Source: Plasmodiophora brassicae (lineage: Eukaryota > Endomyxa > Phytomyxea > Plasmodiophorida > Plasmodiophoridae). From it: a stretch of 64,000 nt of DNA. A program made the position numbers and the translations under genes. The notes under the pieces are model-generated. The model ran no database searches, was not told the origin of the DNA, and was given only the letters and a program-made list of their open reading frames with translations. Within the stretch, counting starts at the first letter, position 1. Each line of letters opens with the position of its first letter. The stretch lies in the NCBI GenBank assembly GCA_039704465.1, contig JASFAU010000003.1:992001-1056000 (forward strand), in the 5' to 3' direction. This document shows, in pieces, positions 1-64,000 of this stretch.

Positions 1-2694
1 CTACCGCTGGCTGACTGCTGGTCGATCGTTCCTGTGTCGCCGTCAAGAACGACAGGTCAATCAGAGGTTCGCTTGTTTGAGGGTTCGATGCCGATGCGAA
101 ATCTAGTACGATGATGTCTTGCTGTTGAGACGTGTCGGCCCACGGGTGCCGAAGCGAGCAACCGCTGTCCGGACTCCATAACAGCTCTTCTTTGCAAACC
201 GCATCGTTTGGAAGTTCCCTGATCATTTAAACGCGTTCAGCTCGTTATGGCCAGTATCAGAGACGCACAGAGGAGACGAACCATATTGGACTAGCGCCCG
301 ACACGGGCCTGAAATGCCCTAGGAAGACTTGCGTTGCTCGGTTCTTTTCGATATCGGTTACAGCGTTGCTGTAGAATCGCTAGGAACCCGATCAGTTGGC
401 GTTACGCGTAGATGTCACCCAACGCATGAGTAAACCTTGATGGCTGTAACTGCATTGTGGTTGACAGCGTTGGTCTTCAATTTCCCGAACGTCGTGAAAA
501 CCTTATCCTTCACTTGGTCGACCGTTACTTGTGCGCCTTTCTTACCAGGCGACTTTCCATTCAGTCCAGTGGGGGAAAGGGTATCCCCTTGCGGCTCAGT
601 ATCCTCTGTAGGAGACGGAGGTACGTCTCGCGAGCCAAATGCGTGCTTGTGCATTGCACCACTTCCTGTGATTAGACTCTGCAAATTAGCTATTGTTTCA
701 GACGCACCGTTGCAGGAGAGCTGACCTGCGTACTGGTTGGCAATGCGATCGCCGTGGCTCATGAACAGATCTGGCACGAGGAGGGCTTCAGTAGCAGCCG
801 ACCACGACAACGGTGACGTGTTCAACCTTTTAGGGCAACGCTAAGGCTGGGATCGGTAACCTCCCAGTCATCACCACGCGCAATGCCGAGCGCTTTCAAC
901 AGATCGGGTATTCCAGCGCACGCTGCCGTGTACTGGGCGAAGTTGGTGCGGTCCAGGCAGTCAACACCTAATGCGACAAATTACGATCGGCCTCTTTGAG
1001 AGTCCAGCCAACTTACAATTCGTCCGGATAACACCAGCTTGCATTTGCTTAGGGCGAGACCCCGCACGAACTACTTTGTTGTCGTGAAGAAACCCAACGT
1101 TCTTCACGCTATCGCGAAGCAGATCCCGAAGTTCCTCGTCGATACTGAAACCAGCCTTCTGCCGACCAAGAAAATCGTACGGCATGTAAATGATATCCCT
1201 AGGCGTAAACCGCGAGCGCTCTGCGAACGCCTGGATGGCTAACTGGAACTGATCTCCCAGAAGTGCCTCCTTGTGCGCCCCCTGTGGAATGAGTTGGAGC
1301 ACGTTCAGATGCCTGACAGCAAGTACGAATATGGCACTTCACCTGTCGAATCAGATTTACGCAAACGATCGGGGCATGATATTCGTCGAGCATTCTTTGG
1401 AAGTGTACTTCCGTCGAAGTGAAATCCGTTTCTCGTCGGGTGAGACGAAATTCTATCGCACGGACGGACTCGCTCAGGGTACAATACAAGGCATTGTCAT
1501 GTCGGTACCTGGTTTAGGTTGAGTAATTGTTGATTGATCGTGCCCCCAGAAGATCGGAATGGAGCCGCGATGCAAGCAGACAGCCGCATACTGGCAGAAT
1601 TCCGACCAGGAGTCGCCCAGTGAGATGAACAATTCGGTTTGCACCTCGTTAGCAACATGGCCGCGGCCGGAGGACGACAGCCCTCGGCGTTGGTACCGTG
1701 TCCCCGCCATCCAACGTGAACGTCGACAGAGCAGCGTAAGGGTGACGACATCGTTAGATTGCCTATCTCGAGCGTCAGTTGAGCAAGCGCTCTAATGCAC
1801 TGCATGCCGACGAACAGTTCGACAGGCTTTTGTTGAAAGAACCCATGGATGACCGGGGTGACCCAGTAACTGGGACATGATAGTCGAAGGGCATTCTGTA
1901 TGGATGTCCAGTTCCAGCAATACATTTCGTTAACCTGAGTAGATGGGTCAGGCGCTGGGAGAGCCCCTGAACGCAGAAACACACATGTTCACTGTCTTCC
2001 CCGACGTTACTCTGCATTGATCTCGTTAAATCGTACTCGGAAGACATGTAGAAGTCCTGTGGAACGCGGCCCACAGCTCGTTACACGTGCCAGCTATTTG
2101 GTCGACACGATTCCAAATACCTTTGACATGTCAGTGGCCTGAAACAGGGTACGGTATCGTTGCATATTCAGCGGAATCGGGTCGACATCTCTCTTGATGT
2201 TGACGAGGGCCGTCTCTTGTACCTTGCCGATTGACTTCTATCAAAGTCTGTACTGTAGAGCAGAGAGCGATACGGACCTGATAGATGCTGCGACTAGCAA
2301 TCTGGCCGCGCTCCAAACGAGCGATCGCAAAGTGCATATGCCAGTCGTTATCCAGAAGCTGGACGAATCCGAAGAAGGCAGCGGCTCTCAGCCGAATTCG
2401 GCACGAGCTACCGGCCGCCTGAGTCGATAGCCAGTGACGAAGCGATACTTTCGTGAACTCGTCTGGGTATTCCATCACGTTCGGCTGAGGCGCTGATTCC
2501 TAGGAACCCGTGGATGAGGTACAACACGTTGCAAGAGGGGGAACAAACCCATGGGCACATACGTCGCTGTAATCAACGTGCAGGACGCGATACCGTTCCC
2601 TGAGTTCATCGGTACCGCACAGCAGGAAGCAGTGTTCGGTCTCAAACAGCGTGATGTTCGTAAGAAACGCCCTGCCCAGCGGAGGCAGGCTCAT
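1..2694 (-). CDS. FIG4: FIG4-type SAC-domain phosphoinositide phosphatase (3' end beyond the window)
   Basis: Predicted SAC-domain phosphatase, most like FIG4, which removes the 5-phosphate of PtdIns(3,5)P2 on endosomes and vacuoles. The start is the ATG at 2692-2694. Order along the protein: an N-terminal strand with YRVLHVDYSD (near 2600), FGFVQLLDNDW (near 2370), DFYMSSEYDLTRSMQ (near 2020), RRSRWMAGTRYQRRG (near 1700), HRGSIPIFW (near 1570), VCVNLIRQ (near 1350), and the catalytic Cx5R(T) motif RTNCVDCLDRTN at about 943-1028, split by an intron at 968-1016. Downstream come HGDRIANQYAG, FLGHFRP and SPIWEL, all typical of this family. The reading stays open to base 1, so the C-terminus lies outside the window. 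Some 5' exon joins were not settled. The tail exon order supports FIG4 over Sac1, but this is by eye. Confidence 0.8.
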
Positions 2695-3214
2695 GTTCGG
2701 ATGCGATCTGTCGATTCGATCCGGCCGCAGATAGGCCTGGCGCAGCCCCGGTGGCCCAGTCGTGCACCCTCAACAAAAAAAAGACACAGACGCCGCATCG
2801 AAATTATCCCACACGTCAGTACGGTAAATCGGTAATACTGTAATAGACTAATAGTGCAAGTGCAACACGAGACCCGGATCTGGAAATCTCGTTGTCTCGG
2901 CACGTACGTACTCTGCTCGCGCACCACTACACGACCACTGCTACAATACACACGATATGCTGGATTGGCCTACCCCGCAATGTCAGACCTTCCCTCGTGT
3001 AGTATTACTACTACATATGCAGGATGGGGTAATACCGAACAAGTGTTGCCTGGACCTCTGGCAACTGCACGGTGCAGTCAGCGTCACTCGGGGCCGCCAC
3101 GCGATCGACAGCGCCCACGCCCTCCGAAGAATCCGGCCGGCACATGGTGACGGTTGTTACCCCGTGATCCGATCCGAGTCGCCCCACACTCTGCGACGAC
3201 TGGGCCGCACCACC
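2695..3214. promoter_or_regulatory. Divergent intergenic region, FIG4-like / ABC transporter
   Basis: About 520 bp between two divergently read genes, so it must hold both promoters. It includes a short A-run near 2775. I see no convincing gene in it, and no motif I could defend as a named binding site. Confidence 0.4.
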
Positions 3215-6200
3215 ATGTCGACCTCGATTGAACTGGAGGGGAACGACCCCTTGCCGATCCTGCCATCGAAACCGGACCCGGTTGCCCTTGTTCGACCGAC
3301 ACGGTTCTTGGTTTGTTTCGGGTACGCTGTTTCGAATGGAGCCCCATTCAAACGCCACTGTGGTAGAACCTGTTGCGATATGCGACATCTGGCGACTGGT
3401 TGATGAATGGGGTCGGCATTATTATGTCGATGGCGACAGGAGCGGCTCGTCCCCTGATATCGTACGGCCTTGGTAAATGTCAGGCATAGTGGCTCAGCTC
3501 CGATTGCAGGCTCGTCTTCGGTGCGCTCATTGATACGTTCGCACAATGGGAGGCACAGAAACATGTCGGTGATATTATCACTGCCGACGAGCTGGCTCAG
3601 AGAACGGCCCACATCACTCTGTATTTCTTGTACCTTGGAGGTACCAACTGTCCGGAACTGAATCGACAAACCACATGCTGACGTTTCTTCTTCCACTCTA
3701 GTGTTAACTTTGCTGGCCACATACTTCTTCATGGCGCCGTTCATATACACCGGTGAGCGACAGGTGACCCCGAGCAATTGGCACATCCATCGCTGACTGC
3801 GTTCTAAACGGTTGCCGAAGACGTTCTGCCTGCGAGCCGATTACCTGAAGGCAGTTCTGAGACAGCCGGTTGCATTCTTTGACAAGGTTGGCGCGGGCGA
3901 AGTCGCAACGCGCATCACGTCAGATACCCTACTGGTCCAGGACGGAATCAGTGACAAGGTCCCGCTTGCCTGCCAACAGATCACCATGTTCGTGGCAGGT
4001 TTTGCCGTCGCATTCAGTCGCTCATGGAGACTCGCATTAATCCTGACGTCTGTCGTCCCGATTATGGTACTCAGCGGCTCTATTACGAACTTGGCTGTCA
4101 GCAAGTTCCACACGCGTATCCTGTCAAGTTATGCATCAGCAGGCAGCATCGCGGAAGAGGCCATTACGTCTGTAAGAACAGTGACAGCATTCGGCATTCA
4201 GCAACGTGTCGCGACGAGGTATAACGAAGAGCTCGCCAAGGCTCGAAAGCAAGGGAAGAAGAAAGCTATGGTAGGCTACGAGTGCAGCATGCTGAATGGG
4301 ATTTAGCTAAACAGAATACTCGGCTTAGGTCACTGGAATTGGTTTTGGGATCCAATTTGGGTTCAACTACTTCGCGTACTCACTTGCATTCTACTATGGC
4401 TATATACTACTGTCGAAGGGTGAAATCACCGCAGGCATGCAGGAACCTCGCCTCGCAAATGCAATCATTGACAAATCTGCAGGCAATATTGTGAGCGTGT
4501 TCTTCGGTGTTCTTATTGGGTCGCTTGCGCTTGGACAAGTCGCACCCGATTTTCAAGCGTTTTCGATGGCGAAGAGTGCTGGTGCGAAACTGTTCCAAAC
4601 CATCGATATCGCCCCAAAGATTGATCCCTACGATCGCAACGGAAAGCTTATTCCTGAATCCGAACTGAAAGGCCACATAACATTCAAGGATGTTCAGGTA
4701 AACGAAGACATGGCTCAGAATTACTACTATTGTCTTGAAATAGATCACCTTGGCAGTTCGCATACCCTTCTCGCCCTGGCGTAGTCGTCTTAGATGGCTT
4801 TAAATTGGACATCAAGGCAGGAACAACAGTCGCGGTCGTAGGTCCGATCAAGCAATCAATGTTGTACATCTTCTCTCTGGCTGATGTTATCGTAAGGTGC
4901 TAGCGGTGGTGGAAAGTCGACTATCGTCCAACTGATCGAACGCTTCTATGATCCTGATTCCGGAACAGTCGCACTGGATGGCATCCCCCTTACTGATTTG
5001 AACTTGTCATGGCTTCGCAGCCAGATCGGACTGGTTTCTCAGGTATATTCAAGGACTGGAGCCGTATAATGAAGTCTGACACTTGAATCTGTCGCAGGAA
5101 CCTGTTCTATTCGACGGAACGGTAAGTGACAACATATCGCTCGGCTTCACTGATAAGCAGCGCAAGGAAATGTCCCAATTAGAACGTCACGACCGCATTG
5201 TGGAGGCGTGCAAACTGGCGAACGCGCATGGTTTCGTTATGAAACTACCCCAGGGGTATGACAGTGAAGTGGGCGAACGTGGAGGTCGTCTGTCTGGAGG
5301 TCAGAAACAACGAATTGCAATTGCGAGGGCAATCCTGTCGAATCCACGTATTCTCTTGCTTGGTCTGCTCTGAGAGAGTCCTCGTTCTGGTGTCGTGTCT
5401 TACAGTAACCTCTGCAGACGAAGCAACTTCGGCGCTGGATACTGCGTCCGAGCGAATTGTTCAGGCCGCGTTAGATGCTGCGTCAAAGTCAAGAACAACT
5501 GTTGTCGTTGCACACCGTTTGTCGACCGTCAAGAACGCAGACCGCATTATCGTTCTGGAACGCGGCGGGCACGTCATTGAGGATGGGACTCATGTTGAAC
5601 TGATTCGAGCTGGTGGTGTGTACGCAGAGATGGTTCGCAGTCAGCAAATCGCGAGCGCCGACCGGGTACCCCAACCAAGCGAACCGTTAATTGAGACGTT
5701 CAGTGTGAACCCTGTTCAAGCCCAAGATGAGCGAATCGATGCTGGTGTTCGCGCCCCACAGACAGTTGCCAGCCAGGATGTCACGATTGAGCTCACCGAT
5801 CGCCAGCCCCGCCTATCATCTTGGAAAGTTCTATCGTACATGTTCAGGATGAACCGTCCTGAGCTAACAATCACCATCCCCGCCTTCCTTGCAGCGAGCG
5901 CCAACGGCTTGGTATATCCAGCGTTCGCCATCATTTTCGCAACCATCATCCAGGTGGTTTCCGTTAGTCGCGCTAATCAATCGTGCTGACGACTGTTTCA
6001 GTTGTTTGCCCAACCTGGGCCGAACACAGAGCACGATGCAAACATGATGTCGTTGGCGTTCTTGCTGCTAGGAATCGCGACGGTCGCCGTCACCGCTATG
6101 CAGAATGGCGGATTCGGCGTTGCTGGCGAATTGCTGACGGAACGGATTCGTCAACGCGCGCTCGCCGCAATTCTTCGTCAGGATAGTTCCTTCTTTGACT

Positions 6201-7910
6201 ACGAAGAGCATTCCGTCGGGGCCCTCACAGCAAGTCTCGCCAGAGACGCACAACAAGTACAAGGCGCATCCGGGGCAATTCTGGCCACCATCCTGCAAGT
6301 GATAGTGAACCTCGTCGCCTGCGTTACCGTATCGGTCGCATACGGGTGGAAGCTGGCGCTGGTTGGCGTTTGCGGGCGTCAGTCTGTAGTTACCGCTGTA
6401 TTTGGCATCACGGTTTCTTATTTCCCTCTGCACAGTGCCTCTGATGATTGGATCTGGCCTGGTCCGGGTTCGAATACTGGCGCATTTCTCAGAGAAGTCG
6501 AAAGAAGGTACATCGTAGTCCCGGTAGCATTCGTATGCTGAAATCCCAGCGAACATCTAGCCTATGCGCGTTCAGCACAGGTGGCCTGCGAATCTGTTGC
6601 TGCCATCCGGGCTGTCCAGTCGTTGTCGTGTGATCATGACCGATATGTGGCGATGCTCGATGAACCGTTCCGGGATGGGGTGCGCAATGCAACTCTCGGG
6701 ACATGGGCGTTCGCCTTGTCACAGTCGATGATCTTCCTGGTGAACTCCCTGGTGTTCTGGTATGGTGGCCGCCTCATTGCATATGAGGGCTACCAGATCG
6801 ATCAGATGATGGTGGTGTTTATCGCTCTCGTTTTCGGGTACAATCAAGACGTACTCGTGTAGAACCCTTTGCCATGAAGCATTAAGTGTTTTCAACGTAG
6901 GAGTACGTCTGCTGGACGAGCGTTTGGATATGCACCCGACCTTTACCGCGCCAAAGATTCTGGAGAAGCCATCATACGACTGCTCGAGAAGCGGCCGCTT
7001 ATCGATAGTGACTCCCCGGACGGGATTCGCGTCGACCCTAAGACCGTTCGTGGGTCGATCGAATTCAGGAATGTTGCCTTCTGTTATCCTCTCCGCCCGA
7101 CGGTTCCTGTTCTCAGAGGGATCGACCTGGATGTCAAACCTGGACAGTTTGTCGCTCTGGTTGGCCCTAGTACGTTGCTCTATTGCGTCTCTGGCGTTGT
7201 CGATGTGAGCCGTTGGCAGGTGGGTCTGGAAAGTCGACAGTCGTGTCGCTGATCGAACGTTTCTACAATGTCACCGGTGGGTCGATTCTCGTCGACGGGG
7301 TAAACATCGCGGATTTGCACCTGTCGTCGTACCGGTCGGCGATTGGTATCGTATCGCAAGAACCGAGCCTGTTTGCCATGTTGACCATCGGCGAGAATGT
7401 CGCATACGGGGCTGGGTACGCCGATTCCCTACCGACCCAATCCGAAATCGAAGCAAGCTGCAAGGAGGCAAACATCCACGATTTCATAATGTCGCTACCA
7501 AATGGCTACAACACGCCTGTCGGCGCCAGGGGCACGCAGCTGTCTGGTGGCCAGAAGCAACGAATTGCTATCGCTCGCGCCCTGATCAGGCAGCCGCGTA
7601 TCCTCTTGCTGGGTCCGCACGGTCGATCTGCTTGTTGCACACGTGGGGTCTGACCGCTTGGTGGACAGATGAGGCAACGTCTGCCCTGGATCCAGAATCG
7701 GAGCGAGTGGTGCAGGAGGCGCTCGACAAAGCCGCCCGGGGTCGAACTACGGTGGCGATCGCTCATCGCCTGAGCGCCATCCAGAATGCCGACGTTATTT
7801 TCGTGTTTCAGAACGGCATGATCGTCGAGAGCGGCAATCATGCCGACTTGTTCGCCAAGCGTGGGCTCTACCACGACCTTGTCGTTGAGCAGAACATCAA
7901 TGCACCATAG
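3215..7910 (+). CDS. ABCB-type full ABC exporter (multidrug / Ste6-like)
   Basis: Full transporter with order TMD1-NBD1-TMD2-NBD2, expected to export lipophilic substrates across a membrane using ATP. The start ATG at 3215 follows an in-frame stop-free leader and gives [12 protein letters not shown]1 carries [15 protein letters not shown] (near 3890), a pattern characteristic of fungal ABCB proteins. NBD1 has Walker [10 protein letters not shown] (4841-4925, split by intron 4842-4896), Q-loop GLVSQEP, signature LSGGQKQR and [11 protein letters not shown] (split by intron 5363-5417). NBD2 has GPSGSGKST (split by 7170-7219), LSGGQKQR and [11 protein letters not shown] (split by 7613-7668). The H-loops AHRLST and AHRLSA are present. 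At least ten further short introns interrupt the TMDs, one of them (about 4433-4485) apparently with a GC donor. The second intron (3473-3509) does not close in frame by a strict GT-AG rule. Confidence 0.93.
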
Positions 7911-7958
7911 GTTTCAACACGTAACCGAGTTTGTATTGCGAAGGGCGGGTTCGTTCGC

Positions 7959-8552
7959 CTACGATGCTGAACCTGGTGCTGTGGGCTTATTGAGGAACAT
8001 GTATGCGGCCACGCCCAAGGCCAGCACGACCGCAGCCGACTTGGATGCGAATAAGGCGGCCCCCGGCCCGCCATAGACCATGACCTTGTCCGCCGATGAC
8101 CCGAACACTGGCCGGATGAACTTGCCCTTGACGCGCTTGTACAAGCCGTAATAGCGTTCGTTCACCGGGTGCATAATGTGATGCCCGAGCGTCTTCCACA
8201 CGGATGCCAAGCGTTCGCTGGTCGACTTTGAGGACAGGGATCGCAGACCTTCCGTGGTGAACACATCGTTCTTTCGGGCGAGCGTGGACGCGACATATCC
8301 TCTGGCGTCACGCTGGGCGGCGTTCTTGTTCAGGAGGTACAACGCGGCTGCTACGGCGACACGTCGAGCGCCGAACGCCGATATCGCAGCCAGTATGCCA
8401 ACCACCTCGACCGTTTCGCGTGGGTGCTTCACGACGAGGTCCTGCGCATGGTCCATGAACCCTTCGGGACCACCACCGGCCCTGACGCCGGCGAACTGCA
8501 GCGCGAGGGCAGCAATGCTGCAGAGCGCTATAACAACGAACCTGTGCGGCAT
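7959..8552 (-). CDS. Orphan secretory/membrane protein, tandem paralogue A
   Basis: Single-exon ORF of 197 residues that I do not recognise. It starts MPHRFVVIALCSIAALALQ, which looks like a signal peptide. A second hydrophobic stretch lies at about residues 48-70, and a third near the C-terminus (AVVLALGVAAYMFL). It shares clear blocks with the neighbouring ORF at 8808-9389: KHPRE/KHPRA, FGARRVA/FGFRRVA, LNKNAAQRDA/LNKNAAERDA, SKSTSERLA/SKSNNERLA, NERYYGLYKRVK/NERYYRLYKHVK and DKVMVYG/DKAMVFG. The two are adjacent and on the same strand, so a tandem duplication is likely. It is convergent with the ABC transporter, 48 bp away. Function is unknown. Confidence 0.8.
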   Translation of the reverse strand: MPHRFVVIALCSIAALALQFAGVRAGGGPEGFMDHAQDLVVKHPRETVEVVGILAAISAFGARRVAVAAALYLLNKNAAQRDARGYVASTLARKNDVFTTEGLRSLSSKSTSERLASVWKTLGHHIMHPVNERYYGLYKRVKGKFIRPVFGSSADKVMVYGGPGAALFASKSAAVVLALGVAAYMFLNKPTAPGSAS

Positions 8553-8807
8553 GAGGACGACGACCCGGTCGCCTTATGGCCCTTCTGTCCGACCAGATCG
8601 AAGTGCGGCTCCGGTTCCGGCGAGAGTCACGAGTCACGACGAGCGTGGCTGAAACCTATTTTTAGGTAGTTCGCGGGACAGCGGGACATTGTGCCGCCGA
8701 CGTGGTGGATAGATATCGAGTTGGCGGTCAGGCAACCAACAGCCTCAGCTAATGAGTCCAGTCTGCTGGTGGACAGTCACCGAAAGGTATGTATTGGGGC
8801 GATTCGC

Positions 8808-9389
8808 CTAGGGCGTCGCGGTCTTGTTGGAGTTGCCGAGGTAGACGTAGGCGCCGACGGCCAAACCCGCTGCGGTAGCAGCCGTCTTCGACATGGCAAT
8901 GACGGAGGCGGGTGCTCCAAAGACCATGGCCTTGTCACTGTGGACCCCGAGAACCGGTTTGACGTGCGTGTCCTTGACGTGCTTGTACAGTCGATAGTAC
9001 CGTTCGTTCAATGGACGCAGAACGCGATGACGGATCGTGTTCTTCGCGGCAGCCAGACGCTCGTTGTTCGACTTCGACGCCAGCGAGTGCATGCCATTCA
9101 TCGTGAACAGGTCTTCGGTCGGGTCGAGCGCGGGGTGTTCGCCTGCACCGTTGGCGTCTCGCTCGGCCGCGTTCTTGTTCAGGTAGTACAACGTCGATGC
9201 CGTCGCGACACGGCGGAAGCCGAACAGGGACGTTGCCGCCAGCGCCATAATCGCCTCGGCCGCCGCACGCGGATGCTTCTGGACCAGCTCCTGCGCGCTC
9301 GCCATGAACGTGTCGTTATCCGAGGCGGCAGCGACCGCGATCAGCGCCGCGCTGCAAACCGCAAGGACCAGGGCCGCGCGATGCACCAT
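8808..9389 (-). CDS. Orphan secretory/membrane protein, tandem paralogue B
   Basis: Single-exon ORF of 193 residues, paralogous to the ORF at 7959-8552. It starts MVHRAALVLAVCSAALIAVA, a likely signal peptide ending near AAA/SDN. It has a mid hydrophobic segment (AIMALAATSLFGF) and a C-terminal one (AATAAGLAVGAYVYL) followed by a short polar tail. The conserved charged core, with LNKNAAERDA, SLASKSNNERLA and NERYYRLYKHVK, lies between the hydrophobic segments. The alternation of conserved polar motif and variable hydrophobic ends suggests a constrained protein rather than chance ORFs. I cannot match the core to any family I know. Confidence 0.8.
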   Translation of the reverse strand: MVHRAALVLAVCSAALIAVAAASDNDTFMASAQELVQKHPRAAAEAIMALAATSLFGFRRVATASTLYYLNKNAAERDANGAGEHPALDPTEDLFTMNGMHSLASKSNNERLAAAKNTIRHRVLRPLNERYYRLYKHVKDTHVKPVLGVHSDKAMVFGAPASVIAMSKTAATAAGLAVGAYVYLGNSNKTATP

Positions 9390-9634
9390 GATGACGAGGA
9401 CGATGACGACCCTTTGCGCTCGTGAACCTGAATGCAGAAAAAGTCCGCCGCTGCGTTGCTGCCGTGAACGAACCCGACGACGGGCGGCCTGATGCTATTT
9501 CCGGAACCGCCAACGCAGTTAACGCCTTTTTCTTCGTGGACGAATCGACGGCGGAGATAACGCGACCTGCTACTAAACCGCATGGGAGGGGGGCAGGCCG
9601 CTATAGACCATACTGGATGCGACGTGTCTATTGA

Positions 9635-12600
9635 TCATGACTGGCCGGGGCTGGTGCCGGCCGCAGGCACCTTGGCCAGGATGGATCGCAGGACGCACGA
9701 GACGGCCGGGTCCGTGGCCATCTGGGCACCGTCGACGTCGAACAGTCGTTGCAGCATGGGCGCGAGGTTGGCGGATGGCGGGGGCGCTCCGTCCGGCACG
9801 GTGAACTCGGCGCCGTCGCCGAGAAGGGCACTGGAGATGGTGCGCCAGAGAGATGCCGCGCTGGTCGGCGCGTTCTCCTCCTGTCTCCACCGACCGATGG
9901 CGTCGAATACGCTCGCGACAGCAGATCGGCGAACGACGAGCGAACCGAGAACCAGAGGCGCGCCCGTTGCCATGAATAGCAGCGACACGTCGCTGGTGTC
10001 GTCCGCCGGTTGCCAGCACATGCAGACCGTGTCGGCGGGCACGGACGCGACCGCCCCGTCGCCGTCGTAACTGATCGCCTCGAGTGTGGTGGCCTTGTAC
10101 GCGGGGACGCTGTCTCGTAACCAACTATGCAGGAGCGGCAGCTGACGCCTGAGCACCTCGCATGACGAATCCCGCCAGCTGAGACGCTCCAGGTCGGCTC
10201 GACAGCAGATCAGCATCTGAGCCACGTCGGCCCCGGTCAGCTTCAACTCCTTCCTCGCGTTCGCTTCGGTCTCGGCGGCGCCACTCTCCAGCACGAACGC
10301 CACATACAGATCGCGCAGGTCGCGAAGCACGCCCGCGTCCAGCCTGTCGACGTTGGCAACGGCAGCCGCAGCCTCCACGACATCGCGCTCCAGCTTGACG
10401 GCCGCCGACCGAACCCGGCACGCGTCGTACAGGGCGCAGGCCGAACGGCCACGATCGCCGAGCCCCTTCCAGTAGCGCGTCGCTGCCAGGACCAGGGCAC
10501 GCTGCAACGGCAACGGCTCCTGCCCACATTTCCCGACGATCGTATTCGCCGATTCCAGAGCGAGGCGAACAGCTTCCGCTGGCGTATCGCACACGTTTGC
10601 CTGCGAGACGGTACGGTCAGCACGACAGATCGCCAGAAGCGATAGAGAGAGAGGCGGCTAACCTGTAGGTGAAGGACCTTGGCCTGGAGATATGGGCTTG
10701 GCCCGGGTAGCAGTGCGAGCAGACGCGCTGCCTCGTTGGCGTTGGCGCCGTCGCCCGTCGCCTCGCACAGGGCGACGCGCGTCAGGATCATCGGGCGTAT
10801 GACGGGGAAGTATCGGGATCGGAACACGGTGACCTGCATGGCCGACGACGTGCCCTCCAGCACGTCCTGCGCCTGCCGCAGTAGATCAACGGCGCGTTGC
10901 ACGTCGCCGGTCTGGCGGCGATGGCACAGGACGCCGGCGAACGCAAGGTACCCTTCGCAAAACCGGGCGGCCAGCGTCGCGTCGTCCAGCGTCTCGAAGA
11001 CGGCGACGGCGCCGTCTTCGTCGCCTCGGATGGCGAGGACCTCGGCGCGCGCCAACAGGCAACGTCGTCGGACGGATCGCTCGTGGACGCTGTCAGCGGC
11101 GGCGACGACCGTACCCGCGATGGTGTCGGCGTCGCGAAGGTTGCCCATGGCCAGCAGCGCGTCCACCTGCATCATCCGGACGGTGAACCATTGGCGACCG
11201 ACGGCCGCACCGTTTCGTAGCGCGTCGTCGCAGCGCTGGACGCAGTCTGCCGACGACGCTATCGAAGCGGACACGACAACCTGCCATCTCTCGCGTCAGC
11301 ACCCAGCTGTACGACGGGGGCGCTGCGTTGCACGTCACCGCTTCTTGCTTCAGGGGGCCCGTCACCCTGTCCAGGACGCGGTTCGCGGGTTCAGCACAAT
11401 CCCCCCTGCCCTGCTTCACGAGCCAGGCGAGCAGCCGCCCGTACGCGAGGACGACGTCGGGTGACGTGGTCCCAGCCAGCAGCTCGTCGACGTTGCACAG
11501 TGCTTTGACGCAGGCGTCCTGCTCCGATACGGCCGCGTCGTTCTTCCATGGCGGGATCAGCGCGTCTGGCGGCGTCGAGCGGGACCGGCGCCGGCCCTGG
11601 ACGTCGTCGGGGGCGTCGGCGGCGCGGAACAGTCGCGACAGGATGTCGACCGCCTCGGCAGGCTGCCCGACCTGCAAACAGGCCTGCACCTGCATGGCCA
11701 GACCGGCGACGGTCCTGTCCAGGTCGCCGGCCGACGTCCTCGCGACAGAAATCAGGATCGACACGACCGGCAACGCCTTCAGGCCGCCGTCGTCGTCGGC
11801 GCTGCCCAGCAACTCGCGACCTGCGAACTCGAAGGCGGCCAGGGCGTCGCCAACGTGGACGCGGTCGGGTCGCAGCATGATGTCGGTGCCGGGGAAGACG
11901 GGCGCCGGCAGCGCCCTCGTGGCCAGCTGGGCGGCCACCTGCGCGTGCTCGCCCGTCATCGACAGGATCGCCGACGCCATCAACGAGATGCGATCGGCGG
12001 CGTCGGCGCGCGCCCCCAGATCGCCCGGCAACTGCTGGGCCAGGCGCCCATACGCGATGCAACCGTACAGGCAGCCCCAGACGCCAACGCGCTCGAACGC
12101 GTCGCCCTGGCCAGCGTCCACCGTCTCGACCACGTTCCGCCAGATGTCGATCGCGTCCGGGCGCCGCCCAAGGCACAGCAGGACGGCGGCCAGGTCCAGC
12201 AGGGCCCGCAGGAGGACCAGCGTCTCCTGCTTGGCGCGGCAGAACTCGATCAGCTTCTCGTACAGCGGGACGACGTCGTGCAGGCGGCCGACGCCGTCCA
12301 TGCCGGCGTACAGCGCGTGCCTGGCCTGCTCCAGCTTCCGCAGGGTCGCGTTCCGGTCCCGCTCGACCTCGTCCTGGAGCCGGGCGAACCGGTCCAGTCG
12401 CGCCCGGTCCCGCCCGACCCGATCGGTGGCGTCGTCGACGGCCTGCTTCAGCGCCGTCCGCTTCCCGTTGTACACGTCGGTGGCGGCCGCCAGCTTCTGG
12501 TCCTCCTCCATCTTGCCCAGGCGGCTGCGTTTCAGCTGGCGCCGGGCGGCGATCTCGTCCCGCAACCGGGCCATGTCCTGGTCGAGGACGTCCAGGTCGT

Positions 12601-15600
12601 GCACGGCCCCGTTCAGCACCGATTCGGCGCGCTCGCGAAGCCGCGCCTGCGCGTAGATGACGTAGTGGATGTGCTGGGCGCTGTAGAACGCGTCGGTCAG
12701 CGCGTCGAACCGGTCGGCCAGGTCGACCAGCGTCTGCCATTCGCGGGCGTGGAACAGCGCCCACAGCGTCCACTGCAGGAGCGAATAGACGAGGTCGACG
12801 TCGAGCCGGGCGATCGGCATGAACCAGAGCGACCACAGCCATTCGTCCTGCGACACGAGGTCGTGGGCCGACGAGAAGCGCAACCCGTACGACAGGTGGA
12901 TCGCATGGCGCTGGACGACGACGCCGTCGTCGGCGATGGCGTCGTCGTGGTGCTCGCGGAACCAGGCGATCATGTCGGTCGCGTCAGCGAGCAACGGCGA
13001 CAGGATCGTGTGCAACTGGCGCAGGTCGACGACCGACCGTCGGCACTGCCGGAGGGCGGCGACGACCAGGGCGACACCGTTCTGAAGTTGCTGCCAGGCG
13101 CGCGACCGGGCGGCGATCGCGACGGACGCGCGCACGTCGCTCCAGAACGATTCGGGCACGCCCAGGTCGGGCAGGGCCGCCGGTGCACCCTTGACGATGG
13201 CGTCGTCGGCGGCGAGGTGCCCGCCGTCCACGTTGCGGTACTGTTCCCATTCCCACCTGCTGACGTGGTCAGAGCGGACGGGACAGGCATCGGATTCGAT
13301 ACGAGGGGGAGACGGACCCGAGCACGAACTGGTCTGACGCGGTCGCGGCAGATGACGATGTGCCCGCCCACGAGGCCTGCGCGCGCAGGAGCAGGGCGAG
13401 GGCGCGCGCCGCGGTCGGCTCCTGGGCGTCGACGACGGCCCCGATGTATTCCGGCACCTTCTGAGGTTGCCCACGAGCGAGCGCCTCTTGGGCGAGCAGG
13501 GCGCGGGCGCTGTCGGGCAGGTCTGGTGCCGACGCCATCGGTTGCAGGTCGGGACCCAGCAGCATGTCGAGCTTGGCGCCATCGCCGGCTGTGGGCAGCT
13601 TGGCCAGGGACGTGTGCCGGGCCACGAACCGGGCCAGCGCCGCCGATTCGTCGGTGCCGCAGGCGAGCACCGCTTTCAGGCGGTCGGCGTCAAGCGCCAG
13701 GCCCGCCTGACGGTACCGATCGTACGCGACGATGACGGCATGGGCGAGGCGGGGCACGATTCGTTTGACGGCGGGTGTCCAGGTCGCCACGCCCAGGTCG
13801 AACAGCTGCTCGAGGGACGGGACGACGATCGGGATCGCCATCGGCGTCGACAGAATCGGCACCAGGACGTCGTACAGGCGCGCGGCCGTGTCAAGCACGC
13901 GCGGCCGGTCGCCGGTTGCCCCCGACAGGTGCATCGACCGAACAAGGTGCACGGCGCGCGACACGAGGAAGTGCTGGGCGTGCTGGAGCGATTTCATGTG
14001 GGGCGTCAGGTGGGACAGGATCGGCGGCAGGCGCAGCGTATCGGACAGGACGACCTCCATGGTGGCCGCCAGGCGCAGCAACTGTGGTGGGCCGGCCCGG
14101 ACGCGATCCGATCGCAGCGACGGGTACGCCGCCCTGAAGCAGAGCGGGAACGGGCTCGCGTGGCCCTCGTACAGATCGTGCAGGACGCGCGCGGCAGCGG
14201 ATCGCGCCAGGCCGTCGTTCTTCGTCGTGTGCGCGACCTGAGCGAGGTTGCCCCAGGCCAGCGCCAGAGGTAGAGGGAAGCGCGCCACGTAGACCGGCGA
14301 GGCAGGGCCCATGGGCGATGATGCCGGTTGGGCGGCGAACACGTACGGGAGATTCGGCGATAGGCCTCTGACGATGACGACCTCGCCGTCGGCGACGTCG
14401 CGACCGAGTCCTTTGTGTTTGGCGTTGTTGATGGAGACGTTCGTGCCCAGCAGGGCGTCCCTGCCGTACAGCCGAGCAGGGCGGTTCACGCGGCCGACGT
14501 CAAGGGCGATGCAGGTGGACGTATGCCAGACAAGTCGAGGGCAGCCGGGTTCGTCACCGTCCCGGAGGGAGTCGATGTAGGCCGTTTCCATCAGCAGCAG
14601 GTTCTCGGCTCGATGTAACCACCGGGCCACCTTCTCGGGCCTTGTTCGCCGGAGGTCGGCGACCTGCACGAGCAGCAGCGCCTGTGCGACTCGGTGCTCG
14701 CTCAGGTCCCTGAGGATGGCGCCTGGCGATGATTCCCCAGCAGCGATGCGCGCCCGAAACCACTGCATCATGAGGTCGGCGTGCAGGCAGACCATGACGT
14801 TGTAGGACGCGCCCGTGTCGGTGCTCCAGAGGTCCACGTGCACAGAGTGGCGCGGTGAGAGGCGACGTACGGCGTCGGATCGGTACCGTTCAACGGCGTC
14901 GATCGCGCTGGAGAGCAGGGACACGGCGGCGGACGGTTCGATTCGCGGGCACAGGTCGAGGACGAGCTTCCCAGCGATCATGGGGTCCGATGCATTCCCC
15001 AGACGAAGCCACAGGCGGGCGACGTCTTGAAGAAGGTCCAGAACGGATGCATCGGGCGCGTCCGCAACGTGAACGTACTGGCGATCGGGCAGGTCAACGG
15101 CAAGAGCGGGCACCGCGATGCCCTCGTAGATCGACAGTAAAGCGGACGATACTGCATCGGGGCACGTATCGGGGATTGCTGTCGCGTCGAGAACGACGCG
15201 AATTGTTGTACGTAGGCCTGCCCGGTACCCACCATCAGCAGCGCGTACGTCCTTTGCCAGACACGCGAGGCGGGCGATCGCCACGTCCACAGCAAGGCCG
15301 TCCGGCATCGCCTTCCGTTGCTCGACGAGTTGCAGCAGGGCATTGGCCAGCGGCCAACGACGCCAGGCCACTGCCAGAAGGAGCAGGCGGATGTGCAGGC
15401 CGCAATCGACGAGGACTGACGAACACGTTCAGTAAACAACGCCAACGTTTCGCCCAGTGGAACTTGCCATCGATAGGAGCATCGTTCGGCGACCCTTCTG
15501 TCTTCGCTTCGAGCTGGGATCGAATCTGTCGCATTCGACGAACGGTCACCATCACCACTCGTGGAATGCACGCCTCGTCGTACCAGTCGCACGCCCATGT

Positions 15601-16737
15601 CTAGGGCGTACTCCATGCGGGCCGCGTGCGGATCGTTATCGCTGGCCGGGGCCGGTAACGTGATCAGGGACAGGAGATCGCCGAGCTTCTCGTTGGTGCC
15701 CGGCCGCACCAGCAGTTCGCCCAGCTTCCCGGCGTCGGGAACCTGCCCGGCAACGAATCGGCAGCGTTGCCGCAGCAGGTCCAGGCGACCGCTTGCATCC
15801 CGAAGCAGCCGGGCCTGTTCCGCCGGCACTGGAGGATCAGCCTCCAGCCACCTGCCTAGCTCGGCCACCTGCACGTACGACTCGTTAGTGAGCCCATGCT
15901 GAATTGTAGGCATTACAGCACCTTCGCGGCGGCGCGGTCGACCGCTGCCAACGCGTTCGCTGGTTTCCCGATGTCCAGCAGAGCGGCGACGGCCGTGGAA
16001 TACAGCGTCACACGCCAGGACAGGTACCGCGGTGCACACAGCGGCAATGACGTTTCCATGGCGACGATGGACCAGTTGAGGAACGGCAACGCGGCATGGG
16101 CGACCCGACGGTCCAGAAGCGGTTTGCACATGCGGTACAGGTGGATCGTCCCGTTGTAAAGCAGCCAGCACAGACGTTCGCCGTCTGGTTGGCACAGCAA
16201 GAGGCGCATTTGCTGTTGGATCTCCAGCATGCTGGCGCGAGCAGCGGATACGGTTGCACTGTCTTTCAGCATGGGGTCAATCTCCAGCGCCGCCCGGTAA
16301 TTGCATCGGGCGCGGCCGAACACTGATCGCGTCCGCACAACTACGTCGTCGTCGCTGGAGTCGAACACGAAGCACAGTGTCCTCGCGGCGTCAACTTGGC
16401 CCAAGTCGTACAGCAGGTCGCCACATTGCAGCGAGATAGTTTGGAAGGTCACGGTTGGGATGGCCGCCTTAAGATCGGCGAGGTCCTTGTGCAACTGGGC
16501 AGGCAGTAAAGTCTCTGCACCATATACGGTGTCGCTGAATGCCCTGTCCTCCGTGCCTTCCGGGCGCTCAGACTTGCTGCTGCCCTCGCTAAGTGGACGA
16601 AGCAGCCGGCGAAAGCGACTGGCGAACGCAGCGACCGATCTCTGCGTCGGCAGGTCAAGCCGGGCGCCCTCGCACGCCCGCTCGATATCGATCGCCATGG
16701 CCATAACGAATGCCCGCCCGCCCACTGAGACTCGCAT
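9635..16737 (-). CDS. CFAP54: CFAP54-like ciliary central-apparatus protein
   Basis: Seven exons: 16737-15922, 15868-15572, 15525-15447, 15415-13318, 13259-11339, 11280-10663 and 10600-9635. They join in frame to 2,264 residues. The introns are 53, 46, 31, 58, 58 and 62 bp, most with CTGAC or CTAAC near the acceptor. The N-terminal region contains LLYNGTIHLYRMCKPLL and RYLSWRVTLYSTAV, which match what I recall of the CFAP54 DUF4486 region (YNGTI..Y..C..L, then YL.WR.TLY). The remainder is helical and TPR-like, with a coiled-coil stretch around 12350-12450 (RFARLQDEVERDRNATLRK). CFAP54 belongs to the C1d projection of the axonemal central pair, so its presence implies motile flagella. The family call is by eye; CFAP46 is the main alternative. 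The strict first codon at 16740 is GTG, so I use the ATG at 16737. Confidence 0.7.
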
Positions 16738-17370
16738 CACTCATCACGCCCCTGATGACGTGCAGGTGCAGCGTGTCCAGGTGATGGCATCACCTGCGAT
16801 CGACACAGACGCGCCATACTTCCGAACCGGTGAATGCCCACCTTTCGCCGACGCAACCCCAAAGTCATTTCATCCTGGGATACAGTCCGGCACAAATCGA
16901 GCGCGTGTGTATGAGCCTGCTCTCTCATGTGTGCTCATTCGGCATATCGGTACATACGGCTATCTGCCTCCCCGAGCATGCCGACATTCCGCTTGACAGC
17001 AGGACAGGTGTGCCTGAAACGACCCCCGTACTCGTTGCGGGCCCCCCTTTTGTGACATGTCGGACCCGAAGCGCGTTATTGGGCATCGCATTCTTCGGCG
17101 TTCTTCCGTCGGATCGGCTGAAAAAGTGCGCGGGGGCCGGCGGCGGCGACCGCCCTCCATCGGTGGCCGTGACGCCGTGTCCCCTTCCATTTGGGCCGTT
17201 GGGCACTGGAGGCGACGCCGGACTGAAATAGCGGAACGGAGTTTCCGAACGGCGGCCTGGGACTCAAAGCAAACACGAGGACTCGGAGCACACGTGGTCA
17301 ACCCCGTCGCCGTCAGTCAGCGCCTGATCCAGGACGGTCTACGTAGGTGGGCGCCGTTGGCACCCTCAGT
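16738..17370. promoter_or_regulatory. Divergent intergenic region, CFAP54-like / zinc-finger gene
   Basis: About 630 bp between divergently read genes. Opposite-strand ORFs here have no domain sense. It may include a 5' untranslated exon of the zinc-finger gene, because an acceptor-like CTACGTAG precedes 17347. I see nothing else in it. Confidence 0.35.
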
Positions 17371-18354
17371 ATGCCGGTCGGCGGCGCTGCCGCCAGTACC
17401 GATGATCGGGATCTCATCCCACTGTTCGCGTCGACAGGCGACTCGCGCCCGTACGATTCGCCCGGCGTCCTGTTCGTGTTCGCCGGCGCCCGGCGACTGT
17501 ACTGGTGCGAGTATTGCCGGCTGGAGTACGAGCAGGGCGTGAGCCCGGCTGAGCTGACGATACCGACGCATCGACGCATGCGCGTCATCGCCCATCTGGC
17601 GACGCACACGGGCGCCCACACGTATTGCTGCGTCCGATGTCGGGAATCCTGCAGGACCCGCCTCGAACTCCAGCGGCACAGCGGCCGCTGTCGAATACCG
17701 ACGTCGTCCGACTTCTCGTTCGATGAGAAAGTCATCAGCGTCAACGATACCGTCATTGTCAGCGCCGCCAATCCAAGGCTGATCAAGATCGAATCTGAAG
17801 GCGCCCTGAGAGGGATGTTCTGGTGCTCGACGTGCCGCGACCAAGGAACGAAGTGTGATGTTCGACCGACGGTGAAGGCGTCCGATATGCGGCGTCATGC
17901 GCTGTGGCACGCCGCCCCCGATTGTTATGTTTGCGGGCAATGCGATCGCACGTTTCGAAGCGCGAAATCCGTCGCCAACCACACCAGGACGCATCGTCGC
18001 GCTGCAGAACGAAGGGTCACGGGCGCCCTCGATCTCCTGTCCCAACAAGCCGCTGCCGTGACGCAGCTGGATGATGAAACAACGATGAAGACGGCGACGA
18101 CATCTGGCACGTCGACGACGTCGATGTCGTCTGAATCAACGCTGCTGCGCCGAGAGAAGAAGTCGCCGTTTCAGCCCGCCCCAGTGAGGCTAAACGCGCA
18201 AGGCGCCGTCCCATCGTACAGCGGCGTTGGACTGTGGCAATCACCTGGAGGGTCGCCGAACGTCAACGCTAGTGGCCAGATTGCGTATGGAGCACCGCAG
18301 ATGATCGTGTACGATGCTGTGCAGAGCTATGCGCCTCTCCCACCAATGATATAA
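17371..18354 (+). CDS. C2H2 zinc-finger protein
   Basis: ORF of 327 residues from the first ATG (17371); a longer reading exists only from a GTG at 17347. It has two pairs of C2H2-like fingers. Pair one runs from WCEYC to HLATHTG, then YCCVRCRESC and LQRHSGRC. Pair two runs from FWCSTC to DMRRHALWH, then YVCGQCDRTFRS with NHTRTHRR. The second finger of the last pair is the most canonical (C-x2-C-x12-H-x3-H). The C-terminal third is serine-, threonine-, glutamine- and proline-rich with no domain, as in many transcription factors. It probably binds nucleic acid in the nucleus; the target is unknown. It is convergent with the mitochondrial carrier, 30 bp away. Confidence 0.75.
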   Translation: MPVGGAAASTDDRDLIPLFASTGDSRPYDSPGVLFVFAGARRLYWCEYCRLEYEQGVSPAELTIPTHRRMRVIAHLATHTGAHTYCCVRCRESCRTRLELQRHSGRCRIPTSSDFSFDEKVISVNDTVIVSAANPRLIKIESEGALRGMFWCSTCRDQGTKCDVRPTVKASDMRRHALWHAAPDCYVCGQCDRTFRSAKSVANHTRTHRRAAERRVTGALDLLSQQAAAVTQLDDETTMKTATTSGTSTTSMSSESTLLRREKKSPFQPAPVRLNAQGAVPSYSGVGLWQSPGGSPNVNASGQIAYGAPQMIVYDAVQSYAPLPPMI

Positions 18355-18384
18355 TCGCCTTTGTATTCGTAAGCATACATAAAG

Positions 18385-19740
18385 TCATTCGTTAGACCGT
18401 GAGTTTAGGATTCGCTGCGTGGCTTCGACAGCTACGAACGTCGCCGAGTTTGCCACGAATGCCCTGCGCGTTGTTAGTCAGTTCCCGTCAATATATAAAC
18501 GAAATTCGCAGAAAACCGTTGCCAAGTACCTGGTCAGACACGACGACAGCCCTCTCCAGAAGCCGCTCCAGCGTTCTTTCAGGTAGGTTTGGCGGATGCA
18601 ATCCAGCACCGAGGCTGTAACCAATGGAATGAGAGCGGTGAATCGGAAACTAAAGACCGCCGTCTTCGACTACCGTATTTGGGCGATGTTAACGAATCAG
18701 TCTGCCAGCGCGATTTGATGGTGTCAATTGGGAACACGAACATCCAGTTCGCAATACCGGCCAGACCTCCAGCAATTGCAATAACGTATGGCGGCACCTG
18801 GTGCACCCTGAAATCGCCCGAGTCCTGCCCACTGTGCGGAGGCGTGTACTGCCGTACGAGATACTCAAATGTCGAGAAGTAGAGTGCTGTGGTGCACAAA
18901 TAATTAAGACAAAGCCGATCGCAATGTTGCCATTAGGGATAGCAGATGACCGTTGGCAGGGACTTCCCGAGCAAGTGTTAAATGCAGTCCCCTGTACAGG
19001 CCTGCAAAGCCACTGGAGCGGTAAACGGCGCGCATGGTGCCAACTAAAGACGCTTGGGTAGGTGGAGAAGCTTGCAAACGACAGCGAACGTACTCTGCAA
19101 GTTACATCAGGAGCATGACCTGTGATGAACTGGAAGCCCAGGTACCAAACGGCGAATGAATAACATTTGCGGCTGCCCCAGCAAGCGCCTGAACGACAGC
19201 GGTGAGATTGACATGCTAGGAACGAGAAAAGCAGGCGTACCCCAGCAGTTGCGATTTCTCGTTGACTGAGCTGGGACGTTGGTGAGCCGGAACCGATTCG
19301 GATGACATCGCATGCGAAGCCATAAAACGAAAAGAGCACCGTATTGTAAACGAAAAGTCCAGGAACAGTAACCGATAAACCTCGATAAAATCCCAGTGGC
19401 TATGACAATTGGCGGAACGGTCATCGAGCAATCGTATCCGCTCCCCACAACAGTGCTTACCCCATCAACCAGTAAGGTCGATCTAACGGACCCGAACAGC
19501 GTTCGAAAACGGTTGCCTTCGCAGGCCTGCATCCTCACTTTGATAGTATCGAACGGATGCCCTGAACGTTGTACAAGTTAGACAGTACCGCTGACGAACG
19601 GTGCAGGCCATCCGACCGAGGAGCATTTTGGCTGCCGCACCGTTTATCCCCGCAAGTGAATCGCGCACAGCATGGTAGACGTGCCGCTTATCAATTGACA
19701 ACGCTTGCGCGGCGCTAGACGCTGGTTCTTCAAGCTCCAT
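18385..19740 (-). CDS. Mitochondrial carrier family (SLC25) protein
   Basis: Three-repeat inner-membrane carrier split by about seven short introns. It starts MELEEPASSAAQAL at 19740. The signatures of each repeat appear in order: GHPFDTIKVRMQ, HSPFEYVRCRLQ (with an intron between F and E) and VFPIDTIKSRWQTDS. Between them are GFYRGLSVTVPGLFVYNTV, LYRGLHLTLAREVPANALYF and FWRGLSSCLTRAFVANSATF. The C-terminal exon ends QRILNSRSNE at the stop 18385-18387. The motif set resembles the carnitine/acylcarnitine and ornithine group (SLC25A20/29, Crc1, Ort1), but I cannot fix the substrate. All joins close in frame, so the gene appears intact although no long ORF exists. Confidence 0.85.
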
Positions 19741-19984
19741 TGCCCGCTGCAGTGGGTAGGTAGGCCAGCAGTGGAATGTAGCAGTTGCGGCGGACCCCGT
19801 GGGCCACGCGCCCATGCCATGCAGCCAGGCGCGTGGTGCCGGATTCGTGCCCGTACAAAAAAACCGTGTCAAGTCCGTTTGAGATAGGGAGGGACGTGTT
19901 GTTGGGCGCCGCGGGCCGTGCCCCTGTCTGTTGCGCATGCGCTACGCGTGGTGTGACCATTGGGCACACCACAAAATAGAGGCA

Positions 19985-22900
19985 ATGCCGATCGAACTTG
20001 CCAAGACGCTGCGCACCTTAGCATCGAGTGCCATCAGACAGGAACGTGCCATTGCTGCAGGTAGGCAGATCGGCGAGTGCGTGTGTGGCGATAGCCGTCG
20101 GTCGCCGACGTTAGAGCAGATTTGGAGGTGCGCGCCACCCTTAAATCGAGCATTATCATCGAGACGAAGAAGAATGCTGCTCTCGAGCAAGAGCTGCGTA
20201 CGATTGACGATCAGATCAAGGTCTTGCTGAACAGCAGGGCATCTGGCCAGGTATATTCGTCTCCATACGAGTGTTGTCCTGCTTGTGACGACGAACAAAT
20301 AGAATCTCAAGCGCATCGAACCAAAGTGCCAACAGATTCCAGACGACGTACAGCATGTTGACACCGAGATGGTGTGTTATTCGTTTCGACGTTTTCACAA
20401 CCGAACCGCCTAATTCTGTTCAACAGTCTGCCGACGTTGCGGAGGCGTTGCATTCATTCGGGGCGTTTTTATACGTCCTCAGAAAAGAGCCAGACTACTT
20501 GGTATATCGACACTGGATCAGACGTAAGCGTCCCAGTACCCATATGTCGGTTCTCCAGGCGCGGTTAGTGCGTACAGCCAGCTCGAAAGAAGTTACATCA
20601 GTTGTGCCGTTGATCGTATCGACGCTGTACGTATGCCCCTGGTCAATGCCTATCTGGATTCCCAATCACCTGTGCATTCGATGCCAGATTTGCGAACCCT
20701 TACGATGCTCAAGAGGAGTGTCTGTTGCTCCGTGTAATTCAACGGGTTCTGGAACTGGATGTGAATGACTGCTCGGATATCTCAACGTTTCTGAGGGACA
20801 ACAGTGCTAGCGCCAAGCTTCTTTCTGGGTATACACGACGAGATCCGTGTCGTGCTGTTCTTGCGGTAAGTTGTCGATTCGGTATCGCTAAATCACCTGG
20901 TAACCCGTCCGTTTCTATGCAAGGAGGCCCTTTCGAAACCGCAACGTGCTCTGCTGCAGTGTACAGATGTTGATTTTGAACTGGATCCGTCTAAGGTAAC
21001 TTAACAATTCGCGGTGGCCCTCGCATCAGCTGACCGACGCCGACCGTGTAGATTGAGGGAACGCACAGCATCTCCGTTGAAGATGTAAGTCCATTGTTTC
21101 GGGTTATCCTAGGAAATGACAAGCGTTTCGATAGCGCCTTGCAAAGCTTACGTCGACTGTGGATGCATTCCTGCAACCGTTTCTTGGTTCGGAAATGCCT
21201 GAAGGCCTGTGCGTTCTCGCAAGGATCTTGCGAGACCTTTCGATGAATCACTTTGGCGTTGACGCGACCCAGGCTTACCGGATTGTCGGCGGTTTGCTCT
21301 TCTTGCGGTTCTTGAACCCGTCAGTTGTCGATCCTTCGCTCTCGGAACCGAATCCAGGGCCCTTGCCTCCTCGAACCAGAAGGAACCTGATAATGGTTGC
21401 GAAGGTTCTTCAGGTTAGATTCTGTTTCAACTGATCGCTTGAAGTCCTAAATTTATTGCAGAACCTGAGCAACGGGGTTCTGTTTGGAGAGAAAGAGGCG
21501 TACATGATTCGGCTTAACGATTATCTGCGGGACAGGTTACCATCTGTTGTTGAGTTTTTCGATCGCATCACTGGTATCGCTGAATTGAGTGACGTTGTCT
21601 CTGATGAGGAGTCTCTCGAAGCGCAACTGTCTTGGCGAGGCGAGTCCTCCTTGCTATCCTCATCGGTTGTGTATATCACGATGAAAGAATTGTCATTCCT
21701 ATATGAAGTTGTTAAGGAGCATCTCGACGTCATCGCCCCGGCCGATGGTGATCCTTTGAGGGGTAGATTATCCGCTCTGGATCCGGAGATTCTTCGCAAT
21801 GGGACTCTTCCCAACCAAATGCTTAAGCTGCGAGTTATCATGCCTGACGGGTATTTTCGATCTAGGACAATGTCCAAACTCAACACTGCGGCTCAGGAGC
21901 GTTCCCGTTCCTCGGAAATGTCGTCCTTGTTCAAGGCGGTCTTCGAACTGGAGTCAATGGAATTGAACGATGGAGGAGAGAACGCTCGGGAATCCCTGGT
22001 TTCCCAGTGTGTGTCGCTGTTTACTCAGGCGCGCGAAATATGCCGATCGGAAGGCAATCCACTGTAGGTGGAGCCGTCCCCTCTGAATTGACTTTATCGG
22101 GATTGACTGAGGTGCAATGTTCAGGTTGGCAGAGCGATTCTCTGTGATGATCGCGAATGCGGAGGACGTCCAGACTCGAGATATCGAGGACGCTATTGCG
22201 GAACTTCATTCGCTGACTTCCTCTCGACTTGCGGTTCAAAAGCGACTCGAACGTGACATCGCCCATCTGCAAGACGGCCTTGGTCTTGTACAGGGCAAGC
22301 GAGCGCATTTGCAAGCGTCCATCAACACGTTCATGCAGTATCTCACCAATGTCGATGTCTCCAAGGCCTTCCGACGTGATCTGTCCTCCTGGAACCTCAG
22401 TGACCTGGTCGGAGCTCATATGCGCCGACACTCGCTCTGGTCCAACATCCTAAGCGAAACTGGGCTTGTTGGAAGCCTCCTTACAAGACTGATGCGTATT
22501 GCTGGGGATTCCCTTCGCCATGAACGTGCGCATCCGTCGTCCTACGAGACCACGCTAAAGCTGATAGCCGAAGTTTCGGGACCTTGTGCAGTCGATGTCG
22601 TGCACGCCATCGTGTGTGCCGTAATGGACCGATCGCGTCCCTTGCAGTCGTCATCGTCGTGCTTTACGCTCGGCCGGTTTCTCGTCATGGTGTCGTCATC
22701 ACCGACTGCATCATTTGACTTGCTACAATTGCACTTCGACTCAATGGCCCTTGACGTTCTGTTGACCGTCATCCCACATGCGTCCGTATCGAATACGGTC
22801 ACCCAGCATCTGACAGGAATGGCTTTTCGCCACTGGTTATCTGCATCTCCTTCACAGTCGCCTGGGCGACAAACGCATATGGATATTAATCACAAATGGT

Positions 22901-25900
22901 CCAGCGTACTGGAGCAGGTTCGTGGGGCTGCTGCGATTGCTGTCGACCATTCGCTTGGATGCGTTCAAATCCCGGAACCTGTCGTTGAGGGATTATCGCG
23001 TTTAAGGTTCAACATGACTAACGGTCAGGACGTCACAGCGCTGTCACAGCTCTTCCGTTCATTGCTTGGATTGTTGCAAAGCCAGCAGTCTATGACTTCA
23101 CCTCTACTGATTGCTCTGCAGCAGTGTGTGTCGCGCCTTGATTTCAGTGCATTTCAGAATATCCAAGGTGTGGCCGTTCGTGGACATTCATTAACGGCGG
23201 AGCTTCATCAGTTATTCTTTGTTGATATTATCGCACTCTACGCCGCTGTATTGGTATTGCCAGTCGATGCATCAAGTGTCGACCGAAACCGGGCGCTGCT
23301 AGTCGCAACGGTAAACCAAGCTCTTGCTCGTACTGATTTTCGGAACTAACAACGGCAATGCCAGACGATACTATGTCGAAGCCCAGTCGACTTCTTCGAG
23401 CGCCACGTCGATGCGCTTGTGAAAGATCATCTTTTAAATGGCCTGTTCAAAGATCGGTCTACCAGTAGTGGGCGCTTGGACTGCATTGCTCAGCTGTTAG
23501 GCGGTATGACCCTTAAAGACCCACACGAGCGCGTATGTGCTGTGCGACCCCGCATCATCAGGATGATTGCTAACGAGCTCGTTGGAGCCTACATACGTAT
23601 GCCTTCATGTGGTTCAGCGCATCAGTGGTCTGACACTGTACGTAACTGATGTCAGGCCCTCGACATTTTGCGTCCTGCATCAAGTCTGCATCCGCTGTCA
23701 TCGCCTTAATGGCCACCCATGAGTTCACAATTACGGCGCAAACAGTGCTGACTCCGCTGCTTTCTCGTGACGTCCCCCAGTCGTTGGCATCTTCATTGCC
23801 GCATCATTTGCTGGTCGGCATCGAGGCTGCCGCCCATATTACGAAGTAAGATTCGAAAAATGTCATCGCTATTGATTTGGCCTAACTGATGTCGCAGTTC
23901 TGATCGGCAATTCGCCTGTCTGGTGGCACGGGTTCGCCGCCCTTCAGACGCCAAACCACTAAGTGACCGGGTGTCTGTTCTGTCGTCAACGCTATCTCGA
24001 CACATCGTGGACGTCATCAGTGTATGCGAAAGAGAGGTTGGGCCCGATGTCCAAGGGATGCTTCTCTCCGTGTGGCCTACAGAATCCGATAACAAGAACT
24101 TTGGCGAACATGCTGGATCTGACGTGAACGAGTCCGATGATCGTCAACAATTCTACATCCGGCTCTATTCTGCGTGCGTTGGGCTATGCCCCGACATCAT
24201 GCCGGAGACCCTCCTCGCTGCCACACCACCAAACGTTCGTATATCGGGTGGCAGGTGTCTTGTTCGTTTGCTTCTGCACGATCAGGAAGTAATAAGGCGG
24301 TCTGTCCGGAGCGCGCTTAGCAATACCGTTGAGAGGTATCCCATTGAAAGGGCGCAAGTATTCGAAGGACTTGCAACGCTGATGGTCACTGAGATGAAGG
24401 CGTTGACAACGTTGCGTCTGACTGTTCTCCTGGAATTTGCGACCCAGTTAATGGATCGAATTCCGCAGTTCTTCTCGCAGGACGTGCCTCAACCTGATCC
24501 TTCGTCGTGGCAAAGTCGCTTCGATGCTGTTGCTGTCATGGCACTCACGAGACACGATGTTCGATTACGAACAGCGGCACGAAACATCCTACAGCGCTCC
24601 GCAAGCCCGACACTTCGTAATCTGCTCCACGAGTTCAACCTTGATGGTGACCGTTACCAAGGAGTTGCAAGGTTCGCTACATTGTGCTGCGAAGACTTAG
24701 AATTGTACGATGGCATGATAGTCCACCTTCGGCGACTTCTCTCCGTCATGCTCTCGGCCGGACGTGCAGAGCCATGGATTGAGGCTTGTCGTCCTAATCT
24801 CGGGTACGGACGCCTTGTCTGCTACACTGTGTATCAATCAATTGGCTCACTGGCTTCTCTGTTGAAGGGCTTTGCTGTTAGCTATTGCAGGTGGCGTTCA
24901 TGCTCCAGTTGTTCGTGGAACTCGTCGCAGCAGCAGTCCTGGCCCGAACGTTCGCCAGCCCGTATCGCATATCTTTGCTGTTGAACAAAGCGTTGCCCAG
25001 TTTCTTCGTCTTGCTATGGCGAACGACGCGCCGGTTTCCTGTTATGAGTACGTAGGGAATATTTGATCATTGAATGCCCATCTGATGCGAGCCTTGCCAG
25101 GGCACTTTCTCACACACATTGGCAGAGTGTAGGGTCCGCTGTAAGGACGATTTTATCTGATGAGCCAGTACGACCGCAACATATCTCTCTTCTGCAGCAC
25201 CTGTCTCGAGCGCACGATTTTGATCAGGGGCTCTTGGCTGATCCCGATGCATTTGTTCGGTTGACTCAGCTTGTTTCCACTCAGATCGAAACGTCGACTG
25301 CCGGTCGGCCTCTGGTTAACTTGATCGAGCGCTTCAGCGCTGCGCTTGATCACATCGTGTCGTCCGGAACAGTGTCCAAACACTATGATCGCTTTGTCGA
25401 CAATTCGGGCCACCTCCGCCTGTTTACGAAACAGGTCAGGAACCGTGCGCTGCAGTTTATTAAGCAGGCCGGTGCTCCCTTACGAGACACTGTGGCCGCG
25501 GTCACAGCTCTGGTCAAGCTTGGGCCCTGTCTGACCACCACAACCATGACAAACGATGATTCCACATTGAACTGGTTGTTTTCATGTGCGTCATCCGAAG
25601 CTTCAGGGACTCTGCTGAACGATATCCTGCGATTTCACTTTGGTGGTCTTCTCCCAGCCTTTATTGCACGCGAATCTTCACCGCTAGTCGCGTCTGCGTT
25701 AGCCTCAGCTCTACCGTACCAGCCTTCTATGCTTGTCCACCGGCACATGACTTCAATCATCGTTGTTGCACTGAAAGCGTTGCTATCTGAGAATTCGTCT
25801 GTAACCTCATCCGCGCGATCCATTTTATCATGCGTCGTTATTACTCCACAACAGCAGCTGTGGAAAGACGTTCATTTTCTGCTGAACGCGCCAACCTATT

Positions 25901-27910
25901 ATCACCGCTGCGACGGAGCACGTTTGGTCACCCGGTACGTCGCTGAGCATCTACCGGTCGACACGTCTTTACTTGTCGCTACGAAGCTCTTGTTATCCCA
26001 CGATTACGACGAGATTGTGCTTGCTATGGCGCCTCGATTGAAGCTGGACCAGGCGCAACCAGACAATGTCAAAGCGTTCCTGTTTGCACTTACGTCAGGG
26101 CATGTGCATTTGTCGGCTATTTGGAACCTTTTCGCATCCCACCCGGACAACGTTGGCATCATCGTCAAGCACGCTGCCGCCGGGGACTGTGGCGGGGATG
26201 CTGTTATAGCCATCGCCAGTGTCCCTTCTGCCCGTGTCAAAGTGGTTGATCTGTTGTTGTCGCCGTTATACGAAGACCTTCGTCAGGGGTCGCCCGGTCG
26301 CGAAGAGTCTGACCACCTGGTCGAGTCATTGTCATCTCCAGTGCCTGCGAGCCAGCGCCCATTCGTGCCGATTTCCTTGGTCCGTTCGTTGTTGCACTCC
26401 AGTAATTGGAGTGAGTTACGGCATCATTTCGGAGCGATTGCAGCATGGGCACTCTTGAATGGAGGCTCGGAAGCCGACCTCGTTGTATCTCTCATCGCGG
26501 CTCGCCTATCGAATGCAACGAATTCCGGGAAGCAGTCGTTGCCGGATGAGGTCATGCGTGAGGTCGGGACCTGGTGCATCACGGGTCTGTCAGGCGCAAT
26601 CCGATGTCGGGACTCTGCTCGGATGACGACGTGCTTGACACTGTATTGTCGGTTGCCGTCCCCGCCTGCTGCCATGCTGCATTTGCTGTGCTGCCTACAG
26701 CTCGAGCTTGATGCACTGGACAGGCTGCAATGGTACGCTGCATCGGCTCCACCTGATGGTATGTTGCATTCGCTCTCGTTGTTGACGGGCAACATCGTGA
26801 TCTATTATTGCTCAGGGGCGTTGAACGTGATGAATGCTCTAATTGGTTGTGCTCATTCGTCTACATCTGCCGACGACCTTCGCATCATGTTTGCTGCTGC
26901 ATGCAGCGTCCTGCATTGCAACTCGTCCCCACTGTGTTGCTCGGCTCTACGCCTGGCCCAAATCTGCCTCCGCAGCGGGTTCTTGTCGGACCTGCATTGC
27001 GTTTCCGACCTCGTCCGGGATTTCACCGGGATACAACCCCTTCTGATCCAAGGCGCGTTCGACAGTGAATGCGAGGCGTCCGTTCGCGAACTTCTGCTGA
27101 CGCTGGGGGATCATAAGGTGCCGCAGCGAATTGCCGACTCGACGTCCTGGCGCCACTTGACGACTACGATGTGCTTCCTACCGTGGCTCTGTTTGGGTTC
27201 GTCTCGACCGTCGTTCTGCTTCGACGACGTCGGTATAACCGTTTCTGCAGGTGCCGGCGACAAGGATCGCCGGAAAGAGCCAGGCCGACTGACTGCACTG
27301 TCCCACCTCACTCGTATACTCTCAGAGCCAGCCCCTCATCTCAGCCACGTCTTTGCCGAACACCTGTCGGAGGTGCAGAGCGACGGCGCCGACGTCGACG
27401 TGCAAGCCGAACGACTACTGCACGAATCGTGTCGTCGTCTAGTCGAGGCGTTCTTTCCCGAGTTCACATCCGCCTGTGCGGGTACGCTGCCATGCGATCT
27501 GTTGCATTGCGATGGCGATCTGAACGTTGCCATTAGCGTTGCTGCATTCGATTCTGGAGCGGGAACACTGCCGGTACCAGCCGATGGCGTTGCGTATCTG
27601 TGCCGCCATCCTTCGCCAGCCCAGCGCCCGCAGCGTCGTCGGCGACTTCCAGGGCATCATCGCGTTCGCGAAGGTCCTGCTCAGCAACGAGGACGCGGCC
27701 ACGACCGACGACATGCTGGTGTCGGCCTGCAACCTGGTCGCCAGCGCCGTCCGCCTGTTCACCGACCAGCCCAACACGGCGATCCAGGAGCCCGGGGACG
27801 GCATCCCCAGTTCGGTGCCGTCGCACAGCATGGCGGCCGCCAGGTCGTGCCTGCACCACCTGATCCATTCGCTATCGAGCGCCACCTCCACCACCACCAC
27901 CACCATATAA
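19985..27910 (+). CDS. RasGAP domain (Gap1/IQGAP type) running into a Furry/Mor2/Tao3-like region
   Basis: Multi-exon gene from MPIELAKTLRTL (19985) to a stop at 27908-27910. It begins with a coiled coil (20120-20240), followed by a RasGAP domain. That domain has the arginine-finger region STFLRDNSASAKLL (near 20790), GGLLFLRFLNPSVV (near 21300), RRNLIMVAKVLQ, NLSNGVLFGEKEAYM (near 21470) and a C-terminal coiled coil (22150-22350) like IQGAP/Gap1. The ORF holding that coiled coil stays open to 23349. Further in-frame joins (at 23320-23390, 23600-23660, 23850-23910 and 27508-27563) carry the reading through HEAT-like helices to FTGIQPLLIQG (near 27020) and LVEAFFPEFTSACA (near 27470). Those last blocks match the C-terminal pattern of Furry/Mor2/Tao3 cell-morphogenesis proteins. 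RasGAPs switch off Ras; Furry proteins scaffold NDR kinases. One join (near 20625-20700) does not close in frame. It could also be two genes, because a splice at 22345/22396 would put a TGA directly after the coiled coil. Confidence 0.65.
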
Positions 27911-28051
27911 ACTGTGAATCCTCCGGCGCCCGCGTCTTGCAAGACGCACGAAACGTGCGTTCGTTGAGCAGCGGCGTCGCCACGATATTTCGTTTCCGCC
28001 GTCGGCGTTTGGGTGGGGCCCCACGTCCCCGGTACGGCGCGCGTAGGGGCC

Positions 28052-29477
28052 ATGCTCGTCGTGGCGCTCGCCGTCATCGCCGCCTGCTGGCTCGGCATCA
28101 TCGTGAGGCTACGAGGGCGTTGGCGGGTGCGGGGGTGTCCAGTCGATGACGACAGCGAATGCCACGACATAGGTGATCGTGTTCGGGTGCATGCTGGATG
28201 GCGACCCGGGCAACCGACATCCGGGGCGGGTGGCGCGCGTCACGCGCTGGGTGCATGGACAGGGCAGGCGCGTTCGCGCCCTGTCCAGGAGGATGCTTGG
28301 GAAGCGCCGGTTCGACGCGTACGCCGATCCTGCTTCGGAACCGGCACAGCGGGCGCCTGAATCGTCGGTGGTACTAGGCTGGCGCGGGTCCTGCATTACT
28401 GGGCGCACGAACGGAACCCATTGATGCCGTCCCTGTACCTGTCCATGTCTGTCACCGTTATCGGCATATTCGTCGTGTCGTGCTGGAGGTACGCCACACC
28501 GCTGCGACGGTAGGTGGACCCAGTGCCCGTCTGTGCCCTGTTCCTGATGTGCTGACATGCGACGTGGCTCGCAAGGCTGGCGTTCCTGACGTTGTATTCG
28601 GCGTGCATGGCGACGTTCGTGAGGGCGTGCAGGTCGCGTCCTGCCGTCATCACAGCGTCGAACCATAAGAGGCTGATGCGGCGGTACCCGTTCGACGGCT
28701 TAATGTTCCGCCCCGGCGTCGTCTGTCGCACGTGCCGGTTTGTGAAGATTGCCCGGTCGAAGCATTGCTCGCGGTGCAACGCCTGCGTTGAACGATTCGG
28801 TTGGAAATGACGGTTTCGCCGATCGCAGCCTCTGATTCGTCGCCAGATCATCATTGCATATGGCTGAACACGTGCATCGGTGCCGGCAACGTCGCTCCGT
28901 TCCTGGCGTTCCTCGTCGTGCATTCTGTGTCTCTGCTGTACATGTCCTTCGAAATGTACAACACCCTGCAGAGTATAACGGACCATCTGGGGCTCTTCCA
29001 TCGTCGCATGTACAATCCCCAGGGGCACATCATACCGAACTCCTACGTCAACGTCGCGCGTGTATGCATGCGTTTGTTTGGGCGGATCTCAACCACTCAC
29101 TGGAGGCACCAGTACCTGATAGGGAAATTCCCTGAGATTGTGATGTCGCTCATGTTTTCCGTTCCCGTTGCCATTGCCCTGTAAGACAATGCCCTAGGAA
29201 TGCGGGGCATGTCAATGACCATCCTGCTGGATCAGGACGATGTTCACCTTGTTCCACTTGCGGCTGCTGGCGCTCAATCGCACCACGAACGAGCACGCGA
29301 AACTGGACGACCTTCGTCACCGTCCGTGCCACCGATCGGTTCACGCTGGGGCATCAGTCTGACCGCGCTCCCTGAACAGATCCCGGCGTCGACGCCGAAG
29401 ACGTACGTGCCGCGTCCGTCTTCTACAGCCGAGGCGGGATGTGGCACAACGCCCGCCAAATCCTATTCCATATATGA
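28052..29477 (+). CDS. DHHC-type protein S-acyltransferase
   Basis: Membrane palmitoyltransferase assembled from seven short exons. It starts MLVVALAVIAACWLG (28052), giving the first membrane segment. YLSMSVTVIGIFVVSCW and LAFLTLYSACMATF are the next ones. The cysteine-rich domain follows, with CRTCRFVKIARSKHCSRC, then VERF, an intron (28800-28846), and DHHCIWLNTCIGAGN. DHHC forms the acyl-cysteine intermediate. Then come a third membrane region (FLAFLVVHSVSLLYM) and a fourth (IVMSLMFSVPVAI), followed by the conserved NRTTNEHAK (the TTxE motif). The final exon reads FYSRGGMWHNARQILF to the TGA at 29475. It starts 142 bp after the RasGAP/Furry gene on the same strand. The substrate is unknown. 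Confidence 0.88.
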
Positions 29478-29659
29478 TACGGGACCCCCTCCGCCACCAC
29501 CTTTGCACAATGCTCTCAATACGACATACGACACTAGGTGGACGTTCGCAGGACTGTCGGAGCGACATATCATAGGCGGTGACGGGGGCGGCACACGCCA
29601 GCGTACAGGTAGAATGGGCCCCGCCTGTTGTATTTAAAAGCAGACAAGATCGACCGGCC

Positions 29660-30090
29660 TCACTGTTCGCGTTTGACAGCGGAATCCTTGTTGGCCAGCA
29701 GGAAATTGCCCAACCATTCCACAGGGTTTTCTGGCCTCTTCTTCGCCAGCTCCAGCATCCCTGACAGCGCGCGCGCCGCTCAGACGACAACAATTGGTTG
29801 GCGCGCGATCGCGTGTTACCTCGGAGCAGCAGCGGGACGACGGTCTCGTCCAGATATGCTCTGACGGGCATAGTGGCCAGAGAGGATTCCGGCGCAGGTT
29901 GCTGTGCGGCTGCCGCCGCCTGCTGGACGTGCTCGCTGGCGCCGGCGGGGACAACCTCGGGTTTGACCTTGGATTCCGGTGCCGGGGCGGGCGCGGCATC
30001 GGCAGCGGGAGGCTGCTGGTTGTCATCGACAGCCATGGGCGCAGCCGGCTCGGCCGGAGCGGGGGCGGTTGCCGGTGCCTCCTGCGACAT
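29660..30090 (-). CDS. DPY30: DPY30-family COMPASS subunit
   Basis: Two exons, 30090-29820 and 29760-29660, give 123 residues. The N-terminal 65 residues are alanine-, proline- and glutamine-rich and disordered. The C-terminal 45 residues form the DPY30 dimerisation helix pair: MPVRAYLDETVVPLLLRG, the 59-bp intron, then MLELAKKRPENPVEWLGNFL. The human core motif is PVRAYLDQTVVP followed by KERPPNPIEFLA. DPY30 docks ASH2L in SET1/MLL H3K4 methyltransferase complexes, and in ciliates and animals related folds also occur in radial-spoke adaptors. The unusually long low-complexity N-terminus is the only odd point. Confidence 0.9.
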
Positions 30091-30957
30091 GTTCTGGTCG
30101 ACGATCGATGGCGGATGAGGTCCCCCTCGCTATGACAGCCTGTCGGGTCCGACCGCCCAAAGGTGCGCTCACGTCGGGTTCCGACTTGCAACGCGTACGC
30201 CCCGAGCGTCACTGCCACACCGGAGCACCCGGCGCCCGCGGTAACTCCGCCACGGGCCCCACGGAGTCCAGCGAGGACAGCCCCTCTCTGTGTGTGTGCG
30301 TGTGTTTACCCAGCCGGAGCCCCGTCTTCTGCCGACTGACGCCCCCATCACTTCGAAGGTACGGTAGGGCCAGGAAGGCGCCGAGAGCGCGTACCCCCAC
30401 AGCCGTCTTACGACGATATGACGTCACAGCATCGAAACAGGTCATGTCCTCTCGTGTATTCTGTGTGGCAGGCGGACGCCAGCTCTCTTTGAAACAGTGG
30501 GTTGCCAGCGGTCCTGCGATGTGGCGAGGAAGAAGTCGAAAGACATCGAAATCACATGCGATATGTGCGACCAGGCACCACGCTGCCGGCGCAATTGACG
30601 GCCCTCGCTGCACGTCTCGCTTCCTCGTGCTTCACCACCACATCGACCACACACGTGTGCCCGATCGTGAAACAACGTTGGTCGTCACCCTCACGAAGAG
30701 ACAAGATGTCCACTATTTAAACAGTGAAGTCACCTGGCCAGCGGCATGTCGTTCCTGACAACGGCTAGCGAAATACGCACCGGTCGTTGTGATCGGATGT
30801 CGCAACCGACTCGTCGCCATCTTCAGTCAACGAACGGCACCTCCCTCAGCGTCAATGGGGAGGACCGGCCGGCAGCACTCCCGACACGACTGTCCTTTCC
30901 GAAACGAAACTTAACACTAGCAGGCGGTTAATTACGAACGGTCGCCACTCTGCTTGT
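30091..30957. other. Gene-poor stretch upstream of DPY30
   Basis: About 870 bp between the DPY30 start and the end of the Sel1 gene. It contains a short GT-rich run near 30290 (tgtgtgtgtgcgtgtg). It also has a region on the plus strand near 30540-30620 with paired cysteines (TCDMCDQAPRCRRN) that might be part of a small spliced gene. No start, domain or consistent exon set could be established. It must contain the DPY30 promoter. Confidence 0.3.
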
Positions 30958-33900
30958 TTACTTGGGCGACATCAGTGATGACGACGTGCTCTCAACTGGG
31001 AGGAGCGTCGTACCGGCCATGTCCAGGATAGCGTGAATGATGTCACGAGTTTGCTGATTGGCCGACGTCCTTGTCGGCGCAGTCGTCATGCCCTGTGCGG
31101 CATCGTCGCGGATGTCAAGCATGTCAGCATGCTTGTCTCGAGTAAACAGTCGCGGCAGGGTCGACGATAGGCGGTTCTTCTTCTTCTTCACGGTTGACCG
31201 GTCTAAGGTGCCGCCCAGCGGTGCGTTCGCGCTTGGACGCATTGTGCCAGTGTCGGAGCGGACCTTGAACACCAGACAGAGCGCCCGAGCGGCACGACGG
31301 CGCTCTGCGTCCAAAGACATCAGGCGTGACCCCGGTAGCGACAAACGGATTCTGCAGACTACCTTGCCGGGAGGAGAACGTATCGGCGACGCCTGGATAC
31401 TCAGCGACGAGCGCGCTGACTAACTTCTTGCTCGCTTCACTGTCATCACCCAGCTCGCGCGCGTACATGAGGTAATCGTACGCCGTGGCCACGTCTCGTT
31501 CGACATGTCGCCCGGCCAGGAACAATGACGCTAGCCACCGCGCCGCCTGCTTCGACCCACTCCTGCACGCCCGACGATACCATTTCAGAGCACCTGGAGC
31601 ACACCGTATTCTTAGCGTTGACCTGTAACCAACATCAACAACGAATACCTTGTGCATTGGATCGCCCCGCAAAGCCTGCATCGATAGCATTGGCCAGGTA
31701 CAGCATGGCGTCAACGTTTCCGGAGGACGCTGCCGCCTTGTACTGCTTCAGGGCAGCTTCGACATCGCCGTCAATAACCAGGCTGTGCTCCGCGGCCGAC
31801 ATCGCAGTTACAGACACGTGATCGCCATGCTCTACCACAGGCATCAGATACAACGTGCAAGCTGACAGCGCGGATCATACGCGTGCTCTGAGACCCGACA
31901 AAACGAGTCTCTACTGCATCATGGTTGCCCGAACCCAGCGACCGCTTGTACCAGAACACGGACCAGGGCGATGTCGATGATGTCGATGGCAGGCCAACAC
32001 GATCGCCGATTCCGTATAACTGCCCCAGGAGCTGCTGAGCCTGGCTACAACCAGATTTGAAGGAAGCGACTTGTAACAGGTGCACGGCCAGGCAGGCATC
32101 AGGAATGGCACTGCCGGACAGATGTTGAACTGCCTGAACAACAGCACAGCGCCGTCCATGAAGGCGCTGGCATGGGCGGCGACGAGGTTTCATATACCCG
32201 ATCATGCCCAGGACGGTCTGAGTAACCCCGCGAAGAGAGTGCACGTCGCAACCGCCGGCAAGCGCGCTGGCCATCTCGTGAACAACGGTCACGACTGCGA
32301 ACCGGCATTCCTCCAGGTGGTCGGCGAAGACTTCGCTGAGCACCTTGTCCTGGCCAACAAGTTCGCGCATGATGGAGGCGGCCAGTGATCGCCCACGGGC
32401 ATCGCCGAGACAGGCGGCCCGACTTGACCACTGAAGCGCAACGAACAACGGCGACGACGCAGCAAAGGTCGGCTGGCGTTTCGCGATCTCGACATAGACA
32501 GAGGCGAGCAGAACCATGGCATTGGCGTCGTCCGTGGCGTCCGCTGACGTTTCCAGCACTCGGCGAGCCGCGACCCAGTCCTGGTCGACACCCCGTGTTC
32601 CCGTCAAGTGGCACAGGGCCAAATCCAGGCAGGCGGGCGCATACACCTGGTCAGCTGCAATTCGCAGGAGAGCGGGATCATCATGTTGCAGTCGCTTCCA
32701 GAGCAGGTACTGCGCTTTCGGGTCGCCCAACGATGCCGCCTTCTCAAGCAGGACCGGCGCACGTCGGTCGTCAGGTCGGCGTTCGGCAATGGCAACCATT
32801 GCCCACGACGCGTCATCGACAACGCCGACCACTTTGTCGACCGCGACCATTGCCCGATCCGACAATCGATCCTGCAGCCGTACGAACGCATCACGGCTGC
32901 CTTGTGCGATGGCCTGTTCGAGCCAGAACACCGAACGCGTCTCATCAGTCACAGCCGACGCCAGGCGCAGTTGCGCCTCGATCAGATGCGCCTTCGCCGC
33001 CTTGTCGTACCAGATCAACGCCCGGTCGGCGCTGGCAGCCGGAGCCCCGCCCGATCCAACTGAGATCAAGTCGCCAACCAGCAACTGTCAAAGAAGCCAG
33101 ATGGACCCCGTTAGAATGAGACGGTGTCGGGACCAAGGCTAGCAAACAGGTACCTGAGCGCGCGCGTGCCCCAAACGCGCTGCCTTCGTCGCCAGGTCGA
33201 ACGCGTCGGAAGGCGTGGACCGCGCCCGTTGGTACAGCACCTCGGCGTGGTCCTGCCCTCCTGCCAGGGACACTGCACCTGGGATGCCTTGCGCCAGGAG
33301 CATGGCGATCGCCAGCGGATGGTGCCCGTCAGCTGCTCGCCTGAGAAGCGCGATCGACTCGTCAGGCCCCCAGCAGTGTAAGCTCATCAGGAAGGCGGCA
33401 TGACTATCGCCTGCATCGCACGCCTCCTGCAGAAGCGACATGGCCCGCGCCTTGCACGGCCGACGACCGTCGCCCACAGGGTAGAGATGCATGAGCGCTA
33501 AGGCGGTCAGCGCCCTGCGAACACCCGCCCTGGCACTCTTGCGCAGCCAGCGGCGCGCTTGACCCCAGGAACCCGCCCGAACCATCCGGAACGCCAGCGT
33601 CAACTGTGCATCGCCGTCGCCAGCCTTGGCCGCAGACACGATGCTGTCGTCGTCACCGACGTCGTTGTCGCCCAAGCACTCATTGTCGACCGCAGCGTTG
33701 GCCTCCTGGTCTGACGGGCCGGGGCAATCGCGACGAGCAGCCCGACGTAGCCAGATGTCCCGATGAGGATGATGCTGGCACGTCGCCAGCTCATGCTGGG
33801 CGTCCGGGTCACCTCCATCGGCAGCCCGTTCAATCCACGAATACCACGTCTGCGCGTCTTTCTGCTCCTGCAGCGCCTGATGGGCGAACCACAGCTGCGC

Positions 33901-36363
33901 CTTGGGGACACCGGCGTCGGCCGCCACCTGCATCCAGTGCAGGCGATCGAGTCGCGTCTCCTGGGCCATGCCGATCTCGACCATCGCCTCCAGGCTACCA
34001 GCACGCGCCGCCGACTCCCAGAACGTGTCCGCCTTCGCAGGTGCAGGCGCGCGCCGGGCCTGCTCCAGCAGGGCATCGCCGGATCCGAGCGAAGACGCCC
34101 GCTCCAACCACCTGGCTTGCTCGTCGTCGTCGTCCGTCAATCCAGCCAACAGGAACGCCGCCTCTGCACAGCCGGCGTTCGCGCCCGCACGTAACCATCG
34201 CCTAGCCTCGTCCAGGTCAACGTCGACGTACAGACCGATACGGTGCAGGCGTGCCAGTTCGATCTGGGCCGGCCAATGCCCCGCCAGGGCTGCTTGTCGC
34301 AGGAAGTACAGCGCCTGGTTGACGTCGCCAGGGGGTTCCGCCACGAACCGCGATCCATCGACAACGCCTCGGTGGAACAGCACCAGCTCGGCCAGCATGA
34401 ACTGGCATTCCGACGATCCGTCCTCGGCGCCCGTGATCAGGAACGGGCGCGCCAGCTGCCCTTGCCCCCGGTGCTGGTAGTACTGGGCCAATTCGATGGT
34501 CGCCGTAATGCAGCGATCCGAGGCAGCTTCGCGCAGGTGCTCGACCCGTTGCCTGTCCTGGTCATCCCGGCCGGCGTGTTCCGCCGACGGATTCTGCAGG
34601 TGACGTGCCAGGTCAGCTTGAGCGGACACGTCGCCACGTCCGGCAGCCTTTCGCAGCAGGGCACGACCTTCGTCAGCTGTCGTGTCGTCGTCCAGCAATA
34701 GACGACCGAGGCGGCTTTGCGCCTGGAGATGACCCTTGCCGGCTGCCAGTCGTAACCAGCGCGTTGCCGTTGCCAGGTCGGGCAGGAGCTCCGGAGGACG
34801 TCCTTCCTGATACGCGATCCCGAGCAGGAACTGGGCGTCCGTGTCTGACTGAGCGCTCGCCTTCTTGTACCATTGCAGGGCTTGCCGGATATCACGACTG
34901 CCGTCGGCGCCGGACCCTTGCTCGTAGCATTGCCCTAGAGCCGTCTGCGCCGGCGCCAGGTCATGGAGCTGGGCAGCGCGTCGTAACCACTGCAGCGACT
35001 GTCCTTGGTCCAGGCCTCGAATCAGCTCGGCAGTCAGCAGCATGGCAGGTGGCAGGCCGCACTCTGCGGCCTGCATTGCATATCGGATGGCATCGTCCAT
35101 CTGGCCCGCGTCGCCACTCGACGCCAGCATTCGTGCAAGAACGAGTAGGGCCTCTGGATCGCACCGGGCGCAATCAGCTTGCGCCGCTTTATCCAGCCAG
35201 GTCTTCGCATCGTGGTCGCGCCCGCGCCGATGGTACTCCAGCCCCAGACGAGTTTGTGCCTCGAAATGGCCTGCGTCAGCCGCTGCTTGCAGAAGGTCGA
35301 TTGCGGAATCTGATGGCAGAAGTAGCAATCCCAACTGGCACTGTGCGTGGATACGTTCGTCGTTGTCCTCAGTCAGATCAATGACGACGCGGAACAAGGA
35401 TTTGGCGCGTTCGGGTGACGACTTTACAATGGTCGTGGCGATCTGGAAAATCGCAGCAGAGTGGCGTTGCTCAGCGGCGCGTTCCAGCCAGTGCATGGCT
35501 TGGACATTGCGACCTGATTGCAGGCATAGTGATCCCAGTAGGGTCTGCGCCTCCGCAACGTTCTGCTTAGCGCATGCTTCTAGCCAGGCTTTAGCATCGT
35601 CGTCTCGATCGTCTCTCAGCGCCAGCTTGGCGACGAACAGTTGTGATAGCGCATGGCCTTGCTCAGCTAAATTTGTGAGCAGACCGCGACCTTCGGCAAC
35701 CGCGTCAGCATTGTCAGCCCCGAATTCAACCAGAAACCTGCCCAGTGCGAACGTTCCGTCATGGTCGCCCGCCTTTCTAAACATTGTTTCGAGGGTATGG
35801 AACGCGTGCCGATTGCTAGGGTGACGTGACAGCTGGGCGTAAACGCGAGCGAGGTCTGTCCAGGCGGGGGTCAGTCCGCTCTGCACGGCTAGGGCGAAGT
35901 ATTCGGCCGCCGCCATCAGGTTTGGTTGGGAAAGGCCCAGGCCCACTTCCAGCAACACACCGAGTTGACGAGCGGCCTCTGATGACCCTTCCAGAGCGGC
36001 GCACGCGTAACAAATGCAGGACGTACGGTCGCCACCGTCGTCTCGTATACGTTGCAGGGCAAGCAATTCGGTAACGGAGACAACAACACAATTGTCGTTG
36101 AACATGATGGGAGGATCCTGCGTACAGAGAAGCGCCGCGCCGCCGCCCGTCGAAAGCAAACTATCTCGCTGGTCGGCGGTCAGCTTGGTCGACTGCCGGA
36201 TGAAATCATCTAGGTGCGACCGGCCAACGTCGACATCCTGCCTGCAGGATCGACAGACTTCGGACCACGATTCGCTGCTGGGAACATGGCCAGGCGCCGT
36301 GTCCTTTGCACCTGGTAGCAGGTCCCGTGCATCGGTGCTGATAACGCCACCTGGATCGCTCAT
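30958..36363 (-). CDS. Large Sel1-like-repeat protein
   Basis: Starts MSDPGGVISTDARD (36363). Exon 1 is 36363-33154, a 69-bp intron lies at 33085-33153, and at least three more short introns follow near 31880, 31620 and 31350. The total is about 1,730 residues. The body is built of Sel1-type repeats (helix pairs with A-x2-G-x-x-x-A-Q-x2-L-G): for example AQTALGQCYEQGSG, AQFLLGIAYQEGR, AQSRLGRLLLDDD and AAFLMSLHCW. Sel1 repeats are solenoid scaffolds for protein binding, as in ERAD and signalling adaptors. The last exon is a basic tail (STVKKKKNRLSSTLPRL) with no repeats. No signal peptide or kinase domain is visible. Bases 32361-35234 are one arm of an inverted duplication whose other arm is at 37025-39898. 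Confidence 0.82.
32361..35234 (-). repeat. Inverted duplication, left arm (2,874 bp)
   Basis: Matches 37025-39898 in reverse complement. The match begins inward at the sequence for HRRGRDHDAK and ends outward at SIMRE. Both arms are exactly 2,874 bp by my coordinates, so no net indel has accumulated. The arm carries most of exon 1, the whole 69-bp intron and part of exon 2 of the Sel1 gene. Confidence 0.9.
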
Positions 36364-37014
36364 TGAAGATTATAGACGCTGGAGTCCGCCGGGGCCGCCC
36401 GCGACCCGCAGACACACCAGGGGGCGCCCCGGCAGATATCGCTGTGACGGTGGGGCCCAACGACGACGTCAACGCGTCGACACAGTGTAACACTACATGC
36501 CCTCACGTTTTTGGAGCAGGCGCTGCCAGTGAGCTGCAACGCGGAGGCCGGCCCATCCAGGATATCGCGTTTCCAACGGTATGCTGACCCAGCGCAGGTG
36601 CCATAGTCGTGGGAGTTGACTGTTGGGGAAGGTTTCGCGTGGCAACAAAGCGAGCTTGACATGAGGTGAGTGTGAACGAACTGGTATGCGTACCGCGCTG
36701 TTGTGTTTATTACCTGCTGACGGTGGCAGCTAAACGCAAACACTGACGAGTAATCGACAACCATGCATGCAAAGCAGACCCGTCTGGGGGCATTCCTCTC
36801 GAATTCCTCCAGAGAAAGGTGCGTACCTAGTCTCCGCACCAGACATCCTCGAGTTGTGGTCTTGGACAGAGTGACTGTTGGAGCACACGCGACAGGCGCA
36901 CACCGAGTCTGAAGCCCGGACGTATGGTGTGATTGCGCAGCGACCGCGGAGGAATTCGAAAATGTGGCCTCAGACAGGTCAGCTTAGCGTGCTGGGTTGC
37001 TGATTATCCTCGTC
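36364..37014. promoter_or_regulatory. Spacer side of the inverted duplication; Sel1 gene promoter
   Basis: About 650 bp upstream of the Sel1 gene, inside the spacer (35235-37024) that separates the duplicated arms. No gene is recognisable. It should hold the promoter of the minus-strand Sel1 gene and, if the plus-strand copy is transcribed, a newly acquired promoter for that copy too. Confidence 0.4.
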
Positions 37015-39924
37015 ATGGTTCGTCACCATCGGCGCAGGCGCGACCACGATGCGAAGGCCTGGCTGGATAAAGCGGCGCAAGCTGATTGCGCCCGTTGCGA
37101 TCCAGAGGCTCTATTCACCCTTGCACGCAAGCTGGCGTCGGGTGGCGACGCGGGCCAGAAGGACGACGCCATCCGATATGCAATGCAGGCCGCAGAGTGC
37201 GGCCTGCCCCCTGCCATGTTGCTGACTGCCGAGCTGGTTCGAGGCCTGGACCAAGGACAGTCGCTGCAGTGGTTACGACGCGCTGCCCAGCTCCATGACC
37301 TGGCGCCGGCGCAGACGGCTCTAGGGCAATGCTACGAGCAAGGGTCCGGCGCCAACGGCAGTCGTGATATCCGGCAAGCCCTGCAATGGTACAAGAAGGC
37401 GAGCGCTCAGTCGGACACGGACGCCCAGTTCCTGCTCGGGGTCGCATATCAGGAAGGACGTCCTCCGGAGCTCCAGCCCGACCTGGCAACGGCAACGCGC
37501 TGGTTACGACTGGCGGCCGGCAAGGGTCATCTCCAGGCGCAAAGCCGCCTCGGTCGTCTATTGCTGGACGACGATGCGACAGCTGACGAAGGTCGTGCCC
37601 TGCTGCGAAAGGCTGCCGAACGTGGCGACGTGTCCGCTCAAGCTGACCTGGCACGTCACCTGCAGAATCCGTCGGCGGAACACGCCGGCCGGGATGACCA
37701 GGACAGGCAACGGGTCGAGCACCTGCGCGAAGCTGCCTCGAACCGTTGCATTACGGCGATCATCGAATTGGGCCAGCACTACCAGCACCGGGGGCAAGGG
37801 CAGCTGGCGCGCCCGTTCCTGATCACGGGCGCCGAGGATGGATCGTCGGAATGCCAGTTCATGCTGGCCGAGCTGGTGCTGTTCCACCGAGGCGTTGTCG
37901 ATGGATCGCGGTTCGTAGAGGAATCTCCTGGCGACGTCAACCAGGCGCTGTACTTCCTGCGACAAGCAGCCCTGGCGGGGCATTGGCCGGCCCAGATCGA
38001 ACTGGCACGCCTGCACCGTATCGGTCTGTACGTCGACGTTGACCTGGACGAGGCTAGGCGATGGTTACGTGCAGGCGCGAACGCCGGCTGTGCAGAGGCG
38101 GCGTTCCTGTTGGCTGGAATGACGGACGACGACGACGAGCAAGCCAGGTGGTTGGAGCGGGCGTCTTCGCTCGGATCCGGCGATGCCCTGCTGGAGCAGG
38201 CCCGGCGCGCGCCTGCGCCTGCGAAGGCGGACACGTTCTGGGAGTCGGCGGCGCGTGCTGGCAGCCTGGAGGCGATGGTCGAGATCGGCATGGCCCAGGA
38301 GACGCGACTCGATCGCCTGCACTGGATGCAGGTGGCGGCCGACGCCGGTGTCCCCAAGGCGCAGCTGTGGTTCGCCCATCAGGCGCTGCAGGAGCAGAAC
38401 GACGTGCAGACGTGGTCTTCGTGGATTGAACGGGCTGCCGATGGAGGTGACGCGGACGCCCAGCATGAGCTGGCGACGTGCCAGCATCATCCTCATCGGG
38501 ACGCCTGGCTGCGTCGGGCCGTCCGTCGCGATTGCCCCGGCCCGTCAGACCAGGAGGCCAACGCTGCGGTCGACAATGAGTGCTTGGGCGACAACGACGT
38601 CGGTGACGACGACAGCATCGTGTCTGCGGCCAAGGCTGGCGACGGCGATGCACAGTTGACGCTGGCGTTCCGGATGGTTCGGGCGGGTTCCTGGGGTCAA
38701 GCGCGCCTCTGGCTGCGCAAGAGTGCCAGGGCGGGTGTTCGCAGGGCGCTGACCGCCTTAGCGCTCATGCATCTCTACCCTGTGGGCGACGGTCGTCGGC
38801 CGTGCAAGGCGCGGGCCATGTCGCTTCTGCAGGAGGCGTGCGATGCAGGCGATAGTCATGCCGCCTTCCTGATGAGCTTACACTGCTGGGGGCCTGACGA
38901 GTCGATCGCGCTTCTCAGGCGAGCAGCTGACGGGCACCATCCGCTGGCGATCGCCATGCTCCTGGCGCAAGGCATCCCAGGTGCAGTGTCCCTGGCAGGA
39001 GGGCAGGACCACGCCGAGGTGCTGTACCAACGGGCGCGGTCCACGCCTTCCGACGCGTTCGACCTGGCGACGAAGGCAGCGCGTTTGGGGCACGCGCGCG
39101 CTCAGGTACCTGTTTGCTGGCCTTGGTCCCGACACCGTCTCATTCTAACGGGGTCCATCTGGCTTCTTTGACAGTTGCTGGTTGGCGACTTGATCTCAGT
39201 TGGGTCGGGCGGGGCTCCGGCTGCCAGCGCCGACCGCGCGTTGATCTGGTACGACAAGGCGGCGAAGGCGCATCTGATCGAGGCGCAACTGCGCCTGGCG
39301 TCGGCTGTGACTGATGAGACGCGTTCGGTGTTCTGGCTCGAACAGGCCATCGCACAAGGCAGCCGTGATGCGTTCGTACGGCTGCAGGATCGATTGTCGG
39401 ATCGGGCAATGGTCGCCGTCGACAAAGTGGTCGGCGTTGTCGATGACGCGTCGTGGGCAATGGTTGCCATTGCCGAACGCCGACCTGACGATCGACGTGC
39501 GCCGGCCCTGCTTGAGAAGGCGGCATCGTTGGGCGACCCGAAAGCGCAGTACCTGCTCTGGAAGCGACTGCAACACGATGATCCCGCTCTCCTGCGAAGT
39601 GCAGCTGACCAGGTGTATGCGCCCGCCTGCCTGGATTTGGCCCTGTGCCACTTGACGGGAACGAGGGGTGTCGACCAGGACTGGGTCGCGGCTCGCCGAG
39701 TGCTGGAAGCGTCAGCGGACGCCACGGACGACGCCGATGCCATGGTTCTGCTCGCCTCCGTCTATGTCGAGATCGCGAAACGCCAGCCATTCTGTGCTGC
39801 GTCGTCGCCGTTGTTCGTTGCGCTTCAGTGGTCAAATCGGGCCGCCTGTCTCGGCGATGCCCGAGGGCGGTCACTGGCCGCCTCCATCATGCGCGAACCC
39901 GTCGGCATAATACAAGAGCGGTGA
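37015..39924 (+). pseudogene. Truncated inverted copy of the Sel1-repeat gene
   Basis: Reads MVRHHRRRRDHDAK from an ATG at 37015 that lies just outside the duplicated arm. It follows the Sel1 protein for about 930 residues. The same 69-bp intron is kept (39106-39174), which rules out retroposition. The copy lacks the first 375 or so residues and everything after SIMREP, ending in an unrelated tail VGIIQER and a stop. By my count about 27 of roughly 700 residues differ from the source gene in exon 1, so identity is near 96 percent, and no frameshift or stop interrupts it. It may be an expressed truncated paralogue or a young pseudogene; the sequence alone does not decide. Confidence 0.75.
37025..39898 (+). 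repeat. Inverted duplication, right arm (2,874 bp)
   Basis: Partner of 32361-35234. Homology starts at accatcgg (37025) and stops within the codons for MREP (39898), where the two flanks diverge completely. No target-site duplication, transposase or terminal motif was recognised at either edge. Confidence 0.9.
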
Positions 39925-40138
39925 CCGCTCTAGTCGGATCGCGCCGCACTGCAAGTTCCCTGCACAAAGGGTATTGGCCGGCTCTGCCAGGCCGGGGAAG
40001 CTGGCGCTCTGCAAGCTGAAGTTACGGTCCTCGGACCCGATGCCGAGGCGCTTGCGAAACCCCAATAACGTAAAACTAACTGTGAGGCTGACCGGTATGC
40101 GACACAATAAATAGTGTTATAGAATGAAAAGGCCAGGT

Positions 40139-42177
40139 TCAGCGGAGGGCTTCAATCTTTGTCAGCAGTTCCGCTGCCGATTCGCCGATTTCGCCTGTGC
40201 GGGCCTTCAGACGCCGGACGTGTTCGGCGATGGTCGTCGTTAACAATGAATAGCACTCATGACATCGTTCTAATCTGCGAAGAGCAATCAGTGAGTGTGC
40301 GCCCGCCGAGTGCTCAGCAACGAGACCTTTCGTCCATTGAGATGTCTGTTGATGTCAAGCGGGGCGCCTGGCTTCGCGTAGAACGGATAACCGTGGAGAA
40401 GCAGAGCAAAACCATGCCTAGACTGCTGAGAGCGACGCGGACGTGGTCCTCGAATTTGCTACTCAGGACCCGCTCGACGATGGCTAATAAAGCTGGGCAC
40501 ATGCTCAGTTTTAGAGCTCCGCCGGCCATTCGTTGCTCAGTTGCCGGCAGGAAGTCGGCAGCCGCTAGCGTATCGGAAGATCTCCGAAGGGCATCGATCG
40601 CGTCACCAGTCCTGCCCTGGGACCACAACGAACCTGCGCAGACCAATGTTTAGTGTACAATGATAACGAGATCTCGCAATACCCACTGAGCAGCTTTAAC
40701 TGGGTCAACTTGCTGGACAATGCTTTCATGACGGTTTCATGATCCTCGATCAACAGCGGAAGAATGTCAGTGGACGTGGTAGGCGGATGACTCTCGACGG
40801 CTGAGGGCTCCTTTCCGACGGGTTGCTCCTCACGGTTCGTCCCGAAAAGCGAATCCTATGAGGCGTCCATTAGTTGAGCCACGTCCACAGGAAGTGGGAT
40901 GAACGTGAACGTACTGGAAGGTGGATGGAGAACAGCGACACGGTCGTATGAGACAGACAGGCAGCGACGGTAACAGACATGCCTTCGTCGTACTGCCTAT
41001 GAAACAAATCAGCCAGACCTGAAAATGGTGCTTGGGATTGCCCCAGAGTTTTCATCGCAGGCATATCCGCAGACAAAATCTAGCAGATGCCCTATCATAT
41101 ACAGATCGTATGAACACGGAGCGTATCACGTTTACCGTCAGCGATGTCGGACCAGCTGAAAGGATCGCCGCTGGACCCTTGGTATTGAAGGCGATGGCGG
41201 AAACATCTTCAGCCAGCTCAAAACTGGCGAAGTGGTTAATGGATCGCTCCCAAATCTCATATATGTCCCCGCGTCCAGATTCGCCACCGCTGGCGAACAA
41301 GGTTTCCTTCGGATGGAATGCAATGGATCGCACGCAACCGCGATCGTCGCCATTAAAATCGCCCACGAGCTTGCATTCCTTCAAGTCCCACAGCTATAGC
41401 ATGGTCAACTGCAATGCCGTTGTAAGTAGAAAACGCAAACATCAGACCTTAATCCGCCCAGACGCATCTCCTGCAGCGATGCAATGGCCATCCGGACTGT
41501 GCTTTAGGACAGTGATGGCACAACCATTGCCGGGATACGTGGCGACCTTCGTTCGACTCCTTGTGTTCCAAATCTGTTTGACGTGAAACGTTAACCGTGC
41601 ACGAGACGGCAGAGTACTTGCGATGACCTCAAATTTCCCGTCGACAGTTGCGAATGCGAAATAATCGCCAAACGGGTGTGGGTCGATTGCGCTGATGGGC
41701 CCTCGATGACCACCGATCATCCGTTTCAGCGCTGTCGTTGCAATCGTCATCACCACGAAGCACAGGCGGGTGGAAACCGAACATACAGCCTCCGCTTTCC
41801 AAATCCCAAATGCATACCCCACCGCTTCGACATCCTGACACCAGGGTCTCCTCGCCTGACGTCAGCTTGACACAAACAACCGCATCTGAATGCGACTTTA
41901 AGGACTATAGCACGACGATCAGTCCCGCGAATCGGCAGCGGCTTCCCCTACAAATTACAAGTATCGGCCGCGTTTCATCCATCTTCCACACGTTGACGAC
42001 GCGGTCGTCGGCGCCGGTGGCCAGCAACCGCCCCGACATGGGCCCGATATGTGCACAATTGATCGTATCCGCGTGCGCGAACCATTCGCCTGCCGACGAG
42101 CGGGTTCAGACGGCGACCCGGTCGCAGACCCCGACCCCCCACGTACGAATCTTAACGGCATGCGGATCGCCCGACAT
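40139..42177 (-). CDS. KATNB1: Katanin p80 WD40 subunit
   Basis: Regulatory subunit of the microtubule-severing ATPase katanin. The N-terminal WD40 propeller begins EWFAHADTINCAHIGP and SGRLLATGADDRVVNVW (42010-42100), the same place and wording as KATNB1. Further blades follow with VCIWDLESG (near 41800), MIGGHRGPISAIDPHPFG (near 41710), VLKHSPDGHCIAAGD and VRSIAFHPKETLFASGG (near 41320). The C-terminal con80 domain, which binds p60, is read near 40140-40750: HETVMKALSSKLTQLKLL, then VERVLSSKFEDHVRVALSSL. The last exon is AEHVRRLKARTGEIGES to the stop at 40139-40141. The start is probably the ATG at 42175-42177 (MSGDPHAVKIRTW), but the first intron is not settled. Several introns of about 40-65 bp are present. 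Confidence 0.85.
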
Positions 42178-42342
42178 AGGACAACCGGCGCCCCCCCCGA
42201 AGAATGCCGCGTGTCGCGTCGATCGCAGGACAGGTTGCCGGAAGAGGCCGCGCCCCGCCCCACCATCCGCCGCTCAGCTCGCGCTGCTGCACTCACTGCA
42301 GCCGCAGGGTGCACCCGGCCGGCATCGGGAGGAAGGGGCGCA
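42178..42342. promoter_or_regulatory. Bidirectional promoter, katanin p80 / ZSWIM7-like
   Basis: Only about 165 bp separate the two divergent start codons, so both promoters must overlap. No specific element is claimed. Confidence 0.45.
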
Positions 42343-42952
42343 ATGGCGCCGGCGATTGCTCAGCGTATCGTGGACGCCGTTATCGATAACTGTCGGCGCA
42401 CCGGGCAGCGTCTGTAAAACCGTGGCGACGCGCGCCGTTGCAACCGTCTGACAGTGGATGTAGTGTCGGATGCGGACCTGGCAACGTATGCGGGATCGGG
42501 TCGTTGCGGCGGTTGCCAATGTCTAACGCTGCCTGGCAGTTTACATTTCGTGATACCTGGTAATATTCTGGAGCGCGCTGTGGATATCGTGGACGGGCGC
42601 GGCATCGAACGGGTCCGATCTGTGTCAGGCGGGCAAGCGTTTCGGGTGCGCGGGACCCGCCCGTATCGGTGCACGTCACGTCACTGTTCCTGTCCAGCGT
42701 TCAACAACATAGTGGTCCTGCACGCCACCGCAGCATATGTTCGTTACCATGCCTCTGCACTGGTATCGCTGGGGAAGTCTGACCGGCGCATAGTGCAAAC
42801 ACCAGATTGCTGCGATGATTGCAGATGCACTGCACCTGATCCAGAACGAGGTCGTCGTCTCTGACGACACATTCGCGAAGTTCGCCGTGGACGACTCGAC
42901 ATATCTGATTGCGGTTGCTGGTCACGAGCAACCAGAAACGAGCAACCCATGA
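42343..42952 (+). CDS. ZSWIM7: SWIM-domain protein like ZSWIM7/SWS1 (Shu complex)
   Basis: Three exons (42343-42409, 42455-42738, 42794-42952) join to 169 residues with exact frame closure. It starts MAPAIAQRIVDAVIDNCRR. The middle exon has ILERAVDIVDGRGIERVRSV and then RPYRCTSRHCSCPAF, the first half of a SWIM zinc site (C-x-C). After a 55-bp intron the reading continues CKHQIAAMIADALHLIQ, the second half (C-x-H). Length, order and the flanking CPAF and CKH match ZSWIM7/SWS1, a partner of Rad51 paralogues in homologous recombination. The CxC and CxH halves are separated by an intron, which hides the domain from ORF-only searches. Confidence 0.85.
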
Positions 42953-43017
42953 ACCATAATAGGATAGTTTATGCTCGTGAATTAAAGCCAAAGCGATTAT
43001 CGGCGGCGTCGTAAGCA

Positions 43018-44215
43018 TTACAGCGTATCAATCAGTTCAGCAAGCCACTGCTCTGGAACGGTAGGACGGCCGATGCCGAGGAAAACCAACAGGGACCACG
43101 CGTCGCGAGTCTCCAGGCGGGCAGCGCCCAGTCGGGACTTCATCCATTCGATATCGCCCCACACGACTGACTGTCCATGGGAACCACGCTTGCAGCCCAT
43201 CATCAACGTTTCGTCGGCGATATCAGGAAGGTGGACTTGGAACACAACCCGGTCCATCTGACCGCCGATCGATTCCGTCGCACATTCCACGCGAACCTCG
43301 TCGTCGTAATCGGCACCCGGCAGCGAGAAGCAACAGATTTCACACATGGCGTTGTTCGCGTACCACAGTGTCAGGCGGCTGTCGAATTGGACGATCGAGA
43401 ACAGGAACTCGGCCGTCATCCGGAACGTTTCCTGAGCCATGATGATGTCGCCCGCATCATCGACAACACCGAAACGCGACCTGATAGACGATGCGATGGC
43501 GAAGATGAACTCGCTGTGGAACGGCGCGAGGGCGTGGCCAACGGCATCACCCGAAATACTCTCCGAGCGTACGGCACGCCAGGGATCATTGCAGATGTCC
43601 CCTGGTTCGCAGTCCAGAACGACATGACGAGATCCGCGCGGCAAGGGAGCACGATTCGTCTGAGGGGAGATGGCAACCTTCCAATTCACATCGTACTCGT
43701 TGCGAACAAACGCGACCGTCGGTTTCGCGATCTTCGCCATCAGATTCGCCCCAGGTTGACAGGTCTTCTTCTGTTTGTTCTGTGTGCGAACGTGTTAATA
43801 CTCGATTAGCCTTGTACTGGCCGTGGATAATTACCCGGCGATTCTCGAACCATTTCCGGACCTTGTCGACGTCAAGCCCGATAGCAGTAGCCAAATCGAT
43901 TCTCGTCTTTCGGCTGGGGTGAGGATTCTCTGCAAAGGCTTCCTCGAGAACGCGATGCTGAAATGGGGTCAGATTATGCCGTTTGCGCTTGCCGATTGTC
44001 GCGGGGATTCTGGCAGTGGCCTTGTCAAGCGCGACAGGGCTCGTACCACTTGCGTAGCCAGTGTGCGAGTCGGTCCCGTCGTTCGCCAGTGAGGACGACG
44101 TCTTTGAGATCGACTCTGGGGACACCGGCACTCCACGGTTTGAACCCGACCGGACCGTCGCATCTTGACGTGGAACAACGCCTTCCTCGAAGACGAACTC
44201 CAGGGGCTTGCCCAT
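43018..44215 (-). CDS. Homeodomain protein with long C-terminal region
   Basis: Two exons, 44215-43697 and 43659-43018, joined across a 37-bp intron, give 386 residues. It starts MGKPLEFVFEEG. A homeodomain lies at about residues 70-130: KRKRHNLTPFQHRVLEEAF, NPHPSRKTRIDLATAIGL and VRKWFENRR. The recognition-helix core WFxNRR is intact; position 50 is glutamate, which is rare (usually Q, K, S, G or A). The C-terminal 214-residue exon (for example DIIMAQETFRMTAEFLF and RVVFQVHLPDIADETLM) is well formed but matches no family I know. An upstream untranslated or coding exon is possible. Likely a DNA-binding regulator. Confidence 0.8.
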
Positions 44216-44635
44216 ATTGGCAGCCGGGCCTGCTTGCTGATGGATAGATGCTGAGTGCTTGCACAAGACTTACAGCTGCAGCAGCATCGTTTAGGGGATT
44301 TCGTTCTTGCGCGGTCTTCGCAGTCGCACTGCACAGCCACGGACACCGCGGCATGCAGCGTGTATACGAAGCGCGCCCTAATGCTCATCAGCCACCCGTA
44401 AGGGTCCCCGTGAGCGCACTGCGTACAACCACGAGCTGGACATTGGCTTGGAGCGACCAGATCGCTGTCTGAGGACGAGCCGGGACTTTGGACATGTGCT
44501 GGCCGCGGCCTCAGGAGTTACAGGCAGGCCTCAGATATCCATGGAGGCCGCGTCCGGGTTTGAGGGCTGCTCGCGTCCCGTTGGCACCCAGTGCTGCCCC
44601 CAACTGGCGAGGCCATACCCTGTCATTCGGCGAGT
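44216..44635. promoter_or_regulatory. Divergent intergenic region, homeodomain / acidic protein gene
   Basis: About 420 bp between divergent starts. A donor-like GTAAGTC lies on the minus strand near 44268, suggesting a 5' intron of the homeodomain gene. Nothing else is recognised. Confidence 0.3.
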
Positions 44636-45730
44636 ATGTCATCGCAATGGAACGCCCTGAACAAGAACGGTCGACGACCGCGCCAGGCCAAGATTAAGGG
44701 AACGCCATTCTTCCAGACTCCACCGATGGTGCCCGCCGACAAGCCAGGACACCAGAGGCCACGATTATCGTCAGTGACGCTGACGCAAGAATCGGAGAAC
44801 GTGAACCCGCAGATGGCCACTGTGACCACCGCTGAACCCCAAGGCGAGATCGTGTCGTCGATGTCTGATCGTGAACGCCACGAAGACGTGCTCAACGTCG
44901 ACGATGATGAGTTGACCGGGAAATCGTGCAGCATTCAAGGCGAAAGCAGTCTCAGCTTCAGGACCGATGGCGAGAACACAGAAATGTACCTGGCGAACGC
45001 AGGCCTTCGCACGGACGACGACGACGACGACGATGATGACGAGAACGAAATGTCGAGCTGCTCGATGGCTTCCTCGAACGTGACGTCATCGCCTCGAATG
45101 CGTCGCGTCGGCAAGGTTCACGACGGCGCAGACTATAGCATCGGACAGAGTATCACGTTCGGGACCACCTCAGGTCCTCCAACCCTGAAGTTGGAGAAAG
45201 GTCCGGGTCTGGCGAAGCTCTCCAAGAGGATCAGGCGCAAGTCGCGACGTGTTGCCGCTGACCGTGATGAGTACCACGCCGGGCTTAGCGTCAGTTACGC
45301 ATCTGCCGACGACGAGCAGCAGGAGGACAGCGTCATCGTTGTCAACGCCCTGACGAGATCGCAACCGATTGCAACAGACGCCCTGATTGCCAAGGCCGTT
45401 CCGCTGAACGCATGCCTCGGTACGAAGTCAGGCGATGGCGTTGAGAGCAGCAACATCACCGTCGAAGGGAACGTTGTTGGCAGCACGGAAAGTAGTTCGA
45501 TGGGCATGCTGATCGCGAGCAAGACGGACGATACGTGGCCGCCATCCGCGAGCCAACTGATCGGCCAGGATTCCAAGGAGGTGGTGCCCAGCACCAAGCT
45601 CGATGAACTACGACAACCACTTCTGGAACCGATCCATGTAACTGACGTCCCTCCAGCTTCACAGGCGACCACCGACCCTGCACACACAGGCAGCCCGTGG
45701 AAAGCGCTGTTCTGCTGCTTCTGGTGGTAA
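44636..45730 (+). CDS. Acidic protein of unknown function with C-terminal CCFWW tail
   Basis: Single open frame of 364 residues from the first ATG (44636). No known domain. It is rich in Ser, Asp and Glu, with a run of nine aspartates encoded near 45020. A basic patch lies in the middle (KLSKRIRRKSRRVAADRDE). The extreme C-terminus is WKALFCCFWW, a cysteine pair among aromatic residues that resembles a lipidation or membrane-anchor tail, though not a CaaX box. The 5' part may be extended by an upstream exon. It sits 224 bp before HAT1 on the same strand. Confidence 0.6.
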   Translation: MSSQWNALNKNGRRPRQAKIKGTPFFQTPPMVPADKPGHQRPRLSSVTLTQESENVNPQMATVTTAEPQGEIVSSMSDRERHEDVLNVDDDELTGKSCSIQGESSLSFRTDGENTEMYLANAGLRTDDDDDDDDDENEMSSCSMASSNVTSSPRMRRVGKVHDGADYSIGQSITFGTTSGPPTLKLEKGPGLAKLSKRIRRKSRRVAADRDEYHAGLSVSYASADDEQQEDSVIVVNALTRSQPIATDALIAKAVPLNACLGTKSGDGVESSNITVEGNVVGSTESSSMGMLIASKTDDTWPPSASQLIGQDSKEVVPSTKLDELRQPLLEPIHVTDVPPASQATTDPAHTGSPWKALFCCFWW

Positions 45731-45954
45731 CCACCATCGCAGTTCGAGTAAATCCATTCGCTGCATTGTCCTAGGTAGTCGTTTGAGACAGGTGCAGGTA
45801 GAGAAAATTGTTCGAGTTTCTAGTTGTTCAAATATGTCCGGTTTCTATCGCCAATTCAATAGTCGACTCCTTCCAGTCTGCCATACGATTACGCCATACC
45901 CGTCGAAGACGAAGCCGAACGGACAGCGATTTTCGGCGCATTGCGTTGCGGTGA

Positions 45955-47397
45955 ATGGAAGTTGACGCACGCTCCGTCATCCATTTCCAGTTGGTTCGCG
46001 ACCCGAGCGAACTTGACCGGGGGCGCTCTGTCAAGCAACGGTTCGCGTACTCGCCGGAATTCGTCCATCAGATCTTCCAGGATGAGAAGATCAAGGGCCA
46101 TGAGAGCCCGCTGCTGACAATGCACTTCGCCGTACGACGATTTCGCAATAATACGTGACATCCTAAACATACAGCGTGTTCTGACCTTCGTGGCAGGCCC
46201 ATTCGTTGTATCTGTTGGGTCCCGATTTCGTATCGATCCGGCAGTCGTCTGATGCCGACGATGTCCTCGGTGCGCTCGAGGCGTTCCTACCTAATCAGCC
46301 CGATTTTGCAACATTGGACCAGGACGTCTTCATCAAGGTAAGCACGACGAGCAAGTACGAAGTCACGTGATTCATCTCAGTCTACGACTACACCAGAAAC
46401 TGAAAGAACCTTTCGCTCCACTTGGCAAACTAATTGCATCATACGAATGCGTGGAAGCACCCGATACCGACCCTGTTCCGTTCTTCATCAGAAAGGTGCG
46501 GCCTATTGGGAGTAATCTGTAAAACCTGGTTAGTAAGAGCAGTAAACATCGTAGGCGGATTTTGCAATGAAAGGCGTTCGAAAGCTCCATGAACGATTGA
46601 GGTTCCATGCGACCTGTTTCATCGAGAATGCGTCGTTCATCGATGACTCTGACGACAAGTGGTCTCTTTTGCTGCTGTACAGGCAAAGGCAACCGAGTGA
46701 GTCCGTTAACGCCAGCAAGTTCGTCGACATTTGTGGTTACGTTACTGTGTACTCCTTCTGTAAGGGTCGATCCAGGCTGCTACTCCGTCAGGATGCTGAC
46801 ATATATTGCCCAGATGCACATCCTGGAGGTGAACGTCATCGGCTGAGCCAGATCATTGTCTTTCCTCCGTATCAACGACAAGGACACGGGCGTCGATTAC
46901 TTCAAGCAGTTTACGACAACGCCATTGAATGTGGTTGCTTCGAGGTTACCGTCGAAGACCCAGCCCCCGCTTTCCAGCGGCTCCGCGATGTGCTTGATCT
47001 CCAACGCATTGTCGGCGCTGGTTTCTTTGCAAGAAGCGATAGCAGTGATGTTAGCAAGTCTCCAGGTACCCGACGAAAGCGTCAACGGACGTCATCGTTT
47101 CCAAATGCGCTGGAGAAATGGGACGCGAGATATGCGAAGGACATTCGGGAGCAGCTAAAGATTCCGATATCCCAAATCCGGCGCCTCTATGAGATGCTCA
47201 AGTTGCACGAGCTGCGAAGCAACGACGACGAGCAGGCGTGGACCGATTACCGCCTTGAAGTCAAGCGACGTTTACAGCGCGAGGTACTCGGCGGTGTCAG
47301 ACGGAGCGTCGAGGACCGCAAGAAGATCCTCGCCGACCTGTACGACGACACCATCAAAGAATATGACCATGTTCTTGCAAGTGTCGAGCAAATATGA
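45955..47397 (+). CDS. HAT1: Histone acetyltransferase type B catalytic subunit HAT1
   Basis: Acetylates newly made histone H4 at K5 and K12. The start ATG at 45955 directly follows an in-frame TGA. Exons are 45955-46131, 46197-46337, 46397-46495 and 46555 onward. The N-terminal domain has FAYSPEFVHQIFQDEKI and SLYLLGPDFVSIRQSSDADD. It then runs ADFAMKGVRKLHERLRFH and FIENASFIDDSDDKW into the GNAT fold. The acetyl-CoA site is PPYQRQGHGRRLLQAV (Q-x2-G-x-G), preceded by RLSQIIVF. The C-terminal helical part includes ISQIRRLYEMLKLHELR. A stretch at about 46762-46830 looks like a 69-bp intron (GTAAGG...GAG with a GCTGAC motif) that is in frame and stop-free, so it may be spliced or retained. Stop at 47395-47397. 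Confidence 0.93.
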
Positions 47398-47557
47398 TGA
47401 CGAGACGAATAATAATGATACCGTCAGTCAGCAGACGCCTCGACTACATTGCGCAGGTTATAAGATTAGGGCGCCGTCTATACATCGAGGAGCGCGAGTT
47501 CCGCGGACTGCGCGACGGGATCCGCGGCACGAAGCTGGTACTTCTGCTAACGTCCCG

Positions 47558-47993
47558 ATGGCCGTCACCAAGGTTTGGACCGTTACCATGTCTCAGAGGA
47601 GCTGAGTGATGACGGGTCCTTTATTGTGTTTAGCGTAAGACCGAGAAGGTCCCTGCTGGCAAGAAGGCGGCTGTCAAGCTGTCGATCAACTGCGAGGTCC
47701 CGGTCGCGGATGGCATCTTTGACATGGCGGCGTTCGAGACGTACCTGAACGAGCGCATTAAGATCAATGGCAAGACGGGTGTTCTCGGTGACAATGTCGT
47801 CCTGTCCCGCGACGGCAAGGCTGTCAATGTCCAGTGCAACATTCAGTTCAGCAAGCGCTACCTGAAGTACCTGACCCAGAAGTTCCTCAAGAAGCACCAG
47901 CTTCGCGACTACATCCGGGTTATTGCTGACACGAAGACTTCATACAAGCTCAAGTACTTCAGCATTGAGAAGAAGGAAGATGAAGGCAAATAA
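47558..47993 (+). CDS. RPL22: 60S ribosomal protein eL22
   Basis: Two exons (47558-47572 and 47640-47993) give 122 residues. Exon 1 encodes only MAVTK; a 67-bp intron follows. Exon 2 has the eL22 core: VADGIFDMAAFETYLNERIK, VVLSRDGKAVNVQCN, FSKRYLKYLTQKFLKKHQL and LRDYIRVIADTK, ending in an acidic-basic tail KKEDEGK. Length agrees with the family (about 120-130). It is convergent with the HGSNAT-like gene, 40 bp between stops. A tiny first exon is a common arrangement in ribosomal protein genes. Confidence 0.95.
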
Positions 47994-48033
47994 GAATGGG
48001 ATATACAGCGGCTCTCGCGTAATGCTCTCCCTT

Positions 48034-49593
48034 TCAAATCGTGTAGTATTTTCCTTTCTGGTCGAGCGTTTTACAGACGGCGATCCAGAACACTATCTTG
48101 AGTAGGGCCACATAGACGAGGAGACCCATGTCCGGTCCGAGAACGTCAATACACAAGTTGATAACTGTGTTGACAATCTGTTGCCATTTGCCATCAGCAA
48201 CCGTCATCGGAGTAAACGCACGCTCCTACATTTTGAGATGGCTGGTCCCAGTAGACCCAAGTCAGCATGTTGTCTAGGATGCCGCTAGCGCCGAACACGA
48301 AAACAAGTATGGCATTCCGGCCGACAGCTGTGACGTAGGACAGTTTCTGCTGGTGGCCTCGGCTCTCAAACACGATGGACAAAGCGGCGAGAACGACAAT
48401 GTTCCCGGCTGAGGTAACGAAGACGTACGGCAGCGAGTACAAGTTCTTGTTGAGCGGGATTCCTGCACCCACAAACGCCACGCCGATAATGCACCAAGAA
48501 GCCGACATGAACATCCAGGAGCGGGACTGACTATGACGGTCCTTATCGTCATTGAAGATGTGGGCGAACTGGAGCCCGGCAAATCCGCTGGCGATGCTCG
48601 AGATACTGCTGAGAGAGCCCTCGGGATCAAACGGCTGCGAGCACCATACCGGCGCGTCGTCCCTGGGGCACAATGCTGGGCTGCACGACGAGCAAGCGGG
48701 CGAGCGATTGAACACTGGTTCACCATACTACATGTCAAAGCGTTACCCTGGACGATTGCATAACATGTTGGGCTGAGGGGGGACTGACCATATGACGAGT
48801 GCCTAATATGGCACGGTCCCAGAAACCGGGAGCACTGCATGATGGGTCTTGCTTCAATGGACCTAGCGGACACGACATCGTGACACTCGTAGCATACATC
48901 AGCAAGGCGTAAACTGCCAACACCACGGCCATCGCCACGTATTGAGCGATATAGCGAAGGACGTGATGTCGGACGGATCGTAGCGTTGGCGAATACAGCT
49001 CAATGAGGACAACAGCGAAGAAGACGAACGCGATTCGCTGTAGAATCCCAGGAATTCGTAAATTAGCAAGGCTGTACCCGTTCGGGAACGTGCCGCCTTG
49101 TAGCAACAGGCCCAGCGCGAACAAACGGCTACATCGGTAGAAGGTATCTTTCGCGATCGCCCATCGTTGCACTCCTCTGTTTCGGCGACTGGTGATTGAT
49201 AGTCCTGTCGAGCAGCCGACCGCGAACAGGAACGCAGGCATAACGACATCTACGATTACACCGGTGATTCATCAACGGTGTTGCCTGTCGTACCGTTCCA
49301 CTACCTGCAAGCCGAATGCCGTCCCACTACAGCGACAGATACCGTCAGCGGACAACCGGTACAGGAACAATAACGAGACGTACAGGGGAGTGGTCGATGG
49401 CATGACCGTAGACGGGCCCGGCATCGTCGACAAGTATCATGAGAATGACGACGGCCCCTCGGAATGCATCCAGGGCGACTAGCCGCCCTGGTTTGGCAGA
49501 GGACGACGTCGCGACACTGACTTCGACGTCGTCGGTACCGCCCGGCGCAGGCAGGTCATGATTGACCAACAACTCCCGAGCGCCCGACTCCAT
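48034..49593 (-). CDS. HGSNAT: Heparan-alpha-glucosaminide N-acetyltransferase-like membrane protein
   Basis: Multi-pass acyltransferase of the HGSNAT/DUF1624 family, which in animals acetylates glucosamine ends across the lysosomal membrane. It starts MESGARELLVNHD (49593). Conserved blocks in order: RLVALDAFRGAVVILMILV, HSPWDGIRLADVVMPAFLF (joined across two introns near 49270-49390; the family's catalytic His precedes this WNG-like motif), FPNGYSLANLRIPGILQR, FDPEGSLSSISS, IPLNKNLYSLPYVFV and ARNAILVFVF-type helices. The last exon is IVNTVINLCIDVLGPDMG to KGKYYTI and the stop at 48034. About ten membrane segments are expected. A join near 48690-48800 was not resolved. The substrate in this organism may differ from heparan. 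Confidence 0.85.
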
Positions 49594-49981
49594 CGGCGTA
49601 TCGTAACCGAGTGACGGGACGGGTCGCACTGAATCAGGCGGCCGGCCAGCATGTCATATTCAGCGTTAGGAAAGACCAGCCCCCCCCCCCTGCCCGCTCG
49701 GCTACTATGTACACCACCAGGGATACCCCACCGCTCAGATACCGTTTATCGCACCCAAACGAGACTCGCCTCGTTGGACTCAACATTACATAGCTACCGG
49801 GGGCGTTTCTGTGTTGCCTGATCGATTCGTCTTGGGAACATTTGTCACGATCCGCGAAGCTGAGGGCCGGGAAGCAAGGTCCTTGCTGCATGAACGATCC
49901 ACAGCAAGCACAGATATGTCCAATAATTGCCAGGGGTTCTGGGACTGCTTTATTCCGTTGTATAAGGCCGACAGCTGATGT
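49594..49981. other. Intergenic, with a poly-C tract
   Basis: About 390 bp between the HGSNAT-like start and the proteasome gene end. It holds an uninterrupted run of 11 C at 49680-49690 and no gene that I can support. Confidence 0.35.
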
Positions 49982-50827
49982 TCAGTCTTGGCGGCATTTG
50001 AGCTTCCGCGACGTAACGCCATCCTTTGTGCTAAACACGCATCCGAACACCGTTCAGATCAGATTGCCAGCCTTGAGCGCGGTATACGTACATAATGTGA
50101 ACAGTAGCGCCCCAACCTGACAAGCAATCACGGTCGACGGCGGCCAACAGCGCTTGGGAGACGGTTTCGAACAGCTCTTCAGGGCCCAGATTCGGGGTGT
50201 ACAGGCTTTCGCATGTACCGTACAATTCTTCGGACGCCGTCCCGCTAACAACGAAGTCCTCGGCGAATACGGGGGCCCCGATCAAATCCATGGCACAGAT
50301 AAACGGCTTTCCTTTCTTGTCAATGCCAGCAACGACAGGTTCAACAAAGTATGGCCCGAATCTACAACATAAATTAAAAATGGGACGCAGCATGTATATG
50401 AGCTCGAAACCTTTTCGAGTACAGCATAGTAGATACGAGATTCGCGAACACGTGAGGTTCGATTTCGCGTTCCTCTCGCAGTTTGTACAGCTTCAGCTGG
50501 AACTGAAGCGTGTTGCGAACAGTTTGCATATCGGTCGCCAATCCTGACAAGCCGACGTAAAGTCGGTCATGCATTTTGAAAATCTGGCACATTATTAAAA
50601 TGGACGTATACAGATGGGGTGCACAGATATTTACCTTCTCCATATCCGTCGCAACAGTCTGCGCCTGAACACCATAGCGCGTATCGCTGGCGATGGCAAC
50701 GCAGTCCTTGCCGACCATGGCGACAATCGCCGATCCATTGTACTCGAGAATCGACTAGGGACACAAAGCAAGGACCCGGATGAGTTCTGACAGAGCCACC
50801 AACAGAAGACGATCGACACCTCACCAT
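49982..50827 (-). CDS. PSMB3: 20S proteasome subunit beta-3
   Basis: Five exons close exactly to 204 residues: 50827-50825, 50754-50635, 50583-50411, 50361-50092 and 50030-49982. Exon 1 is just the ATG codon. The protein reads M, then [73 protein letters not shown] and a tail [14 protein letters not shown], all diagnostic of beta-3, a non-catalytic subunit lacking the processed N-terminal threonine. Human PSMB3 is 205 residues. Introns are 70, 51, 49 and 61 bp. Confidence 0.96.
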
Positions 50828-51183
50828 CTCGTCAATTGCCGAATGGGGTCGCAAAAAAAACGCCCCGCAGATATGTGGCTGAAGGTGGAAAGTCAAGCGT
50901 CGCTCAGGTTCTGGCCGGGGTGATTTGTTGAAAATGCTGGCCGACTTCATAGAGGCCAGCCACATATTGAACCCCCGACGGTGTACAGTGTAGCAGCAAA
51001 CAGAGTTTATACTGTTTCCACAGAGCAAAGACTGTCTTATTGCTGTGGTGCCCTCTGTGTACCTTATGGCTGCGGCATTTGTAGTGTGTGTGTGTCTGAC
51101 ATCATTGCCAAGTGCCCCACGTCAACAATCGGACACTGTGACTGCACAGAAGCGGATCAGGTCCTCCTGGACGTGACGACGCG
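50828..51183. promoter_or_regulatory. Divergent intergenic region, PSMB3 / LRR gene
   Basis: About 355 bp between divergent starts, with an A-run near 50852 and a GT-rich stretch near 51085. No gene is seen. Confidence 0.35.
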
Positions 51184-52143
51184 ATGGTGCAGAACGAGCT
51201 GACTGCTGACAGCATCAAAGCTGCCACCGGAAAATACGACGTGGAGAGCGTGTTCTCTTTGACTGTGGTGAACGCAGGTAAGGGTTGGCGCAATCCAGCA
51301 AACAAGGCCACTCGCGACTTTTCTGATGCTCTGTAGGTCTGACAGGCCTCGGTGATATTGAACACTGCGTGAACCTGCTGGACCTCGATGTCCATAATAA
51401 CGAGATTCTCGACATGACGCCTGTTCGAGCGTGCACGAAACTCGAACGTGTCAATATCAGCGGCAACATCGCTGAGAGTTTGGGTACGGCATTACCTACC
51501 TGCCAAACAACCTATACTAATCGCGTACCTTAGAGCCATTCCGGGGCTTGTCATCATTGGCATACATCCACATTCAAGGCAATCAAATTCGAAGTTTGGA
51601 CCAACTCGAGTGTTTGGGAACGCTTCCAAACCTCAAGGCTGTCTACTTTCAAAACATCGACGGATCACGAGCGAACCCAGGCATGTCCCCGGAACATATG
51701 CCCCGCAGCACGTAATGCTTACCGGCCCGTCCAGTTTGCTCTGAGCCAGGGTACCGAGAGAAGATTCTGAGCCTGTGCCCCGGTTTGGACATCCTGGACG
51801 GCCAGCGGCTACGGCTCAGTAATGACTTCTACAAGCTGACCACGTCAAACCCTCCCACGTCGGAGGGCGCCTTTGCTATCAATCCAGCCAAACCGATCAT
51901 CGTGCCTGTGCCGAAACAGGGCGACAGGATCGACAAATCGTTCCTGGACGAGGTGTGCAAGGAAGTACAGGGTAGTGTCTCGATTAACCGCTGCTCCATG
52001 CGTGCTCAACCATCGGCACAGATGAACTGGATTCCTGCAAGGGTTTGCTCGCAGAAGTAGACACATTCCTGCGTTTACGAGGAATACAAACCGTCAAAAG
52101 AAACAATACCGACAGTGAAGACGGTGACCGAAATACGAAATAA
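51184..52143 (+). CDS. Leucine-rich-repeat protein (LRRC61 / ANP32-like LRR)
   Basis: Six exons from MVQNELTADSIKAATG (51184). LRR units follow: LTGLGDIEHCVNLLDLDVHN, TPVRACTKLERVNISGN, then after an intron with a TACTAATC branch point LSSLAYIHIQGNQIRSL and LPNLKAVYFQN. The LRR cap motif comes next: GYREKILSLCPGLDILDG. The C-terminal exon DELDSCKGLLAEVDTFL ends in a polar tail at 52141-52143. The layout (few repeats plus a YREK...LP.L..LDG cap) matches small SDS22-like LRR proteins such as LRRC61. One intron (about 51670-51748) seems to use a GC donor. It is convergent with the next gene by about 30 bp. The role is unassigned. Confidence 0.75.
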
Positions 52144-52175
52144 AGCAAGTTGCAACGATTCAGACGTATATGTTT

Positions 52176-53012
52176 TCAACTACCTCCCACATCTGACCGC
52201 TTCGCCTTGTCCTTCTTCTTTTTCTTCTTCGACTCTTTCTCTGAGGACCGATGCTCTCTGCTCTTGCGTTTCGCACCGGAGACCGTTCCTGCGTCGGTGG
52301 CGTTCTGCACGTCAAGCTGTTCCGCGCGGTCTGACGACTCAGATTTCGACTTTCGAGATTTCTTGCCATGCTGTTCGGGAATCACTGGGAGCTCCTTGGA
52401 CATCAGCGTCCGGTTCAGCGTTTCGTCCAGAATCTCTCGGTTCTTGGCAGACGATACGATCTGGGGGACTTTTTGTTTGACGTTCAGGCCGGCAACGTCG
52501 ACTTCAGGCACGACAACGCGCTTGCGGATCACGAACGATCTGGAGAACGGTCGACCCAACAGAAGCTCATTCTGATTCGCGTTTGGTACGACATTGACGA
52601 CAGCCTCTGGAGACTGATCCTCGAAGACCTCATATTCGCACGACTGCAACTGAAACCGAGCAATCACGCCACCTGAAACGTCAGGGTTGTCAGGAATGAT
52701 CAGTTCCGTTCTAGCGAAATCAGGGCTGTTCACAGGAAACTGCAAACAAACTGTTTAGCCGTCATAATAACATACATGGATAACCCGACTTACGCCTGAA
52801 GGGAACGAGAACAACCACAACTGATTCTTGGGTCGCAGTCCAGCAAGCGTTTCAGAGCTGATGCAATGGACGTTTTCCACGGGACCAGCAACTGGAATGC
52901 GATCCATTTCGGCAGTAGTGCTGGTTTTGGTTGCGTACTCCCGATCTCGTTTCTTATGCTTCTTATGCTTCTTCTCCTTGCCATCATGCTTGACGGCAGG
53001 CGCTTCTGTCAT
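52176..53012 (-). CDS. Lysine-rich nuclear protein, possible RNA polymerase I A34.5-like subunit
   Basis: Two exons, 53012-52794 and 52739-52176, joined across a 54-bp intron, give 260 residues; an upstream exon is possible because the frame stays open above the ATG. The first exon has a basic stretch (KEKKHKKHKKRDREY). At the join it reads NQLWLFSFPSG and FPVNSPDFARTE. The end is a long basic tail (KESKKKKKKDKAKR). A34.5/POLR1G proteins have a short QVWLIKFP-like motif followed by a lysine-rich C-terminus, which this resembles. The match is short, so the family call is tentative. Confidence 0.45.
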
Positions 53013-53519
53013 GTTCGCGGGTTCCGGAACAGTCTCCGGCTTTCCGGAGTCCGTGACGGAGATCTGAAGATCCGCTTACGTGCCAAGCTCCCATCGTACT
53101 GGACCATGTACTCTGCATGAACGGTAGAGGCTGCGGCTGAAGATTGTCGCTTGGACTTCCACGCAATCTCGGCCGCTCTCCATTATTATGACGTATCCTG
53201 TAGCGAAGCGGCAGATGTCCGTCAAAACAACGACAATGAGATCAAAGACAAACCCTAAGGGAACTGGCCGTCGTTGGGTTACTCTGTCTGTCAACAAACT
53301 CAAGCCGGGCCGGACATCATCAAACACATCGTCGCCACCCTGCGTCGGTACAGCATTCATCAGGGGTCGTCTGATGCGACAGGGTCTTTGCGAACAACCC
53401 GTATAAGGCATTAATGCGTTCCAAAGTACTCCATTGACAACAGGTTAACAGGACATGGGCGAGATCTGTATTTAAAGAGCGTCGCGCACAAGGCACAGAA
53501 TGAGTATCAGCATATGGAG
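53013..53519. other. Unresolved stretch between the A34.5-like gene and U1-70K
   Basis: About 500 bp. A minus-strand open frame at 53076-53411 (VPLGFVFDLIVVVLTDI and MESGRDCVEVQATIF) has plausible protein character and may be upstream exons or a small separate gene. No family or start could be fixed. Confidence 0.25.
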
Positions 53520-54668
53520 CTAGCCAAAGATCTGCGACTGAGGCGGTAAAGGTGGTCCATTGGACGGCAGGCCTGAGGACGGAGGCCGACGGTCAGCACC
53601 TCCATACGAAGACGAGTTCCGGCGGTCGTCTCCATGCGACGAACGGCGATCATCTCTCCGGGATCGATCATCGTCCTCGTGGCTCGATCGACGGTAGGAA
53701 GGCTTGTCATCGCGATAGGAATGCCCACGCGAACGATCGCGGTCTCGCTCATAATCGCGATGCCGATCACGATCCCGACCATCACGGTAACGGTCATCGC
53801 TACGACCCGGGCCTCGGTCACTGTATCCTCGGCCCTCACCGCCACGACCATGCTCAGGACGGTAACCACTTCGGGACTCATAACCGCCAGACCGTGCTGA
53901 TCGATCTTGGCCCCTTGACTCTTCACGGCGAAGCGGGGCAGGGGCGCCAGCACCTTTCTGCTTCTTCTCTTTTGTCTTGCGAGTGGATCCTAGACCACCA
54001 CCAAGCCGTCGCGGCTTCCAGTTCGGCACCGTGCGCCCACGTTCCACATCGACAGTGACCCGCCTGTTCAGCAACTTCTTGCCGTCCATCGCTTTGTAAG
54101 CATCTGCAAAGCCAGCTCGGTAAGAAACACGGCTAACGACGTGATAAAGTCCATACGTTTAAGATCTTTCTCGTGCTCGAATTCAACAAACGCGTATCCT
54201 CGGGGCTTGGAAGTCTTCTGGTCCTTGACAATATGAACAGATTTCACAGGGCCGCAATTGCTCAACTCCTTCTTGAGTTGGTCTTCAGTGACGTTGTAAT
54301 CCAAACGAGTGATGAACAGCGTTTTGTAGGCATCTTCAGTTGCATTCGGGTTCTCTTGCGGGTTCCCTACAAGACGTGCGTCAACATCAAGAGGCATATC
54401 GAACATAATTTCCAGTACATCGCTTCGCCTGAGACGCAATCCTAGCGGCTGTTTTCGCGGCCTGCTTCTTAGCTCGGCGCGCCCGTTTCTCAGGTGCGGT
54501 TTCATGTTTGACAAGCGGTGGTAGCGTCGCCGGGTCCTGAAACGAGCTCTTGAAGGCAGCCAAACCGGTCAATGGCCGGCCACGCTTCGGCTCCAGAGGC
54601 TCCTGATACGGTAAAGGCGGCCTTGGAGCGAACAGTGCCAGCATATGGGGTGGCATGTAGTGTGCCAT
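53520..54668 (-). CDS. SNRNP70: U1 snRNP 70 kDa protein
   Basis: Three exons. It starts [20 protein letters not shown] (54668), the U1-70K N-terminus. After [17 protein letters not shown], a join at an intron near 54345-54400 restores [18 protein letters not shown], equivalent to the WDP...DAFKTLF of the family. The RRM has RNP2 LFITRL and RNP1 [10 protein letters not shown], and [20 protein letters not shown] follows, the conserved post-RRM segment. The C-terminus is an Arg/Asp/Ser-rich tail ([18 protein letters not shown]). It binds U1 snRNA stem-loop I in the spliceosome, fitting the intron-dense genome. Confidence 0.95.
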
Positions 54669-55149
54669 GGTTGACGAACCGTCCCCTCGAGACGCGACTC
54701 ACGCCGCGCCACGATCACCGACGTCGCACGACTGCCCTACGGACTTTCCACTCTCTCGAGCCGCCACCACGACACCCACCAGACACGGGGGCCCGCTTGT
54801 CCAGCTTTAAGCGAAGAAACGTACAGTAAGTACCGAGTCTGCTGGCAGGACATGTTGCGACATATCCGGCATCGCCAGAGAAACTATCTTCAGGAATAGT
54901 TTGCAGTACCACATTGAAGTTTGATTATGTCGTGTGACAGGTCAAACGTCTGGCCCTTGCCAAACCGCTATCGAATGAACCTGTCGAAAAGGAACACATG
55001 GACAATGGTGGGTGCGGCCCCCCGAAACAAAGAACTCACCTGCGGTCGTCGGCAGTGCCTGCGCCTGTGCGGTCTCCCCGCTTGAGTTGGTGGCAAAACA
55101 CCGCAGACGCTCAGTTGCTTGGGGAGAACCACTGGTCGACTTCCGGACC
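54669..55149. promoter_or_regulatory. Divergent intergenic region, U1-70K / XMAP215
   Basis: About 480 bp between divergent starts. No gene or named element is recognised. Confidence 0.4.
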
Positions 55150-58100
55150 ATGGCGGCCGCCGACGACACTACGCCGGGTATTACAGAGGAGAATGGCGGC
55201 GAAGAGGGACGTCCGGTGGCGTTCACACCTATCAAGCATGACGACGGATGGCGGAGGACGACAGTAAGTCCGCGTTGAGCATCATTCAGCAAATTCGGTT
55301 CTGATTGATCATAAAGGCATGGGTCGCACCGCCAGAATACCCACCTGGATTTGTCCCAGTGGACGAGGATCCGGCAGCAATCGTCCCTTTAGGCAAACGC
55401 CTAATTTCCAAGCAGTGGAAAGAGCGGACTATTGCTTATACAGAATTGGGCAATCAAGTGTCTGGTGCAACCGCTAATGACCTGTTTGTCAAGTGAAATC
55501 GCTCGTGCTATATTGTTGCTGAAATAATTGCATGTAGGCATACGCTTACAGAGTACATTGAACTCCTACCCAAGATGGCGGGCGATATAAACGCATGTGC
55601 AAAGGCAAAGGGACTACTGACATGCCAGGCGTTCGTCGATCGTGTTACCATACCGGGAGAGCTCGCTGGAACCCTGGCGAAAACTGTTGTTTCTGATGCG
55701 TTTAAGGGCAACCCGAGAATGTTGAGTGACGCTACGGAAATTATCATGAAACTGATTGAACGGGGTCATGGCAACGTCGTCTTTGATGAATTGCTGGCGG
55801 GACTGGAAAACAAGTTGCCAAAGATTACAACGGCATGTGTCCAATCGATTTTAACTGCTGTCGAGGTACGCGGAACCAATGCAACCACCTGGAAATGAAA
55901 CTAATTTGTACCTACAAGGAATTTGGTTGCAAAGCGGTGCCTGTTCGCGCCATCGACGACCGCGTGCCTTCGATGCTCAACCACTTGAATGAAACTTGCC
56001 GAGCGACAGCAATGAAGCTATGTTCCGCAATGTACACATACCGAGGAGTTGAATTTCGAGACGCGATTGGTCGAATGGAAATTCGTTCGGCTCAGGAGAA
56101 GGTAGTCCGTTGCACTCGCTACATGTACGCTTCGTGAGCTTACCTGTTTCAGGACCTTAACGCTCTGTTCGATTCTATAACTGTCAAATCACATACTCCA
56201 GCAAGAACAGTTAGACGCGCTGACGGCTCTATTCCGCAGCCCTCAGGACTCTCCATTTCGGCACCAAACACTGACCGCTCTGTTCTCGACATCATGGTCA
56301 AGTTACCTTCATCGTGGATAGACGAGATGCGAAGTGATAAGTGGAAAGATCGAAAGGTTTATAGCACCCGCTTTAATGTGTTATATCTTCAAGTCTGACA
56401 CCCATTTAGGCTGCCATTGATACGTTGGTGTCCATTACATCCAGCCGCGGCCAGATGAAGTGGAGCCACGAAGTTGCGGACGTCGTTGATGCTGTGCGGA
56501 CCCAACTTTCAGACAACAACATCATGGTAGCCGGCCAAGCGATTGCCGCTTTCAGCAATCTGGCCGCAGGACTTCCTTCAGCCCAGTTTCTTCCTCTTGC
56601 TTTGCCAATGTTTCCCCAAGTGATTCAGGCGTTGAAAGAAAAGAAACATATGGTGATCGGTCCAGCCCTATCTTTCCTCGACACGTTCACAGATAAGGTA
56701 CCAACATAACGTCTGTCAGTGTGCAGCCTTCTTATTGTTGCTCTGTCGATTTAGACGCTTGGCCATGACTTAAGTCCCGTTCTTGATGACCTCGTTGCTG
56801 GTCTTGGCCACAAAACGCCCAAGGTCGCCGCTGATCTTCTGCAATGGCTGTCGTCCGCTTTGCCTAAACTTGCGCCGTCTTGTATTAAGAAGAATTTCAT
56901 CGCTGCGCTTGGTAATCAGCAACCATTCCTACGCTCATAAGAATCTGATCGTTATTCAGGCACTGCCATATCGAACAACTTGGATCACAGTGCTGGGGAC
57001 GTTCGCGCCAACGCTCTTGGTGCTCTTGCCGCTCTGCTGGCCGTCTCCGGAGAGTCCGACCCTTTCTTTTCGAGATTCCTTCCCGAGTTTGAGTCGCGTG
57101 ATTCGACTCGATGCCGTAAAATTCGTGACCTCGCTGTCGAAATCGCTTCTTCGATTCCTGCACGCGATCCGGCGCCAAGAGCTGGCGATTCGCAAACGAA
57201 ACGCACTCCTAAGCGGAACTCTGCCCCAGCTGTCGTTGAACAGCGAGATACCGATGACAAGGGCTCCGACTTTGCAGCATCTAGCCCGACTCGTGGTCAA
57301 GGACCCAAAGCGATGGTTTTCGAGATTGGCACAACGCCACCTAAACAGCCTGCTTCACGACCGATGGCTTTCGAGATTGATGCAACTACACCGAAGAAGC
57401 ATGCTTCGCGGCCGAAGCTCCCAAAACGCTTGCAACGGTCGCCACCACTTCCAGCCCTGCGATCGAAACCGCCAGTTGACGAGACGCCAGCTCTTCCACC
57501 ATCTTCTGTTCCTGGCGAGCCCAGTTCGTCACCGGCTGTCGAGTCTGGGAACTCCGGATCGTCGGCAACCTCGGTACACAGGACCGTCAATCCTGTACCT
57601 GTTAACGACACAGCATTGCCAGCATTAGCTTTCGAGGAGGCATCCGCTCTACTAGCCGAGAAAATGACACCTGAGGTTGTTGTTCAACTCTCCTCGAAGA
57701 ACTGGAAAGAACGAGTTGCAGCCATGGAATTCATCAACTCTCACATCGACGAAGAAGGCTTTGGTGTTACTGACTTGTGCCAGCCGTTGCTGTACACGAT
57801 CAACAAGACCCCAGGCTGGAAAGAAGTGAACTTTCAAGTTAATGCGCTTATGTTCGAGATGGTTGCGAAGCTTGCTTCAGTGTCCACTGCGTTTTCGACA
57901 AGGCTTGCTTCACCGCCTCTTGTGGCTCTGCTGAATAAGTTAGGCGATCCGAAGCTCAACGCTACCGCTCTCGATTGCTGCCTGGCCCTTTGTGAGGCGC
58001 TCGGTCCCGCTGCAATCGTCCCAATGATTCTTTCGAAATCAGCTTCTGTCAAAAATCCCAAAGCCTTGCAAGGCGTCGTTACTGCACTACGTACAATCTT

Positions 58101-61100
58101 GATCGACTTCGGTGCCAGTACCATGGCCCTGAAAGGCATTGTCGATGCCAGCAAGACTTGGCTTGCTCATTCATCCGCTGGTGTACGCACTGAAACGACG
58201 TCTTTACTGCTGGAAATGTACAAGCAGGTTGGCAGCCCTCCCATGCGGTCTGCCATTCTCGATGGACTCAAGCCCGCTCTGGCTAAAGTCATCGAAGCAG
58301 ACATCGACACCATCACTCCTGGATCTGGCATCCTTACACCGACACGCTTCAAACGCGGCACACTCCCAGATAGTAGCTCGTCAAAGGCCAAGAACTCCAA
58401 AGGAAATAGCGGATTCGTACTTGAACGGGCCGATATTAGTTCGAAGATAACTGGGAAGCTTTTGCAGCAAATGGATTGCGATGCCTGGAAAGAGCGCAAG
58501 GCGGCACTGGATACCGTTTCATCCATTCTGGAGGCTGCACATCACCACATTCAGCCGAACGTTAGGGATCTTGTCAAGGCAGTCCTGGCAAGAGTTTCCG
58601 ACGCGAACAAACTACTGGTCTTGACTGCGCTGGGCGTCCTTCGAACGTTGGGCGACGACCTGGGCCCCAGCGGGATTACTCGACATGCCAAAGCCGTTGT
58701 CGCCTCAGTGCATACTTTGGTTGCTGATAGCAAGAAACAAATCGCTGGATTGGCTAGAGATGCTCTTTTGGCTTGGATTCAGGGGAGTGCCCTCCAGTCT
58801 GCAATTCCGGCGATTATCAAGGGTTTCGATTCGCAGTTGCTTCGTGAAGGTCTGCTTGACGTCTTGCTTCGCCGGCTGTCGGCGTCACCTGGTGACCTCG
58901 GCGAGTCTTCTGCATCTCAAATGGTGCCTGCTGTACTGTCTTGCGTTCAAGACAAAATTGTTGGGGTACGGGCCCTTGCTGAGAAACTATTGTCGTTCTT
59001 GGCTGGAATTGTCGGTCTCCCTGCGATTCGTTCCTGCGCCCAGTCGTTGCCCCGTACTGCTCAAATGACAGTCATGCCATGCCTCGACAAGCTTGGCAAT
59101 CAAGACTTACCTGCAGTTCAGCCCTCAGTTTCCTGCTCGCCTGCTATGCCATCTGGACCAACAAAGGGCTCTACACACTCCGGTGTATCGCATACTGCCG
59201 CGCCTCGTAAAGCATTGTCGCGTACATTACGGAAACGTAAGCCAGGCGCAGCAGACAGCGGCCCAAAGCGCGTGAAACGATCCCGAAGCGTCGAGCCTGT
59301 CCCTGGGTCCCATCCTCAGCCTGTAGCTGACTCCGATGACATTCGGGTCTGTGATGGCAAAGCAATTCAGAGCCGGCGAGACAGTCGTTGGCGACAGAAC
59401 AATGTGGGCTACCAGGAATGGACTGCTGAAGACCAGGCTCATTTGAGCGAGCTCATTCTTCCGTGGGTGTCTGCGTCTCTGCACCAAGATATGTTTTCCG
59501 TTGATTTCCAGAAGCACGTTGTCGCGTTTGATACCATTTCTCAAGCCGCACCTTGTGCGTTCGCATCCGTTCGCGATCTGTTGCTTGCCTGGACATCACT
59601 TCGGATCGCGGAGGACAAAACGCAGGTTGTTGTCAAAGCCCTAGAGTTCTGCTCGTCAACACTCTCGTCCTGCGCCGGTCTCGATGAATACGACGCGAAC
59701 TGCATTGTTCCTGTACTTGTCGAAAAACTGGTTGGTGCACTACGCCTTCCATTGGGCGATATTCTAACGTTCATGTGGCATAACAGTTAGGCCATAATAA
59801 GGCGCCCCTCAGGACTCGTGCCCGCGAGCTTCTGAAGCTTTCTGCCGATGCCTGGTCGCCTTCTCTTGTTGGCAAGTTTTTGTTCGATGGTATAATGGTG
59901 TCGAAGAACAGTCGGGTCAAGTCATCGTGCATGGATGAGCTCGTTGCCTTGTCGGTCAAGAACGGCGGCGTCGATGGAGTTGTCCCGCGCAAGGCGCTGC
60001 AAGTCGTTGCAGAGTTCGTTACTAGCCATGATTCGTCGATGCGAAATGCGGCCATTTCCCTGTTGCAAAGGGCGTACAACGATTTGGGCGATTCCGTTTT
60101 CTGGAGCAGACTCGGCTCTGACCTTCCAGACAAGGTTCGCAAAGTCATGGAGAAGCAATTCAAGCGTCCACCTGCCGCCCCACAATCTCCTCGAATTGGA
60201 CGTCCCAAGTCTTCTGAAGGCACCTCTGCTGTCCCAGCACCGACGTCTCTGACGTCAGTCGCTCGTGCTGCAGATCCACCTTCGAAAGCTAGCATTCAGC
60301 ACGCCGATGACGATGACATGTTCCGACTTGACCTTGAAGAGGTTGGCATCGCTGGAACTCCTCGTGATACTCAGGGAGCAGCTGCTGAACGGAAAGCCGA
60401 GTCTTCGGTAGAGATCGCTACTTGTCGTCATCATTGCTCTTAATCAACATGTCCACAGGCTCCCAGTGATGCTGTACCAACCGCATTGAGGGTACCTAGT
60501 ACAAACCGTCTTCAGCCTCACATCTTCGGAGACGAGCCGACAAGCGACGACAGCGCAGCCGTTAACAAACTCATTAACGATCTTGAGTTTGGTATCGACG
60601 ATACGAAGCTCGAGGCGATGAAGATGGTTCATAAGCGAATCGTACTGAACGCAGGGCTGGATATGCCTATAGCAAAGGAAGTCAACAAGCTAGTCACACT
60701 GCTGCTTCAACAGGTATGCTGCTGTGACCCCTGATGCCCGTCCTACTAACACGTGATACTGGCAGATACGGAGTGCCATTGGACCGCGAGGCAATCAGCG
60801 GTTGCTGAGTCCAGCTATTGATGCGCTCGCGTCGATCCTCAAAGCTCATGGCGATTGTCACGATTTAGCCCTTGGTGTGAGCATAGATACGCTGCAGTTT
60901 TTCTATGAAGTCGTGTTGAGCGCCATGCTGGACAAAAGGCTCGAGGGTCCTCACAGCAAGTCAAGCATTGCAATGCTGAACATCCTGGTTCTCAAGTCGC
61001 TCGAGACGACTGATCGCTCCCGCTGTTTCGCTGCCCTAATTCGTAGCCTTACTGATCTCTGGTCCCATACGGTCGTTGTAGACCGCGGCTTGTAAGTTGG

Positions 61101-62169
61101 AATCCTGTATATGTCAGCCATGGCGTTTAACATCGCGCAGGCTGTGCACGCTTATCTGTCGCTGTGTTGTAAAGCTTATTAAAACGCTGGACAAGACACA
61201 CGAACGGCTGAAACTGCAAATGCTTCTTGGTGAAGTTCACGATTTCCTCGAACGTCACCCGCAGTCATTCTGGGAAGCGCGCTCCGATCAAATTGGAGTT
61301 CAGAAACCGTGGAACGTAAGTACAGGATGCATGGCAAATGTATGAAGCATATCTGATGGTCGGTACAGACGGTATTCACCCTGGTTGTTAAACTCGTCGA
61401 GCTTCGTGGCGCATCGATTCTACATGACATCGTTGGCGTTCCGAAAGGCGCCTTGCTAAGGGAGATCATCAATGAGAGGCTTCCCGCCGCGTCAAAGGCT
61501 CCCTCAGCGCCGGTGCAGGGCAACGATGATACCAGCTTGCGCGCGCCTGTTATTGAAGGAGTTCACCGACTCAGCCTGTCGGATGGTCGCTCACCTGCAG
61601 TTCCCGACACCAAAGGGGCATTTAGTCGCTCCAGTGATCGCGCGGACCTTGAACCATACCTGGCAAATGTTTGTCTTTGATGTTGCCATGTACACTGTGC
61701 CCTCATACTACTTCGTCAGGTCGAAAGTCGTATCCGAGCGCGTTCCGAGCCAGCAGCGGCAGAGAATGCGAGTGGCGCCCAAGGCGGAAGTACGACATCC
61801 AGAGTGCTGTCCTATCAGGAGCGGTTTAGACTTCTACGCTCCAGAACCCAAGGGTCGTCCTCCTCCGAACCGAGACTCGCTGCCGGGAGCCCCACGAAAT
61901 CGATCAGCTCTATCCCCAGCACCAGCGCTCCTCCGGGTGTGGATACGTCCCTCGCGATGCTGCGGAACCGTGTCAATCTCGCACCGCCAGCCGCCGTAAC
62001 CAACGACGCCAAGGAGAACGGCTCCGGGGCACCCTCGAACATTGCTCGTTCTGCGCCTGCTCCTCCAGACCACAAGCCTGCTGCGCCGTCCTCGCTGCCC
62101 CCGTCGACTACGACACCATCCCTGAGCACGTTACGGGCACGTATCGAGGAACTTAAGCGTAAGACCTAA
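55150..62169 (+). CDS. CKAP5: XMAP215/ch-TOG microtubule polymerase with several TOG domains
   Basis: Starts MAAADDTTPGITEENGG (55150) and ends ARIEELKRKT (62167-62169), more than ten exons, about 2,100 residues. TOG-type helix-pair arrays begin with the tubulin-binding W-K-x-R motif at four places: SKQWKERTIAY (near 55415), SDKWKDRK (near 56340), SKNWKERVAAM (near 57700) and CDAWKERKAAL (near 58485). A further HEAT-like array lies at 59430-60160, and a C-terminal domain at 60500-61660 (LINDLEFGIDDTKLEAM and DRADLEPYLANV, as in ch-TOG). A Ser/Pro/Lys linker separates arrays (57180-57620; 59110-59330). Yeasts have two TOGs, animals and plants five, so this is the long form. It promotes microtubule growth at plus ends and spindle poles. 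Confidence 0.9.
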
Positions 62170-62293
62170 ACAACTTGTCAATTGTCATCTTATATCCGGA
62201 ACCATCACATCGGAACTGGAACTGCAACGATGGCGTCGTCGTCGCAGTGGCCTGCGATCCCAAAAAACGAGTCGGGTTCGTATTAGTCTCAAG

Positions 62294-63379
62294 ATGACAG
62301 TGGAGGATGGCGACGGCAGGCCCCGGCGGCGAACAGTGGCCATCCTCGGTGCAACGGGCCTCGTCGGCCAGCGATTCGTCGAGCGCCTGGCCGATCATCC
62401 CTGGTTCGAGCTGGTTGCCGTCGGCGCGTCATCGCGGTCGGCCGGCCAGACGTATGCCCGCGCGTGCAGCTGGAAGCTGGACACGGCGCTCCCCGACGCT
62501 GTGTCCGCGTTCGTCGTGCGGCCCTGCGTCCCCAGGGAGTTCGAAGGCGTCCAGATCGTATTCTCCGCACTGGATTCGTCGGTGGCCGGCGATATTGAGT
62601 CCGAGTTCGCCAACGCGGGTTTCGCCGTGTTCACCAACGCGAGCCCCCATCGGATGGACGCCGACGTGCCGGTGCTGATACCGTTCGTGAACCCCGACCA
62701 TCTGGAAGCCGCGTTTGCACAGTCTCGCGCGTCGAAGAACGGGCGTTCCGGGTTCATCATCGCGAACGCGAACTGTGCCAGCACCGGCCTGGTGGTTGCC
62801 CTGCGGCCGCTTCAGCAGGCGTTCGGAATCGATTCCGCCTTGGTCGTGACGATGCAGGCTGTCTCCGGTGCTGGGTACCCAGGTGTCCCGGCAATGGACA
62901 TCGTCGACAACGTCGTCCCGTACATCCCGGGCGAAGAGGACAAGCTCGAATCCGAGCCGCTCAAGATTCTGGGCGAATGGCGAAACGGGGCGTTCCGGCC
63001 CGCTGAGATGACGCTGAGCGCTCAGTGCAACCGTGTCTGTGTTCGCGACGGGCACCTGGCCTGCTGTTCCGTCAAGTTACGACGCCCGGCTACAGCGGAC
63101 GAGGTGCGCGATGCCTTGTCGCAGTACGAATCGCCGGTGGCCCAGTACAAGTTACCGTCGGCGCCGGCGTCCCCCATCGTCGTACTCAGCGCCGACGATC
63201 GCCCGCAACCGAGGCTGGATCGGGACTGCGGGCGAGGGTACACGATCACCGTTGGGCGTGTCCGCGCATGCACCCTGCTCGACGTCAAGTTCACGTTGCT
63301 GAGCCACAACACCGTCATTGGCGCTGCGGGCGGATCGCTCCTCAACGCCGAGCTGGCTGTCGCTCGAGGCCTAGCGTAA
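62294..63379 (+). CDS. asd: Aspartate-semialdehyde dehydrogenase (fungal/archaeal type)
   Basis: Intronless, 361 residues. It converts aspartyl phosphate to aspartate semialdehyde with NADPH, the branch point to threonine, methionine and lysine. The nucleotide-binding loop is [15 protein letters not shown]; the catalytic cysteine lies in [16 protein letters not shown]; the substrate-binding region has [12 protein letters not shown] (Arg and His), and the C-terminus is [11 protein letters not shown]. Spacing (Cys near residue 159) and length fit the fungal and archaeal branch rather than the bacterial one. It follows XMAP215 by 125 bp on the same strand. High GC and lack of introns set it apart from neighbours, so acquisition by transfer is possible but not shown. 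Confidence 0.93.
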
Positions 63380-63458
63380 TCGAAACAGACACCACGTTCT
63401 GCCGCTGTTCGGGAACGTGCCGGCGACACACGAACATTACAGACGATGGCAGGGAGCG

Positions 63459-63926
63459 TTATTGGGTATGCGCGGACGCTTGATCGGCAGCGAGTAGCCT
63501 GGCGTTCTGTTGCGTTCGGAAGGTCCCGCCACGTCTCAAGCTGCCGACCACGGTGCCTTTCGTCGCTAGGCGATACTCCAGTAGCAGCGTGTGGACCTGG
63601 TCGCGATAGTCGTCGAACCCCAGCCGACCCATCGCATCGAGGACATCGTCTCCCGTCATGGTTTTCCGCTGATCGACCATCACGTACTCGCAGGCCTCGC
63701 TGGTCACGAACCCGATGAACTCGCCGACGCACTGCTGGACAAGCTGTTTCGCGTCGTTGGACACCAGGCACGTCGACGGCAAGCACGACCGCATGACGCG
63801 GTTCACGTTGAAGATCGGCAGCGTGACATCCTGCTCGCGCACAATGACCCGCCCATCGGGCGCCCGGCGCTGGCATGGCTCCCGCGACATCCGCCCAGCA
63901 TCGCTACCGCATGCGCCGCCGTCCAT
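63459..63926 (-). CDS. NFYB: NF-YB / HAP3 CCAAT-binding histone-fold subunit
   Basis: Starts MDGGACGSDAG (63926); the longer upstream reading lacks an ATG. Of 155 residues, the core is a histone fold: REQDVTLPIFNVNRVMRS, VSNDAKQLVQQCVGEFIG, FVTSEACEYVMVDQRKTMTG and GDDVLDAMGRLGFDDYRD. The wording (REQD.LPI.NV.R.M, EFI.F.TSEA, RKT..GDD) identifies NF-YB over Dr1. It pairs with NF-YC and then NF-YA to bind CCAAT. One extra residue pair sits before the VSNDAK helix. It is convergent with the ASADH gene, about 80 bp apart. Confidence 0.92.
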   Translation of the reverse strand: MDGGACGSDAGRMSREPCQRRAPDGRVIVREQDVTLPIFNVNRVMRSCLPSTCLVSNDAKQLVQQCVGEFIGFVTSEACEYVMVDQRKTMTGDDVLDAMGRLGFDDYRDQVHTLLLEYRLATKGTVVGSLRRGGTFRTQQNARLLAADQASAHTQ

Positions 63927-64000
63927 CTTGTGTTGCTTGGTGGCGCGCACAGCCGGGGTCTGGCGCAATGCCTTGTGACCAGTGGCGAGGGCCCGTCCAC

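What the first reader, a model, noticed from the sequence alone, without database searches (positions are those of the whole stretch)
32361..39898. Perfectly co-linear 2,874-bp inverted duplication around a Sel1-repeat gene
The minus-strand Sel1 gene segment 32361-35234 reappears as its reverse complement at 37025-39898, with a 1,790-bp spacer. Both arms are the same length, the intron is kept, and the edges are sharp. Such palindrome-like structures are unstable and usually recent, or kept by selection or conversion. They can also arise from assembly errors, although about 4 percent amino-acid divergence in exon 1 argues against a simple artefact.
Basis: seen in the sequence. Interest (0 to 1): 0.75.

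Follow-up and report, generated by a model that had tools for sequence, protein, structure and literature searches.

The report
Inverted partial copy of Sel1 gene
In what appears to be the genome of the clubroot organism Plasmodiophora brassicae, the middle part of a large Sel1-repeat gene has been copied in reverse orientation just upstream of itself; the copy looks real and is still an open reading frame, but it is an ordinary kind of gene duplication.

Summary
Window 32353-35234 (-) and 37025-39906 (+) are 2,882-bp inverted arms, 97.4% identical, 74 substitutions, no indel, 1,790-bp spacer. The window lies in a 25.3-Mb, 21-contig assembly; its Sel1 gene matches a Plasmodiophora brassicae protein. 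The arm occurs only twice there. Arm A is the interior of a 1,724-aa Sel1-repeat gene. Copy B lacks both ends but keeps the intron and a 946-aa open frame, with ATG and stop supplied by non-homologous flanks. The differences look like coding evolution (dS 0.050, dN 0.018), not sequencing error. They are dense at both arm ends and nearly absent in one interior stretch, suggesting partial arm-to-arm gene conversion. A and B differ at 35 of 937 residues, arm A and the public protein (probably another assembly) at 3 of 937, so the duplication is not very recent. Best reading: a genuine DNA-level inverted partial gene duplication giving a divergent truncated paralogue, touched by conversion. Such inverted pairs are known. 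Other isolates, reads and expression could not be tested.

The parts
30961..36363 (-). Full Sel1-repeat gene A (1,724-aa protein, matches P0001), start codon at 36363
   Evidence: tblastn of P0001 on the window; Pfam Sel1 PF08238 hits
32353..35234 (-). Arm A of the inverted repeat: interior of gene A (about residues 377-1314)
35235..37024 (.). Spacer, 1,790 bp, single copy: 5' coding part of gene A (35235-36363) plus 36364-37024
37025..39906 (+). Arm B: partial copy of gene A, 97.4% identical, no indel
37015..39924 (+). Open two-exon frame of copy B, 946 aa: ATG at 37015 (10 bp outside the arm), exon 1 to 39105, exon 2 from 39175, stop TGA at 39922-39924 (outside the arm)
   Evidence: Sel1 hits in both exons. 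Not shown to be expressed
39106..39174 (+). 69-bp GT-AG intron in copy B, same place as in gene A; one difference
33085..33153 (-). The corresponding 69-bp intron in gene A
   Evidence: arm offsets 2081-2149 converted to window coordinates
39944..40056 (+). Old copy (77-83% identical to the other listed copies) of a dispersed short repeat, about 40 bp outside the outer edge of copy B

Best explanation
A genuine inverted partial gene duplication. At the DNA level (the intron is kept), an interior 2.9-kb piece of a Sel1-repeat gene was copied in reverse orientation into the DNA 0.66 kb upstream of that gene's start codon. This gave a divergent paralogue, truncated at both ends, whose open frame begins and ends with a start and a stop codon supplied by the new flanks (the frame is shown; its use is inferred). 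Since then the two arms have diverged largely as coding sequence and have probably been partly homogenised by arm-to-arm gene conversion, in the interior more than at the edges (inferred from the spread of differences). The likeliest product is a shorter Sel1-type alpha-solenoid, or nothing (a decaying but so far open copy). The mechanism of origin, for example template switching during repair, is inferred only.
For: Inverted arms, no gaps, sharp edges. Two places only in the genome; spacer single-copy. Intron kept in both. 946-aa open frame with flank-supplied ATG and stop. dS 0.050, dN 0.018, ratio 0.36, Fisher p 3e-5 against equal rates; codon positions 20:19:34 plus one intron difference. 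Uneven differences: 29 of 74 in the outer 240 bp at the two ends together; 410 bp without a difference; in 4,000 permutations p 0.001 for the longest gap (0.007 with neighbouring changes moved as blocks), 0 (0.00025) for the edges, 0.00025 (0.027) for the variance over 12 bins. Synonymous differences alone: 13 of 35 in the edge bins (p 0.0045) and 0 of 35 at arm offsets 1680-2160 (p 0.003), bins chosen after seeing the data.
Against: With two sequences and no outgroup, regional differences in mutation rate or selection can mimic conversion. dN/dS of 0.36 does not by itself show constraint on copy B: a ratio of 0.5 (one arm fully constrained, the other neutral) is not rejected (p 0.13), and an open frame survives 37, 55 or 74 neutral changes in 22%, 11% or 5% of simulations. 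The A-P0001 comparison shows no homogenisation of A and B overall. No transcript, read-depth or second-isolate DNA was available. No separate protein for copy B appeared in the public protein set, though it may be hidden in the 90% cluster of P0001.
Confidence: 0.8

Rival explanations
1. Assembly artefact: a chimeric or fold-back read, or two haplotypes or strains joined head to head.
For: Inverted repeats are a classic artefact form (recalled). The reads behind this assembly could not be seen, and which assembly it is was not established.
Against: 74 substitutions with third-position excess and no indel do not look like a fold-back read. Sequence outside both arms is unrelated, unlike joined haplotypes. 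The arms lie about 1.02-1.03 Mb into a 1.9-Mb contig, not at its end. Resting spores are described as haploid (PMC4471660, passage seen).
Confidence: 0.07
2. Copy B is a plain pseudogene: no function, no conversion, only an open frame left by chance. (Same origin as in the best explanation.)
For: Both ends of the protein are missing. An open frame after 37 neutral changes is expected in about 22% of simulations, and a pairwise ratio of 0.5 is not rejected (p 0.13). No separate protein record found.
Against: No indel in 2,882 bp: with an assumed 1 indel per 10 substitutions, 37 substitutions would give 3.7 (P0 0.025; the ratio is an assumption). Divergence is uneven along the arms. A pairwise ratio of 0.6 is rejected at p 0.03.
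Confidence: 0.35
3. The inverted pair is a hairpin-RNA locus: read-through transcription across both arms would give a 2.9-kb double-stranded RNA that feeds RNA silencing of gene A.
For: The geometry allows it. The genome has two Piwi-domain (Argonaute) reading frames and four RNase III-domain hits. Schwelm et al. 2015 report argonautes and one protein with two RNase III domains, and say it is not known whether silencing occurs in plasmodiophorids (PMC4471660, passage seen).
Against: No transcript or small-RNA data; the spacer is 1.8 kb; coding-type divergence is not needed for a hairpin.
Confidence: 0.04
4. A once larger inverted duplication of the gene, cut back by a deletion near its centre that removed the 5' part of copy B (such deletions are known to stabilise palindromes; recalled).
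For: Copy B lacks the 5' part that would face the centre.
Against: No second copy of the 5' part was found in the genome (spacer single-copy); the outer edge needs a second break. A single inverted insertion is simpler.
Confidence: 0.2

Closest known systems
Long inverted repeats made of divergent or convergent paralogous gene pairs in Caenorhabditis (Zhao et al. 2007, PMC1803023; abstract and passages seen)
   Same: Kilobase inverted arms that contain coding sequence, a spacer, divergent gene orientation, and gene conversion proposed to hold the arms alike (2,207-bp arms at their F44E5.4 locus).
   Different: Theirs include intergenic DNA, are shared between species and reach 99.7-100% identity in C. 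elegans. Here the arms are an interior gene piece, 97.4% alike, seen in one genome, with a longer spacer (1,790 bp against 126 bp).
Sex-chromosome palindromes with arm-to-arm gene conversion (PMC3723533, PMC8981503; titles and abstract openings seen in the search listing)
   Same: Inverted arms that can exchange sequence.
   Different: Above 99% arm identity and on sex chromosomes; here identity is 97.4%. The excess of A/T in arm A facing G/C in arm B (37 against 27) is weak and cannot be polarised.
Sel1-like repeat proteins (Pfam PF08238)
   Same: Both copies encode Sel1 repeats. Besides C3, hits lie on eight other contigs of this genome, on six of them above the family cut-off.
   Different: Sel1 membership of the protein is ordinary; nothing seen here links the family to inverted duplication.

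Membership tests
Sel1-repeat protein (PF08238) | Profile match above the curated cut-off of 30.7 bits | tested here: met
   Gene A exon 1 112.6 bits, second exon frame 46.3; copy B exon 1 96.1, exon 2 38.8
Inverted segmental (partial gene) duplication | Two inverted copies of high identity with unrelated sequence outside | tested here: met
Inverted segmental (partial gene) duplication | DNA-level, not retroposed: intron kept | tested here: met
   69-bp GT-AG intron in both arms
Palindrome maintained by gene conversion | Arms more alike within a genome than orthologous arms between genomes | not testable with these tools
   No DNA from a second isolate or related species was reached. The one protein comparison points the other way: A against P0001 3 of 937, A against B 35 of 937
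Palindrome maintained by gene conversion | Patchy divergence with homogenised tracts | tested here: inconclusive
   Significant patchiness, but selection or mutation heterogeneity cannot be excluded with two sequences
Functional paralogue | Intact frame with start, splice sites and stop | tested here: met
   946-aa frame
Functional paralogue | Purifying selection on copy B itself | tested here: inconclusive
   Pairwise ratio 0.36; 0.5 not rejected (p 0.13), 0.6 rejected at p 0.03
Functional paralogue | Expression | not testable with these tools
   No transcript data

The most novel reading that the evidence does not exclude
The inverted pair is a maintained two-gene unit: a truncated Sel1 solenoid with a newly captured start codon shares a divergent promoter with its parent, and arm-to-arm conversion keeps the interior of both proteins alike while their ends diverge. 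In a stronger form, read-through RNA folds into a hairpin that tunes the parent through the organism's Argonautes.
Probability: 0.12. Interest if true: 0.5.

Novelty: new member of a known kind. Interest (0 to 1): 0.3.

Why it matters
If the conversion reading holds, this is a small natural test case of arm-to-arm conversion in a rhizarian; whether others are in print I cannot say, since none of my paper searches asked that directly. The intact frame with flank-supplied start and stop is a tidy example of how a partial duplication can make a new gene. Otherwise it is an ordinary segmental duplication of a repeat-protein gene.

Tried and rejected
Dispersed repeat or transposon as the source of the arms: rejected, two places only. 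Retroposition: rejected, intron kept. Homology-driven origin through the short dispersed repeat next to copy B: not supported. That repeat (about 310 bp in its long form, TAAAC-rich 3' tail; 44 rows, where 40 of 116 candidates were scored, about half of the rows covering only part of it) lies at 39944-40056, about 40 bp outside copy B, and the 600 bp outside arm A show no match to the 600 bp that hold it. I found no tRNA or Rfam relation: ARAGORN 0 genes in the 6 loci scanned; in the 4 loci given to Rfam the only two rows, both below threshold, lie in L042 at 886-951, outside the element. Direct repeats between the last 40 bp before copy B and the stretch from 12 bp before to 30 bp after its outer edge: none of 5 bp or more. 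Deamination-type bias: transitions 54, transversions 20, roughly symmetric between arms. Closer relatives: P0001 is the only near-identical public protein; the others listed have 22-33% identity (29 others) and 23-40% (120 of 132 hits listed; only candidates of 0.55 to 1.75 times the query length are scored, so P0001 itself is out of range there). Baseline for how common such duplications are: not obtained. Two shorter neighbouring stretches, 6.5 and 7.0 kb, were single-copy. The telomere-to-telomere genome paper is not held.
Full report
What is there. The window contains one large inverted repeat: 32353-35234 and 37025-39906, 2,882 bp each, 97.43% identical, 74 substitutions, no gap, separated by 1,790 bp. 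Beyond the edges no similarity is found.

Where it is. The window is G000:C3:992001-1056000 of a 25,344,181-bp, 21-contig assembly. The gene on the minus strand matches P0001, a 1,724-aa protein whose name line gives Plasmodiophora brassicae, at 100% over the 1,073 residues queried. Stjelja et al. 2019 (PMC6823432; abstract, Methods and one Results section read) describe 20 nuclear contigs plus one mitochondrial contig, 25.1 Mb, for strain e3. The contig count fits, but the total length differs, P0001's longest contig (1,875,601) is not C3 (1,898,503), and P0001 differs from the window at three residues within the arm. So P0001 and the window probably come from different assemblies. A telomere-to-telomere assembly (Javed et al. 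2024) appears in the reference lists of two papers of which I saw passages, but that paper is not held. Which assembly the window belongs to is therefore not established.

Anatomy. Gene A starts at 36363 on the minus strand and ends near 30961. Arm A is its interior, about residues 377-1314. Copy B therefore lacks about the first 375 and the last 410 residues. The spacer holds gene A's own 5' coding part (1,129 bp) and a further 661 bp, and is single-copy. Both arms carry the same 69-bp GT-AG intron with one difference, so the copy was made from DNA. Copy B has an open two-exon frame of 946 aa. Its ATG at 37015 lies 10 bp outside the arm and its TGA at 39922-39924 about 16 bp outside, so both were supplied by the new flanks. 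Both copies score as Sel1-repeat proteins.

Artefact or real. The differences between arms behave like coding evolution: codon positions 20:19:34, dS 0.050, dN 0.018, ratio 0.36, no indel. A fold-back read would not give this, and joined haplotypes would not stop at sharp edges inside a gene. Resting spores are described as haploid (PMC4471660, passage). I judge the structure real, with the caveat that no reads could be inspected.

Age. A and B differ at 35 of 937 residues; A and P0001 differ at 3 of 937. If P0001 is from another isolate, the duplication is older than the split of those isolates, and copy B should be found in others. A search with copy-B exon 1 returned no near-identical separate protein: the best of the 120 listed hits (of 132) has 28% identity. 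Copy B might be folded into P0001's 90% cluster (6 members), so this is not evidence of absence.

Conversion. The 74 differences are not evenly spread: 29 lie in the outer 240 bp at the two ends together, and one interior stretch of 410 bp is identical. Against 4,000 position-weighted permutations the longest gap has p 0.001 (0.007 when neighbouring changes move as blocks), the edge excess 0 of 4,000 (0.00025 as blocks), the emptiest 600-bp stretch 0 of 4,000 (0.006 as blocks), and the variance over bins 0.00025 (0.027 as blocks). Synonymous differences alone show the same: 13 of 35 in the two edge bins (p 0.0045) and 0 of 35 in offsets 1680-2160 (p 0.003); those bins were chosen after seeing the data. 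This fits partial arm-to-arm conversion that reaches the edges less often. Uneven mutation or constraint remains possible.

Function of copy B. The open frame is suggestive but not proof: 37, 55 or 74 neutral changes leave it open in 22%, 11% or 5% of simulations; a pairwise ratio of 0.5, expected if A were fully constrained and B neutral, is not rejected (p 0.13), 0.6 is (p 0.03). Absence of indels argues for constraint or conversion, using an assumed indel rate. The likeliest product is a shorter Sel1 solenoid, a protein-protein interaction scaffold by general knowledge of the family (recalled); expression is untested.

Hairpin RNA. The genome has two Piwi-domain reading frames and four RNase III hits, and an RNA read through both arms could fold back. 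Nothing else supports this; I keep it as a minor rival.

Comparison with known cases. Inverted paralogous gene pairs with proposed conversion are described in Caenorhabditis (PMC1803023, abstract and passages), and sex-chromosome palindromes are a better-known case (listing only). This case resembles them but is less homogenised, and the defining comparison between genomes could not be made. One paper in the library holds both 'Plasmodiophora brassicae' and 'Sel1' as whole words, and by title and abstract opening it is about Arabidopsis proteins; that is the only search I aimed at this gene.

Verdict. It is a new member of a known kind, of modest interest.

Noticed in passing
window 39944-40056; L014-L022, L024-L053: Dispersed short repeat, about 310 bp in its long form with a TAAAC-rich 3' tail and many partial copies; some copies 98-100% identical, so perhaps recently active. 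No tRNA (6 loci) or Rfam (4 loci) relation found.
   Followed up: partly
G000:C12:616732-617637 and 619727-620635 (L054, L055): Two Argonaute (Piwi-domain) reading frames about 3 kb apart on the same strand.
   Followed up: no
P0001: The public name line calls this protein 'unnamed protein product (mitochondrion)', although the gene lies on a 1.9-Mb contig here; probably a database label error.
   Followed up: no
L042:886-951: Below-threshold Rfam match to miRNA family mir-3817 (43.8 bits, cut-off 90), most likely chance.
   Followed up: no
window 8071-8460 and 8917-9309: A direct duplicate of about 390 bp at 68.5% identity; the overlapping frame 8670-9422 has no Pfam match.
   Followed up: no
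window 43589-44269 (-): Homeodomain protein (PF00046, 57.8 bits).
   Followed up: no
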